Positions 1 through 64,000 of a DNA stretch of 64,000 nt are shown piece by piece. This DNA comes from Allobosea sp. Leaf344 (GTDB taxonomy: Bacteria > Pseudomonadota > Alphaproteobacteria > Rhizobiales > Beijerinckiaceae), in NCBI RefSeq assembly GCF_001426225.1, contig NZ_LMRT01000014.1:136464-200463 (forward strand), written 5' to 3'. The notes under the pieces were generated by a model that worked only from the letters and a program-made list of their open reading frames with translations, was not told the DNA's origin and did no database searches. The first letter of the stretch is position 1. Each line of letters begins with the position of its first letter. Both the position numbers and the translations under genes were made by a program.

Positions 1-377
1 CGCTCGGCCCCCGCGATGGCGCCGAGATCGGGCGTGATGCCGATATCGAGCGACAGCGTGTCATAGGGGAGGGGCGGCGCCCCCTCCAGACACACCAGCT
101 TCTCCCGGCGATCGAGCCCCTCCGCGGGAGCATGGATCAGCCGCGCGCGCGCCGCCTGCGCCAGCCGCGCCAGGTCGATATGCATCTCCTCATGGCGGTA
201 GAGCCCCGCGACATGGCCCGGCAGCATGCCGGAATAGGGCGTCAGCAGCCGGTCCGTGACCAGCGTCAGCCGGCAGGAGGGCATTGGCCTGGCGGCGAAA
301 TCCGTCAGGATCTGCACATGGGTATGCCCGCCTCCGACCAGGACGAGCTCATGCGCGGGATCCGCAGCCGCGACCAT
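1..377 (-). CDS. FAD-dependent pyridine nucleotide oxidoreductase, N-terminal part (SelD-fusion-like NDH-2 type)
   Basis: The minus strand reads from ATG at 377 to the window edge without a stop, giving about 125 residues, so the gene is cut by the window. The start is MVAAADPAHELVLVGGGHTH, a Rossmann FAD-binding fold with the GGGHTH signature, followed by LTPYSGMLPGHVAGLY. This pattern is seen in the NADH-dehydrogenase-like FAD proteins that are often fused to selenide water dikinase (SelD). The missing C-terminus decides whether the SelD domain is present. It is divergent from the ABC importer operon and shares a 133-base intergenic region with it. The family call is fairly sure; the substrate is unknown. 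Confidence 0.7.
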   Translation of the reverse strand, partial: MVAAADPAHELVLVGGGHTHVQILTDFAARPMPSCRLTLVTDRLLTPYSGMLPGHVAGLYRHEEMHIDLARLAQAARARLIHAPAEGLDRREKLVCLEGAPPLPYDTLSLDIGITPDLGAIAGAE

Positions 378-510
378 CACGGCCTCCCGACGAGGGGCGG
401 GGGAAAGCCGGGCCGAGGCGCGGCGAAAATTTCGGGAAACGTCATGGAGCCGTCGTCAATCCGTCGCGGCGCTGTTGCGCAAACGGGTCAGATCCCCCGC
501 CGAGGGGGAG

Positions 511-1455
511 ATGATGACGCAAGCGATCCTGTCCGCAAGGGCTATCGGCGCCGGCGAGAGCAGGGGGCGGCCTTTCTGGCCGCGCGGCGACACGGCGCTG
601 GCCTTCGGCCTGCTCGCGCCATCGCTGCTGCTTCTCGGCCTCTTCACCTATGCGCCGGTCGTTCAGCTGGTCTGGCAGGCGCTGACGGCGCAGAGCACGA
701 TCGGCGGGCCGCAGCTCTTCGCCGGGCTCGAGAATTTCCGCGCCCTCTTCGCCGATGGCGCCTTCCGCAAGGCGCTGGCCAATAATCTGATCTACGCGCT
801 GGGCACGGTGGTGCCGAGCCTGGTCCTGGCGCTGGGGCTGGCGCTGGCCCTGGTGCGCTCGACTCAGGTCAACGCGCTGCTGCGCGCGCTCCTCTTCGTG
901 CCGGTGCTGTTCCCGCTGGTCGCGGCGGCCTCGATCTTCCTGTTCATCTTCCTGCCCGGCATCGGCCTGCTCGACTATCACCTCGCCAAACTGGCGCTCT
1001 CCGGGCCCAATTGGCTCGGCGATCCCGATGTCGCGCTCTACGCGATCATGGGCCTGACCATCTGGAAGAATGCCGGCTACTACATGCTGTTCTTCCTGGC
1101 CGGGCTGCAGGGCGTGCCCGCCGATGCCTATGAGGCGGCGATCCTCGACGGCGCCAATCCCTGGCAGCGGCTGCGCCACGTCACCTTGCCCTATCTCAAG
1201 CCGACCATCGGCTTCGTCATGGTGATCGGCCTGCTCAACGTCGTCACCCAGGTCGACCATGTCTTCGTGCTCACCAAGGGCGGGCCGTCGGATTCCACCA
1301 ATCTCCTGCTGTTCTACGTCTATCAGCAGGCCGTCGAGACCTATGACGTCGGCCGGGCCGCGGCCGGGACGCTGGTGATGCTGGCGCTGCTCCTCGCCAT
1401 CACCGCCGGTTCGCTGCGGACGCTGGAGCGCTCCTTCGGGGAGAAGGAGCCATGA
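511..1455 (+). CDS. ABC sugar/glycerol-phosphate-type permease, UgpA-like
   Basis: A 314-residue inner-membrane permease of the binding-protein-dependent MalF/UgpA group, with six predicted membrane helices. The first helix is at about residues 30-50 (ALAFGLLAPSLLLLGLFTYA). The cytoplasmic EAA loop that docks on the ATPase is visible at about residues 208-225 (DAYEAAILDGANPWQRL). ATG at 511 was chosen because a purine-rich CGAGGGGGAG lies directly before it; ATG at 514 is equally possible. The stop overlaps the next permease start in ATGA, so the two are translationally coupled. Together with the following permease, binding protein and GpdQ-like phosphodiesterase it probably imports glycerol-3-phosphate or glycerophosphodiesters; that substrate is inferred from the neighbour only. 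Confidence 0.85.
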   Translation: MMTQAILSARAIGAGESRGRPFWPRGDTALAFGLLAPSLLLLGLFTYAPVVQLVWQALTAQSTIGGPQLFAGLENFRALFADGAFRKALANNLIYALGTVVPSLVLALGLALALVRSTQVNALLRALLFVPVLFPLVAAASIFLFIFLPGIGLLDYHLAKLALSGPNWLGDPDVALYAIMGLTIWKNAGYYMLFFLAGLQGVPADAYEAAILDGANPWQRLRHVTLPYLKPTIGFVMVIGLLNVVTQVDHVFVLTKGGPSDSTNLLLFYVYQQAVETYDVGRAAAGTLVMLALLLAITAGSLRTLERSFGEKEP

Positions 1456-2312
1456 GCGCCGGGCTCGGGGAGGCGAGCAGCGGCGTCGCCATGGCGGAAA
1501 TCTCGCCCAGGATCGGCTATGGCGCCGCCGTGCTTGTGGCCCTGCTCTGGACCGTGCCCTTTCTCTGGATGCTGGTCGCGGCCTTCAATCCGCAGAATGT
1601 CGGCGCGGGCATGGCCTCGCTGGTGCCCTCCTATGTCCCGACCCTGGCGAACTTCAGGGAGGCCTGGGCCTCCGCCGATTTCCCGCGCTACGGGCTGAAC
1701 ACGCTGATCATCAGCCTCGGCATCCTCGCCGTGCAGCTGGTGACGATCACCCTCGCCGGCTATGCCTTCGCCAGGCTCGAATTCCCCGGCCGCAGCCTGT
1801 GCTTCTACCTGTTCCTGCTGCAGCTCATGCTGGCCCCGGTGGTGCTGATCGTCCCCAATCTGGCGATGATCGCCAGGCTCGGCCTCTATGACAGCCTGCT
1901 CGGCGTGATGGCGCCGTATTTCGCCTCCGCCTTCGGCACCTTCCTGATGCGCCAGGCCTTCAAGGCGATCCCGCGCGAGTTGGAGGATGCGGCCCTGATC
2001 GACGGCGCCACCGTCTGGCAGCGCATCGGCTTCATCTATCTGCCGCTGGCGAAGCCGTCGCTGATCGCCTTCGCCATCGTCTCGGTCACCGCCCATTGGA
2101 ACGAGTTCCTCTGGCCGCTGATGGTGATCAATTCGCCGGATCTGCGCCCGCTCACCGTCGGCCTCGCGACCTTCACCCGCGGGGCCGAAGGCGCCCAGGC
2201 CTGGGGTGTGATCGCCGCCGGCACGCTGATCGTCAGCGCGCCGCTGCTGCTGGCTTTCGCGCTCTTCCAGCGCGCCTTCGTCAACTCCTTCGTCTCCTCC
2301 GGCATCAAGTGA
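1452..2312 (+). CDS. ABC permease, UgpE/MalG-like
   Basis: The second permease of the importer, 286 residues. About residues 30-50 form the first helix (VLVALLWTVPFLWMLVAAFN), a typical MalG/UgpE opening. The EAA loop appears as ELEDAALIDGATVWQRIGFI near residues 176-195. The start codon overlaps the UgpA-like stop by four bases. The C-terminus (QRAFVNSFVSSGIK) is close to the family consensus for UgpE-type permeases. It is followed after 14 bases by the periplasmic binding protein. Confidence 0.87.
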   Translation: MSAGLGEASSGVAMAEISPRIGYGAAVLVALLWTVPFLWMLVAAFNPQNVGAGMASLVPSYVPTLANFREAWASADFPRYGLNTLIISLGILAVQLVTITLAGYAFARLEFPGRSLCFYLFLLQLMLAPVVLIVPNLAMIARLGLYDSLLGVMAPYFASAFGTFLMRQAFKAIPRELEDAALIDGATVWQRIGFIYLPLAKPSLIAFAIVSVTAHWNEFLWPLMVINSPDLRPLTVGLATFTRGAEGAQAWGVIAAGTLIVSAPLLLAFALFQRAFVNSFVSSGIK

Positions 2313-2326
2313 AAGGCACAGACCCG

Positions 2327-3658
2327 ATGACCACGACCAGACGCAGCCTCCTCGCCGGTGCGGCTCTCGCAGCCGGCCTCAGCCTCGCCCCCGCCTTCGC
2401 CCAGACGCCGACGGAGATCGAATTGTTCTTCCCGGTCCCGGTCGACGGCCAGCTCGCCCGCGACATGGCCGTGCTGATCAAGGAGTTCAACACCGCCCAT
2501 CCCGCCATCAAGGCGACGCCGGTCTATACCGGCAGCTATGACGAGACGCTGATCAAGACCCGCGCTGCGATGAAGGCAGGCAAGGCGCCGGCCGCGGTGA
2601 TCATGTCCGCCAATTTCCTGCTCGACCTCAAGATCGAAGGGGAGATCCAGTCGCTGGACGGGCTCGTCAAGGCCGATGGCAAGACGAACGAGCAGTTCAT
2701 GGGCCAGTTCTTCCCGGCGCTGCACGGCAATGCGGTCATCGACCGCTCGATCTATGGCGTGCCCTTCCACAATTCGACGCCGCTGCTCTACGTCAATGTC
2801 GACCACCTCAAGGAGGCCGGGCTCGACCCCGAAAAACTGCCGGAGAACTGGCAGGATCTGGTCACGGCGGCGAAGAAGCTGACCAGGCGGGAGGGCGAGC
2901 GCACCACGCGCTGGGGCATCACCCTGCCGTCGAATTATGATTACGGCGGCTGGATCCTGCAGGCGCTGACCCAGTCCAATGGCGGACAATGGTTCAATCC
3001 GGAATTCGGCGGCGAAGTCTATTACGACACGCCCTCGATGCTCGGCGCGCTGACCTTCTGGTCGGATCTGATCGCCAAGCACAAGGTTCACCCCTCCGGG
3101 GTCCAGGCCGGCGGCGCCGTGTCCAGCGCCTTCCTGGCCGGGCAGAGTTCGATGGTGCTGCTCTCGACGGGGTCGCTGACCCATATCCGTACCAACGCGA
3201 AATTCCCCTACAAGGTCGCCTTCGTGCCGAAGAATCTGCGCAACGAGGTGCCGATCGGCGGCGCCTCGCTGGTCATTCCCAAGGGCGTTGAGGGCGAGCG
3301 TCGCAAGGCGGCCTGGACGCTGATCAACTGGATGACCTCGCCGGAGAAATCCGCCTGGTGGAGCCGCGCCACCGGCTATTTCGCCCCCAACAAGGCGGCC
3401 TATGACACGCCGGAGATGAAAGCCTTCATCGCCACGAATCCGGATGCCGGCGTCGCGGTGAAGCAGCTCGATTATGCCAGCGCCTGGTTCGCCACCTACA
3501 AGACGGTGCCGGTGCGCAAGGCGATCGAGGACGAGCTGCAGGCGGTGCTCGCGGGCAAGAAGCAGCCCAAGGAGGCGCTCGCCGCGGCGCAGAAGCAGGC
3601 CGACGAGATCCTGCGCCCCTATGTCGAGCAGACCGCGCTGAAGCTGCCGACCCAGTGA
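2327..3658 (+). CDS. Extracellular solute-binding protein, UgpB-like
   Basis: A 443-residue periplasmic binding protein of ABC family 1. It has a signal sequence MTTTRRSLLAGAALAAGLSL ending at AFAQ; the TRRSLLAG start resembles a Tat signal, although a Sec route is not excluded. The mature part begins TPTEIELFFPVPVDGQ, the opening expected for glycerol-3-phosphate/sugar binding proteins, and contains the family-typical GVPFHNSTPLLYVN and FLAGQSSMVLLSTG segments. ATG 2327 sits directly in front of the signal peptide. It is the third gene of a permease-permease-binding protein-phosphodiesterase operon. No ATP-binding subunit is encoded on either side, so the transporter must borrow an ATPase from elsewhere. 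Confidence 0.88.
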   Translation: MTTTRRSLLAGAALAAGLSLAPAFAQTPTEIELFFPVPVDGQLARDMAVLIKEFNTAHPAIKATPVYTGSYDETLIKTRAAMKAGKAPAAVIMSANFLLDLKIEGEIQSLDGLVKADGKTNEQFMGQFFPALHGNAVIDRSIYGVPFHNSTPLLYVNVDHLKEAGLDPEKLPENWQDLVTAAKKLTRREGERTTRWGITLPSNYDYGGWILQALTQSNGGQWFNPEFGGEVYYDTPSMLGALTFWSDLIAKHKVHPSGVQAGGAVSSAFLAGQSSMVLLSTGSLTHIRTNAKFPYKVAFVPKNLRNEVPIGGASLVIPKGVEGERRKAAWTLINWMTSPEKSAWWSRATGYFAPNKAAYDTPEMKAFIATNPDAGVAVKQLDYASAWFATYKTVPVRKAIEDELQAVLAGKKQPKEALAAAQKQADEILRPYVEQTALKLPTQ

Positions 3659-3730
3659 CGCCTCCGTCGGGCCGGGCCGGGCGCATCGCCTCCGGCCCGG
3701 CCTCAGCCCATGCCGTTTCCGGATCATCCC

Positions 3731-4561
3731 ATGCTCATCGCCCATATCACCGACCTGCATGTCCGCCCGCCCGGCAAGCCGGCCTACCGCGTCTCCGAGA
3801 CCAATATGCTGACCAAGCGGGCGCTCGACGCGGTCAACCGGCTCCGGCCGCGTCCGGACGTGCTGGTGATCACCGGCGATCTGACGGATTGCGGGCTGGC
3901 CGAGGAATATCGCGTGCTGGAGACGATGCTGGCCCGGCTCGACCTGCCGGTGCTGCTCATCCCCGGCAATCATGACCGCCGCGCCGAGCTGGTCGCGGGG
4001 CTGACGCTCGATCCGCATACGCTGCAGGAGGGCGGCTTCGTGCAATTCGTCGCCGATCTCGGGCCGATGCGCCTGATCGGGCTCGACACGCTGGTGCCGG
4101 GGCAGAGCCATGGCGCGCTCTGCCGGCAGCGTCTGGCGCTGCTCGAACGCAGCCTGGAGGAGGCGCGCGGCCGGCCGGTCGCGATCTTCATGCATCACCC
4201 GCCCTTCGCCTGCGGCATCGCCCATATGGACGCGATCCGCCTGCGCGAGGGCGAGGCGGAGTTCGCCGCGCTCGTGGCCCGCCATCCCACGATCGAGCGG
4301 ATCCTCTGCGGCCATCACCACCGGCCGATCGTCAGCCGCTTCGCCGGCACGATCGCCCAGATCGCGCCGAGCGTGACGCATCAGGTCACGCTCGATCTCG
4401 GTGAGGAGAGCCCGTCGACCTTCCATATGGAGCCGCCGGCCTATCTGCTGCACCGCTGGGACGAGGCGACGGGGCTGGTCAGCCACACCGCCTATGTCGA
4501 GCGTTACCCCGGCCCCTATCCCTTCGTGCTCGATCCGGACTATCCGGGCGCCCATCTCTGA
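3731..4561 (+). CDS. Class III metallophosphoesterase, GpdQ-like glycerophosphodiesterase
   Basis: A 276-residue calcineurin-like phosphoesterase with all metal-binding motifs: DLH near residue 8, GD in VITGDLTDCG, GNHD in LIPGNHDRR, HH in FMHHPPFACG, and GHHHRP. The arrangement and the segments MLIAHITDLH, HHPP and HQV closely follow glycerophosphodiesterase GpdQ, which hydrolyses glycerol-3-phosphodiesters and also cAMP-type substrates. ATG 3731 gives the family start; an upstream ATG at 3710 adds seven residues. It is 72 bases after the binding protein and presumably releases glycerol-3-phosphate from imported diesters in the cytoplasm. The exact substrate is not provable from sequence. 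Confidence 0.85.
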   Translation: MLIAHITDLHVRPPGKPAYRVSETNMLTKRALDAVNRLRPRPDVLVITGDLTDCGLAEEYRVLETMLARLDLPVLLIPGNHDRRAELVAGLTLDPHTLQEGGFVQFVADLGPMRLIGLDTLVPGQSHGALCRQRLALLERSLEEARGRPVAIFMHHPPFACGIAHMDAIRLREGEAEFAALVARHPTIERILCGHHHRPIVSRFAGTIAQIAPSVTHQVTLDLGEESPSTFHMEPPAYLLHRWDEATGLVSHTAYVERYPGPYPFVLDPDYPGAHL

Positions 4562-4794
4562 GCGGCCCGGCCTGTCGAAACGTCGAGGCGGAATGGTCAG
4601 CCGACCATGCCGCCGCCATGCGCGCCATAGATCTGCCCGGTGCTGAGAGCCATGGGTCTGGTCCTGTACCTGTCTCTGGGGGGTACAGGGGCAACGACGC
4701 AATGGAGCGGCCGTTCCCTCCCCATCGTCCGGAGCCGTGGAACCTGCGATGCCGCCATCCGTTCAGGAACAGACGATGAACGGAGTACGAGTCG
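4562..4794. other. Intergenic region with a possible gene remnant and a perfect inverted repeat
   Basis: A 233-base stretch with no complete gene. On the minus strand, 4653-4597 reads MALSTGQIYGAHGGGMVG then stop. This short tail resembles the C-terminal end of a Rossmann-fold dehydrogenase, but it is too short to be certain. Immediately upstream of it on that strand lies a perfect 8-base inverted repeat (4663-4689), listed separately. The DUF3072 gene begins at the right edge. Confidence 0.35.
4663..4689. promoter_or_regulatory. Perfect inverted repeat, possible operator
   Basis: CCTGTACC at 4663-4670 is repeated as its exact reverse complement GGTACAGG at 4682-4689 with 11 bases between. 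There is no T-run on either side, so it is a poor intrinsic terminator and more like a dimeric repressor operator. It lies 106 bases before the DUF3072 start and just ahead of the minus-strand 18-codon remnant. No regulator gene is adjacent. Confidence 0.35.
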
Positions 4795-5052
4795 ATGAAC
4801 GCGAGCGACAGCGACGACCAGAAGGCGCAGGCAGCGGAGAATCCCAAGCTGGACCCCAACCCGCCGGACAACACCCAGAAGGATCCGGATCAATGGGTGT
4901 CCGGCGACGACCCGATGACCGGGGCGCAGATGTCCTATCTCAAGACTTTGTCCGAACAGGCGCAGCAGCCCGACCAGTTCTCGGAGACGCTGACCAAGGC
5001 CGAGGCCTCGAAACGCATCGACGCGCTGAAGGCCGGGCTCGACCGCGGCTGA
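4795..5052 (+). CDS. DUF3072 family small protein
   Basis: An 85-residue, soluble, charged protein with no membrane segment or signal. The second half (DPMTGAQMSYLKTLSEQAQQ and KAEASKRIDALK) matches what I know of DUF3072, a small family of alphaproteobacteria and actinobacteria. The first 40 residues are rich in D, P, N and Q and are probably disordered. Function is unknown. It stands alone between the inverted repeat and a convergent membrane protein gene 15 bases away. Confidence 0.75.
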   Translation: MNASDSDDQKAQAAENPKLDPNPPDNTQKDPDQWVSGDDPMTGAQMSYLKTLSEQAQQPDQFSETLTKAEASKRIDALKAGLDRG

Positions 5053-5067
5053 GCGGCCTCGGCCGGG

Positions 5068-5382
5068 TCAGCCGAGCCGGCGTTGGAACCATCGCCGCAG
5101 CCTCACCCAGCCATCCGCGGCCGATACGGTGAAGCGCGCCATCGGGCGTTGCAGAAAGGGGATATCGGCGGCGAGCAGCAGCAGCCCCAGTGGCAGCATC
5201 CAGAGCCCCAGCCCGGGCAGGATGGCGAAGACGCCGCCCAGCAGCAGCAGGATGCCGACCGGGATCCTGACCCAGCGCGAGGCCGGGTGACGCAGCCAGC
5301 GCAGGCTGGCTCCGAGCCAGGGCGGAACCTCCTGCTCGAACCGCCTGAAGGCCTGCCTCAGTGCCTGCCTGCCATTGGTCAT
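5068..5382 (-). CDS. Small inner-membrane protein, PGPGW-like
   Basis: A 104-residue protein. One hairpin of two closely spaced membrane segments spans about residues 38-74 (IPVGILLLLGGVFAILPGLG, then WMLPLGLLLLAADIPF). The ILPGLGLWMLPLGLLLLA core resembles the PGPGW group of putative transmembrane proteins. Related proteins are sometimes mislabelled as tryptophan synthase subunits. Both flanks are rich in arginine and tryptophan and should lie in the cytoplasm. Function is unknown. The gene is convergent with the DUF3072 gene. Confidence 0.65.
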   Translation of the reverse strand: MTNGRQALRQAFRRFEQEVPPWLGASLRWLRHPASRWVRIPVGILLLLGGVFAILPGLGLWMLPLGLLLLAADIPFLQRPMARFTVSAADGWVRLRRWFQRRLG

Positions 5383-5564
5383 CGTCGGTGGTCTCTCCTT
5401 CGGCGCATTGTCGCAACTGAACGCACCATGCCGATTATCGTTCGGTGCGAGCGGTCGCGATCCTCATGACGGGTCCTGTCAGCAGATTGCGGCCAATATG
5501 GGAGGGAAGGAGCATCGGACGGGCCACGCAATCGCCGAAACCCTCATCGACCCGGAGACATCTC

Positions 5565-5993
5565 ATGGAAGCCCAGCAACTGCATCGCGGTCGCCTGATC
5601 GACCATATCCAGCTGGTGGTCAGGGACCTCCCGGCCAGCCGCCGCTTTTACGAGGCGGTTTTCGCGGCCCTCGACATCCCGATCGGCGGCTCCGCCGATG
5701 ATCATTTTTGGGCCGACGAGCTCTTCATCTCCAGCGCCGACAGCAGTTCCGCACTCGGCGTGCTCACCGGGCGCCATCATCTGGCCTTTCAGGCGCGCGA
5801 TCGCGCCATGGTCGAGGCCTTTTACCGGGCCGGGCTGGCCCATGGCGGCCGCGACAATGGCGGCCCGGGCCTGCGCGACTATCATCCCGGCTATTACGCC
5901 GCCTTCCTGCTCGATCCCGACGACAACAACATCGAGGCCGTCTTCCACGGCCCGGCCGAGCGCAGCGCGGATTCGGTCGTCCTGCGCTTCTGA
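5565..5993 (+). CDS. VOC (glyoxalase/bleomycin resistance) family protein
   Basis: A 142-residue single-domain vicinal-oxygen-chelate protein. Two beta-alpha-beta-beta-beta halves can be followed: LIDHIQLVVRDLPASRRFYE at about residues 10-29, and the second half with GRHHLAFQA and the closing LLDPDDNNIEAVFHGP. His in HIQLV, His in RHHLAF and the late Glu in NNIEAV occupy the usual metal-ligand positions. GGAG at 5553-5556 is correctly spaced for ATG 5565. The substrate cannot be read from sequence. Confidence 0.85.
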   Translation: MEAQQLHRGRLIDHIQLVVRDLPASRRFYEAVFAALDIPIGGSADDHFWADELFISSADSSSALGVLTGRHHLAFQARDRAMVEAFYRAGLAHGGRDNGGPGLRDYHPGYYAAFLLDPDDNNIEAVFHGPAERSADSVVLRF

Positions 5994-6066
5994 GCGGGTT
6001 CCCGGTTCACTCAAGGGAACCGAGGGAGCGCGATCGCGTTGCCTTGCCAGCATTACAGGAGCAGTC

Positions 6067-6324
6067 ATGGGCATCATCACCACCATCATCATCGGCTTTT
6101 TGGCCGGTGTCGTCGCGAAATTCGTCACGCCGGGCTCCAACGAGCCTTCCGGCTTCATCCTGACCACGATCCTCGGGGTCATCGGCGCCGTGGTGGCGAC
6201 CTATCTCGGCCAGGCGCTCGGCTGGTATCGGCCGGGCGAGTCGGCAGGCTTTATCGGCGCGGTGATCGGCGCCGTGCTCCTGCTGGTGATCTGGGCGATG
6301 TTCAGCCGTCGCCGCACGGTCTGA
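6067..6324 (+). CDS. GlsB/YeaQ/YmgE family stress-response membrane protein
   Basis: An 85-residue protein with three hydrophobic segments (about residues 2-22, 31-51 and 60-80), separated by a short polar GSNEPSG loop. The glycine-rich, GxxG-packed helices and the repeat-like FLAGVVAKFV / IGAVVATYLG / IGAVIGAVLL are typical of the transglycosylase-associated GlsB/YeaQ group in the inner membrane. AGGAGC directly precedes ATG 6067. A strong hairpin at 6374-6401 closes the unit. Confidence 0.88.
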   Translation: MGIITTIIIGFLAGVVAKFVTPGSNEPSGFILTTILGVIGAVVATYLGQALGWYRPGESAGFIGAVIGAVLLLVIWAMFSRRRTV

Positions 6325-6373
6325 CGTCCGTCGAAAATACCGCGGCGGCCGCGCGGCGACCGCGGAAACGTTC

Positions 6374-6401
6374 AAGGGCCGGATCGTCAGATCCGGCCCT
6401 T
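6374..6401. terminator. Hairpin terminator after the GlsB-family gene
   Basis: A perfect 12-base stem, AAGGGCCGGATC at 6374-6385 paired with GATCCGGCCCTT at 6390-6401, has a GTCA tetraloop. Only a short T-rich tail (TGTT) follows on the plus strand. It sits between the GlsB gene and the minus-strand small gene and could serve both directions. Confidence 0.7.
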
Positions 6402-6457
6402 GTTCATGACATCAGTGATGTGGTCCCGCCGCGAGCACGACCATCCGCGGTCGACGG

Positions 6458-6559
6458 CTAAACCCAGGACGCGGCGCCCGGTATGGGCAGCGCGACGCAG
6501 CAGATGAACGCCAGGAACAGGGCCACGAGGATCCAGGCTGCGAGATAGATGTAGGTCAT
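6458..6559 (-). CDS. Possible 33-residue single-span membrane peptide
   Basis: A short minus-strand frame encodes MTYIYLAAWILVALFLAFIC followed by CVALPIPGAASWV. It is a single strong membrane helix with a small polar tail. The ribosome binding site is weak, so expression is uncertain. It lies between the bidirectional hairpin and the dienelactone hydrolase gene. It is kept because the hydrophobic pattern is clean; it may be a chance frame. Confidence 0.35.
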   Translation of the reverse strand: MTYIYLAAWILVALFLAFICCVALPIPGAASWV

Positions 6560-6642
6560 GGGTACGGTGAGCCGGCTGAATAGGCAGCCAACGCGCGCCG
6601 CGCTGCAAAGTTCGCCACGGATTCCGATAAGCCGGACGCGTT

Positions 6643-7320
6643 TCAGGCGAGATGGCGACCGAGGAAGGCGGCGGTCCGGGTGGCGGCGTCGCGCTGCGCG
6701 GCCTGGCCGAAGCCGTGGCCTTCGCCGGGATAGATGCGCTTCTCGACCGGGACGCCCCTTGACCGCAGCAGCGCCTCGATGCTGTCGGCATTCGCCACGG
6801 GCACGATCCGATCGGCGTTGCCGTGCAGGATCAGCGTCGGCGCCTTCGGACGGGCGCCGTCGAGATCTCGCGGGCGGAAGCCGAAATAGCTGACCACGGC
6901 CCTGATCCGAGCATCCTGCGCGGCCAAGGACAGCGCCAGCGCCCCGCCCAGCGAGATGCCGACCAGCGCCATCCGGCGCGGATCGATCGCCGGATCGGCG
7001 GCCGCCTCGTCGAGGATCGTCTTCAGCCGCGCCAGCCATTGCGGGTAGCGGGTGTGAATCTCACTGAGAGGCGCCGTGCCGCCGCCGCTGAAATAATGCG
7101 GGAACAGTACGGTATAGCCCTGTGCGGCCAACGCATTGGACGCGAAGACATAGGATTGGCGCTGGGTGACGCCATCGGCGCCGTGCAGCAGGATGATGCC
7201 GGGACGGCGCCCGCCGCCCGCGCCGTCGACACGGTCTATCGTCGCTGCCGCGGCCTGTCCGCCGGCGAGCAATGCTCCGCTCGCCCCGAGCAGGGCCTCG
7301 CGGCGGTTCAAGCCATCCAT
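6643..7320 (-). CDS. Dienelactone hydrolase family protein, exported
   Basis: A 225-residue alpha/beta hydrolase. The N-terminus MDGLNRREALLGASGALLAG with a following AAAA is a probable Tat signal. The core begins IILLHGADGVTQRQ. The nucleophile elbow is VGISLGG, with serine where classical dienelactone hydrolase has cysteine; the acid is in ILHGNADRIVP and the histidine in YPGEGHGFG. Serine and an exported location argue for a general esterase rather than a true dienelactone hydrolase. The next gene upstream on the strand (7334-7564) is only 13 bases away, so they are probably co-transcribed. Confidence 0.82.
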   Translation of the reverse strand: MDGLNRREALLGASGALLAGGQAAAATIDRVDGAGGGRRPGIILLHGADGVTQRQSYVFASNALAAQGYTVLFPHYFSGGGTAPLSEIHTRYPQWLARLKTILDEAAADPAIDPRRMALVGISLGGALALSLAAQDARIRAVVSYFGFRPRDLDGARPKAPTLILHGNADRIVPVANADSIEALLRSRGVPVEKRIYPGEGHGFGQAAQRDAATRTAAFLGRHLA

Positions 7321-7333
7321 CTGAAAACTCTTC

Positions 7334-7564
7334 CTAGCTGTCTCGGGTCCGGTCGGGCAGGGCGTCGATCGCTTCATCCGCGCCCTCGTCACGATGCAGC
7401 ACGCCCTCGCGCAGCACCTTGGTCGCGGCTTCCGCCTTGGCCTCGCTGGCGGTGGGCAAGGCGTCGGTCTCTTCAGTGGCTTCGAGGCCGTTCTCATCCG
7501 GCTTCTTGCCATCGGCCCGCGCCGCGGCAGCGAAGGTCGCCAATGCTTCGGGTTGCCTGGCCAT
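7334..7564 (-). CDS. Small acidic protein of unknown function
   Basis: A 76-residue soluble protein rich in Ala, Glu and Asp, starting MARQPEALATFAAAARADGK. On the minus strand a GGGAGA site stands before ATG 7564. It has no recognisable domain, signal or membrane segment, and is probably largely helical or disordered. It is located 13 bases upstream of the hydrolase gene. Confidence 0.55.
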   Translation of the reverse strand: MARQPEALATFAAAARADGKKPDENGLEATEETDALPTASEAKAEAATKVLREGVLHRDEGADEAIDALPDRTRDS

Positions 7565-7703
7565 GATGCTTCTCCCTGAGCGGCTCTGAAGCACAACCCT
7601 GTCATGCTGCGCGGGTTCCGCCCTTCTCAAACGCCGCCGATGCGCTATCGGAGGAAACAGAATCGCTGCCCGGACGTTGGCGCTGGCACCACAGGAGTCG
7701 AAG

Positions 7704-8036
7704 ATGAGCCGCTTGCTGATTGCCGCCCTTTGCCTGAGCAGCCTCACCGGCTGTGTCCAGCGCACCGTCATCGTCGAGGAGACGGTGGCCTATCCCGTCG
7801 CGACGCGCGGCGTGCCGGTCGCGCCGCTCGAGGCCGACCCCTCCGTCAAGCGGATCCGCAATGACGGCCAGGGCGGGCTCATCCTCCCCGACGGCACCAT
7901 CGTCAGCGTCGACGGATCGGGCGGCTTCACGCTGCCCAATGGCGATTATGTCCGGCGGGACGCGCGCGGTGCGCTGAACCTCCCCAACGGGTCGCGCTGC
8001 CTTCCCGACGGCACATCCGGCTTCATCTGCCCCTGA
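7704..8036 (+). CDS. Lipoprotein with internal GG-x-LP-(D/N)G repeats
   Basis: A 110-residue lipoprotein. The signal MSRLLIAALCLSSLTGC ends in a lipobox (LTGC), so Cys17 should be acylated. The C-terminal half carries three or four short repeats: GGLILPDGTI, GGFTLPNGDY, GALNLPNGSR and a last CLPDGTSGFIC. ATG 7704 follows AGGAG; the longer frame from 7677 would spoil the signal. Such repeats usually form a small beta structure. Function is unknown. Confidence 0.75.
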   Translation: MSRLLIAALCLSSLTGCVQRTVIVEETVAYPVATRGVPVAPLEADPSVKRIRNDGQGGLILPDGTIVSVDGSGGFTLPNGDYVRRDARGALNLPNGSRCLPDGTSGFICP

Positions 8037-8164
8037 GGCGTCTCGGGCCGCTTATGCCCGCTCCTCATGCGACTGCGCGCCGCGGACATGCATCGCGGCC
8101 GCCAAACGGTGTAGACCGGTGATGCAGGGGCGCTGACAGGGACCGGCGGATCGCCGGACACGCG

Positions 8165-8788
8165 ATGGAACAGGCGAGCGGGCAGATCGAGGATGCAGGC
8201 GCGCTGCGTGAGCTGGTCGGGGCGGTCAATCCCCTGGCCGAGCGCAAGGTCCTGACCGCGCTCGACCGGCACTGCCGCGACTTCATCGCGCTGTCGCCTT
8301 TTCTCGTGCTGGCGAGCGCCGATGCGCAGGGCGGCGCCGATGCCAGCCCGCGCGGCGATGCGCCCGGCTTCGTCACCGTGCTGGACGACAGGACGCTGCT
8401 GATCCCCGACCGCCGCGGCAACAACCGCGTCGACAGCTATCTCAACGTGTTGGCCTCGCCCGGGGTGGGGCTGATCTTCTTCGTCCCCGGCGTCGCGGAG
8501 ACGTTGCGGGTCAACGGCACGGCCAGTCTCAGCCGGGACCCGGCCCTGCTCGCGCCTCTGGCGGTTCAGGATCGCGTGCCGACCCTGGGGCTGATCGTCG
8601 CGGTGCGCGAGGCATTCTTCCATTGCGGCAAGGCGCTGATCCGCTCGAAACTATGGGATCCGGAGACCAGGATCGAGCGCGGCCGCTTCCCCACGCTCGG
8701 CCGCATCATCGCTGACCAGACCCAGGCTGTGGACGCTGCCGAGGCCGAGGCCAATCTCGAGGAAGCCTACCGGACGCGGCTCTACTGA
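8165..8788 (+). CDS. PPOX-type FMN-dependent flavoprotein (MSMEG_1061-like)
   Basis: A 207-residue pyridoxamine-5'-phosphate-oxidase-like split-barrel protein. Core segments include FIALSPFLVLASADAQGGAD, the DASPRGD motif, TLLIPDRRGNNRVDSYLNVL and VGLIFFVPGVAETLRVNG, which together mark the subgroup annotated as pyridoxamine 5'-phosphate oxidase family, MSMEG_1061 type. It probably binds FMN or F420-like flavin as a dimer; the substrate is unknown. It stands alone, 128 bases after the lipoprotein. Confidence 0.85.
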   Translation: MEQASGQIEDAGALRELVGAVNPLAERKVLTALDRHCRDFIALSPFLVLASADAQGGADASPRGDAPGFVTVLDDRTLLIPDRRGNNRVDSYLNVLASPGVGLIFFVPGVAETLRVNGTASLSRDPALLAPLAVQDRVPTLGLIVAVREAFFHCGKALIRSKLWDPETRIERGRFPTLGRIIADQTQAVDAAEAEANLEEAYRTRLY

Positions 8789-8852
8789 GGGCCGCCGGGC
8801 CCGACATTCATCCCGCCGAGCCTTCTGGCGCGCCGGGACCAGGATTTTGCCG

Positions 8853-9284
8853 ATGACGAACGACCAGCCGACACGAGCCGCGCCGCAGGACTGGCCGCGC
8901 CTCCCGCCGATCCGCACCGGGGTCCGCGGCCTCTGCCCGCGCTGCGGCCGCGGCAAGCTCTTCGACGGCTTCCTGAAGCTGCGCCCCCGCTGCGAAGTGT
9001 GCGGGCTGGACTATGGCTTCGCCGACCCGGCCGACGGCCCGGCCTTCTTCGTCATGATGTTCGTCTGCGTGCCCGTCGTCGCTTTCGCGCTCTGGCTCGA
9101 ACTCGCCTATGAGCCGTCGGCCTGGGTGCATCTCGTGACCACGCTGCCGCTGATCGCGCTGACCTGCATCCCGCCCTTGCAGCCGCTGAAAGGCTGGCTG
9201 GTGGCGGCCCAATATTATCACAAGGCGGAAGAGGGCCGTCTCGCGGCGCCCGACCGCCCCGCCGATCCAGGGCCCGGCGGCTGA
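8853..9284 (+). CDS. DUF983 membrane protein
   Basis: A 143-residue protein. An N-terminal zinc-ribbon-like module (GLCPRCGRGKLFDGFLKLRP then CEVCGLDYG) is followed by two membrane helices (about residues 68-88 and 94-114, FVMMFVCVPVVAFALWLEL and HLVTTLPLIALTC). This is the diagnostic DUF983 layout. The C-terminal tail is proline-rich. ATG 8853 was chosen over a TTG six bases earlier. Function is unknown. Confidence 0.88.
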   Translation: MTNDQPTRAAPQDWPRLPPIRTGVRGLCPRCGRGKLFDGFLKLRPRCEVCGLDYGFADPADGPAFFVMMFVCVPVVAFALWLELAYEPSAWVHLVTTLPLIALTCIPPLQPLKGWLVAAQYYHKAEEGRLAAPDRPADPGPGG

Positions 9285-9358
9285 GGCCGCCGGCGCGGCG
9301 GGAGGACGGGCGCGGGGCCGCTCGGCGAGATCATCTCATCAGCAGCAGGAGCGGGTTC

Positions 9359-10108
9359 ATGGAACGGGAATTTGCCGGCAAGCGCGTCATCGTCATGGGT
9401 GGCAGCAGGGGCATCGGGCGCTCGATCGCGCTCGGCTTCGCCGCGGCCGGGGCCTCGGTCTCGATCTGCGCGCGCAACCCGGCGCCGCTCGAGGCGACGC
9501 GCCGCGAGATCGCGGCGCTGGGCGTGACCGCCCATGCCGCCAGTGTCGATCTCGCCGACGCCGCCGCGATCGCGGCCTATGTCCCGGACGCCGTGCAGGC
9601 GCTGGGCGGGCTCGATGTCCTCGTCAACAACGCTTCGGGCTTCGGCCAGGCGGATGACGAGGAGGGATGGGCGGCGTCGCTGAGCGTCGACATGCTGGCG
9701 GTGGTCCGCGGCAGCCATGCGGCGGTCCCGCATATGGGCTCGGGCGCCTCGATCATCAACATCTCGTCGATCTCGGCCCTGCGCGCCTCGTCCCGCGCGG
9801 CGCCCTATGGCGCCGTCAAGGCCGCCGTGATGCATTACACCGCCAGCCAGGCCAAGATGCTGGCGCGCCAGGGCATCCGCGTGAACTGCGTGGCCCCGGG
9901 CTCGATCGAGTTTCCCGGCGGCAGCTGGGAGGATCGCCGGACCTCGAATCCCGCGCTCTACCAGTCGACCCTGGCGAGCATCCCCTTTGGGCGCATGGGC
10001 CGGCCGGAGGAGGTGGCGCAGGTGGTTCTTTTCCTCGCCTCCGACAGAGCGAGCTGGGTCACCGGGCAGAGCATCGTGGTCGATGGCGGGCAATTGATCG
10101 GCCCTTGA
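9359..10108 (+). CDS. SDR family oxidoreductase
   Basis: A classical short-chain dehydrogenase of 249 residues. The cofactor motif GGSRGIGRS lies at about residues 15-23. NNAS is in VLVNNASGFG, catalytic Ser in NISSISALRA, and the YxxxK pair in YGAVK. The end (VTGQSIVVDGGQLIGP) is typical. Substrate specificity cannot be assigned. It is a monocistronic gene, with 85 bases before the esterase gene. Confidence 0.87.
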   Translation: MEREFAGKRVIVMGGSRGIGRSIALGFAAAGASVSICARNPAPLEATRREIAALGVTAHAASVDLADAAAIAAYVPDAVQALGGLDVLVNNASGFGQADDEEGWAASLSVDMLAVVRGSHAAVPHMGSGASIINISSISALRASSRAAPYGAVKAAVMHYTASQAKMLARQGIRVNCVAPGSIEFPGGSWEDRRTSNPALYQSTLASIPFGRMGRPEEVAQVVLFLASDRASWVTGQSIVVDGGQLIGP

Positions 10109-10193
10109 TCGATTGTGCAATGCAACATATCGGGGCGGGCGCAGTTAGGCTGAGGGTGGACCTTCCGGTTCGCTCTGGAAAGGACACCCCGCG

Positions 10194-11315
10194 ATGCCCA
10201 GTATCGCCGACACCATCGCCCGCCTGAAAGCCGTGCATACGCAGGCCGGCGGCGGGCCGAGCGCCATCCCCTCGCGCCTCGCAAGGCTCGGCGGCTTCGG
10301 CTCCAATCCCGGGGGGCTCGCGGCCTTCTGCCATGTTCCGCCGGGACTGCCGGCCCATGCGCCGCTGGTGGTCGTGCTGCATGGCTGCACGCAATCGGCG
10401 GCCGGCTACGACCATGGCTCCGGCTGGTCGCAGCTCGCGGACCGCCATGGCTTCGCATTGCTGTATCCGGAGCAGGCGCGCGAGAACAATCCCAATCTCT
10501 GCTTCAACTGGTTCCTCCCCGGCGACATCGGCCGCGAGGGCGGCGAGGCGCTGTCGATCGCCCAGATGGTGCGCCATATGCTGGCGACGCATCGTCTGGA
10601 TCCCCGCCGGGTCTTCATCACCGGCCTGTCGGCCGGCGGCGCGATGACCTCCGTGATGCTCGCGACCTATCCCGAGCTGTTCGCCGGCGGGGCGGTCATC
10701 GCCGGGCTTCCCTATGGCGTGGCGAGGACCGTGCCCGAGGCGCTGGATCGCATGCGCGGGCGCGGCCTGCCCGGCGCGTCGCAGCTGGAGTCGCTGGTGC
10801 GCGGCGCATCCGCCCATGAAGGCCCCTGGCCGAGCCTGTCGCTCTGGCATGGCAGCGCCGACCCGACCGTGACGGCCGCCAATGCCGAAGCCGTGCTGGC
10901 GCAATGGCGCGGCCTGCACGGGTTGCGGCAGGTGGAGCCGGTGCGGAGCGCGATCGGCCGGCACAGCCGGCTGGTCTGGCATGACCGGGCGGGGACGCCA
11001 AAAATCGAATCCTTCACCCTCGCCGGCATGGGCCATGGCACCCCGCTGAGCGGGACCGACGATCTCGGCCATCCCGGCGCCTATATGCTCGATGTCGGCA
11101 TTTCCTCGACGCGGCACATCGCCCGCTTCTGGCAGATCACGCCGGCCGAAGCCGCGCTGGAGGAGACGGCGAGGGAGCAGCCCACGGCCCAGCCCGCAGC
11201 CCAGCCCGCCAGGCCGTTCCCGGGCGCGGCCCGGCCCGGCGGACAGGCCGCGCCGAGCGCCGGCGTCGGCAAGGTGATCGAGGACGCGCTGCGCGCGGCC
11301 GGCCTGATGCGCTGA
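10194..11315 (+). CDS. PHB depolymerase family esterase
   Basis: A 373-residue alpha/beta hydrolase of the PHB-depolymerase esterase family. The oxyanion-hole motif is in VVVLHGCTQSAAGYD, nucleophile Ser is in FITGLSAGGAM at about residue 144, Asp is in WHGSADPTV at about 221, and His is in AGMGHGTPL at about 280. There is no clear secretion signal, so an intracellular depolymerase or an acetyl/feruloyl-type esterase is possible. After about residue 320 comes a Pro/Ala-rich linker and a short KVIEDALRAAGLMR tail often seen in the family. Confidence 0.88.
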   Translation: MPSIADTIARLKAVHTQAGGGPSAIPSRLARLGGFGSNPGGLAAFCHVPPGLPAHAPLVVVLHGCTQSAAGYDHGSGWSQLADRHGFALLYPEQARENNPNLCFNWFLPGDIGREGGEALSIAQMVRHMLATHRLDPRRVFITGLSAGGAMTSVMLATYPELFAGGAVIAGLPYGVARTVPEALDRMRGRGLPGASQLESLVRGASAHEGPWPSLSLWHGSADPTVTAANAEAVLAQWRGLHGLRQVEPVRSAIGRHSRLVWHDRAGTPKIESFTLAGMGHGTPLSGTDDLGHPGAYMLDVGISSTRHIARFWQITPAEAALEETAREQPTAQPAAQPARPFPGAARPGGQAAPSAGVGKVIEDALRAAGLMR

Positions 11316-11447
11316 ACCCGAGAGCCCCTCCGGCCCTGTGCCTTGAGCCCCGGGGAGGGGTAGGGGCCCGCCAGCGATGGCAGGCGAGTGACGAGTTCCT
11401 GGCTGGAGCGGGGTAGGGGACGCAGTCGGCCGGGAGCATGCCCCGCC

Positions 11448-11750
11448 TCAGCCGGTGCCGGCCTGGGCGAGGGTGAAGGCGGTCATCATCAGCCCCGCCG
11501 CGGCCGCCCAGCCTCCCAGCGCCCTGAGCGCGATGCCGCGCCAGCCGGTCTCGGACCGCTGCCTGTCGCCGCGGAACGCGACGGACAGGGCGGCGGCGAG
11601 CGTGATCGCGACATAGCCCGCCAGCACGAGACCCGCCGCGAAGAGCGGCAAATTCGTCGCCGCCATCGTCCCCGTCGCATTGGCGAAGCCGCGCGACACC
11701 CCGGCCGCGGCCCCGAGCAGCCAGATCAGAAGAATTAATGGATGGGGCGC
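11448..11750 (-). pseudogene. 5'-truncated membrane protein gene
   Basis: The minus-strand frame between a stop at 11751-11753 and the stop at 11448 encodes about 100 residues with three hydrophobic segments (LILLIWLLGAAAG; NLPLFAAGLVLAGYVAITLA; ALGGWAAAAGLMMTAFTLAQ). It has no ATG; the first usable codon is GTG at 11699, which would start inside a membrane helix segment. The reading frame stops being coding-like exactly where the sequence turns AT-rich (about 11740). I read this as the C-terminal part of a membrane protein whose front end was lost. The parent family is not recognised. Confidence 0.5.
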
Positions 11751-11996
11751 CTAGCAAATAAGTTGATCAGCAGCTCATATTAAATTAGCGAACGATTAAA
11801 ATCAGGCTATTTACGCATAAACTACACATTATTAGCCGCATCAATCGCTAAATAAATCTTCAAAATCCTACGCGTTAACGTTTGTTTAATCATTCTGTCA
11901 TGACCGGCCCATAGAGAGCCTTTCACGAAGGGGCGGAAGACGCTGGGGCCTTGCCCGGTGTCGTCCCTGTTCGGTGAGCTTCTGGAGGATTGAGTG
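11751..11996 (+). promoter_or_regulatory. AT-rich promoter region of the RTX gene
   Basis: A 246-base stretch of clearly lower GC than its surroundings, with runs such as TTAAATTAGC and ATAAATCTT. It contains a perfect CtrA-type site (11874-11889, listed separately) and ends with TCTGGAGGATTGAGTG before ATG 11997. No open frame of note crosses it. The base composition contrast suggests foreign origin or a strongly regulated promoter. Confidence 0.55.
11874..11889 (-). promoter_or_regulatory. CtrA-type binding site (TTAA-N7-TTAAC)
   Basis: Read on the minus strand, 11889-11874 is TTAA ACAAACG TTAAC, an exact match to the alphaproteobacterial CtrA consensus TTAA-N7-TTAAC. It is about 107 bases before the RTX start codon. 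CtrA controls cell-cycle, motility and surface genes in this class. Binding is inferred from the match only. Confidence 0.5.
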
Positions 11997-14900
11997 ATGG
12001 CCGCTTCCCACGATCAGGTTTCGCAGCTCGTCGGAGCGCCGGTTGCGGCTCCGGTGACCCGGAACGTTCTCGAGCCGGTCCTGTCGGGCAGCCGGATCGG
12101 CGCTGTGCAAGCGAGCTTCGCGCATGGGAAGACGCTTCCCGCCCCGCCGGCCGCGTCCGGCCAAACCAAAGCGCCGGCGACCGTCTTCGCCTCGGAAACG
12201 GCGGGGCTCGCCACTGAGGAGGCGGATGCCGGCACCGGCTCGGGAGACGGCGTCGCGCGCGCCGAAACCCATCGAGGCAGCGATGCCGCGCTGAACGCGG
12301 TCTCGGCCATCGCGCTGCGCGGCCTCGCCTCCAGGCCCGCCGCCGTCCAGCACGCCGGCGGCGCGGCCAGGCTGGCGCTCGCCACGGCCGAAACCGGCGA
12401 AAATTCCGGTCATTCGCATGCGAAGCGGCCCGAAACCCGGAATTCCGGCGAAGGCGCGCAGGAGCATCGCGGCCCCTTCACGCAGGCGGCTCCGGCCGTG
12501 GCGTCAGCGGGCGCGATCAGCGATCTGATCCTGAAGGGCACCCCCGATGACGATGTCCTCGCCGGCGGCGACGGTGACGACGAGATTCGCGGCGAGGCGG
12601 GCGACGACACGCTGTCCGGCAATGGCGGCGACGATCGGCTCGAAGGCGGCGCCGGCGACGACAGGCTGGAAGGCGGCGTCGGTGACGACACGCTGATCGG
12701 TGGGGCCGGCGACGATACGCTGATCGGCGGCGCCGATCATGACCGGCTCGAGGGCGGGGAGGGCAACGACACTCTGGTGGCCGGCGCCGGCGACGTCGCT
12801 TTGGGCGGCGCTGGCGACGACCGCATCGAGATCTCGACCGATGGCGGGATCCCCTTCGTGATCGATGGCGGGGAGGGCAGCGACACGCTGCAGCTCGAGA
12901 GCGCCGGCGCCGGCTCGCTGGCCCGGGCCCGGGTGCAGAATGTCGAGAGGCTGGTGGTCAAGAGCGGCAGCTGGAATCTGGGCGACGCCTCGGTCTATTC
13001 CGACATCACGGTGAAATCCGGCGGCTCCGTCGTCTCCTCGATCGCGATCGGCCAGGGGGATCGGCTGACCGTGGAGGCCGGGGGCGTCGTGACCGCCTCC
13101 GCCCCGGTGGTCTGGAGCGGGGGCGACGCCGAGATCGGCAATGCCGGCCGGATCGAGGGCGAGCGCGCGATCGATACCGGCAAATCCGCCGTCGACGGCA
13201 CGCTCACCATCACCAACCGGGCCGGCGGCGCCATCCTGGGCAGCGATGACGCGATCCGCATCCAGTCGCTCGGCGGCTCGGCGAGCGGCGCGGTCGTCAT
13301 CGACAATGCCGGCACGATCCGCAGCGAGACCGGCGAGGCACTCGACCTGAAGAAGAGCGATTCGGCGAAAGCCTCCTTCACGATCACCAACCGGGCCGAC
13401 GGCGTCATCGAATCCCGCGGCTCGGAAGCGATCAAATTCGGCCATGGCACGACGCTGCACAATGACGGGCTGATCCTCGGCGGCACGCGCGACGACAAGC
13501 AGAGCGGCGTCAATATCGGCAAGGATGCCGGCGGCAAGCTGCTCAACCATGGCGGCGGCCTGATCTCGGGCGGGCATCATGGCGTCAACGGTGACGCCGC
13601 CGCCACCATCGTCAATGACGGGATGATCCTCGGTCAGAACGGCTCGGGCATCAATCTGGACACGGTCAGCACCTCGACCACGGTGATCACCAATTCCGGC
13701 ACGATCGCCGGCCAGGCGCGCAGCGGCGACGGCGACGGCATCGATGTCGACGGCCTGCTCTTCCTCACCAATTCCGGGACCATCAAGGCGATCGGCCGCA
13801 CCGCCAATGGCAGCAACGAGGCGCTCGCCATCGGCGGTGGCCTGATCCGCAACCTCGCGGGCGGGCTGATCCATAGCGACGAGCGCGCCATCCAGGTCGA
13901 CGACAGCAATGGCGGCAGCGCCTTTGCGGCCGTGACCATCGAGAATGCCGGCACGATCAAGGGTGCCGGTGGCGAGGCCATCCGCATCCTCGGCGACTTC
14001 GCCGACAGCGTCAGCAATTCCGGCTCGATCATCGGCAGCGTCTCCATGGCCGGCGGCGACGACACGCTGACCAATTCCGGCACCATCACCGGCGCCATCG
14101 ACATGGGCTCCGGCGACGACGAGGTGACGATCGACGCGACCGGCACGATCGACGGCGCGCTGTCGCTCGGCGCCGGCGACGACACGCTGCGCCTGGCCGT
14201 CGGCTCCAGCATCACCGGCGCCATCGATGGCGGCGCCGGACAGGACACTGTGGTGCTCACCGGCAGCGGCGAGGGCGCTCTGGCGGAGACGAGCGCTATC
14301 GAGGCGCTGGTCGTCGCCGGCGGCACCTGGACGCTCGATGGCCGCGGCGCGGGCTTTTCCAGCGTCACCGTCAAGGCCGGGGCCGCGATCGCGGAGGGGC
14401 TGATCGTCGACGCGTCCGATCATGTCACGGTCGAGAAGGATGGCGCGATCCTCGGCGCCGATGCGGCGGCGATGGTCTGGTCGGGCATGGCGAACGGCGC
14501 CGTGATCGACAATGCCGGCCGGATCGGCGTCGACAGCCCCTGGAGCTGGATCGAGAAGCCGGCCTTCACCAATAGCGATCAGTTCGGCGCGCCCGCGGGC
14601 AAGGGCTCGCTGACCCTGAACAACCTCGCCGGCGGCAAGCTCGGCGTGGTCTCGATCAAGGGCGATCTCGGGCAAAGCGGGTCCTTCACCCTCAACAATG
14701 CCGGCACGATCACCCGCGCCACGCCGACCACGCTGATCGACATCGCCAAGACCGGCGCGGCGGCGATCAAGCTCGCCAATACCGGCAGCATCCTCGGCGG
14801 CGGCAATGCCACCTTGATCTCGCTCGACGGCACCAGCGCCGCCGAGATCGAGAATTCCGGGAGCATCCGCCAGAGCGACGACACCGGAGCCGGCGTCGAT

Positions 14901-16829
14901 GCCACGGCGATCGACCTGCACGCCTCGCAGGGCACGAAGATCACGAACAAGGCGGGCGGCCTGATCGAGGGCGCGCGCCATGCGATCTCCGGCACGGGCC
15001 CGGTCAGCATCGCCAACGCCGCCGGCGCGACCATCGCCGCGCGTCTCTCCTCCGCCATCGCCTTGGGCGACGGGGATGACAGCGTGACCAATGACGGCAC
15101 GATCAAATCCGCCAGGGGCGTCGCGATCGCGCTGGGGGGCGGCAACGACACGCTGACCAATTCAGGCAGCATCGCCGGCGATGTCGATCTCGGCGCCGGC
15201 GACGACACCGTCACCAATGCGGGGACGATCACCGGCGGCCTGGCGCTGGGCGCGGGGCGGAACACGCTGCGCAACAGCGGCTGGATCGGCGGCTCGGTCA
15301 GCTTCGGCGATGGCGACGATCGCGTGACCCTGGTTGCCGGCTCGCGCATCGGCGGCGATGTCGATCTCGGCGACGGCGCCAACACGCTTTCGGGCGTCGG
15401 CCGCATCGGCGGCGACATCCTGGCCGGTTCGGATGATGATCAGGTCTATCTGGGCGCGGAATCCAGCGTCTCCGGCTCGATCTCGCTCGGCGAGGGCGAC
15501 AACACGCTGGCACTGGCCGGAAGGGTCGGCGGCGACATCACCACCGGGGAAGGCGATGATGTGGTGACGATCGCCGTCGATGGCGCGGTCGAGGGCGGCA
15601 TCACCTTGGGCGGCGGCAAGGACAGCCTGACCATCGCCGGCACCGTCTCCGGGGATATCCTCACCGGCGAGGGCGACGACATGATCCAGCTGGCGCGGGG
15701 CGGCAGCGCCGGCCATATTCTCGCCGGCGACGGCGCGGACAGGCTGAGCAATGCCGGCACCATCTCCGGCTCCGTCCTGCTGGGCGCCGGCGATGACAGC
15801 CTGGAGAATACGGGCTCGATCGCCGGCCCGGTGATGCTGGGCGATGGCGACGACAGCCTGACCAGCTCCGGCGCGATCGAGGGCGACGTCAATGCCGGCG
15901 ACGGCAATGACCGGCTGGTGTTCCGGGCCGGCGCCACCGTTCTCGGCCTGATCAGCCTCGGCGCCGGCGACGACAGCCTGGATGCCGGAGCCGTGACCTG
16001 GGATCTCACCGTCGATGGCGGCGCCGGTGCGGATCGCATCACCACGGGCGCCGGCAATGACAGCATCAGCGCCGGCAGCGGCGACGATATCATCACCGCG
16101 GGGGCCGGCGACGACGTGGTCAAGGCCGGCGCGGGCAGCGACAGCATCGATGGTGGCGCCGGCCATGACGTGCTCGATCTGACGGAGGCCACGGGCGCCG
16201 TCACCGTCGATATGCGGGCGGGCACGGCCTCCGGCGCCGGCATCGACGGCGATCGCTTCACCGGCATCGAGGAGGTCCGGCTGGGAGCCTTCGGCGGCCA
16301 GGTCGTCGGCAGCGATGGCGACGACACGATCAAGGGCGGCGGCGGCACCAGCATCCTCTCCGGCGGTGCGGGCAATGACCGGCTGGTCGGTGGCACCGGG
16401 GTGAATACGCTGAATGGCGGCTCGGGCGACGATACGCTGATCGGCGGCGATCAGGGCGACACGCTCTCGGGCGGCTCCGGCGCGGATCTGATCACCGGCG
16501 GGTCGGGCCATGACCGGATCTCCGGCGGCTCGGGCAGCGACACGCTGAATGGCGGCGCCGGCGACGACATCCTCACCGGCGGTTCCGGGGCGGATAATTT
16601 CGTGTTCGCGGCGGGCTTTGGCAAGGATACGGTCACCGACTTCACGGCGCAGGGCCCCGGCCACGACGTGATTACCTTCGACCATGTCTTCGCCGATTTC
16701 GCATCGGCGATGCGCTCCGCCACCCAGGTCGGGTCGGACACGGTCTTCACCATCGACGACCACACCACGCTGACGCTGCAGAACACGCAGCTCTCCTCCC
16801 TGACAGCCGACGATTTCCGCTTCGTCTGA
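11997..16829 (+). CDS. Large RTX / hemolysin-type calcium-binding repeat protein
   Basis: A 1610-residue secreted surface protein. Residues 1-170 are Ala/Gly/Ser-rich with no Sec signal. Residues about 180-285 hold a first block of RTX nonapeptides (DDTLSGNGGDDRLEGGAGDD type). Residues about 285-1330 are a very long array of beta-solenoid-like units with NSGTI, NAGTI and GDDTLTNSGTI motifs. Residues about 1340-1535 form a second RTX block, and the last 75 residues carry the uncleaved type I secretion signal ending SLTADDFRFV. GGAGG at 11984-11988 supports ATG 11997. No type I ABC exporter, adaptor or TolC gene is adjacent, so export must use a distant system. It is likely an adhesin or biofilm/S-layer-like protein; a toxin domain is not visible. 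Confidence 0.85.
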   Translation: MAASHDQVSQLVGAPVAAPVTRNVLEPVLSGSRIGAVQASFAHGKTLPAPPAASGQTKAPATVFASETAGLATEEADAGTGSGDGVARAETHRGSDAALNAVSAIALRGLASRPAAVQHAGGAARLALATAETGENSGHSHAKRPETRNSGEGAQEHRGPFTQAAPAVASAGAISDLILKGTPDDDVLAGGDGDDEIRGEAGDDTLSGNGGDDRLEGGAGDDRLEGGVGDDTLIGGAGDDTLIGGADHDRLEGGEGNDTLVAGAGDVALGGAGDDRIEISTDGGIPFVIDGGEGSDTLQLESAGAGSLARARVQNVERLVVKSGSWNLGDASVYSDITVKSGGSVVSSIAIGQGDRLTVEAGGVVTASAPVVWSGGDAEIGNAGRIEGERAIDTGKSAVDGTLTITNRAGGAILGSDDAIRIQSLGGSASGAVVIDNAGTIRSETGEALDLKKSDSAKASFTITNRADGVIESRGSEAIKFGHGTTLHNDGLILGGTRDDKQSGVNIGKDAGGKLLNHGGGLISGGHHGVNGDAAATIVNDGMILGQNGSGINLDTVSTSTTVITNSGTIAGQARSGDGDGIDVDGLLFLTNSGTIKAIGRTANGSNEALAIGGGLIRNLAGGLIHSDERAIQVDDSNGGSAFAAVTIENAGTIKGAGGEAIRILGDFADSVSNSGSIIGSVSMAGGDDTLTNSGTITGAIDMGSGDDEVTIDATGTIDGALSLGAGDDTLRLAVGSSITGAIDGGAGQDTVVLTGSGEGALAETSAIEALVVAGGTWTLDGRGAGFSSVTVKAGAAIAEGLIVDASDHVTVEKDGAILGADAAAMVWSGMANGAVIDNAGRIGVDSPWSWIEKPAFTNSDQFGAPAGKGSLTLNNLAGGKLGVVSIKGDLGQSGSFTLNNAGTITRATPTTLIDIAKTGAAAIKLANTGSILGGGNATLISLDGTSAAEIENSGSIRQSDDTGAGVDATAIDLHASQGTKITNKAGGLIEGARHAISGTGPVSIANAAGATIAARLSSAIALGDGDDSVTNDGTIKSARGVAIALGGGNDTLTNSGSIAGDVDLGAGDDTVTNAGTITGGLALGAGRNTLRNSGWIGGSVSFGDGDDRVTLVAGSRIGGDVDLGDGANTLSGVGRIGGDILAGSDDDQVYLGAESSVSGSISLGEGDNTLALAGRVGGDITTGEGDDVVTIAVDGAVEGGITLGGGKDSLTIAGTVSGDILTGEGDDMIQLARGGSAGHILAGDGADRLSNAGTISGSVLLGAGDDSLENTGSIAGPVMLGDGDDSLTSSGAIEGDVNAGDGNDRLVFRAGATVLGLISLGAGDDSLDAGAVTWDLTVDGGAGADRITTGAGNDSISAGSGDDIITAGAGDDVVKAGAGSDSIDGGAGHDVLDLTEATGAVTVDMRAGTASGAGIDGDRFTGIEEVRLGAFGGQVVGSDGDDTIKGGGGTSILSGGAGNDRLVGGTGVNTLNGGSGDDTLIGGDQGDTLSGGSGADLITGGSGHDRISGGSGSDTLNGGAGDDILTGGSGADNFVFAAGFGKDTVTDFTAQGPGHDVITFDHVFADFASAMRSATQVGSDTVFTIDDHTTLTLQNTQLSSLTADDFRFV

Positions 16830-16839
16830 GAGTGAGAAG

Positions 16840-16881
16840 ACGCTGCCCGGTCCGACTCCGCGGACCGGGCAGCGTGAGTTT
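16840..16881 (+). terminator. Strong intrinsic terminator of the RTX gene
   Basis: A perfect 15-base stem, ACGCTGCCCGGTCCG at 16840-16854 paired with CGGACCGGGCAGCGT at 16861-16875, has a six-base loop and GAGTTTT after it. It begins ten bases after the RTX stop. Confidence 0.85.
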
Positions 16882-16884
16882 TGA

Positions 16885-17079
16885 GCGGCTGAGGAGGGCG
16901 CCGCCCGGGTGCCAGGGGGCGCGTCGGTCAAGGGCGGCAAGGTGGTGCAACTGCGCGAGAGCCGTTCGCGGCCGAATGCGGGCATCGTCACCTTCCTGCA
17001 CCGCGCCTATAATCAGCACGACGACCTCGTCGCCCAATGCCGCCGCTCCGGTCTGCAGAAGCAGCGGGCAGAGGCGTGA
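16885..17079 (+). pseudogene. C-terminal remnant of a MaoC-like acyl dehydratase gene
   Basis: An open frame without ATG runs from an in-frame TGA (16882-16884) to the stop at 17077-17079. It encodes ESRSRPNAGIVTFLHRAYNQ followed by HDDLVAQCRRSGLQKQRAEA. The pattern S-RP-x-x-GIVTF-x-H-x-x-x-NQ is the C-terminal strand-rich end of hot-dog MaoC-family enoyl-CoA hydratases as I know them. Only the last third of such a domain is left, starting right behind the RTX terminator. A downstream GTG at 16909 would be the only possible start, and it gives no complete fold. Confidence 0.6.
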
Positions 17080-17189
17080 CCTGCCTGACCTCCGCCTGAC
17101 CCTCGCCAGCCCCCCGCCAAACCCGGCCGGAACCTCGCAATCCGAGCGAAGTTGCTCGAGGAAGCGGGGGCTCTGACCCAGGAGCGACG

Positions 17190-17381
17190 ATGCGTTTCGA
17201 AACCAAGGAATATGTAGCTGCCTTTCTGATCGCCGTGATGATGCTGTCGCCCTTGGCGGCGGCCGTGCTGACGGCCGATGATCCCGGCCTGCAGCAGAAG
17301 GCGCGGACCGATCTGATCCAGCCCGACCCGGCCAAGGCACCGACCGGGGCGCCACCGCCTCCCGGTGCGCCGACGCGCTGA
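17190..17381 (+). CDS. Small membrane-anchored or exported protein of unknown function
   Basis: A 63-residue protein with one hydrophobic stretch (about residues 8-27, VAAFLIAVMMLSPLAAAVLT) and a proline-rich tail (KAPTGAPPPPGAPTR). CAGGAGCGACG precedes ATG 17190, a good ribosome binding site. It could be a cleaved exported peptide (after AAA) or a single-span membrane protein. It is followed by its own terminator. Confidence 0.6.
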   Translation: MRFETKEYVAAFLIAVMMLSPLAAAVLTADDPGLQQKARTDLIQPDPAKAPTGAPPPPGAPTR

Positions 17382-17389
17382 GCAATGAG

Positions 17390-17417
17390 CGGCCCGGTCC
17401 CACGACCGGGCCGTTTT
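17390..17417 (+). terminator. Intrinsic terminator
   Basis: A ten-base stem, CGGCCCGGTC at 17390-17399 with GACCGGGCCG at 17404-17413, has a CCAC loop and four T after it. It closes the 63-residue gene. Confidence 0.85.
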
Positions 17418-17524
17418 CCGTTCCGGCCTATGGCCAGGCGCAGTGAGCGACCAGCGAGAACGTGTTTGGACTTACCGCGCCCCGCGGTGACTTCATGGCT
17501 CCGGCAGTTCCGGGAGAGAAGTCC

Positions 17525-18286
17525 ATGCGCGTGATCGCCGCCGTCCTATGTCTCGCGACGGGTCTCGTCGGCGGCCTCGCGCGAGCCGGCGAGCTCAAAA
17601 TCCTGACCGCCGGTGCCTTCAAGCCGGTCGTGCTGGCGCTGGCCGAGGATTTCGAGCGGCAGAGCGGCCACAAGCTCCTGATCGACAATGACACGGCCGG
17701 TGCGCTGTCGCGGCGGATCGGCGCCGGCGAGGCCTTCGATCTCGCGATCGTGACGCCCGGCGTGATCAGGGACCTCGTCGACAAGGGGCGGATCGCGGCT
17801 GGAACCCCGGTCGATCTGGCCCGCACCTCGATCGGGGTCGCGGTGAAGGAGGGGGCTGCGAAACCCGCCATCGCCACGGTCGCGGATTTCCAGGCCGCGC
17901 TGCTGGCAGCCGGCAAGGTCGCCTATATCGATCCCGCCGCAGGCGGATCGAGCGGGATCTACTTCGCCAGGCTGATCGAGACGATGGGGATCGCCGAGGC
18001 GGTGAAAGCCAAGGCGGTGCTCGTCCCGGGTGGGCTGGTCGCGGAGAAACTGGTGACCGGCGAGGCCGATCTCGCCGTGCATCAGATCAGCGAGATCCTG
18101 GCCGTGAAGGGCGTGACGCTGGTCGGGCCTTTGCCTGCCGAGATCCAGAACGTCACGACCTATTCCGGCGGCATCGGCGCGAAAGCCGCCGAGCCGGAGA
18201 TCGCGAAGGCATTCCTGGCCTTCCTGGTCGGGGAGCCGGGCCGGCGCGTCCTCGCTGCGCGCGGCATGGAGCCGCCCTTCCGCTAG
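17525..18286 (+). CDS. Periplasmic substrate-binding protein, ModA-like
   Basis: A 253-residue type II periplasmic binding protein. The signal MRVIAAVLCLATGLVGGLARA is followed by GELKILTAGAFKPVVLALAE, the ModA/molybdate-type opening. TAGALSRRIGAGEAFDLAIV and YIDPAAGGSSGIYFARL are further family motifs. ATG 17525 follows GGAGAG with good spacing; an earlier in-frame ATG (17495) would lengthen the signal. No permease or ATPase lies beside it, and orphan ModA-like proteins bind diverse oxyanions or organic acids, so molybdate should not be assumed. Confidence 0.82.
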   Translation: MRVIAAVLCLATGLVGGLARAGELKILTAGAFKPVVLALAEDFERQSGHKLLIDNDTAGALSRRIGAGEAFDLAIVTPGVIRDLVDKGRIAAGTPVDLARTSIGVAVKEGAAKPAIATVADFQAALLAAGKVAYIDPAAGGSSGIYFARLIETMGIAEAVKAKAVLVPGGLVAEKLVTGEADLAVHQISEILAVKGVTLVGPLPAEIQNVTTYSGGIGAKAAEPEIAKAFLAFLVGEPGRRVLAARGMEPPFR

Positions 18287-18432
18287 GCCGAAGGGACCGG
18301 CGAACCGCGGCCGGCGCGGGCACCTCGCGCGATCGTGCCGAGGCGGATTGACGCTGCCGCCGAACAATTCGCGCCACCCGACATTCAAGGATCTCGACCG
18401 CGCATCCTGCCGCGCCAGTTGGAGATCTCATC

Positions 18433-19761
18433 ATGGCCCATTCACTCAAGGCCCTGCTCGTCGCGGGGGTGGCGACCTCGGCGCTGGCACTGGCCGGTTG
18501 CAACGACAAGCCGCTGCCGGAAGAAGCGGGCTATGGACCCAATCCGACGCTGCCGCGGCCGAAAGCCTCCTGGCTGCCGACGGTGAAGATCGCCGATGCG
18601 GTGGGCTGGAAGGAGGGCGACAAGCCGGTGGCCGCCAGCGGCGGACAGATCACCGCCTTCGCCACCGGGCTCCAGCATCCGCGCTGGCTCTATGAACTGC
18701 CCAATGGCGACATTCTCGTAGCGGAAAGCGATGCCCCGCCCAAGCCCGAGGGCAAGAGCGGCGGCATCCGCGGCTGGATCCAGGGGCTCTTCATGAAGAA
18801 GGCCGGGTCGAAGACCCCGAGCGCCGATCGCATCAGCCTGCTGCGCGACCAGGATGGCGATGGCGTCGCCGAGACCAGGAGCGTCTATCTGAAAAACCTC
18901 ACCTCGCCCTTCGGCATGGCTCTGGTCGGAGACCAGCTCTACATCGCCAATGCCGATGCCGTGGTGCGCGTGCCCTATATCGCCGGCGAGACCAGCAACG
19001 GCGCCAGCCCGGTCAGGGTCGCGGCGCTGCCGGCCGGCCGCAACCATCATTGGACGAAGAGCATGGTGGCGAGCGAGGACGGCACGAAACTCTATGTCGG
19101 CGTCGGCTCCAACTCCAATGTCGGCGAGTACGGCATGGCGGAGGAGGAGCGGCGCGCGGCGGTCCTGGAAATCGATACGGCGAGCGGCGCGACGCAGGTC
19201 TTCGCGTCGGGGCTGCGCAACCCGGTCGGCATCGACTGGAACCCGGTGACGAAGGAGCTCTGGGTCGCGGTCAACGAGCGCGACGAGATCGGCGACGATC
19301 TCGTTCCCGACTACATGACCTCGGTGAAGCGGGACGGTTTCTATGGCTGGCCCTACAGCTATTACGGGCAGAATGTCGACGATCGTGTCGAACCCCCGCG
19401 GCCGGAGCTCGTTGCCAAGGCGATCAAGCCCGATTACGCGCTGGGCTCCCACACCGCCTCGCTCGGCCTGACCTTCGTCAAGGACGGGCGGATGGGGCAG
19501 AGCTATCAGGGCGGCGTCTTCATCGGCCAGCACGGCTCCTGGAACCGCGCGACGCCGGTCGGCTACCGCGTAATCTTCGTGCCTTTCACCGAGGGCAAGC
19601 CCTCCGGCATGCCGAAGCCGGTGATGACCGGGTTTCTCTCCGACAAGGGCGAGGCGAAGGGCCGGCCGGTCGGGGTGCTGGTCGACAGGAAAAACGGGCT
19701 GCTGGTCGCGGATGATGTCGGCAACGCGATCTGGCGCTGGACCGAAGCCGCCGGTTCCTAG
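18433..19761 (+). CDS. PQQ-type sorbosone dehydrogenase family lipoprotein
   Basis: A 442-residue beta-propeller protein. The signal MAHSLKALLVAGVATSALAL ends with AGC, a lipobox, so it should be anchored in a membrane facing the periplasm. Segments LQHPRWLYELPNGDILVAES, RNPVGIDWNPVTKELWVAVN, NERDEIGDDLVPDYMTSV and YSYYGQNVDDRV match the L-sorbosone dehydrogenase / soluble glucose dehydrogenase-like group, which uses PQQ. It is convergent with the pqq operon, 71 bases from the end of pqqE, which supports a PQQ-dependent role. The substrate is unknown. Confidence 0.83.
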   Translation: MAHSLKALLVAGVATSALALAGCNDKPLPEEAGYGPNPTLPRPKASWLPTVKIADAVGWKEGDKPVAASGGQITAFATGLQHPRWLYELPNGDILVAESDAPPKPEGKSGGIRGWIQGLFMKKAGSKTPSADRISLLRDQDGDGVAETRSVYLKNLTSPFGMALVGDQLYIANADAVVRVPYIAGETSNGASPVRVAALPAGRNHHWTKSMVASEDGTKLYVGVGSNSNVGEYGMAEEERRAAVLEIDTASGATQVFASGLRNPVGIDWNPVTKELWVAVNERDEIGDDLVPDYMTSVKRDGFYGWPYSYYGQNVDDRVEPPRPELVAKAIKPDYALGSHTASLGLTFVKDGRMGQSYQGGVFIGQHGSWNRATPVGYRVIFVPFTEGKPSGMPKPVMTGFLSDKGEAKGRPVGVLVDRKNGLLVADDVGNAIWRWTEAAGS

Positions 19762-19832
19762 CGCGGCCAGGCTCAGGTCAGGCGCGACAGACTCGCCGGG
19801 CGGCCCCGGCCGGGCGCCGCCTCCGGTTCCGC

Positions 19833-20969
19833 TCAGCCCCCGCCCGGCTGCCCACCGCCGATCGCATCGGGGGCCGGATCGGGCGAGGCCTGCCGCGCCG
19901 GCCGCCCGCGCATCACATAGCTGTCGACCCGTTCGCGCTGCGTCAGATGCTCCACGCGATCGTGGAAAGGCGACAGCACGCAGACCGGGTCGGCATTGCG
20001 GGCATCCCCGGTCAGCGCCATCGCCTGGCAGCGGCAGCCGCCGAAATCGATCTCGCGCCGGTCGCAGCTGCGGCAGGGCTCGGCCATCCAATCCGTGCCG
20101 CGAAACGCGGCGAAGGCCGGGGATTCCTGCCAGATCTCGGCCAGATCATGCTCCCTGACGCTCCAGAAGACGAGGCCGGGGATGGTCTGCGCCGCGTGGC
20201 AGGGCAGCACCAGCCCACGCGGCGTCACGTTGAGCGACTGCCGGCCCCAGCCATTCATGCAGGGTTTCGGATAGCGCGCGAAATGATCGGGCGGGACGTA
20301 GTCGATGGTGATGCGGGAGGCCGTCGCCACGCGCAGCGCCGCGACCTGGTCGCGCGCGGCCAAGGCATCGGCCATGTCGGGCATCAGCGCATCGCGGTTG
20401 CGGGCCGCCCAGCCGTAATATTGCGCATGCGCCAGCTCGATCCGGCCTGCGCCCATGGCGATGGCCTCGTCGACCATCGCCGCCATGCGCGAAAGATTGC
20501 CGCGATGCAGGACGGCGTTGACCGTCAGCGGCAGCCCGGCAGCGATGACCAAGGTCGCGAAATCCCGCTTGCGGCGATGCGCCCCGGCGAGACCGGCGAC
20601 ACGGTCGGCATTGCGCTCCTCGGTATCCTGGATCGAGAGCTGGACATGGTCGAGCCCGGCCTCGGCGAGAGCGCCCAGCCGGTCGCGATCGAGCCCGATC
20701 CCGGAGGTGATCAGGTTGGTATAGAGCCCGGCATCGGCGGCCGCCGCGACGAGTTCGGTGAGATCGGCGCGGGCCGCGGGTTCGCCGCCGGAGAGATGCA
20801 GCTGCAAGATGCCGAGATCGGCGGCCTGGCGAAACACGCGGATCCAGTCGGCGGTGGCGAGCTCCTCCGCCTTCCGGTCGAGCTCCAGCGGGTTGCTGCA
20901 ATAGGGGCAGGACAGCGGACAGCGATGCGTCAGCTCGGCCAGCAAAGCGAAGGGCGGCGGCGCGCTCAT
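19833..20969 (-). CDS. pqqE: PqqE, radical SAM peptide cyclase for PQQ
   Basis: A 378-residue radical SAM enzyme. CPLSCPYCSN (about residues 17-26) is the CxxxCxxC cluster site, and HLSGGEPAARADLTELV holds the GGEP SAM-binding motif. The C-terminal SPASM part supplies auxiliary cluster cysteines in KPCMNGWG, LPCHAAQ, EPCRSCDRREIDFGGCRC and DPVC. With PqqD it forms the Glu-Tyr carbon-carbon bond in PqqA. The ATG overlaps the pqqD stop by four bases. It is the last gene of the operon, and the tail after about residue 350 is low-complexity. Confidence 0.95.
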   Translation of the reverse strand: MSAPPPFALLAELTHRCPLSCPYCSNPLELDRKAEELATADWIRVFRQAADLGILQLHLSGGEPAARADLTELVAAAADAGLYTNLITSGIGLDRDRLGALAEAGLDHVQLSIQDTEERNADRVAGLAGAHRRKRDFATLVIAAGLPLTVNAVLHRGNLSRMAAMVDEAIAMGAGRIELAHAQYYGWAARNRDALMPDMADALAARDQVAALRVATASRITIDYVPPDHFARYPKPCMNGWGRQSLNVTPRGLVLPCHAAQTIPGLVFWSVREHDLAEIWQESPAFAAFRGTDWMAEPCRSCDRREIDFGGCRCQAMALTGDARNADPVCVLSPFHDRVEHLTQRERVDSYVMRGRPARQASPDPAPDAIGGGQPGGG

Positions 20970-21238
20970 GTCTCGACCAGACGTCGCGCCATTAGATCCG
21001 CCAGAAGCGCGCGGACATCCTGCGCGATGCGCTCTCGCTCGCCCTGATAAGTCGAGGCCAGGATCTCCGCGATCTCATCGATGCCACGGGCGCCGTCGCA
21101 GAGCGCCAGGATCGCGGCCGAGGAGGCGTTGACGCGCAGCACATGCTCGGGCGCCAGCAGATTATGCCCGCCGCGAACCCGGTCCTCGCGCAGCCTGACC
21201 CCCTTTGCCAGCATCGGGCGGGCGTCGGGGCCGATCAT
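20966..21238 (-). CDS. pqqD: PqqD, PQQ peptide chaperone
   Basis: A 90-residue RiPP recognition element protein (start MIGPDARPMLAKGVRLREDR). VRGGHNLLAPEHVLRVNASS, then AILALCDGARGIDEIAEIL, follow the PqqD family pattern. It delivers PqqA to PqqE. Its ATG at 21238 overlaps the pqqC stop; the frame extends upstream but into pqqC, so this start is the sensible one. Confidence 0.94.
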   Translation of the reverse strand: MIGPDARPMLAKGVRLREDRVRGGHNLLAPEHVLRVNASSAAILALCDGARGIDEIAEILASTYQGERERIAQDVRALLADLMARRLVET

Positions 21239-21969
21239 GGCGCCCCGCCCGGCTGGAAGGCGCCGGGCGGGATCTGGCCGGCCGGGCCATAGGCATGGTC
21301 GAGCGCATCGAGCATCGCCCAGAGCACGTCGCATTTGAATTCGAGCGCGGCGACCACCGCATCCTGCAGGTCCGGGGTCGTGGCATGGGCGGCGACATAG
21401 GCGAGCGCGCTCTCGACATCGCGCGACGCCTGTTCCGGACGGGCCGTGAAATAGGCCAGGCTCTCGGCGCTGACGAAATCATAATGTGCCAGCATGCCGG
21501 AGACCCGCGTCTTGATGACCTGGGGCGAGAACAGCTCCGTCAGCGAGGAGGCCACGGCCTCGAGCAGCGGCCGCTCGCGGACGAAGGCGACATAGGCATC
21601 GACGGCGAAGCGCGTCGCCGGCAGCACGCCCCGATGCGCGATCACCGCGTCGCGGGCGAAGCCGAGGCTCTCGCAGAGCCGCAGCCAGCGCTCGATGCCG
21701 CCCTCGCCATCGGCCGCGCCGTCATGGTCGATGAGCCGCTGGCGCCAGGCCCGGCGCAGGGCGGGATCGTCGAGGCGCGCGATCAGGCTGGCGTCCTTGC
21801 GCGGGATCGCCGCCTGATAGGCATAGCGGTTCAGCGCCCAGGCCTGGACCTCGCTTTTGCTGCAGCCACCTGAATGCAGCCGCAGATGGAAGGGGTGGCG
21901 GTCGTGATAGCGTCTGGCACCGACCTCGCGCAGGCGGTCGAGGAGAGCGGGAGCGGAGAGGGCGGTCAC
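21235..21969 (-). CDS. pqqC: PqqC, pyrroloquinoline-quinone synthase
   Basis: A 244-residue helical oxidase that carries out the last ring closure and eight-electron oxidation to PQQ. YHDRHPFHLRLHSGGCSKSE near residues 21-40, NRYAYQAAIPRKDASLIARL and SSLTELFSPQVIKTRVSGML are strongly conserved PqqC segments containing active-site His, Arg, Tyr and Lys residues. Its start overlaps the pqqB stop and its stop overlaps the pqqD start, so the whole set is translationally coupled. Confidence 0.95.
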   Translation of the reverse strand: MTALSAPALLDRLREVGARRYHDRHPFHLRLHSGGCSKSEVQAWALNRYAYQAAIPRKDASLIARLDDPALRRAWRQRLIDHDGAADGEGGIERWLRLCESLGFARDAVIAHRGVLPATRFAVDAYVAFVRERPLLEAVASSLTELFSPQVIKTRVSGMLAHYDFVSAESLAYFTARPEQASRDVESALAYVAAHATTPDLQDAVVAALEFKCDVLWAMLDALDHAYGPAGQIPPGAFQPGGAP

Positions 21970-22850
21970 AGCGGGATCTCCAGCCCGTCATAGCCGATCT
22001 CGACCCCGGCGCTCTCGACATGGCGACGCTCGCGGGACCCCTCGATCAGCACGGGGTTGCTGTTGTTGATGTGGATATAGATCTTGCGGGCGGCGGGCAG
22101 CTCCGCCAGCCAGGCGAGCGAACCGCCCGGACCGGTCATCGGCACATGGCCCATCCTGCGCCCGGTCTTCTCGCCGAGCCCCATCCGCAGCATCTCGTCA
22201 TCCTCGAACAGGGTGCCGTCGCAGAGCACGATATCGGCCCGCGACACCCATGCCGCGAGATCGGGCGTGAGTTCCGCGCAGCCCGGGATATAGGCGAGGC
22301 GCCTCTCGGGCCCTTCGACCAGCAGCCCGCAGGCCTCGCCCGCCAGTGCGGCCGGTTCGCTGTCTCCGGTTTCGAGATAGAGCGGCGCCTTGCCGGGAAC
22401 GGGAACCAGCGTGATCCGCATCTCCCGCGTCACCTCCAGAACCTCTCCGGCCGCGACGGTGCGGCGGCTCGCCATCAGCGGGGCGAAGAGCGGGTTGTCG
22501 GCGATGGCGGCCTGTACGGGAGCCAGCGCCAGCACGGCGAAGGCGTGCCGCTCGCGCAGATGCGCCAACCCAGCGATATGGTCGATCTCGGCGCTGGTCA
22601 GCACCACCGTATGGATCGGGGAGCGGCGCGTGGCGATCGGCCAGAGCGCCGTCGTCTTGCGCAATTGTTCGCCGAGATCAGGCGAGGCATTGACCAGGAC
22701 GCAGCCATCCCCGTCGAGCAGCGCCAGCGAGGATTGCGTGCGCCAGGTCGCGCGGGGATCGCCGGCCCAGGCCAGCGCGCAATTGGCGCATCGGCAGTTC
22801 CATTGCGGAAAGCCGCCGCCCGCGGCCGAACCGAGAACGACGGCCTTCAT
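21966..22850 (-). CDS. pqqB: PqqB, PQQ biosynthesis hydroxylase (metallo-beta-lactamase fold)
   Basis: A 294-residue protein starting MKAVVLGSAAGGGFPQWNCR, the hallmark opening of PqqB. CRCANC near residues 19-24 is the conserved cysteine knuckle. VVLTSAEIDHIAGLAHLRER replaces the HxHxDH of true lactamases with SAEIDH, as expected. YIHINNSNPVLIEGS at the end is also typical. It acts on the PqqE product before PqqC. The gene begins eight bases after the pqqA stop. Confidence 0.95.
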   Translation of the reverse strand: MKAVVLGSAAGGGFPQWNCRCANCALAWAGDPRATWRTQSSLALLDGDGCVLVNASPDLGEQLRKTTALWPIATRRSPIHTVVLTSAEIDHIAGLAHLRERHAFAVLALAPVQAAIADNPLFAPLMASRRTVAAGEVLEVTREMRITLVPVPGKAPLYLETGDSEPAALAGEACGLLVEGPERRLAYIPGCAELTPDLAAWVSRADIVLCDGTLFEDDEMLRMGLGEKTGRRMGHVPMTGPGGSLAWLAELPAARKIYIHINNSNPVLIEGSRERRHVESAGVEIGYDGLEIPL

Positions 22851-22857
22851 GCCGAGA

Positions 22858-22986
22858 TCACGCCTCGGCGGCTTCGACCGTCGCTTCGGGCGTCGTGTTC
22901 AGATCGTCGCCTTCACCGGCGGGCGCATAGGCGGTGACTTCCATGCCACAGGCGATGTCTTCGACGATGGGTGTTTCCCAGATCAT
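22858..22986 (-). CDS. pqqA: PqqA precursor peptide
   Basis: A 42-residue peptide. Minus-strand ATG 22986 stands behind AAGGAGAGAGAC. The sequence begins MIWETPIVEDIACGMEVTAY; Glu16 and Tyr20 (E-V-T-A-Y) are the residues cross-linked by PqqE to become PQQ. The acidic tail after Tyr20 (22 residues, ending VEAAEA) is long compared with the 23-24 residue classic peptides. It is the first gene of pqqABCDE. Confidence 0.93.
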   Translation of the reverse strand: MIWETPIVEDIACGMEVTAYAPAGEGDDLNTTPEATVEAAEA

Positions 22987-23084
22987 GTCTCTCTCCTTGG
23001 ATGCACCCCGAAGATACGCGCGCGACCCCCGGATGGATCCACATGCGGCACTATGACAGGGGCCCGGGCGAAGAAGTGCCTCCG
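22987..23084 (-). promoter_or_regulatory. Promoter region of the pqq operon
   Basis: 98 bases between the tartrate dehydratase stop and the pqqA start, both genes on the minus strand. A TCATAGT element near 23050 on the minus strand could be a -10 box. Nothing better resolved is visible, and read-through from the upstream dehydratase gene is also possible. Confidence 0.35.
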
Positions 23085-24248
23085 CTATTCCGCGAGTTCG
23101 CGCATCACCTTGATCAGGTCGCTCTTGCCTTCGAAGCCGATGCCCGGCAGCTCCGGCATGACGATATGGCCGTCCTCGACCCGGACGCCGTCGGGAAAGC
23201 CGCCATAGGGCTGGAACAGATCGGGATAGCTCTCATTGCCGCCGAGCCCCAGCCCGGCCGCGATGTTCAGCGACATCTGATGCCCGCCATGCGGGATGCA
23301 GCGCGCCGGCGACCAGCCGAATTGCTGCAGCACGTCGAGCGTGCGCAGATATTCGACCAGCCCATAGGACAAGGCGCAGTCGAACTGCAGAAAGTCGCGG
23401 TCCGGGCGCATCCCGCCATAGCGGAGCAGGTTGCGCGCATCCTGATGCGAGAACAGATTCTCTCCCGTGGCCATCGGCCCGGGATAGAACTCCGAGAGCG
23501 CCGCCTGAAGCGCGTAATCCAGCGGATCGCCCGCCTCCTCGTACCAGAACAGCGGATATTGCCGCAGCATTTCCGCATAGGCGATGCCGGTCTTGAGATC
23601 GAAACGGCCATTGGCATCGACGGCGAGCCTGGCCTGCGCGCCGATTTCCGCCAGCACGGCCTCGATCCGGCGCTGGTCCTCGGCGATCGAGGCGCCGCCG
23701 ATCTTCATCTTGACGACGGTGTAGCCGCGATCGAGATAGCTGCGCATCTCGGCGCGCAGCTGCGCATCGTCCTTGCCGGGATAGTAATAGCCGCCGGCGG
23801 CATAGACGAAGACCCGCGGATCGGCCTCGCGGCCCTTCTGCTCGGCCAGCAGGCGAAACAGCGGCTTGCCGGCGATCTTCGCGGTCGCGTCCCAGATCGC
23901 CATGTCGAGCGTCCCGACGGCGACCGAGCGCTCGCCATGGCCGCCCGGCTTCTCGTTGACCATCATCGCCGCCCAGAGCCTGTGCGGGCAGAGACTATCG
24001 CCGGCTTCGTTGAGAACGCTGTTCGGCTCGGCCTGGAGAAGCCGGTCGCGGAAGCGCTCGCGGATCAGGCCGCCCTGTCCATAGCGGCCATTGGAGTTGA
24101 AGCCGTAGCCGACGACCCGCCGGCCATCACGCTCGACATCGGTGACCACGGCGACGAGGCTCGCGGTCATCTTCGAGAAATCGATATAGGCGTTGCGGAT
24201 GGGCGAGGCGATCGGCTTGGTGACCTCGCAGACGTCGACGATACGCAT
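23085..24248 (-). CDS. tarD: D(-)-tartrate dehydratase, enolase superfamily
   Basis: A 387-residue member of the mandelate racemase subgroup. It begins MRIVDVCEVTKPIASPIRNA. The general base lysines lie in VVKMKIGG at about residue 180, metal ligands in LAVDANGRFD, FWYEEAGDPLDY and MATGENLFSH, and the acid histidine in RCIPHGGHQMSLN at about residue 322. NAYIDFSKMT, GYGFNSNGRYGQGGLIRERF and PGPMATGENLFSHQDARNLL are near-identical to remembered rhizobial D-tartrate dehydratase (tartrate to oxaloacetate). AGGGAGA precedes ATG 24248. A LysR regulator is divergent, 145 bases away. Confidence 0.88.
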   Translation of the reverse strand: MRIVDVCEVTKPIASPIRNAYIDFSKMTASLVAVVTDVERDGRRVVGYGFNSNGRYGQGGLIRERFRDRLLQAEPNSVLNEAGDSLCPHRLWAAMMVNEKPGGHGERSVAVGTLDMAIWDATAKIAGKPLFRLLAEQKGREADPRVFVYAAGGYYYPGKDDAQLRAEMRSYLDRGYTVVKMKIGGASIAEDQRRIEAVLAEIGAQARLAVDANGRFDLKTGIAYAEMLRQYPLFWYEEAGDPLDYALQAALSEFYPGPMATGENLFSHQDARNLLRYGGMRPDRDFLQFDCALSYGLVEYLRTLDVLQQFGWSPARCIPHGGHQMSLNIAAGLGLGGNESYPDLFQPYGGFPDGVRVEDGHIVMPELPGIGFEGKSDLIKVMRELAE

Positions 24249-24393
24249 GAAATTCTCCCTGTCCCGCATGCAGATTCGGCATCGACCAAGCTCGGGCTTG
24301 ATCGGAAAGGCGCGGCGGATTCGAGGCATAAGGCTGGACCAACCAGCAATCCAATGCCAAATTCGGTTCCTGCTATGCTCGAACGGCACTGAC
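24249..24393. promoter_or_regulatory. Divergent promoter/operator between tarD and the LysR gene
   Basis: 145 bases between divergent genes, the usual place of LysR control. An inverted repeat CAAGC-TCGG-GCTTG lies at 24287-24300, flanked by ATCGAC and ATCGG. TGGACCAACCAGCAATCC near 24341-24358 could also belong to an operator. No experimental site is known to me. Confidence 0.4.
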
Positions 24394-25302
24394 ATGGATT
24401 ATGATTGGCTGTCGGATTTCGAGGCTTTGGCGCAGCATCGAAACTTCTCGCGGGCTGCCGCCGCTCGCAACGTCACGCAACCGGCGTTCGGCCGCAGGAT
24501 ACGCGCTCTGGAAGAGTGGATCGGCGCCATTCTGTTCGAACGGACACCGCAAGGCGCGCGCCTGACGGCGGCGGGCGAGCACTTTCAGCCCCACGCGCGC
24601 GACCTGCTGAACATCCTCGATCGGGCCAGGCGCGAAACGCGCGTGATCGGCGAGCGCAACACCACCGCACTCACCATCGCGGCGACGCATGCCCTGTCTT
24701 TCACATTCTTCCCCGGCTGGATCCGGCGGGCCATGCAGGCGCAGGCGCTCGGCGCAATCAACCTGATCTCGGATAGCATGGCGGCGTGCGAGCAGCTGAT
24801 GCTCTCCGGCGAGGCCCAATTCCTGCTCTGCCACGTCCATCAGGCTGTCGCCCCGCCATTCGCGGCGGACCGTTTCGCCAGTATGCGCATCGGGGACGAC
24901 GTGCTTCTGCCGCTCTGCGCACCCAATGAGAGCGGGGGGGCCAGATGGGCACTGCCCGGCACCGCAGCAGAGCCGACGCCGTTTCTCGGCTACAGCCAAG
25001 CCTCGGGTCTCGGGCGGATCATCGCTGCTTGCGGCGGACTGCATATCGGCGCGTCGGCGACCAACCTGACATCCCATCTCGCCGCGACCCTGGCGACGCT
25101 GGCCCGTGATGGGCATGGCGTCGCATGGTTGCCGCTGACCCTCGCGGCGGAGGATCTGGACTGTGGCCGCCTGGTCCGTGCCGGGTCGGACCACTTGGAT
25201 ATTCCGGTCGAGATACGACTGTTCCGATCGCCGGACAGGCTGAATGAAGCGGCAGAGGATCTATGGACTGGTGCATGTCATCACTCTCAGGAGCGACGCT
25301 GA
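24394..25302 (+). CDS. LysR-family transcriptional regulator
   Basis: A 302-residue regulator. The N-terminal winged helix-turn-helix is clear (LSDFEALAQHRNFSRAAAAR followed by NVTQPAFGRRIRALEEWIGA), with residues 90-290 forming the LysR effector domain. ATG 24394 gives the standard start MDYDWLSDFEAL. It is divergent from tarD, so it probably regulates tartrate use, with D-tartrate or a related acid as inducer; that is inference from position. Confidence 0.87.
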   Translation: MDYDWLSDFEALAQHRNFSRAAAARNVTQPAFGRRIRALEEWIGAILFERTPQGARLTAAGEHFQPHARDLLNILDRARRETRVIGERNTTALTIAATHALSFTFFPGWIRRAMQAQALGAINLISDSMAACEQLMLSGEAQFLLCHVHQAVAPPFAADRFASMRIGDDVLLPLCAPNESGGARWALPGTAAEPTPFLGYSQASGLGRIIAACGGLHIGASATNLTSHLAATLATLARDGHGVAWLPLTLAAEDLDCGRLVRAGSDHLDIPVEIRLFRSPDRLNEAAEDLWTGACHHSQERR

Positions 25303-25320
25303 GCGCCTCCTGCTGACCTA

Positions 25321-25500
25321 GGCGATGCCGGTCTCGAGCTCGAAGCGGCCATTGGCATCGACGGCGCGCCTCGCCTGCGCGCCGATCTCGGCGAGCACGG
25401 CCTCGATCCGACGCTGCTCCTCGGCGATCGAGGCGCCGGGATCGTCATAGCCGCCGGCTGCATGGACCCGCGGATCGGCCTCGCGGCCCTTTTGGCCGGG
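25321..25500 (-). pseudogene. Internally deleted fragment duplicate of tarD
   Basis: The minus-strand reading GQKGREADPRVHAAGGYDDP, then GASIAEEQRRIEAVLAEIGA followed by QARRAVDANGRFELETGIA, is a close copy of two pieces of tarD (nucleotides about 23776-23850 and 23580-23697). The stretch between them, which holds the catalytic KMK and about 33 residues, is missing. Nucleotide identity to tarD is high but with scattered changes. It ends in TAG where tarD continues. There is no promoter or start, so it is a dead remnant left downstream of the LysR gene. Confidence 0.85.
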
Positions 25501-25683
25501 TGCCGTGGCGAGCATGGGCGTGGCAGCTTTTACTATGTGAGCCAAGGGTTTGCGCGCGATTCGGGACGCGCCGCCCGGTATCGCCGGGCCCGGCGGTAAG
25601 CTGCGTCCGAGCGATTAGAGCAAAGACTTTATTGATCCGTTCATAACTTCCATCGACCCTGTCCGCCAATCGGGTTGCGGCAT

Positions 25684-26889
25684 ATGAAAATTCTACGGCT
25701 TTTTGCGGGTCTGATCTTATTACTTGGTGGGCTTTATGTTCTCATCGGCGAACACTTTGCCGGTACGTCAGCGGACGCCACCGTCAATGCGCGGATCACC
25801 GTCATCCGTGCGCCGATCGAAGGCGTCGTCTCACTGGCGGTGCGCAGCATCGGCGCGCGCGTCAGGGCAGGGGAGCTGATCGCCGACATCGTCGACGACC
25901 GGTTCGACACCGCCCGGCTGATCGATCTCGAACGGCAATCGGATAGCCAAAAGCTCGAGGCGAAGCGCGCCGCGGCGCAGAAGCTCGCTCTGATCCAGGC
26001 CCGCGACGGTTTCGCGGCGCAGCTCGTCAGCTATCAGAAGGGCCGCATCGGGCAGATCGAGGCGCGGCTGGCGGAGGCGCGCGCCGCGCAGGACGCCTCG
26101 GCGGCACGGCTGCGGGAAGCCGAGGGCACCCTGCGCCGCGCCAATGAGCTCAACGATCGCGGGGTCCAGACCGCCGCCAATCTCGAACGCTCGCGCGCCG
26201 CCTCGGATGTGGCGCAGCAGGAGCTCGAAAGCGCCAGGCAGCGCAGCAACTACCTCACCACCGAGCTGGCCGCGGCGCGCACCGGCGTCTTCATCGGCGA
26301 TTCCTACAATGACGCCCCCTTCTCCTCGCAGCGCGTCCGCGAGCTCGATCTCAGACTGGCGGAGCTCGAGGCGGAGCAGGCCCAGCACGAGGCACGGGTG
26401 GCGCTGCTGGAGCGGCAGATCGCGGCGGAGCGGGTGCGCATCAACCGCCTGACCTCGGCCTCGCTGACGACGCGGGTCACCGGCATGGCCTGGGATTTCC
26501 TGATCGACGACGGCGAATATGCCCGCCGCGGGCAGGATCTCGTCCGGCTCGTCGATTGCAGCACGCTGATCGTCACGGCCGGCGTCACGGAATCGCTCTA
26601 TGACAGCCTCTCGATCGGCTACCCCGTGCAGTTCCGGCTGTTCGGCGACGAGCGCGTCTTCGACGGCACCGTAACGAGGCTCGGCGGCTCCGGCGCGACC
26701 AGCCTCTACGCCAATCTCGCGGTGGGGCCGAGCGCCGAGCATTTGCAGCGCTTCGACGTCACGGTCAGCGTGCCCGCGCTCGCCGCCCAGAACGATCTGA
26801 GCTGCGCGATCGGCCGCACCGGCCGGGTGATCTTCAGCAGCGGCCCGATCGCCACCATGCGCCGCTTCCTGACCCGCTACGGGTTCTGA
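25684..26889 (+). CDS. HlyD-family membrane fusion protein, exopolysaccharide type
   Basis: A 401-residue protein. A short cytoplasmic start is followed by one membrane helix at about residues 6-24 (LFAGLILLLGGLYVLIGEHF). VIRAPIEGVVSLAVRSIGAR starts the biotinyl-lipoyl-like half-motif; about residues 85-265 are a long coiled coil rich in Ala, Glu and Arg; the beta-barrel follows (TRVTGMAWDFLIDDGEYARR). The layout resembles Alg44-type adaptors but without a PilZ domain. The stop overlaps the next start in TGATG, so it is coupled to the GT2 synthase. It should bridge the periplasm for polysaccharide export. Confidence 0.8.
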   Translation: MKILRLFAGLILLLGGLYVLIGEHFAGTSADATVNARITVIRAPIEGVVSLAVRSIGARVRAGELIADIVDDRFDTARLIDLERQSDSQKLEAKRAAAQKLALIQARDGFAAQLVSYQKGRIGQIEARLAEARAAQDASAARLREAEGTLRRANELNDRGVQTAANLERSRAASDVAQQELESARQRSNYLTTELAAARTGVFIGDSYNDAPFSSQRVRELDLRLAELEAEQAQHEARVALLERQIAAERVRINRLTSASLTTRVTGMAWDFLIDDGEYARRGQDLVRLVDCSTLIVTAGVTESLYDSLSIGYPVQFRLFGDERVFDGTVTRLGGSGATSLYANLAVGPSAEHLQRFDVTVSVPALAAQNDLSCAIGRTGRVIFSSGPIATMRRFLTRYGF

Positions 26890-28856
26890 TGCTGGCGCTG
26901 CCGCCTCTGCTCTCGGCCTTCGCGGGCACCGCCGTGGTGCTCGGCCTGCGCCTGCTCCTGCTGCCGCACCTCGATCCCAGGCGCTGGTACTGGCGCGCGC
27001 TGCTGCTCGGCGGCGCCACGCTCCTGGCCTGGCGCTACATGGCCTGGCGCCTGACGGAGACCACCGCGCCGCTGGCCTGGAGCTGGGACGCGCTGTTCAG
27101 CTGGAGCTTCGCGATCCTGGAGGCGCTGACCGTCCTCTCCTCATCGGTCGCCTTCTTCATCCTGTCCCGCGTCAAGGACCGCAAGCAGGAAGCGAGCCTG
27201 CACGCGCAATGGTGGCGCCCGAAACCGCCGCCGCGGGTCGACATCTTCATCGCCACCTATAATGAACAGCTCGAAGTGCTGGAGCGGACCATCATCGGCG
27301 CCAAGGCCTCGGCGTTCCCGGTCAATGTCTTCGTGCTCGACGATGGCCGCAGGCCCTGGCTGGCCGAGGCCTGCCGACGCTTCGGGGTCGGCTACTTCGC
27401 CCGGCCCGACAATGCCCATGCCAAGGCCGGCAACATCAATTACGCCCTGAACGCCCGACGCGACGCAGCCGACGCACCCGATTTCGTCGCGGTGCTCGAC
27501 GCCGATTTCGTTCCCCATGTCGATTTCGTCGATCGGGCGCTGGCGCTGTTCCACGACCCCTCGGTCGGGCTCGTGCAGACCCCGCAGCATTTCTTCAACC
27601 CCGATCCGATCCAGCACAATCTCGGCATCAGCTCGGCCTATCCGGACGAGCAGCGGCACTTCTTCGACAATGTCGAACCCGCCCGCGACGCCTGGGGCAT
27701 CGCCATCTGCTGCGGCACCTCCTCCATGGTCCGCACCATTGCCGTGCAGGAGATCGGCGGGCTGCCGACCGAAAGCGTCACGGAGGATTTCCTCCTGACG
27801 CTGCGGCTGGCCGAACATGGCTGGAAGACCGTCTACCTCAACGAGGCGCTGACCGAGGGGCTCGCCCCCGAAGGGCTGCAGGAGTACATCGTCCAGCGCG
27901 GCCGCTGGTGCCTGGGGATGATGCAGATCGTCCGGAACGTCTACGGCCCCTTCGGCCGCCACCGCCTGTCCTTCATGCACCGCCTCAGCGTCTTCGATTC
28001 CCTGCTCTACTGGAACACGACCTTCGCGTTCCGCCTCGCCGGGATCATCTGCCCGCTGCTCTACTGGTGGGGCGGCGTCACGGTCGTGAACGCGTCGCTG
28101 GCCGACATCATCATCTATTACTGCCCTTATTACATCGCCGTGATGGCGACGCTGAACTGGCTGTCGAAGGGGCTGTTCATCCCGGTGGTGAACGATGTCG
28201 GCCAGCTCGTCGCCGCCTGGCCGATCACCCGCGCCGCCGCGACCGGGCTCCTGACCAAGGGCCCGCATAAATTCTCGGTGACCGCGAAGGGCGGCGACCG
28301 CACCCGGATCGTCGTGCAATGGCCGCTGATGTGGCCGTTCCTCGTGCTGTTCGCGCTCACGGTCGGCGGGCTGCTGGTCAATCTCCGCTCCGACTTCCTT
28401 TTCAACAATGCCGGGACGGCCGGCGACGGCATGGTCGTCGTGATGTTCTGGACGATCTACAACCTCTTCGTCCTGCTGGTGGTGATCGCGGCCTGCGTCG
28501 AGCGCCCGCGCCTCAACCAGCCGCAGCGCCAGGTGCTGCAGCGCGTCGTCCTCGAGACGCAGGGGCGCGAGCTGCGCGGCTGGCTCGTCAGCCTCGGCAC
28601 CGACCATGCCCGGATCAGCGGCCCGGTCGGGCTGGCCAAAGGCCAGCCGGCCGCGTTGCGCCTGCCGATCATCGGCGCGATTGCCGGGCGGGTCCGCGAC
28701 ACCACGCGGGACGGCTATCTCATCGACCTCGAGCCCAGCGACGACCAGCGCAGCCTGATCATCGCCAAGCTGCACACCGCCTCGCTCACGCCCGGCACGG
28801 ACAAGGGCGATATCGGCCTGATGATCCGCGAATTGGCGCGGGCGCTCACTCGCTAG
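26889..28856 (+). CDS. Cellulose-synthase-like family 2 glycosyltransferase
   Basis: A 655-residue polymerising membrane GT2. Two N-terminal helices are followed by the catalytic domain with all processive motifs: VLDDGRR (about residue 152), VLDADFVP (204-206), VTEDFLL (about 298) and QRGRW (336-340). Then come about five membrane helices (about residues 375-560). After about residue 550 a PilZ-like tail may exist (VERPRLNQPQR, then SLGTDHARISGPVG); it lacks the canonical spacing of RxxxR and DxSxxG, so c-di-GMP binding is uncertain. It most resembles cellulose synthase catalytic subunits, but the polymer could be another beta-glucan or mannuronan-like glycan. Confidence 0.85.
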   Translation: MLALPPLLSAFAGTAVVLGLRLLLLPHLDPRRWYWRALLLGGATLLAWRYMAWRLTETTAPLAWSWDALFSWSFAILEALTVLSSSVAFFILSRVKDRKQEASLHAQWWRPKPPPRVDIFIATYNEQLEVLERTIIGAKASAFPVNVFVLDDGRRPWLAEACRRFGVGYFARPDNAHAKAGNINYALNARRDAADAPDFVAVLDADFVPHVDFVDRALALFHDPSVGLVQTPQHFFNPDPIQHNLGISSAYPDEQRHFFDNVEPARDAWGIAICCGTSSMVRTIAVQEIGGLPTESVTEDFLLTLRLAEHGWKTVYLNEALTEGLAPEGLQEYIVQRGRWCLGMMQIVRNVYGPFGRHRLSFMHRLSVFDSLLYWNTTFAFRLAGIICPLLYWWGGVTVVNASLADIIIYYCPYYIAVMATLNWLSKGLFIPVVNDVGQLVAAWPITRAAATGLLTKGPHKFSVTAKGGDRTRIVVQWPLMWPFLVLFALTVGGLLVNLRSDFLFNNAGTAGDGMVVVMFWTIYNLFVLLVVIAACVERPRLNQPQRQVLQRVVLETQGRELRGWLVSLGTDHARISGPVGLAKGQPAALRLPIIGAIAGRVRDTTRDGYLIDLEPSDDQRSLIIAKLHTASLTPGTDKGDIGLMIRELARALTR

Positions 28857-28866
28857 GGGACAGGAC

Positions 28867-29964
28867 ATGGCAGCCAGACGAGCGCTTCGCGCGAAACGCC
28901 CCGGCCTCCGGACCTGGGTCATCATCGGCGGTGCGCTGCTGATGCTGATCCCTGCGGTCACGGCCGGCAGCTTCTATACCGGCACATTGCAGCGCCGCTC
29001 CGAGGAGCTGCTCGTCGACAAGCTGACGGGACGCGGCGAACTCAGCGCCGGCCTGCTGGCGCGTCGCCTCCACCAGCTCTGGCTGCAGGTCGAAGCCTTT
29101 TCGCGCACGGTCGACATCGCCCGGCTCGACAAGGTGCGCGAGCAGATCGACTTCATCGGCGACCTCGACCAGCGCTATTCCTGGATCGGCATCGCCAATG
29201 TCGACGGCAAGGTCCTGGCGGCGAGCCGCGGCATGCTGGAGGGGGCGAGCGTGGCGCAGCGCCCCTGGTTTCGCCGCGGGCTGACCGGACCGACCGCGGT
29301 CGACGTTCATGAGGCGCAGCTGCTGGCACAGCTGCTGCCCCAGCGCGCCGAGCCGCCGCGCTTCATCGACCTCGCCGCCCCGGTCAAGCAGGATGGCGGG
29401 GCGACGCTCGGCGTGCTGGGCGCGCATCTCGACTGGCGCTGGGTGATCGAGAACCTGGCCAGCATGCAGGCGCCGGGCATCGACGTCCTGCTCCTGTCGC
29501 GCGAGCGCACGGTGCTCTACGGGCCGCCGGACCTCGTCAACAAGCCGCTCACCGTCGGGTCCGCCCTGTCGGCGAACCGGGCGACCTCGATCGTCCTCGA
29601 CGAGCGCTGGCCCGACGGGAAGGACTATATCACCGTGGTCATCCCGGCGGTCGGCCACGACAATCTCCCGAGCTTCGGCTGGTCGCTGCTCATCCGGCAG
29701 GACCGGGACGCCGCGCTGCGACCGACGCGCGACCTCGTCCGCAGTTTCTGGACGATGCTGGGCGCCGGCGCCCTGGTCGCGATCATCCTGCTCGCTCTGG
29801 GCGCGCAATGGATCACCACGCCGCTGCGGCGCCTGGCCGGATCGGCCGAGGCCATCCTGGACGATCCCGAGGCGGGCGCTCCCCATGTCGAGACCCGCTA
29901 TGACGAGGCCGCGCGCCTCTCCGACGCGCTGGTCAGGCTGCAGAATGCGAACAGCAAACAGTGA
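28867..29964 (+). CDS. dCache-HAMP membrane sensor without an output domain
   Basis: A 365-residue protein with a first membrane helix at about residues 16-37, a periplasmic double-Cache domain (about 40-290, including YSWIGIANVDGKVLAASRGM and RPWFRRGLTGPTAVDV), a second helix at about 296-318 and a HAMP-like end (QWITTPLRRLAGSAEAILDD). It stops right after HAMP; there is no kinase, GGDEF, EAL or methyl-accepting domain. It starts ten bases after the GT2 gene, so it is the third gene of the operon and may sense an extracellular ligand for the synthase. Confidence 0.78.
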   Translation: MAARRALRAKRPGLRTWVIIGGALLMLIPAVTAGSFYTGTLQRRSEELLVDKLTGRGELSAGLLARRLHQLWLQVEAFSRTVDIARLDKVREQIDFIGDLDQRYSWIGIANVDGKVLAASRGMLEGASVAQRPWFRRGLTGPTAVDVHEAQLLAQLLPQRAEPPRFIDLAAPVKQDGGATLGVLGAHLDWRWVIENLASMQAPGIDVLLLSRERTVLYGPPDLVNKPLTVGSALSANRATSIVLDERWPDGKDYITVVIPAVGHDNLPSFGWSLLIRQDRDAALRPTRDLVRSFWTMLGAGALVAIILLALGAQWITTPLRRLAGSAEAILDDPEAGAPHVETRYDEAARLSDALVRLQNANSKQ

Positions 29965-30034
29965 GAGGCGAAGCAGCGGGCCGAGAGCCATCACCGTCCT
30001 GTCATGAAGCTCCGGTCAACAGGGGCAAAGCGCA

Positions 30035-30688
30035 ATGGCCGGGCCCGATTCCATGCAGTTTCGCATCAGCAAAGCCAGTGACACAAGCTGGCCGCCTCTG
30101 ATCCTGCTTCATGGTTCGGGCGGCAGCGAGATGGATATGCTGCCTCTGGCCGCTTCGGTGGCCCCGGGAGCGGCGACGCTCTCGCTGCGCGGCGCCATCC
30201 CCTGGGAGGAGGGCTACGCCTTCTTTCGCCGGCGGCCCGATCGCAGCCTGGACGAGGCGAGCCTGCGCGACGAGGCGCAGGCGCTGGCCGGTTTCCTGCG
30301 GCAGCTACCGGTTAGCCAGGGCTGGACGGAGCGCCCGGTGCTGATCGGCTTCTCGAACGGGGCGATCATGGCCGCAGCCCTCGTGCTGCTCTTCCCCGAG
30401 TTGATGCGGGGCGCCGCGCTGTTGCGGCCGCTCTCGCCTTTCGCCCCGAGCGCGGTGCCGCGCCTCGACGGGATGCCGATACTCGTCCTCGACGCGGCCC
30501 GCGACGAGCGGCGGCAGCCGCAGGACGGTGCCGACCAGGCCGCTCTGCTCAGCCAGGCCGGCGCCGCCGTCAGCCATCGCAGCACGGCATCCGGTCATCG
30601 CCTGTGCGAGGTTGATTTGGAGATCCTGCGCGACTGGCTCGCTCGCGCCTTCCCGGCCGATCGTCGCGGGCCGCTGTCCGGGGTCTGA
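30035..30688 (+). CDS. Alpha/beta hydrolase, phospholipase/carboxylesterase family
   Basis: A 217-residue hydrolase. LILLHGSGGSEMDMLPLAAS is the oxyanion segment, VLIGFSNGAIMAAAL holds the nucleophile, Asp lies in VLDAARDERRQP and His in STASGHRLCEVDL. This matches the small carboxylesterase/MhqD-like group. No signal peptide, so cytoplasmic. It is convergent with the helicase gene. Confidence 0.83.
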   Translation: MAGPDSMQFRISKASDTSWPPLILLHGSGGSEMDMLPLAASVAPGAATLSLRGAIPWEEGYAFFRRRPDRSLDEASLRDEAQALAGFLRQLPVSQGWTERPVLIGFSNGAIMAAALVLLFPELMRGAALLRPLSPFAPSAVPRLDGMPILVLDAARDERRQPQDGADQAALLSQAGAAVSHRSTASGHRLCEVDLEILRDWLARAFPADRRGPLSGV

Positions 30689-30710
30689 TCCCGCCCCGGC
30701 CGGCGAAAAT

Positions 30711-32780
30711 CTAGCGCCACATCCCGCGCATCTTCGCCCGGACATCCATTCGCGGGCCGCCCAATGGCGCGCGCCCCTCGGACGCTTGAGCGAGCGGCCA
30801 GGCCACGCGCGCGAAATGCCCGAGCAGGGCGTTGGGGATGAAGCGCGTCCGATTGGCATAGACATGCCGATCGCCCGTCGCCGATTGCCCATGGGTGAAG
30901 AAGCGCTGCGGCACGACGAGATGCAGATCGTCCTTGGCGCGGGTCATGGCGACATAGAGCAGCCGCCGCTCCTCCTCGATCTCGTCCTTGGCGCCTGTAC
31001 CGAGATCGCTCGGAATGCAGCCATCGACTGCATTCATGACGAAGACCGACTTCCATTCCTGGCCCTTGGCGGAATGGATCGTCGACAGGATCAGGTAATC
31101 CTCGTCGAGCAGCGGCACGCCGGCCTGGTCGCTGGTCGCATCGGGCGGATCGAGCGTGAGCTCGGTCAGGAAGCGCTCGCGGGAGGGGTAGCCGCCGGCG
31201 ATCTGCTCGAGCTGGACGAGATCGGCCTGGCGGGTGGCGGCATCCTCGTGGATGCGCTCCAGATGCGGCTCGTACCAGCGGCGGGCGCGCTCGATCTCGC
31301 CCGGCCAGCCGGGCCGGCCGGTCCGCAGCTCCTCGATCGCGGCGACGAAGTCCGGCCAATCCTCGCCGGCGCGCGGCGGAGGAGGCGCGTCGCGCAAGGC
31401 TTCGAGCGGCGACGGCGCCTGCGCGACATGGTCGAGCACACGCTGCGCCGAATTGGGGCCGACGCCCGGCAGCAGCTGGAGCACGCGGAAGCCCGCGACC
31501 TTGTCGCGCGGATTCTCGACGAAGCGCAGGAGCGCCAGCAGATCCTTGATATGGGCGCTGTCCAGGAATTTGAGCCCGCCGAACTTGACGAAGGGGATGT
31601 TGCGGCGGGTGAGCTCGATCTCGAGCGGGCCGCTGTGATGCGAGGCCCGAAACAGCACGGCCTGCTCTTTCAGGATCGATCCGGCTTCGCGGTTCTGCAG
31701 CACCGTCTCGGCGATGAAACGGGCCTGGTCGGCCTCGTCGCGGACATGGACGAGCTGCGGCGGCGCTCCCGTGGCGCGATCCGTCCAGAGGTTCTTGGTG
31801 AAGCGCTCGGAGGCCAGATCGATCACCGCATTGGCCGCCGCGAGGATCGCGCTGGTCGAGCGGTAGTTCTGGTCCAGGGTGATGATCTCGGCCGGCGGCA
31901 CGAAGGCGGCCGGGAAATCGAGGATGTTGCGCACGGTGGCGGCCCGAAACGAGTAGATCGACTGCGCGTCGTCCCCGACCACGGTCAGGCCCCGCCCATC
32001 GGGCTTCAGCGCCAGCAGGATCGATGATTGCAGGCGGTTGGTGTCCTGGTACTCGTCCACCATGACATGGTCGAAGCGCGCGCCGATCGCGGCGGCGATG
32101 TCGGGATCGGTCATGGCCTGCGCCCAATAGAGCAGGAGATCGTCGTAATCGAGCACGTTCTGGCTCTGCTTCGCCTCGACATAGGCGGCGAACAGCGTGT
32201 TCAGCTCGGCCGCCCAGGCGGTGCACCAGGGATAGGAGCGCCCGAGCACCTCCTCGATCGGCAGCTCCGCATTGACGCAGCGCGAATAGATCGCGAGGCA
32301 GGTGCCCTTGGTCGGGAACCGCGCCTCGGTCTTCGAGAATCCGAGCTGGTGCCTGACCAGATTCATCTGGTCGGCGGAATCCTCGCGATCATGGATGGTG
32401 AAAGCGGGATCGAGCCCCAGCTGATCGGCACAGTCGCGCAGCAGCCTGGCGCCGATGCCGTGGAAGGTGCCGGCCCAGCTCAGCGCATCGGCCAAGACGC
32501 CCGCGCCATCGCCCATCACCTTGCGCACGATCCTCTCGACGCGCCGCGCCATCTCCGACGCCGCGCGCCGTGAAAAGGTCATCAGCAGGATGCGGCGCGG
32601 ATCGGCGCCGCTGACCAGGAGATGCGCCACCCGATGCGCCAGCGTGTTGGTCTTGCCCGAGCCGGCGCCGGCGATCACCAGCAAGGGCGCAGCGGCGAGG
32701 GAGCCGACGCCATGGGTGACCGCGCGGCGCTGCGCCGGGTTCAGCGCATCGAGATAGCTGATCGGGGTGAGGGCATTCAT
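30711..32780 (-). CDS. UvrD/Rep-family ATP-dependent DNA helicase
   Basis: A 689-residue superfamily 1A helicase. Q motif LNPAQRRAV; Walker A IAGAGSGKTNTL near residues 37-48; motif Ia LMTFSRRAASEM; Walker B VMVDEYQDTN; motif III VVGDDAQSIYSFRAA; motif IV LDQNYRST; motif V ILSTIHSAKGQEWK; motif VI LLYVAMTRAKDDL. It is 3'-5' translocase-like and shorter at the C-terminus than UvrD (no long basic tail). A perfect LexA-type site lies just upstream (32828-32842), so it is probably damage-inducible. There is no nuclease domain. Confidence 0.9.
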   Translation of the reverse strand: MNALTPISYLDALNPAQRRAVTHGVGSLAAAPLLVIAGAGSGKTNTLAHRVAHLLVSGADPRRILLMTFSRRAASEMARRVERIVRKVMGDGAGVLADALSWAGTFHGIGARLLRDCADQLGLDPAFTIHDREDSADQMNLVRHQLGFSKTEARFPTKGTCLAIYSRCVNAELPIEEVLGRSYPWCTAWAAELNTLFAAYVEAKQSQNVLDYDDLLLYWAQAMTDPDIAAAIGARFDHVMVDEYQDTNRLQSSILLALKPDGRGLTVVGDDAQSIYSFRAATVRNILDFPAAFVPPAEIITLDQNYRSTSAILAAANAVIDLASERFTKNLWTDRATGAPPQLVHVRDEADQARFIAETVLQNREAGSILKEQAVLFRASHHSGPLEIELTRRNIPFVKFGGLKFLDSAHIKDLLALLRFVENPRDKVAGFRVLQLLPGVGPNSAQRVLDHVAQAPSPLEALRDAPPPPRAGEDWPDFVAAIEELRTGRPGWPGEIERARRWYEPHLERIHEDAATRQADLVQLEQIAGGYPSRERFLTELTLDPPDATSDQAGVPLLDEDYLILSTIHSAKGQEWKSVFVMNAVDGCIPSDLGTGAKDEIEEERRLLYVAMTRAKDDLHLVVPQRFFTHGQSATGDRHVYANRTRFIPNALLGHFARVAWPLAQASEGRAPLGGPRMDVRAKMRGMWR

Positions 32781-32827
32781 GATGGCTCGGCTCTTCGACG
32801 ACGATGTTGGCAGGCCGCCCTCGGCGA

Positions 32828-32842
32828 GAACACAGTAGGAAC
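32828..32842 (-). promoter_or_regulatory. SOS box (alphaproteobacterial LexA site) of the helicase gene
   Basis: On the minus strand, 32842-32828 is GTTC CTACTGT GTTC, a perfect match to the alphaproteobacterial LexA consensus GTTC-N7-GTTC. It lies 48-62 bases before the helicase ATG. A TTGACT (-35-like, about 32864-32859) sits upstream, so a bound repressor would cover the -10 region. Confidence 0.75.
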
Positions 32843-33002
32843 ATGCTTCGCATTGAAGTCAATGATTCAATCCGCGAGCGAGGAGGGGAGGCTGCCGCAA
32901 GCGGCCGCTTCATCTCTGCCACTGTCGATAGGTCAGGTTTTCGCGGAACAGGCGCCTGCCCAGGCCGTTCTCAAGCTGACCTATTCATCACAGGAGTTTC
33001 AC

Positions 33003-33464
33003 ATGGGCATTTTCGACAGCATCAAGCGGGCGATTTTTGGCGAGGCCAAGGCCGATACGGTGGCGGCGCCGACCCCTGCGACCGTTCCGGGCGCCGTGGT
33101 GCCGCCGATGGGCACCTCGACCGCACCCGCCTCGGCGCCGGCCGGCACGCCGGCGGGTCAGACCACCACCGCGGCCGGACCGGCCCCGATGTCGTCCGCG
33201 ACCCAGGAGGTCGATGTCGCCCCCATCCTCGACAAGGCGGTGAAGGATAGCGGCCAGAACCTCAACTGGAAGACCTCGATCGTCGATCTGCTCAAGGCGC
33301 TGAAGCTCGACAGCAGCCTCTCCGCCCGCAAGGAGCTGGCGCATGAGCTCGGCTACACCGGCTCGACCGAGGACAGCGCCGCGATGAATATGTGGCTGCA
33401 CAAGGCCGTCATCCGGAAGCTGGCCGAGAATGGCGGCAAGGTCCCGGCCGGCCTCGCCGACTGA
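33003..33464 (+). CDS. DUF3597 domain protein
   Basis: A 153-residue soluble protein. It starts MGIFDSIKRAIFGEAKADTV, then has about 50 residues of Ala/Pro/Thr-rich linker. The second half (VDVAPILDKAVKDSGQNLNW, then SIVDLLKALKLDSSLSARKE and LAHELGYTGSTEDSAAMNMW) matches DUF3597. It resembles a phage/LysM-tail-associated helical fold seen widely in alphaproteobacteria; role unknown. CACAGGAG before ATG 33003 is a good ribosome binding site. Confidence 0.85.
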   Translation: MGIFDSIKRAIFGEAKADTVAAPTPATVPGAVVPPMGTSTAPASAPAGTPAGQTTTAAGPAPMSSATQEVDVAPILDKAVKDSGQNLNWKTSIVDLLKALKLDSSLSARKELAHELGYTGSTEDSAAMNMWLHKAVIRKLAENGGKVPAGLAD

Positions 33465-33545
33465 GGGGAACGACCGATCCGACCGGAGCCCACGGGCTCC
33501 GCCGCGGCCCCGCGCGCCTGTTGAGGGCGGGCAGGGGCCGCCGAG

Positions 33546-33575
33546 CCGCGCTCCAAAAGGGCGCGGTCTATTTTT
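33546..33575 (+). terminator. Intrinsic terminator near the DUF3597 gene
   Basis: CCGCGC at 33546-33551 pairs with GCGCGG at 33561-33566; a short inner CC/GG and AAAA loop complete the hairpin with one bulged T, and TCTATTTTT follows. It lies 80 bases after the DUF3597 stop. Confidence 0.65.
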
Positions 33576-33584
33576 AGCCCGACC

Positions 33585-33695
33585 TCAGATCACGCCCATC
33601 ACCCGGGCGAAGGCCCAGCCGACGGCTGCCAACCAGGCGAGCTGCATCCCGGCAAGGAACAGCAGCAGGCCACGCTCCATCAGGCTGTCGCTCAT
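33585..33695 (-). CDS. 36-residue single-span membrane peptide
   Basis: Minus-strand ATG 33695 has a strong AAGGAGA site at proper distance. The peptide MSDSLMERGLLLFLAGMQLA continues WLAAVGWAFARVMGVI, one hydrophobic helix. The clean ribosome binding site and hydrophobic pattern make it likely real. Function is unknown. Confidence 0.55.
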   Translation of the reverse strand: MSDSLMERGLLLFLAGMQLAWLAAVGWAFARVMGVI

Positions 33696-33905
33696 GATTG
33701 TCTCCTTCTGAAGCGTTTGGTTCAGGCCGGAACGCCCCGGCCGCGATACCGGGTCACGCTTCAAGTCCCGTACCATTCGAACACGTTGCGCCGGCGCCGG
33801 CCGTCGCCGGCCCGGTTCGGCGGGTGCGGGTTCAGAGTTGTCCGGTCTTGGAGCGGCGGGGAGAGGGCTGATTGGCGGCCGCCCGCAAAGGCGGCGGCCG
33901 CCCGG

Positions 33906-34445
33906 TCAGGGGGGCGCTGCGGAGGCGGGACGGCCCCTCCCGAAGAATCCGGTGAGCTTGGCCAGCCAGCCCAGCCCGAAAGCCAGGAGACCGAGCCCGA
34001 TCAGCAGGATCTGCCAGAACTGCTCGTTCAGCCTGGCGGCGGTCCGCTCATAGGATAGGAGGACCTTGCCATTGCTCGTCGCCTCATAGATCAGGCTGGT
34101 TGCGGGATCGACGCGGAACAGCACCTTCTGGCCGGAGGGCACACGGTCGAGATCGTCCACCCACAGGTTCCTCGCCGGACGATAGAGGCCGGAATGGCGT
34201 CCCGCCCCGTAGAGCCGGATCTCCTGCGTCCTGTAGGTGCCGCGCGTCTGTCGCGCCCCCAGCCCGCCATAGGAGACGAGCGGCATCTCGACGATCACCG
34301 GCGCCTTTTCTTCGACCAGGACCAGCTGCTCCCGGGCGGTCGGACCCTTCCACCAGGCGGCCGCGAGCATAAACAGCCCGAGGCCCAGCCCGAAGGCGCT
34401 AAAGGCCAATGCCCAGTAATCGGTTCCAGTCCATTTCCCTGCCAT
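33906..34445 (-). CDS. Membrane protein, DUF3592-like
   Basis: A 179-residue protein with a helix at about residues 10-30 (YWALAFSAFGLGLGLFMLAA), a soluble beta-rich middle (ARQTRGTYRTQEIRLYGAGR; VPSGQKVLFRVDPATS) and a helix at about 145-167 (ILLIGLGLLAFGLGWLAKLT). Helix, beta domain, helix is the DUF3592 layout; I am not certain of the family. It is a single gene with no coupled neighbour. Confidence 0.55.
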   Translation of the reverse strand: MAGKWTGTDYWALAFSAFGLGLGLFMLAAAWWKGPTAREQLVLVEEKAPVIVEMPLVSYGGLGARQTRGTYRTQEIRLYGAGRHSGLYRPARNLWVDDLDRVPSGQKVLFRVDPATSLIYEATSNGKVLLSYERTAARLNEQFWQILLIGLGLLAFGLGWLAKLTGFFGRGRPASAAPP

Positions 34446-34521
34446 CCGCGCCGACCACCCCTGCCGCGCATCGCCAGCCGAAGATTGCGCCGGAATGACG
34501 CCGGTGACAATGCGCCCCCCT

Positions 34522-35259
34522 TCAGCCCTCCAGCAGCCGTCGCATGGCGGGCACGTCGCATTGGAACTGGTTGATGCGCGGTTCGCAGATGAAGCCTTGC
34601 CGCTTCAGTTCCGCCATCGTCCGGCTCGCGGTCTCCGTCGTTAGGCCGAGCACGGCGCCGAGGTCCTCGCGGCTGAACAACTCACAGCGCTCGTCGCCGC
34701 GCGCCTCCGCCAGCCAGAGCAGGAGACGCACGACTCTCTCGCGCGACGAGCCGGTCGAAAATTCCGTGATCCAGCGGTCGGCATTGCTCAGCGCCCTGTG
34801 CCAGCGCGCCATCAGCTCGTTGAAGAGCTGGGCGTTGCTCTGGGAGAGCGACCGCACGAACTCCACCGGCAGCCGGCAGATCTCGGTCGGCTGAAGCGCG
34901 GTGGCGGTGTGCGGGTACTGGCCGACGATGAGCGCTTCGAGCCCGATCACGTCGCTGCCGCGCAACAGGCGCACGATGCGCTGCGTGCCGTCCGGCAGGA
35001 ACTGAGTCAGCTTGACCATCCCGGAGCGGATCGTGAACAGCGAACCGGCCTCGTCGCCCATCCGATAGATCGTGGCGCCGGCTTCGTAGACCGACTGGTC
35101 GATGGGCCGGTGAAACCGCTCGAAATCATCCTCCGTCAGCCCCGCGAACAGCACCGAGCCGCGGATCGCGCAAAGGCGGCAATCCGCCGTGCCGGTCCAG
35201 GCTTCCGTCGCGCCGATCCGCTTCACGCATCGCTCCCCCGAGCCGTTCGAGCGCGGCAT
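34522..35259 (-). CDS. Crp/Fnr-family regulator, FNR-type, linked to cyd
   Basis: A 245-residue regulator with N-terminal cyclic-nucleotide-like barrel (about 38-150) and C-terminal winged helix (about 165-240). The recognition helix reads GLTTETASRTMAEL; the E-x-x-S-R pattern is that of FNR, which recognises TTGAT half-sites. Cysteines 11, 27, 30 and 128 are present, CxxC at 27-30 and one in TEICRLP as in FNR, but the third N-terminal cysteine of FNR is absent, so Fe-S sensing is uncertain. It starts only 15 bases after the cydC stop and is probably the last gene of the cyd operon. Confidence 0.85.
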   Translation of the reverse strand: MPRSNGSGERCVKRIGATEAWTGTADCRLCAIRGSVLFAGLTEDDFERFHRPIDQSVYEAGATIYRMGDEAGSLFTIRSGMVKLTQFLPDGTQRIVRLLRGSDVIGLEALIVGQYPHTATALQPTEICRLPVEFVRSLSQSNAQLFNELMARWHRALSNADRWITEFSTGSSRERVVRLLLWLAEARGDERCELFSREDLGAVLGLTTETASRTMAELKRQGFICEPRINQFQCDVPAMRRLLEG

Positions 35260-35274
35260 TGTGCCGAGCGACGG

Positions 35275-36939
35275 TCATGGCGCAAGCATGCGCCCTGCGA
35301 CAAGACGCAGCGTCATGTCGCAGCTGCTCAGGACGGTTTCGTCATGGCTGATGACGAGGATGGCCTGCTCCGCCCGCGCGCTTCGCAGGCGCCGGAGCAG
35401 CGCGCCGGCCGCATCGGGGTCGAGTCCCTCCGTCGGTTCGTCCAGGATCAGGATCGGCGCGGGCTTGATCAGGGCCCGCGCCAGCGCGATCCGCCGCGCC
35501 TCGCCGCCGGAGAGCTGGGTGCCGTGCGCGCCGACGAAGAGGTCGAGCCCCTCGGGCTGCCGCAGGACGAAGGGCAGGATCCCGGCGAGTTCACAGGCGG
35601 CCAGCATCTCGGCCTCGCTCGCATCCGGCATGGCGAGGTGCAGATTGGCGCGGATGGTCGCGGCAAGGAGCGGGGCGTCCTGCGGCAGCAGCGCGATCCG
35701 CCGGCGCCATTCATCGCCATCGAAGGCCGAGAGCGCCGTGCCGGCGAAGCTCAGGCGCCCCTCGCTCTCGGGCAAAAACCGCATCGCCAGCCCGACGAGG
35801 CTGGTTTTGCCGGCGCCGCTCGGCCCGGCGACGCCCAGCATCCGGCCGGGCTCGAGCACGATATCGATGTCCCTCAGCGCGAAATCCGCGGCACCGGGAT
35901 AGCGCAGGCCGACGCGCTCGAACCGCAGCACGCCGGAGGCCGGGGGCGCGATCGGATCGGCCGGTTCCGAGACGGAAGGCGCCCGTTCGGTCACGTCCAT
36001 GAGCCGCCGCAGCGAGGCCAGGGCCGCCGGCAGCGACAGGAGGGCGAGCGGCAGCGGCGCCACCGCCTCGAACATTGCGAGCGAAAACAGCGCCAGCATC
36101 GGCACCTGCGGCGCCGTCAGCGCACCGGCTGTAAAGCCGGCGATCGCCAGAGCCATCGTCGCCATCAGAGCGAGATGGGCGCAAAGGCCGAACATCGCGC
36201 CGGTGAAGGCATTGGCCGCCGTCAGCCGCCTCTCGTCGCCCAGCACCGCATCGCTCTCCGCCAGGAGCCGGGCGAGATGGCGCTGCTCGGGGTCGTAGAC
36301 CGTCAATTCCGCCAGCCCCTCGACATGGTCCACCAGCGTGGAAGCCAGCCGGCCCTGGCCTTCCGCCAGCCGCGCGGCGGCGCGGGCACCGTAGCGCCGG
36401 GCGGCCAGCGGCACGGCGAGCCCCGCCAGCGCCAGCAGCGGGGCCAGCACCGCCACGATCGGCGCATACGTCAGCGCGAGCCAGCCGAGACCGATCGCCA
36501 GAACGATGCCGGCGACCGCGAACGGCACGACCACGCGCAGCACCACCAGTTCGAGCCGGTCGACATCGCCGCGCAGCCGCGCCATCAGGTCTCCGTCACG
36601 CAGATCGGCGAGGGCCGCCGGCGCGAGCGGCAGCAGCCTCGCGAACAGCCAGGGCCGCAGCAGCGCCACGACACGCAGCGTCGCCTCGTGCCCGACCACG
36701 CGCTCGGCATAGCGGCCTGCGGTGCGCGTCATCGCCAGCGCACGGATCGTCGCGCCCGGCGTGAAAAAGTTCATCGAGACGCCGGCCAGCCCGGCCATGG
36801 CCATGGCGGTGATGAACCAGCCGGAGAGGGCCAGCAGAGCGATATTCGCCAGCATGGCCAGTGCCCCGAGACCGATCGCCAGCGCGATCCAGCCGGCCAG
36901 CGGCCGCAGCACCGGCCCGATCCTGCGCAGCATCAGCAT
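35275..36939 (-). CDS. cydC: CydC, ABC exporter subunit for cytochrome bd assembly
   Basis: A 554-residue ABC half-transporter. Six membrane helices lie at about residues 10-300. The ATPase has Walker A GPSGAGKTS, Q-loop LLPQDAPLL, signature LSGGEARRIALARAL and Walker B PILILDEPTEGLDP. With CydD it exports glutathione/cysteine or haem-related thiols needed to mature cytochrome bd. ATG 36939 (MLMLRRIGP) was chosen; it overlaps the cydD end by seven bases. The frame could extend 15 codons further upstream. Confidence 0.9.
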   Translation of the reverse strand: MLMLRRIGPVLRPLAGWIALAIGLGALAMLANIALLALSGWFITAMAMAGLAGVSMNFFTPGATIRALAMTRTAGRYAERVVGHEATLRVVALLRPWLFARLLPLAPAALADLRDGDLMARLRGDVDRLELVVLRVVVPFAVAGIVLAIGLGWLALTYAPIVAVLAPLLALAGLAVPLAARRYGARAAARLAEGQGRLASTLVDHVEGLAELTVYDPEQRHLARLLAESDAVLGDERRLTAANAFTGAMFGLCAHLALMATMALAIAGFTAGALTAPQVPMLALFSLAMFEAVAPLPLALLSLPAALASLRRLMDVTERAPSVSEPADPIAPPASGVLRFERVGLRYPGAADFALRDIDIVLEPGRMLGVAGPSGAGKTSLVGLAMRFLPESEGRLSFAGTALSAFDGDEWRRRIALLPQDAPLLAATIRANLHLAMPDASEAEMLAACELAGILPFVLRQPEGLDLFVGAHGTQLSGGEARRIALARALIKPAPILILDEPTEGLDPDAAGALLRRLRSARAEQAILVISHDETVLSSCDMTLRLVAGRMLAP

Positions 36940-38633
36940 GGGCTGGCCGCTTCCGCGGGTTCGGCCCGGCTCGGGACGATGCAACCCTGCTCAAGCCGGA
37001 TGATCCTGTCGACCAGCGCCAGGCTCGCGGGCCGGTGAGCATTGACCAGGATCGTCCGCCGTCCCTTCAGCGCGGCGATGGCGGCGTGGATCATGGCCTC
37101 GCTGTCGTCGTCGAGATGGGCGGTCGGCTCGTCCAGCAGGACGAGCGGCGCATCGCGGTAGAAGAGCCGCGCCAGCGCGATCCGGCTCGCCTGCCCACCC
37201 GATAATGGCCGCCCGCCATTGCCGATCGCGGTGTCCAATCCCTGCGGCAGCCCGGCGATCAGATCGGCGAGGCCGGCGCGCGCGGCGGCGCCATGGATGG
37301 CGGCCTCGTCCGGATCGGCCTCTCCGGGCGCGATATTGGCCCGCACCGAGCTGGCGAAGAGCTTCGGCCGTTGCGGCATGAAGCCGAGACGACGGCGCCA
37401 ATGCCGGGGCTCCAGGGTGTCGAGCGGCGTTCCGTCGATCAGGATGCGGCCGCTGGTCGGGGCGACGAAGCCGAGCAGCAGGGCCTGGATGCTGGATTTT
37501 CCGGCGCCGGAGGGACCCGCGAAGGCGATGCTTTCTCCGGGCTCGATGGCGAAGCTCACGCCACGCAGCGCCTCGCGCCCGTCGGGATAGGTCAGATGGA
37601 CATCCTCGAAACGGATCGCGACGCCGCCAGCAAATCCGGGCCTGAGCGCTCCCCCGGCGAGCATCCGCTCCGGCAAAGCGTCGAGGGCGACGAGCCGGGA
37701 CGCGGCCCCCAGAGCTTCCATGCGCGCATGATAGGCGGTGCCCATCATCCGCAGCGGAGCGTAGAATTCCGGTGCCAGCAGCAGGATGAACAGGCCGGTG
37801 CGATAGTCGAGCTCGCCCCAGAGCAGCCGGAAGCCGATCAGGACGGCGATGAGCGCGATCGCCACGGTCGCGAAGAATTCAAGCGTCAGCGACGACAGAA
37901 AGGCGATCCGCAGCACCGCCATCGTCTCCCGCCGGTAACGCTCGGCCGTGGCGCCGACGCTGGCGACCATCCGGCCACCGGCTCCGAAGGCCTTGATCGT
38001 GGCGAGAGCCTGCACCGCGTCGAGAAAATGGCCGGACATGCGCTGCAGGCGCAGCCATTGCCGCTGGTTGAGCGCCTCCGCGCCCTTGCCGATCAGGACC
38101 ATGAAGAGCGGGATCAGCGGCGCGGTGACGAGGAACACCAGCGCCGACAGCCAGTCCAGCGGCGCCACCACCAACAGAATGCCGGCGGGCAGCATCGCGG
38201 CCTGCGCCGTCGCCGGCAGATAGCGCGAGAAGAACGGCTCGACCGCGCGCACACCGTCCGAAAGCGCCGCGACGATCTCGCCGGTCGGCAGCGCCGCGGC
38301 GCCCGCCGGTCCGACCCGGTCGAGCTTGCCGAGCAGGGCGCGGCGCAGCGCCGGCACCACCCGCATCGCCGCGGCGAAGCCGTAGCGCTCGGCGGCGAAG
38401 CTCGCGGCGGCGCGCAGCACCAGGATGGCGAGCAGCAGGGCGAAGGCCGGGCCCAGCGTGTCGAGCGGCTCACGGCCGCGCAGCGCCCGGTCGAACAAGC
38501 CCGCGACGCACCAGGCCTGCCACACGACCATCGCCCCCACCAGCGCGCCGGCCAGCATCGCGAAACGCAATTCGCGGGCGGCGAGGGGACGCAGGCGGCG
38601 GAGGAAGGCAAGATCGTTCGCAGAGGATGTCAC
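36933..38633 (-). CDS. cydD: CydD, ABC exporter subunit for cytochrome bd assembly
   Basis: The partner half-transporter, 566 residues from GTG 38633; the frame also allows an ATG at 38744 but that overlaps cydX. Membrane region about residues 25-300 begins LAGALVGAMVVWQAWCVAG; the ATPase has GPSGAGKSS, MPQRPKLFASSVRANI, LSGGQASRIALARLFY and LVLLDEPTAHLDDD. GTG gives about 24 residues before the first helix, as in E. coli CydD. It is between cydX and cydC in the minus-strand operon. Confidence 0.88.
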   Translation of the reverse strand: MTSSANDLAFLRRLRPLAARELRFAMLAGALVGAMVVWQAWCVAGLFDRALRGREPLDTLGPAFALLLAILVLRAAASFAAERYGFAAAMRVVPALRRALLGKLDRVGPAGAAALPTGEIVAALSDGVRAVEPFFSRYLPATAQAAMLPAGILLVVAPLDWLSALVFLVTAPLIPLFMVLIGKGAEALNQRQWLRLQRMSGHFLDAVQALATIKAFGAGGRMVASVGATAERYRRETMAVLRIAFLSSLTLEFFATVAIALIAVLIGFRLLWGELDYRTGLFILLLAPEFYAPLRMMGTAYHARMEALGAASRLVALDALPERMLAGGALRPGFAGGVAIRFEDVHLTYPDGREALRGVSFAIEPGESIAFAGPSGAGKSSIQALLLGFVAPTSGRILIDGTPLDTLEPRHWRRRLGFMPQRPKLFASSVRANIAPGEADPDEAAIHGAAARAGLADLIAGLPQGLDTAIGNGGRPLSGGQASRIALARLFYRDAPLVLLDEPTAHLDDDSEAMIHAAIAALKGRRTILVNAHRPASLALVDRIIRLEQGCIVPSRAEPAEAASPC

Positions 38634-38694
38634 GGGAATGCGATCGCCTTTCGGGTCGCCGCCGCGGCGCCGCGCGCGGCTGCGGCGCAGGGCA

Positions 38695-38847
38695 TCACGG
38701 GCTGCCTGCTTCGTCCCCGGCCCGTCGCGGAGCGCCGGCGGCATCGCCGCGCGTCTCGAACTCGTTCTGGAATTCGAACCAAATCACATTGATGACGGCG
38801 ATGGCGAGGGCGGCCGTGACGCCGAGAATCCAGGCGAAATACCACAT
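38695..38847 (-). CDS. cydX: CydX, small subunit of cytochrome bd
   Basis: A 50-residue single-span protein. MWYFAWILGVTAALAIAVIN is the CydX signature (E. coli begins MWYFAWILG), followed by a short charged tail ending DEAGSP. It stabilises the haem region of CydAB. It follows cydB by 17 bases and precedes cydD. Confidence 0.92.
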   Translation of the reverse strand: MWYFAWILGVTAALAIAVINVIWFEFQNEFETRGDAAGAPRRAGDEAGSP

Positions 38848-38864
38848 GGCGGGGTCCTTCCGGC

Positions 38865-40016
38865 TCAATAGGCCTGATGCTTGTGCGCTTCGATATCCGC
38901 CACGGTGACCTTCCCCCACATCTGGACATAGGCCCAGACCGTGTAAGCGAGCACGATCGGCAGCAGGATCACCACGGCCCAGAACATGATCGTCAGGGTC
39001 AGGTGGCTGGAGGCGGCGTCCCAGACCGTCAGGCTGGAGGAGGGCTGCGTGCTGGACGGCATGATGAAGGGGAACAGCGACAGCCCGGCGGTGCCGATGA
39101 TCCCGGCCAAAGCGAGGCCGCTCAGGGTGAAGCCGAGCCCGGGCCTGCCCTGCCGCGACAGGGCGGCGGCGAGCAGGGGCGCGGCGATGCCGATGAGCGG
39201 CGCGGCCAGCGCGACCGGCCAGTTGCGGTAGATGTCGAACCAGGCGCCGGCGGCACGCACCACCTCCTTGGCGAGCGGGTTCGGCAGCGCCGCGAGCGGC
39301 GGCTGCGAGACGATCCGATAGCCGTCTATGCCGAGCCAGACCCACAGCCCGCCCAGCGCGAAGAGGGCGGACACGGCGATGGCGAGCATCGGCACCAGCG
39401 CCCGCGCCCGTGCGGCGACGATGTCGTCGGTGCGCATCTGCAGCCAGATCGCGCCGTGCAGCGCCAGCATGCCGACGCTGACCAGCCCCGCGAGCAAAGC
39501 GAAAGGGTTCAGCAGCGGCAGCAGGGCCCAGATGAAGGAGCCCTCGTAATGCGGCCTGAGGAAGCGATCGAGATGGAAGGGAACGCCCTGCAGCAGATTG
39601 CCGAAGGCGACGCCGAAGATCAGGGCCGGGATCAGCCCGCCCGCGAACAAGCCCCAATCCCAGGCATTGCGCCAGCGCGGGTCGTCGATCTTGCTGCGAT
39701 AGTCGAAGCCGACAGGGCGGAAGAACAGAGCGACCAGAACGAGCAGCATCGCCAGGTAGAAGCCGGAGAAGGCGGCGGCGTAGACGGCCGGCCAAGCGGC
39801 GAAGATCGCGCCGCCGGCGGTGATCAGCCAGACCTGGTTGCCGTCCCAATGCGGGCCGATCGTGTTGATGATGACGCGCCGTTCGCTGTCGTTGCGGCCG
39901 AGGAAGGGCAGCAGCATGCCGACGCCCATATCCATGCCGTCGGTGATGGCGAAGCCGATCAGCAGGGCGCCGACCAGCACCCACCAGATCAGTTTCAGGC
40001 TTTCGTAATCGAGCAT
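38865..40016 (-). CDS. cydB: CydB, cytochrome bd quinol oxidase subunit II
   Basis: A 383-residue integral membrane protein. It starts MLDYESLKLIWWVLVGALLI, with the family motifs GFAITDGMDMGVGMLLPFLG and NTIGPHWDGNQVWLITAGGA, and eight or nine helices. The end HKHQAY is typical. GGAG precedes ATG 40016 with proper spacing. It is paired with CydA and CydX. Confidence 0.95.
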   Translation of the reverse strand: MLDYESLKLIWWVLVGALLIGFAITDGMDMGVGMLLPFLGRNDSERRVIINTIGPHWDGNQVWLITAGGAIFAAWPAVYAAAFSGFYLAMLLVLVALFFRPVGFDYRSKIDDPRWRNAWDWGLFAGGLIPALIFGVAFGNLLQGVPFHLDRFLRPHYEGSFIWALLPLLNPFALLAGLVSVGMLALHGAIWLQMRTDDIVAARARALVPMLAIAVSALFALGGLWVWLGIDGYRIVSQPPLAALPNPLAKEVVRAAGAWFDIYRNWPVALAAPLIGIAAPLLAAALSRQGRPGLGFTLSGLALAGIIGTAGLSLFPFIMPSSTQPSSSLTVWDAASSHLTLTIMFWAVVILLPIVLAYTVWAYVQMWGKVTVADIEAHKHQAY

Positions 40017-40044
40017 CGTCTTGCTCCTCCGACAGGGATTGCGC

Positions 40045-41637
40045 TCATTCGGCGGCGACGAGGCCGGGCGGGACGGGCGAGGGCGGATCGCTCCGCTCAT
40101 GGTGATAGCGGCCGGTATGCAGCGAGCTCGGTCCGAGCCGGACGAAGCGGACCATGAGGTAGATCTCGATGACGAGCAGCAGCGTGTAGAAGGCGAAATA
40201 GACGCTCATCGACACGATCAGATCGGTGACCGTCAGGGCCGAGGTGGCGAGGAAGGTCGGCAGCACCTCGCCGATCGCCCAGGGCTGGCGGCCATATTCG
40301 GCGACGAACCAGCCGAGTTCGCAGGCGAGCCAGGGCAGGGGTATGCTCCAGACCAGCGCATGCAGAAGCCAGCGCTGCCGCTCGATCGTGCCGCGGGCGA
40401 GATAATAGAAGGACAGGGCGAAGAGGCCGAGCATGGTGAAGCCGAAGGCGACCATGATCCGGAAGCTCCAGAACAGATAGGGGACATGCGGGACGCTGTC
40501 CCACGCCGTCGCCGCGATCTGCTGCTCCGTCGCGGTCACCGGATCCTCGACATGGCGCTTCAGCATCAGCCCGTAGCCGAGATCCTTCTTGTGATCGTCG
40601 AAGACCGCCTTGGTCTCGGCGGAGCTGTCGCCGGCGCGCAGCTTCTCGAGCGCGCCATAGGCCAGAATGCCCGAGCGAACGCGCTGCTCGTTCCTGGCCA
40701 CCAGCTCGGTGATGCCGGGGACCTGCTGGTCGAGAGAGCGCGTCGCGATCAGGCCGAGCACCCAGGGGATCTGCAGCTCGAAGCGGTTTTCGCGCTTGTC
40801 GTGGTCCGGCAGCGCGAGGAGGTTGAAGCTCGCCGGCGCCTGCTGGGTGTGCCACTCCGCCTCGATCGCGGCGAGCTTCATCCTCTGGACGTCGCCGAGC
40901 TCATAGCCGCTCTCGTCGCCGAGCACGATCACCGAGAGCGAGGAGGCCAGGCCGAAGCCGGCCGCGACCGCGAAGGAGCGCTTGGCGAAGGCGAGGTCTC
41001 GGCCCTTCAGGATGTACCAGGCCGAAATCCCGATCACGAAGATCGAGGCCGTGACATAGCCGGCCGCGACGGTGTGGATGAACTTGACCTGGGCCACGGG
41101 GTTGAACAGCACCGCGGCGAAATCGGTCATCTCCATGCGCATCGTCTCGGCGGAGAATTCGGCGCCGACGGGGTTCTGCATCCAGCCATTGGCGACCAGG
41201 ATCCAGAGCGCGGACAGATTGGTGCCGAGCGCGGTCGCGAAGACGACGGCGAGATAGCGCTGCTTGCTGAGCCGGTCGCGGCCGAGCAGGAGCAGGCCGA
41301 CGAAGGTCGATTCGAGGAAGAAGGCCATCAGCCCTTCGATCGCCAGCGGCGCGCCGAAGATATCGCCGACATAATGCGAGTAATAGGCCCAGTTCGTGCC
41401 GAACTGGAACTCCATGGTCAGGCCGGTGGTGACGCCGAGCGCGAAGTTGATCGCGAAGAGCTTGGTCCAGAACCGCGACATGTCGCGGTAGATCTCCTTG
41501 CCGGTCATCACATAGACCGATTCCATGATCACCAGGATCCAGCTCAGCCCCAATGTCAGCGGAACGAAGATGAAATGGTACATCGCCACCGCGGCGAACT
41601 GCCACCGGGATAGCTCGACGAACATCGGGTCGATCAT
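40045..41637 (-). CDS. cydA: CydA, cytochrome bd quinol oxidase subunit I
   Basis: A 530-residue membrane protein carrying haems b558, b595 and d. The haem-ligand His is in AAVAMYHFIFVPLTLG; GDESGYELGDVQRMKLAAIE starts the quinol-binding Q-loop; GWFVAEYGRQPWAIGEVLPT is the GRQPW motif; the end LGPSSLHTGRYHHE is E. coli-like. The Q-loop is the long type. GAGGAGCTC precedes ATG 41637. First gene of cydABXDC; the enzyme supports respiration at low oxygen and resistance to cyanide, NO and sulfide. Confidence 0.96.
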   Translation of the reverse strand: MIDPMFVELSRWQFAAVAMYHFIFVPLTLGLSWILVIMESVYVMTGKEIYRDMSRFWTKLFAINFALGVTTGLTMEFQFGTNWAYYSHYVGDIFGAPLAIEGLMAFFLESTFVGLLLLGRDRLSKQRYLAVVFATALGTNLSALWILVANGWMQNPVGAEFSAETMRMEMTDFAAVLFNPVAQVKFIHTVAAGYVTASIFVIGISAWYILKGRDLAFAKRSFAVAAGFGLASSLSVIVLGDESGYELGDVQRMKLAAIEAEWHTQQAPASFNLLALPDHDKRENRFELQIPWVLGLIATRSLDQQVPGITELVARNEQRVRSGILAYGALEKLRAGDSSAETKAVFDDHKKDLGYGLMLKRHVEDPVTATEQQIAATAWDSVPHVPYLFWSFRIMVAFGFTMLGLFALSFYYLARGTIERQRWLLHALVWSIPLPWLACELGWFVAEYGRQPWAIGEVLPTFLATSALTVTDLIVSMSVYFAFYTLLLVIEIYLMVRFVRLGPSSLHTGRYHHERSDPPSPVPPGLVAAE

Positions 41638-41730
41638 AAAGAGCTCCTCGCGAACGGCGCGTCTCGGCCCGGTCGACCGGCCTCGGCGCATGCCGCGGCC
41701 TTACGTAAAGGCGGGTGCCGCACCCGCGCA

Positions 41731-41744
41731 TTGCGTTACGTCAA
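41731..41744 (-). promoter_or_regulatory. FNR-like site upstream of cydA
   Basis: On the minus strand 41744-41731 reads TTGAC GTAA CGCAA, matching seven of ten defined bases of the FNR/Anr consensus TTGAT-N4-ATCAA and keeping the outer TTG/CAA dyad. It is 94 bases before the cydA ATG. A TACGTA element some 30 bases downstream (41702-41707) could be the -10, placing the site near -41. Control by the FNR-type regulator encoded at the end of the operon is inferred. Confidence 0.45.
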
Positions 41745-41890
41745 TTGTGGGAGGAGTTGGTTGTGGCCCGGGTGGTGGGCTCGGTCGAATCGATGCCTGG
41801 GAGACACGCCCCGTGCCGCGACGGGTGGCTGCACGGGATCGTCAGGGGAAAGACGAGCCGTAAACGCTGTATCAAGGGCTCAGAAAGGAG

Positions 41891-41981
41891 TGGCGGAGAC
41901 GGAGGGATTCGAACCCTCGATACCCTTGTGGGGTATGCTCATTTAGCAAACGAGTGCCTTCAGCCTCTCGGCCACGTCTCC
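41891..41981 (-). tRNA. tRNA-Ser (GCU anticodon)
   Basis: The minus strand folds as a 91-base class II tRNA: acceptor GGAGACG with CGTCTCC, discriminator G and genomic CCA; D arm GGCCGAGAGGCTGAAGGC; anticodon stem-loop CTCGTTTGCTAAATGAG with anticodon GCT (GCU); a long variable arm CATACCCCACAAGGGTATC; T arm GAGGGTTCGAATCCCTC. The long variable arm and anticodon identify serine. Confidence 0.97.
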
Positions 41982-42861
41982 GTTGCGTGCTCTATGCCTG
42001 ATTGCGGATTGGTTTGACAAGCCGTCCCCGCCGAAATTGCATGCGCGGCCGGTCGCGCCATGCCCAGAGACGAGGCGGATGAGTTGGTCCGGCTCGCCGA
42101 TTCCTCCCATCCGCACGTGACCGTCGATGCTCCAGGCGTGCGAGGCGCAGTACCCCGCGAGCCTGAGCAGGGTGGACGCAGTGCCGGCGCAGGTGGATTT
42201 CTCCAGTTTTGGCCGAGTTCCGAGCGCTGGTTTCGGCCGAGTTCCGAGCGCTGGGCCGCTGCCTCGGGGCCCCGATGATGAACATCTCCGGACGGGTTTT
42301 TCAGAGAGGAACGGTGAGGCCGGCGTGATAGCGGCCGCCTCTCGCGAGGCCGCCGATGCATCGCCTCCGCCCGCCCTCTATGCCTCGCCGACGCCTCACA
42401 GCGCCGATCGCCCCAGCCCGCGCCTGCGGGCGCAGGTGGCATCGTCATGAAGACGCGCAACTGCCATCGCCGCACCGTTGACGGCGCCGGCGATTGCGGT
42501 TCTGATGGTTGGAAGGACAGTCTGATATATGAAGATGGCGGCTTTGAGGAGGACGGGCCGCAATCTCGCAGTTCGCATGTTCAACCCTGACCGGAAGCGT
42601 CGCTCGGCCGATTGGCGCGCTTATTGCCTGTGCCGGCGGGATGGAACGGATGGTGGGGCGAAGGCGGCGATATATGAGCGCTGGGAGGGGGAGCGGCCGG
42701 TGGCGACGCGGGCTCCACTCGGGTTCGCGCCTCGGGCCGGATCGGGCCTCGCCGGGCCGCGAGGCTCAAGCGCGGCAAGACTTGCACGGTGCCGACGGTC
42801 CGGGGCGGGGGCCGAAAAATGTTCGAGCCTGCCAGTGAACGAGAACAGAGGGAAGGATGAC
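41982..42861. other. 880-base region without a convincing gene
   Basis: Between tRNA-Ser and the TRAP operon. Several frames are open on both strands, but none has consistent codon use together with a plausible start, and I recognise no protein. It contains a 24-base tandem repeat (42207-42254). A frame in 42127-42200 is locally coding-like (LLQACEAQYPASLSRVDAVP), which may be a decayed gene or insertion-sequence scrap. The promoter of the TRAP operon should lie in the last 200-300 bases. Confidence 0.45.
42207..42254. repeat. 24-base direct tandem repeat, two copies
   Basis: TTTTGGCCGAGTTCCGAGCG continuing CTGG (42207-42230) is followed at once by TTTCGGCCGAGTTCCGAGCG continuing CTGG (42231-42254), with one difference. 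The unit is a multiple of three. It lies in the unassigned region beside tRNA-Ser. Confidence 0.9.
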
Positions 42862-43926
42862 ATGATGACCGGATTGAAAAGCATGATCGCGGCCCTGGCC
42901 TTGGCCGGAGGGCTCGGCCTCGCCGCTCCCGCCGCTCTGGCGCAGAACAAGCTCGAGCTCAACATGGCCACCCCCTGGGCCGGTGGCCATTGGCTTGATA
43001 TCGGCGCCAAGAAATATGCCGAGAACGTCGAGCGGATGACGGAGGGCCGCATCAAGATCAACGTCTTCCCGGCGGGCGCGCTGGGGCCTGCGCTGAAGGT
43101 GACGGAGACGGTGCAGAAGGGCGTCGCCGATATGGGCCATTCCTGGCCGGGCTATGATTGGGCCGTCGACCGGACCGGGGCGATCTTCTCCGGCTGGTCG
43201 GCCGGGCCGAACCCGGAAGAAATGATGATGTGGCTGTTTAACGGCGGTGGCGCCGATCTCTGGAAGCAGTGGCGCAAGGAGAAGTTCGACGTCGTCGCCT
43301 TTCCCTGCGGCGTGCTGGAGACCGAGTTCTTCATGCATTCGCACAAGCCGATCCGCACCGCCGACGACATGAAGGGTCTGAAGCTGCGCACCTCTTCCTC
43401 CTGGGCCGAGATCGCGCCGATGCTCGGCGCCTCGACGGTGGTCCTGCCGGGCTCGGAAGTGTTCAGCGCGCTGGAGCGCAAGGTCGTCGACGCGATCGAA
43501 TGGGGCGGGCCGGGCAGCAACCTCTCGGAAGGTTTCCACAAGGTCGCGAAATACATCATCATGCCGGGGCTGCATGCGCCCTCCGGCGCGCATGATTGCA
43601 TCTTCAACAATGCGACCTGGGCCAAGATCGGCGACAAGGACAAGCAGCTTCTGGAGCTCGCCGGGCGCCTGACCGTGTTCGACACCTATCTCGGCTATGC
43701 CAAGAGCGACCTCGATTCCTACAAGCAGATCAGGGCGACCCCCAATCTCGAGGTCATCCAGGTCGATCCGAGCCTGACCGCCGCGGTGGTCAAGGCCTCG
43801 AACGAATGGGCCGAGAAACAGGCCGGCAGCAATGCCTGGTTCAAGAAGGCCTTCGAGAGCCAGAAAGCCTTCATGGCGTCGGTCAAGCCGCTGGCCGAGT
43901 TCCGCTTCGCCACCGGCTCGCGCTGA
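42862..43926 (+). CDS. TRAP transporter substrate-binding protein (DctP family)
   Basis: A 354-residue periplasmic receptor. The signal MMTGLKSMIAALALAGGLGL ends at ALAQ. The mature part begins NKLELNMATPWAGGHWLDIG. GLKLRTSSSWAEIAPMLGAS carries the arginine that pairs with the ligand carboxylate, and DAIEWGGPGSNLSEGFHKVA resembles receptors for keto or hydroxy acids (TakP-like). GGAAGGA precedes ATG 42862. First gene of the TRAP operon. The ligand is probably an organic acid related to the SDR/aldolase pathway encoded downstream. Confidence 0.88.
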   Translation: MMTGLKSMIAALALAGGLGLAAPAALAQNKLELNMATPWAGGHWLDIGAKKYAENVERMTEGRIKINVFPAGALGPALKVTETVQKGVADMGHSWPGYDWAVDRTGAIFSGWSAGPNPEEMMMWLFNGGGADLWKQWRKEKFDVVAFPCGVLETEFFMHSHKPIRTADDMKGLKLRTSSSWAEIAPMLGASTVVLPGSEVFSALERKVVDAIEWGGPGSNLSEGFHKVAKYIIMPGLHAPSGAHDCIFNNATWAKIGDKDKQLLELAGRLTVFDTYLGYAKSDLDSYKQIRATPNLEVIQVDPSLTAAVVKASNEWAEKQAGSNAWFKKAFESQKAFMASVKPLAEFRFATGSR

Positions 43927-44010
43927 TCGGCGTCCCGCGCCGTTCCCTCTGCCGGCGGCTCCGCGAGGGGGCCGCCGGTGTCGTCCCGCCCGAGCTCCAG
44001 GGTCCACCCC

Positions 44011-44523
44011 ATGCCCATCATCCGTCTCATCGGCCGGCTCTCTCTGTGGTCGGGCCGCCTGGGCGCCTTCGTCGTGCTGCCGCTGGTGCTGGCCATGGTC
44101 TTCGAGGTGGTCAGCCGCTATGCCTTCGCCGCGCCGACGGCCTGGGCCTTCGAGCTCAGCTACATGATGATGGGCACGATCTTCCTGCTCGGCCTGTCCT
44201 ATGCCGTGCTGCAGAACCAGCACGTCAATGTCGATTTCATCCACCAGATGCTGCCGCGCCGCGGCGTCGCCGCGATCGACGCCGTCGGCTATCTGCTGAT
44301 GGCCGGCATGCTGGCCTGGCTGACCAATGTCCTGGTCGCCAACGCGATCGGCGTCTACCGCACCGGGGAGGGCTCCGGGCTCTCGGCCTGGAACCCGCCG
44401 ATCTGGCCCTATCGCTGCATCTATGCGCTGGGCTTCGGCCTGTTCGCGCTGCAATGCCTCGCCAAGGCGATCGAGAACCTGCTGATCGTCGCCGGGCGCG
44501 ACAGCGAGGAGGCCGGCCGATGA
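44011..44523 (+). CDS. TRAP transporter small permease (DctQ family)
   Basis: A 170-residue protein with four membrane helices (first at about residues 17-37, LGAFVVLPLVLAMVFEVVSR). It contains the family segments SRYAFAAPTAWAFELSYMMM and LGLSYAVLQNQHVNVDFIHQ. ATG 44011 was chosen; an in-frame earlier ATG at 43978 adds eleven residues. The stop overlaps the large permease start in ATGA. Confidence 0.88.
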   Translation: MPIIRLIGRLSLWSGRLGAFVVLPLVLAMVFEVVSRYAFAAPTAWAFELSYMMMGTIFLLGLSYAVLQNQHVNVDFIHQMLPRRGVAAIDAVGYLLMAGMLAWLTNVLVANAIGVYRTGEGSGLSAWNPPIWPYRCIYALGFGLFALQCLAKAIENLLIVAGRDSEEAGR

Positions 44524-45836
44524 CCGCTCAGACCGTCCTCTGGATGTTCCCGGTCCTGCTGGGCCTGATCTTCCTCGGTTTCCCCGTCGCCTTCTCGATG
44601 ATGCTGGCGGCGCTCGGCTTCGGGCTGATGCGCTTCGGCGGCACGCTGGTCCATCAATTCGCCCAGCGCATCGACGATCTCGCCACCAATTACGTGCTCG
44701 GGGCGATCCCGCTCTTCATCTTCATGGGCTCGATTTTGGAGCGGGCGGGGATCGCCGAGCGCCTGTTCGACGCGCTCTACATGTGGACGCGCCGGCTGCC
44801 GGGCGGGCTCGCCGTCGCGGCGCTGCTGATGTGCACGATCTTCGCCGCGGCCAGCGGCGTCGTCGGCGCGACCGAGACGCTGGTCGGCATGCTCGCCATC
44901 CCGGCGATGGTGAAGCGGCGCTACGACAACGCCCTGATCTCGGGCACGATCTGCGGCGGCGGCTCGCTCGGCACCATCATCCCGCCCTCCGTTCCCGTGG
45001 TGGTGCTGGCCCCGATCGCGGCGCTGTCGATCGGCGATCTCCTGGCCGGCATCCTGCTGCCGGGCCTGCTGATGTCGGGCCTGTTCATCCTCTACATCGT
45101 CATCGCCTGCGGGCTGAAACCTTCGCTCGCCCCGCCCGAGACCGAGCCGGACGGGCGCAGCTTCGCAGAGAAGATCCGGATCACGCTGGTCGCGCTGATC
45201 CCGCCCGGCTTCCTGATCTTCACGGTGCTCGGCACCCTGTTCATGGGGCTCGCCACCCCCACCGAGGCCGCCGCCTGCGGCTCGCTCGGCGTGCTGATCC
45301 TGGCCGTGCTGTATCGCCGGATGTCGTGGCACCTTCTGTACCAGGCGACACTGCAGACGGTCTCGCTCACCGCGATGATCCTCGCCATCATCCTGGCCGG
45401 CGGCATGTTCTCGGGCGTGTTCTTCGCCTCGGGCGGCATGCAGGCGACCAAGGGCGTGCTCGACGCCTTCGGCCTCTCGCCCTGGTCGGTCATCGCCATC
45501 ATCCTGTTCGTGGCGTTCATCCTGGGCTTCCTGATCGATTCGATCTCGATCATCCTGATCATCGTTCCGATCGCGATCCCGCTGGTGAAGAGCTTCGGCA
45601 TCGATCCGCTGTGGTTCTCGGTGGTGCTGCTGGTGATGCTGCAGACCGCCTATCTGACCCCGCCCATGGCGCCCTCGATCTTCTATCTCCGTGCCATCGC
45701 GCCGCCCAGCATCCGTCTGAAGGACATGTATTGGGGGGTGATCCCGTTCATCATCTGCCAGCTTCTGGTGCTCGGCCTGCTGCTCGTGGCGCCCTGGCTG
45801 GCGACCTGGATGCCGAAGGTGATGTATGGCGGCTGA
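44520..45836 (+). CDS. TRAP transporter large permease (DctM family)
   Basis: A 438-residue membrane protein with about twelve helices. Landmarks are PLFIFMGSILERAGIAERLF, CTIFAAASGVVGATETLVGM, GGGSLGTIIPPSVPVVVLAP and, near the end, TAYLTPPMAPSIFYLRAIAP, all typical of DctM. It performs sodium-coupled solute transport with the DctQ- and DctP-type partners just upstream. Its start overlaps the DctQ stop. Confidence 0.92.
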   Translation: MTAQTVLWMFPVLLGLIFLGFPVAFSMMLAALGFGLMRFGGTLVHQFAQRIDDLATNYVLGAIPLFIFMGSILERAGIAERLFDALYMWTRRLPGGLAVAALLMCTIFAAASGVVGATETLVGMLAIPAMVKRRYDNALISGTICGGGSLGTIIPPSVPVVVLAPIAALSIGDLLAGILLPGLLMSGLFILYIVIACGLKPSLAPPETEPDGRSFAEKIRITLVALIPPGFLIFTVLGTLFMGLATPTEAAACGSLGVLILAVLYRRMSWHLLYQATLQTVSLTAMILAIILAGGMFSGVFFASGGMQATKGVLDAFGLSPWSVIAIILFVAFILGFLIDSISIILIIVPIAIPLVKSFGIDPLWFSVVLLVMLQTAYLTPPMAPSIFYLRAIAPPSIRLKDMYWGVIPFIICQLLVLGLLLVAPWLATWMPKVMYGG

Positions 45837-45866
45837 GCGCGGCGCGAGCCGGAAGGGATAGTGACG

Positions 45867-46625
45867 ATGAAACTGGCAGGCAGGATCGCGATCATCACCG
45901 GTGCGGGCTCCGGGATCGGCCATGAGGCCGCGAAGCTCTTCGCGCAGGAAGGCGCCTTCGTCGTGGTGGCCGACCGCAACGGCGCCGCGGCCGCGCAGGT
46001 GGCGGCGGAGATCGCGGGGCAGGGCGGCAAGGCCGAGCCCCTGGTGGTCGATGTCGCCAGGGAAGCCGAGGTGAAGACCATGGTGGAGACGGTGGTGGCG
46101 CGCCACGGCCGGCTCGACATCCTCGTCAACAATGCCGGCTACGGCTTCGCCGGCACCGTCGTCACCACATCCGAGCAGGATTGGGACGCGCTGATGGCGG
46201 TCAACGTCAAGGGCGTCTTCTTCGGCTGCAAACACGCCATTCCCGTCATGGAGCGCCAGGGCGGCGGCGTCATCGTCAACACCGCTTCCGCCGTCGCCAA
46301 TGTCGGCATCCTGGATCGCGCCGCCTATGTCGCCTCGAAAGGCGCGGTCCAGGCTCTGACCCGCGCCATGGCGATCGACCATGTCGGCGCCGGGATCCGG
46401 GTCAATTGCGTCGCGCCGGGCACGATCGAATCGCCCTATTTCACCGAGATCCTGAAGGCGCCCGACGCCGCCGCGCTGCGCCGCGGGCTGGAGCAGCGCC
46501 AGGCGATGGAGCGGCTCGGCCAGCCGGTCGAGATCGCCCGGGCGATGCTCTTCCTCGCCAGCGACGATTCCTCCTTCTGCACGGGCTCGACCCTCACGGC
46601 CGATGGTGGCTGGACCGCCCGATGA
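45867..46625 (+). CDS. SDR family dehydrogenase of the TRAP operon (first)
   Basis: A 252-residue classical SDR: ITGAGSGIGHEA cofactor motif, VNNAGYGFAG, Ser in VNTASAVANVG, YVASK catalytic pair, and LTADGGWTAR at the end. GGAAGGGA precedes the start; GTG at 45861 is an alternative two codons earlier. It lies 30 bases after the DctM gene. It is likely to oxidise the imported hydroxy acid or sugar acid, but the substrate is not known. Confidence 0.87.
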   Translation: MKLAGRIAIITGAGSGIGHEAAKLFAQEGAFVVVADRNGAAAAQVAAEIAGQGGKAEPLVVDVAREAEVKTMVETVVARHGRLDILVNNAGYGFAGTVVTTSEQDWDALMAVNVKGVFFGCKHAIPVMERQGGGVIVNTASAVANVGILDRAAYVASKGAVQALTRAMAIDHVGAGIRVNCVAPGTIESPYFTEILKAPDAAALRRGLEQRQAMERLGQPVEIARAMLFLASDDSSFCTGSTLTADGGWTAR

Positions 46626-46720
46626 AGCCGCCGCGCCGGCACCGCGGCGCGCCATCACCATGGACCGCTTCGGCCGGCGCCCGCATCGGGCCCGGCCGTC
46701 GCCAATGAACAGGAAATGCG

Positions 46721-47491
46721 ATGTACGGACTTGAAGGCCGCAAGGCGATCGTCACGGGCGCTGCCCACGGAATCGGCAGGGCCATCGCCGCGCGGCTGGT
46801 CGCGGAAGGCTGCGCGGTCGGCATCTTCGACCGGGACGAAGCCGCCGCCGAAGCCGCGGCGCAGACGCTGCGCCAGGCGGGCGGCACGGTTTTCGTCGCC
46901 AGCGGCGACGTCTCGGCCAAGGCCAATGTCGCGGCCGGCATCGGCAGCCTGATGGAGAGGCTGGGCGAGGTCGACATTCTGGTCAACAATGCCGGGATCT
47001 GCCGCGTCGGCAAATTGCTGGAGACCAACGACACCGACTGGAACGCCACCTTCGGGGTCAATGTCGACGGGCTGTTCCACGTCACCCGCGAGGTGGCGCC
47101 GCAGATGATCGCGCGGCGCCGCGGCGCGATCATCAACATGGCGTCCTGGATGGGGAAATCCGGCGTCGCCGCCTATGGTGCCTATTGCGCCTCGAAATTC
47201 GCCGTGGTGGCGCTGACCCAATCCTTCGCGGCCGAGGTCGGAGAGTTCGGGGTCCGCGTCAACGCCATCGCGCCCGGCCTCATCGTCGACACGCAGATGC
47301 GCGATGAATCCGAGGTGGAGCGCAAGGCGCAGGGCCTGCCCTCCGCGCAGGACCGGGCGCAGTCGATCCCGTTGCGCCGCCCCGGCCTGCCGGAGGACAT
47401 CGCCAAGGCCGTGCTGTTCCTGGCCTCGCAGCAGGCCGACTACATCACCGGCGAGACCATCAGCGTGACCGGTGGGCTCTGGAACGACTAG
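46721..47491 (+). CDS. SDR family dehydrogenase of the TRAP operon (second)
   Basis: A 256-residue classical SDR distinct from its neighbour. VTGAAHGIGRAI, VNNAGICRVG, Ser in NMASWMGKSG, YCASK, and ETISVTGGLWND at the end. It is 95 bases after the first SDR and 13 bases before the aldolase gene. Two SDRs in one pathway suggest two oxidation or epimerisation steps. Confidence 0.87.
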   Translation: MYGLEGRKAIVTGAAHGIGRAIAARLVAEGCAVGIFDRDEAAAEAAAQTLRQAGGTVFVASGDVSAKANVAAGIGSLMERLGEVDILVNNAGICRVGKLLETNDTDWNATFGVNVDGLFHVTREVAPQMIARRRGAIINMASWMGKSGVAAYGAYCASKFAVVALTQSFAAEVGEFGVRVNAIAPGLIVDTQMRDESEVERKAQGLPSAQDRAQSIPLRRPGLPEDIAKAVLFLASQQADYITGETISVTGGLWND

Positions 47492-47504
47492 GGAGGACTG
47501 GCCG

Positions 47505-48467
47505 ATGCCGCGCTTCAAGGATTTCCGCCCCGCCGGCGTGATTCCCGCGACGCTTCTGGTGCTCGACGAGGATATGGGCATCGACGAGCGCCAGACCCGC
47601 CGGCATCTGCGCGACTGCGCGCTGGTCGACGGCGTCTCCGCCGTCACCGTCAACGGCCATGCCTCCGAGGTCCATGCCTGCTCCTTCGCCGAACAGCAGC
47701 AGATCCTGGCGGCGTCCCTGGCCGAGGTCGGAGACACCGTCCCGGTGATCAACGGCGTCTATGCGGATGGCTCGATCGAGGCCGCGCGGATCGCGGCCAT
47801 GGCCGCCGCCGAGGGCGCCTCGGCGCTGCTGGTCTTCCCGCCCAACAGCATGGCGATGGGCGGGCATCTCCGCCCCGAGATGGCGCTGAACCATTACAGG
47901 CGAATCGCCGACGCCACCGACCTGCCGATCATCGCCTTCCAATATCCGATGGCCAGCCATCTCGGTTACGGCTTCGAGACCCTGCTGCGGCTGTTCGAGG
48001 CCGTGCCGAGCATCGCCGCGATCAAGGACTGGTCCAATGACGCGATGCTGCACGAGAAGCACATCCGCACCTTCCAGAGCCTGCCGCGTCCCGTGAACGT
48101 GCTCACCACCCATTCCTCCTGGCTGATGGCCTCGCTGACGCTGGGCTGCAACGGGCTGCTCTCGGGCTCCGGCAGCGTGATCGCCGATCTGCAGGTGGCG
48201 CTGTTCCGGGCCGTCAAGGCCGGCGATCTCGCGGCGGCCCAGCGGGTCAACGACCGCATCTACCACCTCTCCCAGGTCTTCTACGCGCCGCCCTTCCTCG
48301 ACATGCACAACCGGATGAAGGAGGCGCTCGTCCTGCTCGGGCGCATCGACAAGGCCGTGGTCCGGCCTCCCTTGGTCAAGATCTCGGAGGCGGAGATCGC
48401 CCGCATCGGCGAGGCCCTGACCCGTGCCGGTCTGGCCCCCGCCGCTTCGGCCGGGCTGGCAGCCTGA
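47505..48467 (+). CDS. Dihydrodipicolinate synthase family aldolase/dehydratase with atypical loop
   Basis: A 320-residue (beta/alpha)8 barrel of the DapA/NAL group. Schiff-base Lys is in IAAIKDWSND at about residue 168, and the Tyr is in IIAFQYPMA. The usual GTTGE carboxylate-binding loop is replaced by NGHASEVHA, so it is not a lysine-pathway DapA. GGGAGG precedes ATG 47505. It is the last gene of the TRAP-SDR-SDR set and probably cleaves or dehydrates a 2-keto acid produced by the SDRs. The reaction is unassigned. Confidence 0.82.
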   Translation: MPRFKDFRPAGVIPATLLVLDEDMGIDERQTRRHLRDCALVDGVSAVTVNGHASEVHACSFAEQQQILAASLAEVGDTVPVINGVYADGSIEAARIAAMAAAEGASALLVFPPNSMAMGGHLRPEMALNHYRRIADATDLPIIAFQYPMASHLGYGFETLLRLFEAVPSIAAIKDWSNDAMLHEKHIRTFQSLPRPVNVLTTHSSWLMASLTLGCNGLLSGSGSVIADLQVALFRAVKAGDLAAAQRVNDRIYHLSQVFYAPPFLDMHNRMKEALVLLGRIDKAVVRPPLVKISEAEIARIGEALTRAGLAPAASAGLAA

Positions 48468-49023
48468 GCGCATCCCGGTCCCGGTCCCGTTCGCCCGACG
48501 GAGACAGATCCGCCTGCCGACTCGGCAGCTGATGAGCGCTCGACGATCTGGATTGCATCGCTGCCGCTCGCAGTCCCTGCATAGCCGGCTGCGAGTCGCT
48601 CCGGCCGACGCGACCGGCGAAGCCGATCGCGACGCTGTGACGCTTTGCCTCCCCGCGGCGCTGCGGCCCCGCCGCTTCCAAAGTTGAACTTCCAGAAGCA
48701 GGCGTGTAAAGAAAACGACACGCCAGAGACCGCCATCCGCACATCCGGGACATAATAATATATCATTACGCCAAGAGATGATGTCGTGGTGATCTTACCA
48801 ACAGTTATCGCTATTTTATATACTGGCTGAAGTAAATAGTGATAGTTGGACATCATTGTCGCATGCGTACATAATTTTAAGTCTACTTTGTTCGTAGCGT
48901 ACGAAGTTTGTCGTTTCGTAATCGCTCCCGGCGACTTCAAGAATGGATCGGTGATTCTCGCGAGGGGAGCGATGGCTTGGAAGACTTTAAGGGGCGTCCG
49001 ACTTACACAGGGGCGTGCTCGCG
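48468..49023. other. 556-base intergenic region with an AT-rich patch
   Basis: No gene is convincing here. 48468-48690 is GC-rich with only chance frames. 48690-48920 is clearly AT-rich (for example CATAATAATATATC and ATTTTATATACTGG) and carries an inverted repeat at 48891-48905. It should hold the promoter of the following Crp/Fnr gene. Confidence 0.5.
48891..48905. promoter_or_regulatory. Inverted repeat TTCGTA-GCG-TACGAA
   Basis: TTCGTA at 48891-48896 and its reverse complement TACGAA at 48900-48905 are separated by GCG. The spacing fits a dimeric regulator site, 119 bases before the Crp/Fnr gene, and the surroundings are AT-rich. Confidence 0.3.
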
Positions 49024-49743
49024 ATGACTGTTAAAAAGCCTGTTTTCGGCAATCGACTTCTGGCAGGGCTGAGCACAGATGATCTTTCGCTGCTGCAGCC
49101 GCATCTGGCGCCGATCGACCTCGGACTGCGTTTCAGGCTGGAAACCGCCAATCGACCGGTCGAGAACGTCTATTTTCTCGAGCAGGGCGTGGCGTCGATC
49201 GTCGCACAGGCACAGCGTGGCCGCATCCAGGCCGAGGTCGGGATCGTCGGCCGGGACGGCTGCACGGGGCTGTGCCTCCTGCACGGCTCGGACCGGTCCC
49301 CGAACGACACCTTCATGCAGGTCGCGGGCAGCGGTTACGTCGTCGAGGCGGACCGGCTGGCGAAGCTGCTGCAGCAGAGCCGCAGTCTCGAGCGGCGCCT
49401 GCTGCTCTTCGCCCATGTCCAGCTCGTCCAGACGGGGCAGGGCGTCCTGGCCAATGCGCGCGGCAGCATCGAGCAGCGGCTGGCGCGCTGGCTGCTGATG
49501 TCGCATGACCGGCTGCGCAGCGACCGCTTCAAGCTGACGCATGAATTCCTGGCGCTGCTTCTGGGCGTGCGGCGGCCGGGCGTGACGATCGGGCTGCAGC
49601 GCCTCGAGCAGCAGGAGCTGGTGCGCACCAGCCGCGGCGAGATCACCCTGATCGACAGGCTCGGCCTGGAGCGCGCGGCGGGTGCGCTCTACGGGGTCGC
49701 CGAGGCAGAGTATGAGCGGCTGTTCGGCTCAGCCGCGCCGTGA
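49024..49743 (+). CDS. Crp/Fnr-family transcriptional regulator
   Basis: A 239-residue regulator of the large rhizobial Crp group without FNR cysteines. The barrel is at about residues 20-130 (NVYFLEQGVASIVAQAQRGR, then EVGIVGRDGCTGLCLLHG), the connecting helix at about 135-165 and the winged helix at about 170-215 (LTHEFLALLLGVRRPGVTIG). ATG 49024 was chosen over GTG 49015. No neighbour tells its target. Confidence 0.83.
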   Translation: MTVKKPVFGNRLLAGLSTDDLSLLQPHLAPIDLGLRFRLETANRPVENVYFLEQGVASIVAQAQRGRIQAEVGIVGRDGCTGLCLLHGSDRSPNDTFMQVAGSGYVVEADRLAKLLQQSRSLERRLLLFAHVQLVQTGQGVLANARGSIEQRLARWLLMSHDRLRSDRFKLTHEFLALLLGVRRPGVTIGLQRLEQQELVRTSRGEITLIDRLGLERAAGALYGVAEAEYERLFGSAAP

Positions 49744-49770
49744 CGTCGCCCCCGTGCAGCGCTCTGCGCC

Positions 49771-51276
<1,506 letters not shown>

Positions 51277-51427
51277 GGGCGCTCCTGATACTCGCCGCTG
51301 GCCGGGCGGCGAACGCGCATAGCACGCCGTCTCGCCGCGATCTCGCCTTCCCTCGCGGGAAGGGGTTGCAGCGCGCGGGACCCGCCCGCTCCGGCCGCCG
51401 CGCGGGCCGCTCCCGGCCGGAGCCGGG

Positions 51428-52519
51428 TCAGACCAGCAGGTCGCGATGATGACGCGGCTGCGAGCGCAGATATTGGCGCGGCGCCTTCACCGTCGCCCCG
51501 AGCTCGGCCGCCGCATGCCAGGGCCAGCGCGGATCGTAGAGAATGCCCCGCGCGAGCGCCACGAGATCGGCATCGCCCGTCGCCACGATCGCCTCGGCCT
51601 GCTGCGCCTGGGTGATCAGCCCCACCGCGATCGTCGGCAGGCCGGTGGCCTCCCGCACCGCCCGGGCCAACGGCACCTGATAGCTCGGGCCGAGCGGGAT
51701 CGCCTGCGCCGAGGAGATCCCGCCGCTGGAGACGTCGATGAAGCTGCAGCCGCGCGCCTTCAGCTCGGCCGCGAAGGTGATGGTCTGGTCGATATCCCAG
51801 CCGCCCGGCACCCAATCCGTGCCCGACACCCGCACGCCGACGGGAATAGGGGCAGGGGTGGCGGCGCGAACCGCGTCGAAGACCGCGAGCGGAAAGCGCA
51901 TCCGGTTGTCGGGCGATCCGCCATAGGCATCCTCGCGCCGGTTCGACAGCGGCGAGAGGAACTGGTGCAGCAGATAGCCATGCGCCGCGTGGATCTCGAT
52001 CAGCTCGAAGCCCAGCCGCACCGCCCGGCGCGCGCAGGTTGCGAAGGCTTCGACCAGCGCGGCGACGGCCGCTTCGCCGAGCGCCTCCGGCGGGCGGGAT
52101 TGTCCGTCGAAGGGAATGGCGGAGGGTGCGACGGCCTGCCAGCCACCGGCGTCGAGCGCGAGCTGCCCGCCGCCCCGCCAGGGCTGGGCGGCGGATGCCT
52201 TGCGGCCGGCATGGCCGATCTGGATGCCGATCGCCATGTCGGATTGGCCGCGCACGGCGGCCAGGGTCCGCGCCAGCGCCGCCTCCGTCTCGTCCGAATA
52301 GAGCCCGACATCATAGGGGGTGATGCGCCCGATCGGCTCCACCGCGGTCGCCTCGATGATCATCAGCCCGGCCCCTGACAGCGCGAGATGGCCGAGATGG
52401 ATCAGGTGCCAATCGGTGGTCCGCCCCTCCTCGGCCGAATATTGGCACATCGGCGAGATCACGATGCGGTTCGGCAGGGACAGCTCGCCGAGCTGATAGG
52501 GGCTGAAAAGCTGGCTCAT
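51428..52519 (-). CDS. Old yellow enzyme-type NADH:flavin oxidoreductase (YqjM-like)
   Basis: A 363-residue TIM barrel with FMN. LPNRIVISPMCQYSAEEGRT holds the conserved Cys that tunes flavin in YqjM-type enzymes. EIHAAHGYLLHQFLSPLSNR (HAAHGY) and RREDAYGGSPDNRMRFPLAV are family hallmarks. It reduces activated alkenes with NAD(P)H. It is cytoplasmic, separated by 99 bases from the AEC transporter gene upstream on the same strand. Confidence 0.92.
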   Translation of the reverse strand: MSQLFSPYQLGELSLPNRIVISPMCQYSAEEGRTTDWHLIHLGHLALSGAGLMIIEATAVEPIGRITPYDVGLYSDETEAALARTLAAVRGQSDMAIGIQIGHAGRKASAAQPWRGGGQLALDAGGWQAVAPSAIPFDGQSRPPEALGEAAVAALVEAFATCARRAVRLGFELIEIHAAHGYLLHQFLSPLSNRREDAYGGSPDNRMRFPLAVFDAVRAATPAPIPVGVRVSGTDWVPGGWDIDQTITFAAELKARGCSFIDVSSGGISSAQAIPLGPSYQVPLARAVREATGLPTIAVGLITQAQQAEAIVATGDADLVALARGILYDPRWPWHAAAELGATVKAPRQYLRSQPRHHRDLLV

Positions 52520-52618
52520 CGAATCGGGTCTCGCTGCTCTGGCGGACGGTGCGGAGGGTCCGCCGCTCGTCGTCCCAGCATGCGCAGCCCGCGCGCCGCT
52601 GTCGACGGCGGTGACGCG

Positions 52619-53575
52619 TCATCGCCCCGCCACCAGCCACATGGTCAGCGGGAAGCTCATCGACGCCAGCGCCGTGGCGGCGACCACGGCGACCGCGATG
52701 GTCCGGCTGCCGGTCTCGAAGCGCTCGGCGATCACGAAGACGTTCGAGGCGATCGGCAGCGCCGCATAGAGCACGCCCGCCGTCACCCAGAACGGTTCCA
52801 GCCGCAGCAGCACGGCGAGGACGAGATAGGCCAGCAGCGGGTGCAGGATCAGCTTGCCCAGCACCAGCGGCACGATCTCCAGCCAGCGTGCGTCGCCGCC
52901 CCGGGCCGCTTCCTGGCCGGTCCATTGCCGCGCGGCGAGCCCCAGCGCGAACACGCCGACGGGCGCCGCCGCCCCGCCCAGAAACACGAGAAACCGGTCG
53001 ACCGGCTCCGGTATCGGCCAGCCGCTCAGCGACAGCGCCAGCCCGGCAGCGACCGAGAGCATGAAGGGGTTCAGCGCGGTGCCTCTGATCAGCCGGCCCG
53101 CTATGGCCGGAACGGAGCCGCTGCCGCGCCCGGCCTCGATCAGCCCGATCGAGAGCGGCACCACGATCGCGGTATCGCAGATCAGCCCGATCGCGATCGG
53201 CGCCGCCGCCCTGTCGCCGAGGATGGCCAGCATCAGCGGGATCCCGAGAAAGGCGAAATTGCCGCCGATCAGGCATTGTGCCCGCGAGACGGCGGTGCCA
53301 TGCGCCCATCCGAAGACCCGGCGCCCGATGGCGACGCCGAGCAGCAGCATCGTCAGCGCGATCAGGGCGAGGGCGGCGAAATAGCCGACATGCCACAGCT
53401 CGGCGAGCGGCTGGCGCGCCATCACCCTGACGACCACCGGCGGGATCGCGATGGTGAAGGCGAAGGTGTTGAGCACCTTCACCGCCTCCGGCCCGAACAG
53501 CCCCCGGCCCGAGACCAGCGCGCCCAGCGCGATGACGGCGAAGAACGGGGTGCTGATCGCGAGAAATTGCAGCAT
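52619..53575 (-). CDS. AEC family transporter
   Basis: A 318-residue membrane protein with about ten helices. It starts MLQFLAISTPFFAVIALGAL and contains the AEC features IAIPPVVVRVMA, GGNFAFLGIPLMLAILGD and LPIASNVFVIAERFETGS. AEC proteins export or take up auxin-like and dicarboxylic compounds (for example malate). It may be co-transcribed with the downstream flavin reductase. Confidence 0.87.
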   Translation of the reverse strand: MLQFLAISTPFFAVIALGALVSGRGLFGPEAVKVLNTFAFTIAIPPVVVRVMARQPLAELWHVGYFAALALIALTMLLLGVAIGRRVFGWAHGTAVSRAQCLIGGNFAFLGIPLMLAILGDRAAAPIAIGLICDTAIVVPLSIGLIEAGRGSGSVPAIAGRLIRGTALNPFMLSVAAGLALSLSGWPIPEPVDRFLVFLGGAAAPVGVFALGLAARQWTGQEAARGGDARWLEIVPLVLGKLILHPLLAYLVLAVLLRLEPFWVTAGVLYAALPIASNVFVIAERFETGSRTIAVAVVAATALASMSFPLTMWLVAGR

Positions 53576-53735
53576 GGCCTGGGGGATGCGGAAGCGGGCC
53601 CCGCTCTGTGGCCGGAATGGCGGCGTCGAGCAAGGGCTGCGGCGGCCTTTCCTGCCGCCGGCAGCCTCATACCGGGGGCGGGCGCGCGACCCCTCGCGCC
53701 GGGCCGCGCGTCGCCTTCCCCCCGGATGCCGCGCG

Positions 53736-56700
53736 CTACCAGCTGTAGCGGAGCGTGGCCTTGCCGCCGAGGCTGTGGCTGTTGCGGGCGAATTCGCCCT
53801 CGAAGCTCGCCGCCACCGTCATGGCCTTGCTCAGCCTCAGTTCGGCCGCCGCCGTGCTGCGCAGCGCCGTGCGGTCGACCGGCGCGCCGCGGGTGAGGGT
53901 CGTCACCCCCGGCAGCGCCTGGAAGCTGACGAGGTTGCTGGTGCTGGCCTTGTCGTTGGCGATGAGGGCGGCGCCGGCACGCAGGGTGAGCGGCAGGCCG
54001 GCCAGCATGAAAGTACGGTCCAGCCGCAGGCCGAGCTCGCCGCGCAGCCGCGTCGCATCCTTGGCGGCGAAGCCCAGCGCGAAGATCCCCGGCCCCGACA
54101 GCGCCTTTTCGCGATAGGCCGGCAGCGACAGCAGGCTGAACTGGGCGGCGGCATAGGGGGTGAGGCCGAAACCCGCGAGATCGACCCGGTGCCCGGCCTC
54201 GAGCCGCGCCGCATAGCTGTTCGCATGGAAGCTGCCCTGGAGATGCTCGCCGGGCAGATAGCGGTCGGTGGTGATCTCCTGCCAGCCATAGCTCGCCGAG
54301 GCGGCGATATGGCTGCGGCCGAATTGCTGGCGGATGAAGGCGCCGGCCTGGAACAGGCTGGAGGATCCGGAGCCGAGGCCGAAGCTGTTGAAGCTGGTGC
54401 CGGCGCCGCCGAGCGCGAAGCCCAGCGTGGTCTCCGGCGACAGCCGGTAATCGGCGCCGACCGCGGCCCCGTAGACGCGGTTGGTGGTCGCCGCCGTATT
54501 GGCGGGGCCGTTGGCGCCGTTGAACTGCACGCCGCCGAAGCCGCTGCCCCAGACGCTCCAGCGCCAGAGATCGGGATCGGCCGTGAGCTGCGTCTTCGCC
54601 ACCGGCCGGTCGGATCCGGAGCTGCGGCTGGAGGCATAGGCGGTATAGCCGCCGGGGCCGGGTGCGATCGGCACGCCGCGCTCGCCCGGGACGCCGTCGT
54701 TCAGCGCGCCCAGGAACTGCGTCGTCGCCACGGCGCTATTGCCCTGCGCGGCGAGGTTCGATTCGCCCGTCGCCTGCGACAGGCCCAGCGCCGTCAGCTG
54801 TCCGAAACCGAGCGGGATCGAGCCGGTGCGGTTGAAGAAATCCGTCAGCAATCCGGCCAGCTGGCCCTGACGCGGGCTCAGCGGACCGAGCGCGGCAGCA
54901 TAATCCAGGTTCAGGTCGAGATAGGCGTTGCGCGCGTCGTAGCGCAGGGTCGGAACGAAGGCGCCGGGCAGATAGCTCGCGACCTTGGGCACGAAGCGGC
55001 CGACGACGCCGTTCGCCGCCGTCAGGATCGTGTAGTGCTCCCGCACCGCATCGGCGGTGGACGAGGCTCTCGGCGCGACGATCGCGTCCTGCACCAGCGC
55101 CTTGCCGGTCACCAGCGTCAGGTCCGAACGGCTCTTCTCGACCTCGACCAGATAGATCGACCCGGGATCCATCCCCAGATCGCCGCGCACGGTCAGCCGG
55201 CCGATCCCGTTGCCCGGGGCCAGCACGCCGGCGCTGCGGATGCGCGTATCGCCGACAATGCCGTTGCCGCCGAGCGCGCCACCGGCATCGACCAGCACCT
55301 GGCGGGAAGCGGTGATCGAACCATCGACCGACAAAAGCCCGCCATCGACGCGCGTCAGCCCGGTATAGGCATTGCTGCCGGAGAGCTTCTGCGCGCCGCC
55401 CGACACCGTCACCCCGCCATCCCCGGAGATCGTCCCGGCGAAATCATCCGCCGCCGCGGTCAGCGTCAGCGTCTGCGCGCCGAGTTTGACCGCGCCGGAG
55501 CCGGCGAGGCTCGCCACCTGGGCGCCGCCGGTCTTGGCCGCGATATCGAAGGTGCCGCCGGCCTCGCTGTAGATGCGGGCCGAGCGGGCGATGCTCCCCG
55601 CGCCGGCCAGAGCGAGCGTGCCGGCGGTGATGCGGGTCTCGCCGCTATAGCTGCTGACGCCGGACAAAGTGAGCGTGCCGGCGCCGATCTTGAAGAGATG
55701 GCCGGCGCTGGCGTCATCCGTGACGGTGCCGGCCAGGGTCAGGCCGAAGCCCGCGGTGTCGATCTGCCCGACGCCGCCGATCCGGAGCGTATTCGCGACG
55801 CTCAGCCCGTCCGCCGCCGCATGCAAGGTCGTCAGATGGCGCATGGCGAGCGGGCCGGTGCCGAGCGCGGTGGCGCTGCCCAGCCCGAGCGTGCCGCCTT
55901 CCAGAATCGTGCCGCCGGAATAGCTGTTGTTGCCGGCTAGCACCAGCCGGCCATCGCCGCTCTTCACCAGACTGCCGACGTAATCGGCGTCGGTCTTCCG
56001 GGCGAGCATGGGCAGATGCGCGTCGATCGCCTCGATATCGGCCCTGATCCGATTATTGGTGCGGATGATGCCGTCGCGCTCCTCATCCGGGACCGAACCC
56101 AAAGGCGGAACCTCGGCGAGTTCCGCCAGCAGCGCCTGCTTGCGCGCCGGCGCTCCCGCGATCTCGGCCTGATCCTCCTGCTTGCGCGCGGCCAGCGCCG
56201 TCTCCGAAATATCGTTCTTCCAGAGGTCGGCGCTGCCGCCGGGCAGGTTGGCGTTGAAGCGGCCCAGCAGCTGCGCGGGACCGTCCATGCCCTTGCGCAG
56301 GTCGACCATGCCCCAGCCGGTGACCTCGTTCGGCACACCCGGCGTGCCCCCCTGCTGGGCGGCCGTGGTCAGCAGGATGGTCCGGATTTCCGCATTGCCG
56401 AGATAGGGATAGCGCTCCATCAGCAAGGCGAGCGCGCCGGAAACCATCGGCGCCGCCATCGAGGTGCCGGAGTCGAGGCCGAATGACGTAGGCCCCGTCG
56501 CACTGAGTATCTTGGTGCCGGGAGCGGTCAGGCACCAGTATTTGGCGTAGCGGCATTGGCCCGAATAGATGCCGGGCTTGGCGTCCGGCCCGGTGGCAGT
56601 CACGGCGATCCAGGCCTTTTCCAGCTCGGGCCGAAAATGCGGCAGCCCGGCGAAGATGTGCGGCATGGATTTGGCAGTGCCATTGCCGGCCGACCAGACC

Positions 56701-57494
56701 ATCAAGGCGCCGGATTGAGCCGCCGCGACCGCGGCATCCAGCGAGGAGCCGGCCGGCGCTTCGTAGAAGGATCTGGCGACCAGGCCCATTGACCGCCAGA
56801 ACGAGCCGTTCCCCCAGCTCTGATTGATGATGCGCACGTTCTGGTCGATCATGCCCTTATAGATCGGGCTGAAGATCGCCGTGTCGCGCCCCGCGACGGG
56901 AAACGTCGCGGGCTCGCCCGTCAGGGCGGAGTTGCCGGAGACGATGGTCGCCCCGAAGGCCACGCCATGCGTCGGGGCCGAGGATGTGCGCGCGCCGGCC
57001 GCGATGCCGGCGACATGCGAGCCATGGTTGAGGACGCGGGGCGAGGTGGTCGGGTCGTCGCCGCGCAGGGTGAAGCGGTCGCCGGCCTTCGCGTAGTCAT
57101 TGACGTCAGCAACGGAGCGACTGCCGCTGACATCGATGGAAATCAATTTTCCGGGCGCGGAAAACATCGGGTTGGCCCGGTAGGTCCCTGTATCGATGAC
57201 GCCGATCCGCAAACCGGTTCCCGTCAGACCGCGCGCATAGGCATATTCGGCGTTCATCAGCGAGAGGTCGGCTCGCGCCGCGCCCTGGAGCGACTGTTTC
57301 CAGCTGGCGACCGCGGCTGCGAGATCGCTTGTCGTCGTCCCATCCGCCTTGACGAAACTATCCGCTTGCGCGGCTCCGCCGCCGAGCATGGCCAACCCGA
57401 GAGAGAGGCTGGCGAGCCCGGCGGCCCATCTCGCCCGGGGCGGACGATGGACCGCCGGAACTGGACAGGGCTTGCGGCGAAGGCGCAGCGACAT
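53736..57494 (-). CDS. Subtilisin-type autotransporter serine protease
   Basis: A 1252-residue type Va autotransporter. The signal is extended and Arg-rich (LRLRRKPCPVPAVHRPPRAR) and ends near AAQA. The S8 protease domain has Asp101 (GVIDTGTY), His157 (NHGSHVAG) and Ser345 (GTSMAAPM), all present. Between about residues 510 and 800 lie passenger-associated beta-strand repeats (NNSYSGGTILEGGTLGLGSA type). About the last 280 residues are the outer-membrane barrel, ending ATLRYSW with terminal Trp. It is probably surface-exposed, and may be released by cleavage. The gene is single. Confidence 0.92.
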   Translation of the reverse strand: MSLRLRRKPCPVPAVHRPPRARWAAGLASLSLGLAMLGGGAAQADSFVKADGTTTSDLAAAVASWKQSLQGAARADLSLMNAEYAYARGLTGTGLRIGVIDTGTYRANPMFSAPGKLISIDVSGSRSVADVNDYAKAGDRFTLRGDDPTTSPRVLNHGSHVAGIAAGARTSSAPTHGVAFGATIVSGNSALTGEPATFPVAGRDTAIFSPIYKGMIDQNVRIINQSWGNGSFWRSMGLVARSFYEAPAGSSLDAAVAAAQSGALMVWSAGNGTAKSMPHIFAGLPHFRPELEKAWIAVTATGPDAKPGIYSGQCRYAKYWCLTAPGTKILSATGPTSFGLDSGTSMAAPMVSGALALLMERYPYLGNAEIRTILLTTAAQQGGTPGVPNEVTGWGMVDLRKGMDGPAQLLGRFNANLPGGSADLWKNDISETALAARKQEDQAEIAGAPARKQALLAELAEVPPLGSVPDEERDGIIRTNNRIRADIEAIDAHLPMLARKTDADYVGSLVKSGDGRLVLAGNNSYSGGTILEGGTLGLGSATALGTGPLAMRHLTTLHAAADGLSVANTLRIGGVGQIDTAGFGLTLAGTVTDDASAGHLFKIGAGTLTLSGVSSYSGETRITAGTLALAGAGSIARSARIYSEAGGTFDIAAKTGGAQVASLAGSGAVKLGAQTLTLTAAADDFAGTISGDGGVTVSGGAQKLSGSNAYTGLTRVDGGLLSVDGSITASRQVLVDAGGALGGNGIVGDTRIRSAGVLAPGNGIGRLTVRGDLGMDPGSIYLVEVEKSRSDLTLVTGKALVQDAIVAPRASSTADAVREHYTILTAANGVVGRFVPKVASYLPGAFVPTLRYDARNAYLDLNLDYAAALGPLSPRQGQLAGLLTDFFNRTGSIPLGFGQLTALGLSQATGESNLAAQGNSAVATTQFLGALNDGVPGERGVPIAPGPGGYTAYASSRSSGSDRPVAKTQLTADPDLWRWSVWGSGFGGVQFNGANGPANTAATTNRVYGAAVGADYRLSPETTLGFALGGAGTSFNSFGLGSGSSSLFQAGAFIRQQFGRSHIAASASYGWQEITTDRYLPGEHLQGSFHANSYAARLEAGHRVDLAGFGLTPYAAAQFSLLSLPAYREKALSGPGIFALGFAAKDATRLRGELGLRLDRTFMLAGLPLTLRAGAALIANDKASTSNLVSFQALPGVTTLTRGAPVDRTALRSTAAAELRLSKAMTVAASFEGEFARNSHSLGGKATLRYSW

Positions 57495-57709
57495 GGGACA
57501 ACCTCGTTCAAGAGACTGTCACAAAGCGTAGATGTCACATTGCGGCGTGCATAATTCGTATTCCTCATGTCGCCGCTCAACTATGAGCAGCATTCATAAC
57601 TCGTTTACCATGACATGACCCAGGGAAATTCCCCGCACGCTCTGTCGCATGACGAAAGAGGAGAGGTGGCGGACGGCGGCCCTGCGCGAGCCGCCGCTGC
57701 GTCAGGGGC
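57495..57709 (-). promoter_or_regulatory. Upstream region of the autotransporter gene
   Basis: 215 bases between the kinase stop and the autotransporter start, both minus-strand. A TATGA-N7-TCATA inverted repeat lies at 57582-57598, and the section 57530-57620 is AT-richer than its surroundings (for example GCATAATTCGTATTCC). It is the likely promoter and possible regulator site. Confidence 0.4.
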
Positions 57710-60700
57710 TCAATCCAGGATCGTCGCCAGCACTTTTTCCAGCGAATGCTGGCGATAGGGCTTGCGCAGCAGCACGGTGCGCGGCGCGTTCTCGAAGCCC
57801 GGGACCTCGTCGCGGCCGGTCGCGAAGATGATCGCGATCTCCGGGCTCACCGCGCGCAGGCGCCGCGCCAATTCGTCGCCGGGAATGTCCGGCAGGCCGA
57901 TATCGGTCAGCAGGATGTTGATCGGCTGGCCGGAGGCGATCTCCAGCGCCGACAGCCCGTTCTCGGCCTCCAGCACCGTATGGCCGAAATCGCGGATCAT
58001 GTCGGCCGTGTCCATCCGGATGATGGCGTCGTCCTCGCAGACCAGCACGGTGAGCGCGCCGGGCGGGGCGGCGGCCGCGCCGTCCTGCTCCTGCGCGGCG
58101 GGCGGTGGCGGGGGCTGCGACGGAACCTTGCCGTCCTGCGCCAGAACCTGGCGGATCTTCCGCGCCAGCGCCTCGCGCGTATAGGGCTTCGACAGAAGGT
58201 TCACGCCCTCGTCCAGCCGCCCGCCATGGACGATGGCGTTCTCGGTATAGCCCGAGGTGAACAGCACGCTGAGATTCGGCAGACGCTCCTTGGCCTTGCG
58301 GGCCAGTTCCGGGCTTTTGAGCTGGCCCGGCATCACCACATCGGTGAAGAGCAGGTCGATCGACACGCCGCTCTCGATCACGGCGAGCGCGCTCTGCGCG
58401 TCATGCGCCTTGAGCACGCGGTAGCCGAGCTCGCCGAGCAGCGCCAGAACGGTCTCGCGCACGGCCTCGTCATCCTCGACCACCAGCACGGTCTCGGAGC
58501 CGCCGGTGACCGGGCCGCTCTCCTTCTCGACCAGCAGATCCTCGGCCTGGGTGGACCGCGGCAGATAGAGCTTGATCGTCGTGCCCTGGCCGGGCTCGCT
58601 ATAGACCTTCACATGCCCGCCCGACTGGCGCAGGAAGCCATAGACCATGGAGAGGCCGAGCCCCGAGCCCTTGCCATGCGATTTGGTTGTGAAGAAAGGC
58701 TCGAAGGCCTGTTCCATCACCTCCTTGCTCATCCCCGAACCGGTATCGGTCACGGAAATCTGCACATATTGCCCGGGGCTGACATCGCTGTGGCTGGCGG
58801 CATAGGCATCGTCGAGAAAGGCGTTGCCCGCCTCGATCGTCAGCTTTCCCTGCTCGTCCATCGCGTCGCGGGCATTGATGGCGAGGTTGAGCAGGGCGTT
58901 CTCGACATTGGTCGGATCGACCAGCGTGTTCCAGAGGCCGCCGGCGATGATCGTCTCGATCTCGATCGCGTCGCCCAGCGTCCGCCGCAGCAGATCGTCC
59001 ATGCCCCGGATCAGCCGGCCGACATTGACCACCTTGGGCTCGAGCGGCTGGCGCCGCCCGAAGGCGAGCAGCTGCGCGGCGAGCTTGGAGCCGCGCCCGA
59101 CCCCGGCCATGGCGTTCTCGATGCGCTTCTCGGCGCGCTCATTGCCGCCGACCTCGCGCGCCAGCAGCTGCAGATTGCCGCTGATCACCTGCAGCAGATT
59201 GTTGAAATCATGCGCCACGCCGCCGGTCAGGTTGCCGAGCGCCTCCATCTTCTGGCTGTGGCGCAGCGCGTCCTGCGCCTTGGCGAGTTCGGAGGTGCGG
59301 GCCGCCACCCGCTCCTCCAGCGTCTCCGCGAGATCGGCCAGCGCCGCCTCCGCCGTCTTCTGGTCGTCGATATCGGTGTTGGTGCCGATCCAATGAGTGA
59401 TGGCGCCGCTCTCGTCCCGGGCCGGAATGGCGCGCGCGATATGCCAGCGGAAGGCGCCGTCGGCCCGGCGCAGCCGGAACTCCATCTCATAGGGCTCGCC
59501 GTCGCGCAGCGCGTTCTCCCAGGCCGCGGCGGCCCCCGCGACATCGTCGGGATGGACCATGATCGCCCAGTTCTCGCCGTCGAGCGTGCCGGGCTGAGCG
59601 CCGCTATAGGCGTAGATCTGCTCGTTGAACCAGTCGAGCGCCCCGTCCGGCCGCGCCGTCCAGACATGGTTGGGCAGGGATTGCGACAGGCTGCGGAACC
59701 GGGCCTCGCTCTCCTGCAGCGCCGCCTCCGCCGCCTTGCGGGCGGTGATATCGAGGAACAGCACGGAAAACCGCTCCGGCGCGACGCGCCTGGCCCGCGC
59801 CTCGAACCAGCGGTTGCGCAGGGCCGGCACATGAATTTCGTAGCGGGCCGGCTGGCCGCTATCGACGACGCCGGCATAGGCATCGACCAACGCCCGCGGC
59901 AGATCGGGGATCACCTCGCTGACCGGCCGCCCGATCGCATCCTCGACGCGGATGTCGGTCCGCGCCTCGAAGGCCGGGTTCATCTCCAGGAAGCGGAAAT
60001 CGACCATCCGTCCGGCGCCGTCGCGAATCGCTTCGGCGATGAAGAAGCCTTCCTGCATCTGCTCGAACAGGCTGCGCCAGCGCGCCTCGCTCGCACGCAG
60101 CGCCTCCTCCACCGCCTTGCGGGCGGTGATGTCGTAGCAGACCCCGATGAAGCGGACGCGGCCGTTCTCGGGCGAGGACACCGCCTCGCCCTGGCGGGCG
60201 ATCCAAGAGACCGCGCCGGTCTCGGGATCGATCCTCCGGTACTCGGCATAGACCAGCGGGTTGGGCTCGTGCAGCCGCGAGGAGCCCCCCAGCGCCCGGT
60301 CCTCCGGATGCATCAGCGAGGTCAGCAACCGGTCGGTCACCTCGATATCGGGCGCGAGACCCCAGATGCGCCGATAGGCGGGGGAGACGTCGAGCCGGCC
60401 GCTCTCCGGATACCATTCGAACACGCCGACGCCGCCGGCTTCCTGCGCGATCTTCAGCCGCTGCTCGGCGCGCACGCGCTCGGTCGTCTCGACCACGATG
60501 GCGAAGACCCCCGCGGGCCGTCCGTTCTCGTCGAGGATCGGCATGTAGTCGAGGTCGAGCCAGCAATCCTCGGGCAGGCCGCGCCGGTTCAGTACCAGCC
60601 GCTGCTCGCGCAGCGACAGCGTGCCGCCCGACAGCACCGTATCGAGCACCCGCCGGTTCAGCTCGGCCGCCTCCGGCCAGCCTTCGAGCACCTTCATCCC

Positions 60701-60955
60701 GAGCAGCGCGGGATGGCGTGCCCCGGCGAAATCGGCATAGGCGTCGTTGTAGATCAGGAAACCATCGGCGCCCCACAGCATCACGATGGGCAGCGGTGCC
60801 CTCAGCATCAGCGCGATGCTGGTCCGAAGGCTCTGCGGCCAGCTCTCCAGCGGGCCCAAGGCCGTATCCGCCCAGGGGAAGCCCCGTATCAGAGCTCCGG
60901 TCGCGCCGCCTTCGTTCAGGAACCCGTATGGATCATTCGGCTGCGGGGGCGACAT
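57710..60955 (-). CDS. Hybrid histidine kinase, four PAS domains and two receivers
   Basis: A 1081-residue cytoplasmic sensor kinase with no membrane helix. About four PAS modules occupy residues 40-535 (for example PIVMLWGADGFLIYNDAYAD, VFEWYPESGRLDVSPAYRRI, FRSLSQSLPNHVWTARPDGA). A short coiled coil is followed by HisKA with GGVAHDFNNLLQVIS (His at about 582), then HATPase with NLAINARDAM, DTGSGM and GSGLGLSMVYG. Two receiver domains follow (LLFTDVVMPGQ and ILLTDIGLPDI), each with its Asp and a late Lys (LLSKPYT; LLRKPYR). It resembles the HWE/blue-light-free PAS hybrid kinases of rhizobia. No partner regulator is nearby. Confidence 0.9.
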   Translation of the reverse strand: MSPPQPNDPYGFLNEGGATGALIRGFPWADTALGPLESWPQSLRTSIALMLRAPLPIVMLWGADGFLIYNDAYADFAGARHPALLGMKVLEGWPEAAELNRRVLDTVLSGGTLSLREQRLVLNRRGLPEDCWLDLDYMPILDENGRPAGVFAIVVETTERVRAEQRLKIAQEAGGVGVFEWYPESGRLDVSPAYRRIWGLAPDIEVTDRLLTSLMHPEDRALGGSSRLHEPNPLVYAEYRRIDPETGAVSWIARQGEAVSSPENGRVRFIGVCYDITARKAVEEALRASEARWRSLFEQMQEGFFIAEAIRDGAGRMVDFRFLEMNPAFEARTDIRVEDAIGRPVSEVIPDLPRALVDAYAGVVDSGQPARYEIHVPALRNRWFEARARRVAPERFSVLFLDITARKAAEAALQESEARFRSLSQSLPNHVWTARPDGALDWFNEQIYAYSGAQPGTLDGENWAIMVHPDDVAGAAAAWENALRDGEPYEMEFRLRRADGAFRWHIARAIPARDESGAITHWIGTNTDIDDQKTAEAALADLAETLEERVAARTSELAKAQDALRHSQKMEALGNLTGGVAHDFNNLLQVISGNLQLLAREVGGNERAEKRIENAMAGVGRGSKLAAQLLAFGRRQPLEPKVVNVGRLIRGMDDLLRRTLGDAIEIETIIAGGLWNTLVDPTNVENALLNLAINARDAMDEQGKLTIEAGNAFLDDAYAASHSDVSPGQYVQISVTDTGSGMSKEVMEQAFEPFFTTKSHGKGSGLGLSMVYGFLRQSGGHVKVYSEPGQGTTIKLYLPRSTQAEDLLVEKESGPVTGGSETVLVVEDDEAVRETVLALLGELGYRVLKAHDAQSALAVIESGVSIDLLFTDVVMPGQLKSPELARKAKERLPNLSVLFTSGYTENAIVHGGRLDEGVNLLSKPYTREALARKIRQVLAQDGKVPSQPPPPPAAQEQDGAAAAPPGALTVLVCEDDAIIRMDTADMIRDFGHTVLEAENGLSALEIASGQPINILLTDIGLPDIPGDELARRLRAVSPEIAIIFATGRDEVPGFENAPRTVLLRKPYRQHSLEKVLATILD

Positions 60956-61056
60956 GAAGCTCTCTGAACGAAGCAGGAGCAGGGTTTTTGGCCGGTTGCG
61001 CCGAAAGCCGCAAGGGCTTTGCGCGCGCCGGCCCCCGGCGCGACCGCGTCCCCGCC

Positions 61057-63975
61057 TCAGCCCTGCAGGGCCTGGTCGAGCACGCGCACCACATGCAGCG
61101 CCTCCCGCTCGGCGCCATCATGGATCTGGTGGCGGCAACTCGTGCCGTCGGCGACGATCAGATCGGCTGCAGCCGCCTTCCGCACGGCCGGCAGCAGCGA
61201 CAATTCGCCCATCGCCAGCGAGACGTCGATGGTTTCGGACCTGTAGCCGAAGGCGCCGGCCATGCCGCAGCAGCTCGACTCGATCGGCCCGACCTCGAGC
61301 CCCGGAACCGCCCGCAGCGTCTCCTCGACCGCGCCCATCGCCGCAAACGCCTTCTGGTGGCAATGTCCGTGCAGATGCGCCACGCGCCCGCCCTGGTCCC
61401 GGAGCGGCAGCCTCGTCGTTCCGGCCTTCAGATCCGCGGCCAGCACCTCCTCGATCAGGAAGGCGGCCCTGGCCAGAGGCTCGGCCGCATCCTTCGGCAG
61501 GAGCGCGCCGAATTCGTCGCGCAGCGTCAGCAGGCAGGAGGGTTCGAGCCCGACGATCCGCGCCCCTCCGGCGACATAGGGCGCATAGGCCTCCACCACC
61601 CGCCGCGCTTCGGCCCGCGCCTCGTCGACCAGCCCGGCGGCCAGGAAACTGCGGCCGCAGCACAGATTGCGCCCGCCATCGGCCGCCGCGACCCGGTGCA
61701 GCCGGTAGCCGCCGGCGGTCAGCACGCGCGTCGCGGCATTCAGATTCTCCGGCTCGAAGGCGCGGTTGAAACTATCGCCGAAGAGGATGATGTCGCGGCC
61801 ATCGCCGCGGAGATCGGCCGGGCTCGCCGGGCTCCCGCTCTCGCGCCAGGGCTTGCCCCAGACCGGCAGGCTGCGGCGCGCGCTGAAGCCGAGCCAGCGC
61901 TCGCTCAGCTTCGCCAGCGCCGGGATCCTGTCGCGCAGGTTCAGCAGCGGCGCGATCCGCGCGGCGAAGGGCGCGTAGCGCGGGAGATAGGCGATCAGCC
62001 GCTCCTTCAGCGGCAGGCCGTGGCGCCGGTGATAGTGGTGCAGGAATTCGATCTTCATCCGCGCCATGTCGACCCCGGTCGGGCATTCGCGCTTGCAGCC
62101 CTTGCAGGACACGCAGAGATCGAGCGTCTCCTTCATCTCCGGCGAGGTGAAGGCGTCCGGGCCGAGCTGGCCGGAAATGGCGAGGCGCAGCGAATTGGCC
62201 CGGCCGCGCGTGACGTGCTGTTCCTCCTGCGTGGCGCGCCAGGAGGGGCACATCGTGCCGCCGCTCATCTTCCGGCAGGTGCCGTTGTTGTTGCACATCT
62301 CGACCGCGCCGCCGAAGCCGCCCCAATCGGACCAGTCCAGCGCCGTGCCGGCCGGCACCGGCGTCGCATAACCCGGCGGAAAGCGCATCAGGCTGCGATC
62401 GTCCATGCGATAGGGCCGCACGATCTTGCCGGGGTTCAGCCGGTTGTCGGGGTCGAACCCGTCCTTCACCTGCTCGAAGGCGCGGGTGAGGGGGGCGCCG
62501 AACATCGGCTCGACGAAATCGGAGCGCGAGATCCCGTCGCCATGCTCGCCGGAGAACGAGCCCTTGAAGCGCCGCACCAGCGCACAGGCCTCTTCCGCGA
62601 TGGCGCGCATCGCCTTCACCCCCGCCTCGTCCTTCATGTTCAGGATCGGGCGGACATGCAGGCAGCCGACGGAGGCGTGGGCATACCAAGTGCCGCGCGT
62701 GCCATGCCGTTCGAACAAGGCGGTGATGCCGTCGGTGTAATCCGCCAGATGCTCCAGCGGCACCGCGCAATCCTCGATGAAGGAGACCGGTTTTCCGTCG
62801 CCCTTCATCGACATCATGATGTTCAGGCAGGCCTCGCGCACGTCCCAGACCGGCTTCTGCCGCGCCGGCTCGATCACCTCCACCACCGCATCGGCGAAGC
62901 CGTGATCGGCCATGCATTGGCCGAGCCGCTTCAACTCCTGCTTCAGGGCGGCGAGATCGTCCCCGGCGAATTCCACCAGCAGCAGGCAGTTCGGCCGGCC
63001 GCGGGTGATATCGGCCAAAGTGCGCACGAAGAGCGGGATATCGGCGCCGAGCACCAGCACATTATTGTCGACGAGCTCCACCGCCGCCGGGTCGAGCGCC
63101 ACGATATGCCGCGTCGTCTCCATCGCCGCGCGGAAGCTGGGGAAATGGCAGACGCCCATGACGCGATGCGCCGGCAAAGGCGAGAGCTTCAGCGTCGCTT
63201 CGGTGGTGATGGCGAGCGTGCCTTCCGATCCGACGAGCAGCCGCGCCGGATTGGGGCGCGCCGGAAGCAGCTCGTCCAGATTATAGCCGCCGACACGGCG
63301 CTGCACCTTCGGGAAAATGCTCTCGATCTCCGCGCGGTGATGCTGCGCCAGCCCGGTCAGCCGCGTCACCAGATCCCGCGCCCGCGGCGAAATGTTGTCG
63401 CCGATGGCGCCTTCGCCGAGCGCGAAGGCCTCGCCATCATGGAACTGCGCCCGCAGCGCCAGGACATTGTCCGACATCTTGCCGTAGCGCAGCGAGCGGG
63501 CGCCCGAGGAGTTGTTGCCGGCCATGCCGCCGATGGTGCAGCGGCTGGCGGTCGAGGGCTCGACTGGGAAGAACAGGCCCTGCTTGCGCAGCTGCGTGTT
63601 CAGCGCCTCGAGCACCAGGCCGGGCGCCACCGTCACGGTGCGGGCTTCCGTGTCGAGGGCGCGGATGCCGTTGAAATGCCGGCTGAGATCGAGGATCAGC
63701 GCATCGCCGATGGGCTGGCCGTTCTGCGAGGTACCGCCGCCGCGCGCGATGACCGGCACGCCATGCTCGGCGGCGATCTGCAGCGCCGCGGCGATATCCG
63801 CCTCGCTGCGCGGGAAGGCCACGCCCTGCGGGATGATCTGGTAGATCGAGGCGTCGGTGGCGTAGCGGCCGCGGGTGAAGGCGTCGAAGCGCACCTCGCC
63901 CTCCAGGCTGCGCGACAGCCTGCGCTCCAGCCCGAGATTGCGCGCAGTGCCGCTGCCGGCCGCCTGATGTCCCAT
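61057..63975 (-). CDS. FAD- and Fe-S-containing 2-hydroxyacid dehydrogenase (GlcD/GlpC fusion, YdiJ-like)
   Basis: A 972-residue fusion. Residues about 40-260 are the PCMH-type FAD domain (VIARGGGTSQNGQPIG, TIGGMAGNNSSGARSLRYGK), then the oxidase C-domain to about 530 (SGEHGDGISRSDFVEPMFG). The Fe-S part follows: CNNNGTCRKMSGGTMCPS and CVSCKGCKRECPTGVDMAR, and two CCG domains at the end (CCGRSFLAAG ... LEPSCLL; HGHCHQKA ... SSCCGMAGAFG). The layout is that of YdiJ/D-2-hydroxyglutarate dehydrogenase-like or D-lactate dehydrogenases feeding the quinone pool. The substrate (D-lactate, D-2-hydroxyglutarate or other) is open. ATG 63975 was chosen from MGHQAAGSGTARNLG. Confidence 0.88.
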   Translation of the reverse strand: MGHQAAGSGTARNLGLERRLSRSLEGEVRFDAFTRGRYATDASIYQIIPQGVAFPRSEADIAAALQIAAEHGVPVIARGGGTSQNGQPIGDALILDLSRHFNGIRALDTEARTVTVAPGLVLEALNTQLRKQGLFFPVEPSTASRCTIGGMAGNNSSGARSLRYGKMSDNVLALRAQFHDGEAFALGEGAIGDNISPRARDLVTRLTGLAQHHRAEIESIFPKVQRRVGGYNLDELLPARPNPARLLVGSEGTLAITTEATLKLSPLPAHRVMGVCHFPSFRAAMETTRHIVALDPAAVELVDNNVLVLGADIPLFVRTLADITRGRPNCLLLVEFAGDDLAALKQELKRLGQCMADHGFADAVVEVIEPARQKPVWDVREACLNIMMSMKGDGKPVSFIEDCAVPLEHLADYTDGITALFERHGTRGTWYAHASVGCLHVRPILNMKDEAGVKAMRAIAEEACALVRRFKGSFSGEHGDGISRSDFVEPMFGAPLTRAFEQVKDGFDPDNRLNPGKIVRPYRMDDRSLMRFPPGYATPVPAGTALDWSDWGGFGGAVEMCNNNGTCRKMSGGTMCPSWRATQEEQHVTRGRANSLRLAISGQLGPDAFTSPEMKETLDLCVSCKGCKRECPTGVDMARMKIEFLHHYHRRHGLPLKERLIAYLPRYAPFAARIAPLLNLRDRIPALAKLSERWLGFSARRSLPVWGKPWRESGSPASPADLRGDGRDIILFGDSFNRAFEPENLNAATRVLTAGGYRLHRVAAADGGRNLCCGRSFLAAGLVDEARAEARRVVEAYAPYVAGGARIVGLEPSCLLTLRDEFGALLPKDAAEPLARAAFLIEEVLAADLKAGTTRLPLRDQGGRVAHLHGHCHQKAFAAMGAVEETLRAVPGLEVGPIESSCCGMAGAFGYRSETIDVSLAMGELSLLPAVRKAAAADLIVADGTSCRHQIHDGAEREALHVVRVLDQALQG

Positions 63976-64000
63976 GAAATCTCTCCCGCGGCGCCGGCCG

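Follow-up and report, generated by a model that had tools for sequence, protein, structure and literature searches.

A conserved HlyD, GT2 and dCache-HAMP gene unit that may couple a beta-glucan synthase directly to a receptor without an output domain

Introduction

Bacterial cellulose-synthase-like glycosyltransferases are classic targets of c-di-GMP. In Allobosea sp. Leaf344, a stretch of 64,000 nucleotides of contig NZ_LMRT01000014.1 (hereafter the window) encodes such a family 2 glycosyltransferase (GT2) between an HlyD-type adaptor and a membrane receptor that combines a dCache and a HAMP domain and then ends. What can a receptor with no signalling domain of its own do for the synthase next to it? 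Such a protein would likely switch the enzyme by direct contact, and we infer that the signal passes straight from receptor to synthase. We propose that the three genes form a conserved unit, a beta-glucan synthase-exporter switched via receptor contact with no second messenger, a reading that we hold to be about evenly poised between right and wrong.

Results

Gene content of the locus

Three genes make up the unit:

25684..26889, + strand: HlyD-type periplasmic adaptor, 401 aa (ORF call; Pfam HlyD_3, E 2.5e-11, and HlyD_D23)
26889..28856, + strand: cellulose-synthase-like GT2, 655 aa (ORF call; Pfam Glyco_tranf_2_3, E 4e-22)
28867..29964, + strand: stand-alone dCache-HAMP receptor without output domain, 365 aa (ORF call, Pfam, predicted structure)

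The first-pass annotation read them as one tight operon, and the reading frames, their Pfam assignments and their spacing confirm this: the HlyD stop and the GT2 start overlap (TGATG), and the dCache-HAMP gene begins 10 bp past the GT2 stop. No sigma-70-like promoter was found at the operon and the sole terminator-like site lies within the GT2 gene, so the operon assignment is one of spacing only. A LysR regulator gene lies upstream of the unit and an esterase-like gene downstream, the latter with no match across the best 80 of 424 GT2 loci described below. TolC-type proteins are encoded in the same genome (8 matches in 4 frames). Elsewhere in the window, pqqB, pqqC, pqqD and pqqE (pyrroloquinoline quinone) occupy the minus strand at 19836-22850, and an enolase-superfamily sugar-acid dehydratase that scores under every NCBIfam cut-off is encoded at 23088-24395, adjoining a gene for a HypT-like LysR regulator.

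The synthase

27231..27911, + strand: GT2 catalytic domain, residues 115-341 (DD 151-152, DAD 204-206, TED 298-300, QRGRW 336-340)
28272..28289, + strand: gating-loop motif FSVTAK (FxVTxK), residues 462-467 (family alignment)
28509..28853, + strand: C-terminal tail with PilZ-like fold, residues 541-655, lacking RxxxR, D/NxS/AxxG and the BgsA c-di-GMP loop

The catalytic key residues are invariant or nearly so across the family alignment. In the gating loop, whose FxVTxK motif is named in the accessible part of PMC5567048, residues F462, V464, T465 and K467 are invariant in 45 aligned rows. The alignment with BcsA extends to residue 655 and so takes in the PilZ-like barrel, for which the predicted structure has six strands and a helix at 551-629. 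The suspicion of a PilZ-like tail raised by the first-pass annotation is thus borne out for the fold and fails for the c-di-GMP signature, whose five positions read N, R, S, G and H in the window GT2.

The protein scores 387.5 bits against the NCBIfam CelA model and does not reach its cut-off of 699.1. Judged by sequence, Q233, Q255 and R266 put its channel entrance closer to CrdS and BgsA than to BcsA. Of the channel residues that might tell the linkage type of the glucan, R266 is BgsA-like, and D370, D436 and Q439 fit neither BgsA nor CrdS. GT2 and HlyD are predicted to make and export a linear beta-glucan, and a family 8 glycoside hydrolase (GH8) that accompanies the unit in ten loci fits a product with beta-1,4 links.

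The receptor

29116..29715, + strand: periplasmic dCache domain, residues 84-283 (Pfam dCache_1, E 2.6e-11)
29812..29949, + strand: HAMP domain, residues 316-361 (predicted structure; last helix with A354, R357 and Q359)

The dCache_1 match, at 44 bits, is slightly below the Pfam cut-off of 45; the fold is supported by the structure model and by an alignment in which the full-length McpB model matches receptor residues 10 to 365. Pfam makes no HAMP call in this protein; the structure model (pLDDT 94.9) has the second transmembrane segment (TM2) and both HAMP helices (to 332; 346-364), and the protein ends there. P319 and E347 are almost invariant in 58 relatives. At E <= 1, Pfam finds no kinase, GGDEF, EAL or MCP domain, in agreement with the first-pass description of a protein without kinase, cyclase or chemotaxis domain.

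The pocket residues D146, H148 and A150 are common to the receptor and to dCache-HAMP-GGDEF cyclases across the class (L036-L061), so ligand work on either would inform the other. In the part of PMC10104139 accessible to us, the amino-acid binding motif of dCache_1AA domains consists of Y121, R126, W128, Y129, Y144 and D173; receptor residues R132, W134 and F135 align by eye with R126, W128 and Y129, three of the six positions. Five further residues, W72, P260, A354, R357 and Q359, are conserved in the stand-alone family and not in the fused relatives. The last three lie at the HAMP end, which is the likely contact zone.

More distant dCache-HAMP relatives are GGDEF fusions or have long, kinase-length tails, and one may ask whether the gene is what decay has left of a sensor cyclase. 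Relatives fused to GGDEF and broken copies in genome G408 (L171), and perhaps in the metagenome-assembled genome (MAG) of L118, speak for such decay. Yet in 79 of 79 loci the stand-alone protein carries no output domain and ends 0-33 residues past the HAMP model, and in 77 of them it measures 357-405 aa; the other two are L088 (319 aa) and L118, where the gene runs across two frames. The stand-alone rows also form one 54-row clade (see below). A single clade with a constant end after HAMP makes this an old conserved form and not a local truncation, the point on which the first-pass annotation had wanted a check. With length, pocket residues, HAMP residues and clade all conserved, truncation and pseudogene readings are largely ruled out, and decay from a cyclase is barely credible.

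Distribution and gene order

GTDB species genomes were scanned with the GT2 alignment, and the best 80 of 424 confirmed stretches were kept. One of the two scan patterns, LDADFVPH, includes the clade-specific H210, so these 80 loci lean to the GT2 clade of the unit; outsiders were sampled by other routes. The HlyD model matches directly ahead of the GT2 gene in 80 of 80 loci (split over two frames in L086 and L088), and 79 of these best 80 of 424 have a stand-alone dCache-HAMP gene. In the eightieth, L084, homology stops inside the GT2 gene and 300 bp of unrelated DNA lead to the contig end, so the state of the dCache gene there cannot be read. The gene set singled out in this one window is therefore recurrent.

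Four gene orders occur. HlyD-GT2-dCache is found in 31 loci (Bosea, Bradyrhizobium, Microvirga and others), dCache-HlyD-GT2 in 10 (mostly Acetobacteraceae and Roseomonadaceae), a convergent arrangement in 35 (Rhizobiaceae, Rhodobacterales, Azospirillum and others) and a divergent one, with a GH8 gene in between, in 3 (Maritimibacter). An association kept through all four is unlikely to be drift.

The same orders bear on the idea that the receptor forms mixed dimers and so signals to a kinase, a phosphatase or a chemoreceptor array encoded elsewhere, its location reflecting a shared role only. Domains of the dCache type do serve as inputs of kinases, cyclases and chemoreceptors, and the HAMP region gives a weak match to the phosphatase SiaA (E 0.015). 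However, in 38 of 79 loci (35 convergent, 3 divergent) the gene orientation rules out a common transcript of receptor and synthase, and the link persists nonetheless. The identified recurring neighbour clusters showed neither a kinase nor a chemoreceptor or phosphatase. We consider this explanation very unlikely.

In the genus of the window, 4 of 36 other genomes encode a GT2 of 75-78% identity, each together with the dCache gene. Among 146 Bradyrhizobium genomes, which belong to a single genus and are not independent draws, the GT2 type of the unit is present in 16 (959-1098 bits) and the stand-alone dCache gene in 15 (412-471 bits, frames of 345-376 aa); the 15 all fall among the 16, with the genes within about 135 bp, and the sixteenth GT2 match stops at residue 594, the same place as the break in L084. 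The 130 Bradyrhizobium genomes without this GT2 type have no stand-alone dCache gene at E <= 1e-60. Other dCache matches in the genus score no higher than 217 bits and sit in fused frames of 586-727 aa. A second Bradyrhizobium GT2 type (53 places, 720-746 bits) has no stand-alone dCache gene adjoining it. Together with L063, L151 and L008, these 53 places represent a second uncharacterised HlyD-GT2 pair without dCache, which bears PilZ in the three members checked and shares some genomes with the dCache unit.

Outside the clade, 12 GT2 loci (L160-L170 and L028 of Sinorhizobium meliloti; about 7-10 kb of flank) have no stand-alone dCache gene nearby; L163 gives one weak dCache match of 23 bits. 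A class-wide sample of 385 genomes, in which we scored the five best dCache and three best GT2 candidates per genome (13 and 8 in the genus searches), yielded two GT2s of the unit type, in the Allobosea genome itself and in G408, and both adjoin a dCache gene. In G408 (L171, about 5942-7129) the dCache gene is split between two frames beside an intact GT2, which is of Azospirillum type and keeps the PilZ signature. A protein search scored 7998 candidates, and we considered the best 120 of its 206 matches.

Among plasmid loci with the GT2 type, a sample biased by having been picked partly from dCache matches, 8 of 9 have the dCache gene. The Pacificitalea plasmid L027 has GH8, HlyD and GT2 with no PilZ signature and no dCache gene of the unit type on its record, and the Salipiger plasmid L034 has a stand-alone dCache-HAMP gene (5962-7059) with no related GT2 on its record. 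Locus L053 (genome G235) has a stand-alone dCache-HAMP frame of 365 aa with no GT2 match in its short flanks. L139, on an Arenimonas MAG contig, closely resembles a Ciceribacter locus, and that contig is probably misbinned.

Shared history of synthase and receptor

The GT2 tree was built from the window plus 96 of 123 collected rows; L001, L084 and 25 near-duplicates were omitted. The dCache-linked GT2s form one 80-row clade (SH-aLRT 99, quick search), of which L027 is the sole member without dCache. For the dCache tree we took the window, 47 of the 79 scan loci and 6 plasmid loci, added 24 rows that are fused or lie outside, and omitted L055, L059 and L060. All 54 stand-alone dCache rows linked to the GT2 family form one clade (SH-aLRT 99) that branches from within GGDEF- and kinase-length fusions. 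L053 falls outside it, and output-less dCache-HAMP proteins may have arisen more than once.

Both trees have the same backbone, with Azospirillum first, then Acetobacteraceae-type rows, and later a split between a Bosea-Bradyrhizobium-Microvirga group and a Rhizobiaceae-Rhodobacterales group. Of 45 well-supported GT2 splits, the dCache tree shares 32 and contradicts 4. This shared branching order presumably differs from that of the species tree, which suggests that the GT2 and dCache genes moved together.

Across 72 of the 80 loci, tree distances of dCache agree best with those of HlyD (Pearson r 0.944, Spearman 0.917) and less with those of GT2 (0.844), an agreement that we take as support only because neighbours correlate anyway. 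The closer fit may mean that the adaptor is the partner. The receptor might then act on periplasmic HlyD and not on the GT2, sensing the growing glucan or the state of export and gating release. Both proteins have periplasmic parts, and the dCache gene lies directly ahead of HlyD in 10 loci. Against this, distances may correlate between two fast-evolving proteins that share a unit and do not touch, and a kept HAMP domain with conserved cytoplasmic residues would have no obvious use. HlyD as the target is in our judgement clearly unlikely.

c-di-GMP sites and neighbouring genes

The PilZ and BgsA-loop motifs were counted in the GT2 clade with four short proteins excluded (L084, L086, L088, L138). 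The complete PilZ signature is missing from 88 of 91 members; all five positions are intact in L026, L062 and L135, which are basal and of Azospirillum type. They are also intact in six of the seven best-scoring GT2s without dCache (L008, L063, L151 and L064-L066; not L007), and not all intact in BgsA, CrdS and L153. BgsA, CrdS and L007 lack both the PilZ signature and an adjoining dCache gene, so loss of PilZ needs no dCache partner.

The synthase could bind c-di-GMP some other way, by analogy with BgsA, which does so without a PilZ motif (PMC5567048, accessible part). In that case c-di-GMP would still run the enzyme via an undescribed site, and the receptor would be a local scaffold that recruits a diguanylate cyclase or phosphodiesterase encoded elsewhere or pairs with one. 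The cyclase DgcJ touches NfrB (PMC8669469, accessible part), and relatives of our receptor bear GGDEF. Moreover, GGDEF or EAL genes flank the unit in 16 of 80 loci (14 with GGDEF), where a density of 209 GGDEF genes in 50.15 Mb (9 genomes) predicts about 3, and a gene for an HD-GYP-type protein adjoins L135. But ten of the 16 loci come from Bradyrhizobium and do not count as independent; we judge the enrichment weak because most loci share one genus. In the 64-kb window, models built from seven neighbour proteins find no GGDEF or EAL match, and the Allobosea genome has no close dCache paralogue or dCache-GGDEF partner for pairing (next match 57 bits). Most of the tested BgsA loop is also missing. 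In the accessible part of PMC5567048, R599 and H615 of S. meliloti BgsA are required for c-di-GMP binding; the clade GT2s have a gap at R599 (91 of 91), R605 (90 of 91) and D608 (91 of 91), and the H615 column holds His in 2 of 91. We regard the scaffold explanation as possible and rather unlikely.

As for other genes, BcsB queries (pieces from four genomes, Pfam-confirmed) detect each other and match nothing in the 80 GT2 loci; the window operon itself has no BcsB gene among its reading frames and Pfam matches. The claim that the unit has neither BcsB nor a hydrolase gene therefore holds for BcsB, including among homologous loci, and has to be qualified for the hydrolase, since a GH8 gene recurs in 10 loci, all assigned to Rhodobacterales (Pfam run on two). 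ABC transporters are among the neighbours in 8 loci. In L110 (Pararoseomonas), a PAS-GGDEF-EAL gene at 7992-10493 directly follows the GT2 gene.

Discussion

We proposed that the receptor switches the synthase by contact. In such a mechanism, a small ligand would bind the periplasmic dCache domain, TM2 and HAMP would relay the change inward, and the last HAMP helix (the region of A354, R357 and Q359) would touch the GT2 on its cytoplasmic side, perhaps at the degenerate PilZ barrel. This contact would release or impose inhibition, and HlyD with a TolC-type outer-membrane protein would carry the polymer out.

Historically, a dCache-HAMP-GGDEF cyclase may once have locally fed a PilZ-bearing GT2, much as DgcJ feeds NfrB. 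PilZ would have been present at the outset, the cyclase would then have been lost or an output-less receptor gained, and the PilZ signature would have been lost later. Removal of the cyclase could have left a contact between sensor and glycosyltransferase of the kind described for DgcJ-NfrB. Our proposal is that direct contact with the receptor took over control from c-di-GMP. In its full form this scenario has three parts: a sensor stripped of its cyclase, a synthase that has shed its c-di-GMP site, and an extracellular ligand that now serves as allosteric switch of the processive synthase itself. It is tentative and, in our estimate, somewhat short of an even chance.

If true, there would be a second way to switch synthases of the c-di-GMP class, via a private output-less receptor, and a simple two-protein system in which HAMP signalling could be read directly as polymer synthesis. 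The unit also marks an uncharacterised beta-glucan synthase family in many genera of Hyphomicrobiales, Rhodobacterales and Rhodospirillales-type bacteria, with one copy carried by the At plasmid of Agrobacterium fabrum C58.

Comparison with known systems

The first-pass annotation knew of no described system with this arrangement. We found no report of a dCache-HAMP gene paired with HlyD-GT2 in the openly accessible literature, and to that extent the claim stands; the synthase-adaptor pair itself does have a counterpart. BgsBA of S. meliloti and Rhizobium etli, which makes a mixed-linkage beta-glucan of alternating beta-1,3 and beta-1,4 links, likewise has an HlyD gene followed by a GT2 of 650-670 aa with a short cytoplasmic tail, BgsA and the window GT2 are 41% identical in the core, and synthase and adaptor would work like BgsBA. 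We do not file the unit as BgsBA because clade and c-di-GMP residues both fail: the BgsA rows L028 and L009 fall outside the 80-row clade (SH-aLRT 99, quick tree), and the c-di-GMP-binding loop of BgsA is missing from the GT2 of the unit. There is also no dCache match of the unit type on the whole S. meliloti pSymB record, and none is annotated in the R. etli bgsBA region examined.

CrdASC of Agrobacterium, which makes curdlan, has a related GT2 of 654 aa and an adaptor-like first gene; we identified its loci L152 and L166 by the three-gene order and the published CrdS residue numbers. CrdS shares Q233 and Q255 with the GT2 of the unit, whereas its specific H374, W422 and H442 correspond to D370, M419 and Q439, and it belongs to a separate clade; its locus has no dCache gene in 18.5 kb. 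The cellulose synthases (BcsA) have the same whole-length fold, PilZ-like barrel included, but also form a separate clade; the GT2 of the unit lacks their PilZ signature, has no BcsB (80 loci) and has channel-entrance residues of CrdS/BgsA type.

On the receptor side, we considered RprR of Ralstonia as a counterpart and dropped it, since by the part of its description accessible to us it carries GGDEF and EAL. In the accessible parts of PMC8669469 and PMC8669472, DgcJ-NfrB of Escherichia coli is a dCache membrane sensor serving one glycosyltransferase by direct contact; that pair depends on the activity of a GGDEF domain in DgcJ, whereas the sensor of our unit has none. Finally, the accessible part of PMC6821405 places a functionally uncharacterised GT2 'clade 4' in the same tree as CrdS and BgsA, and this clade may contain the GT2 of the unit.
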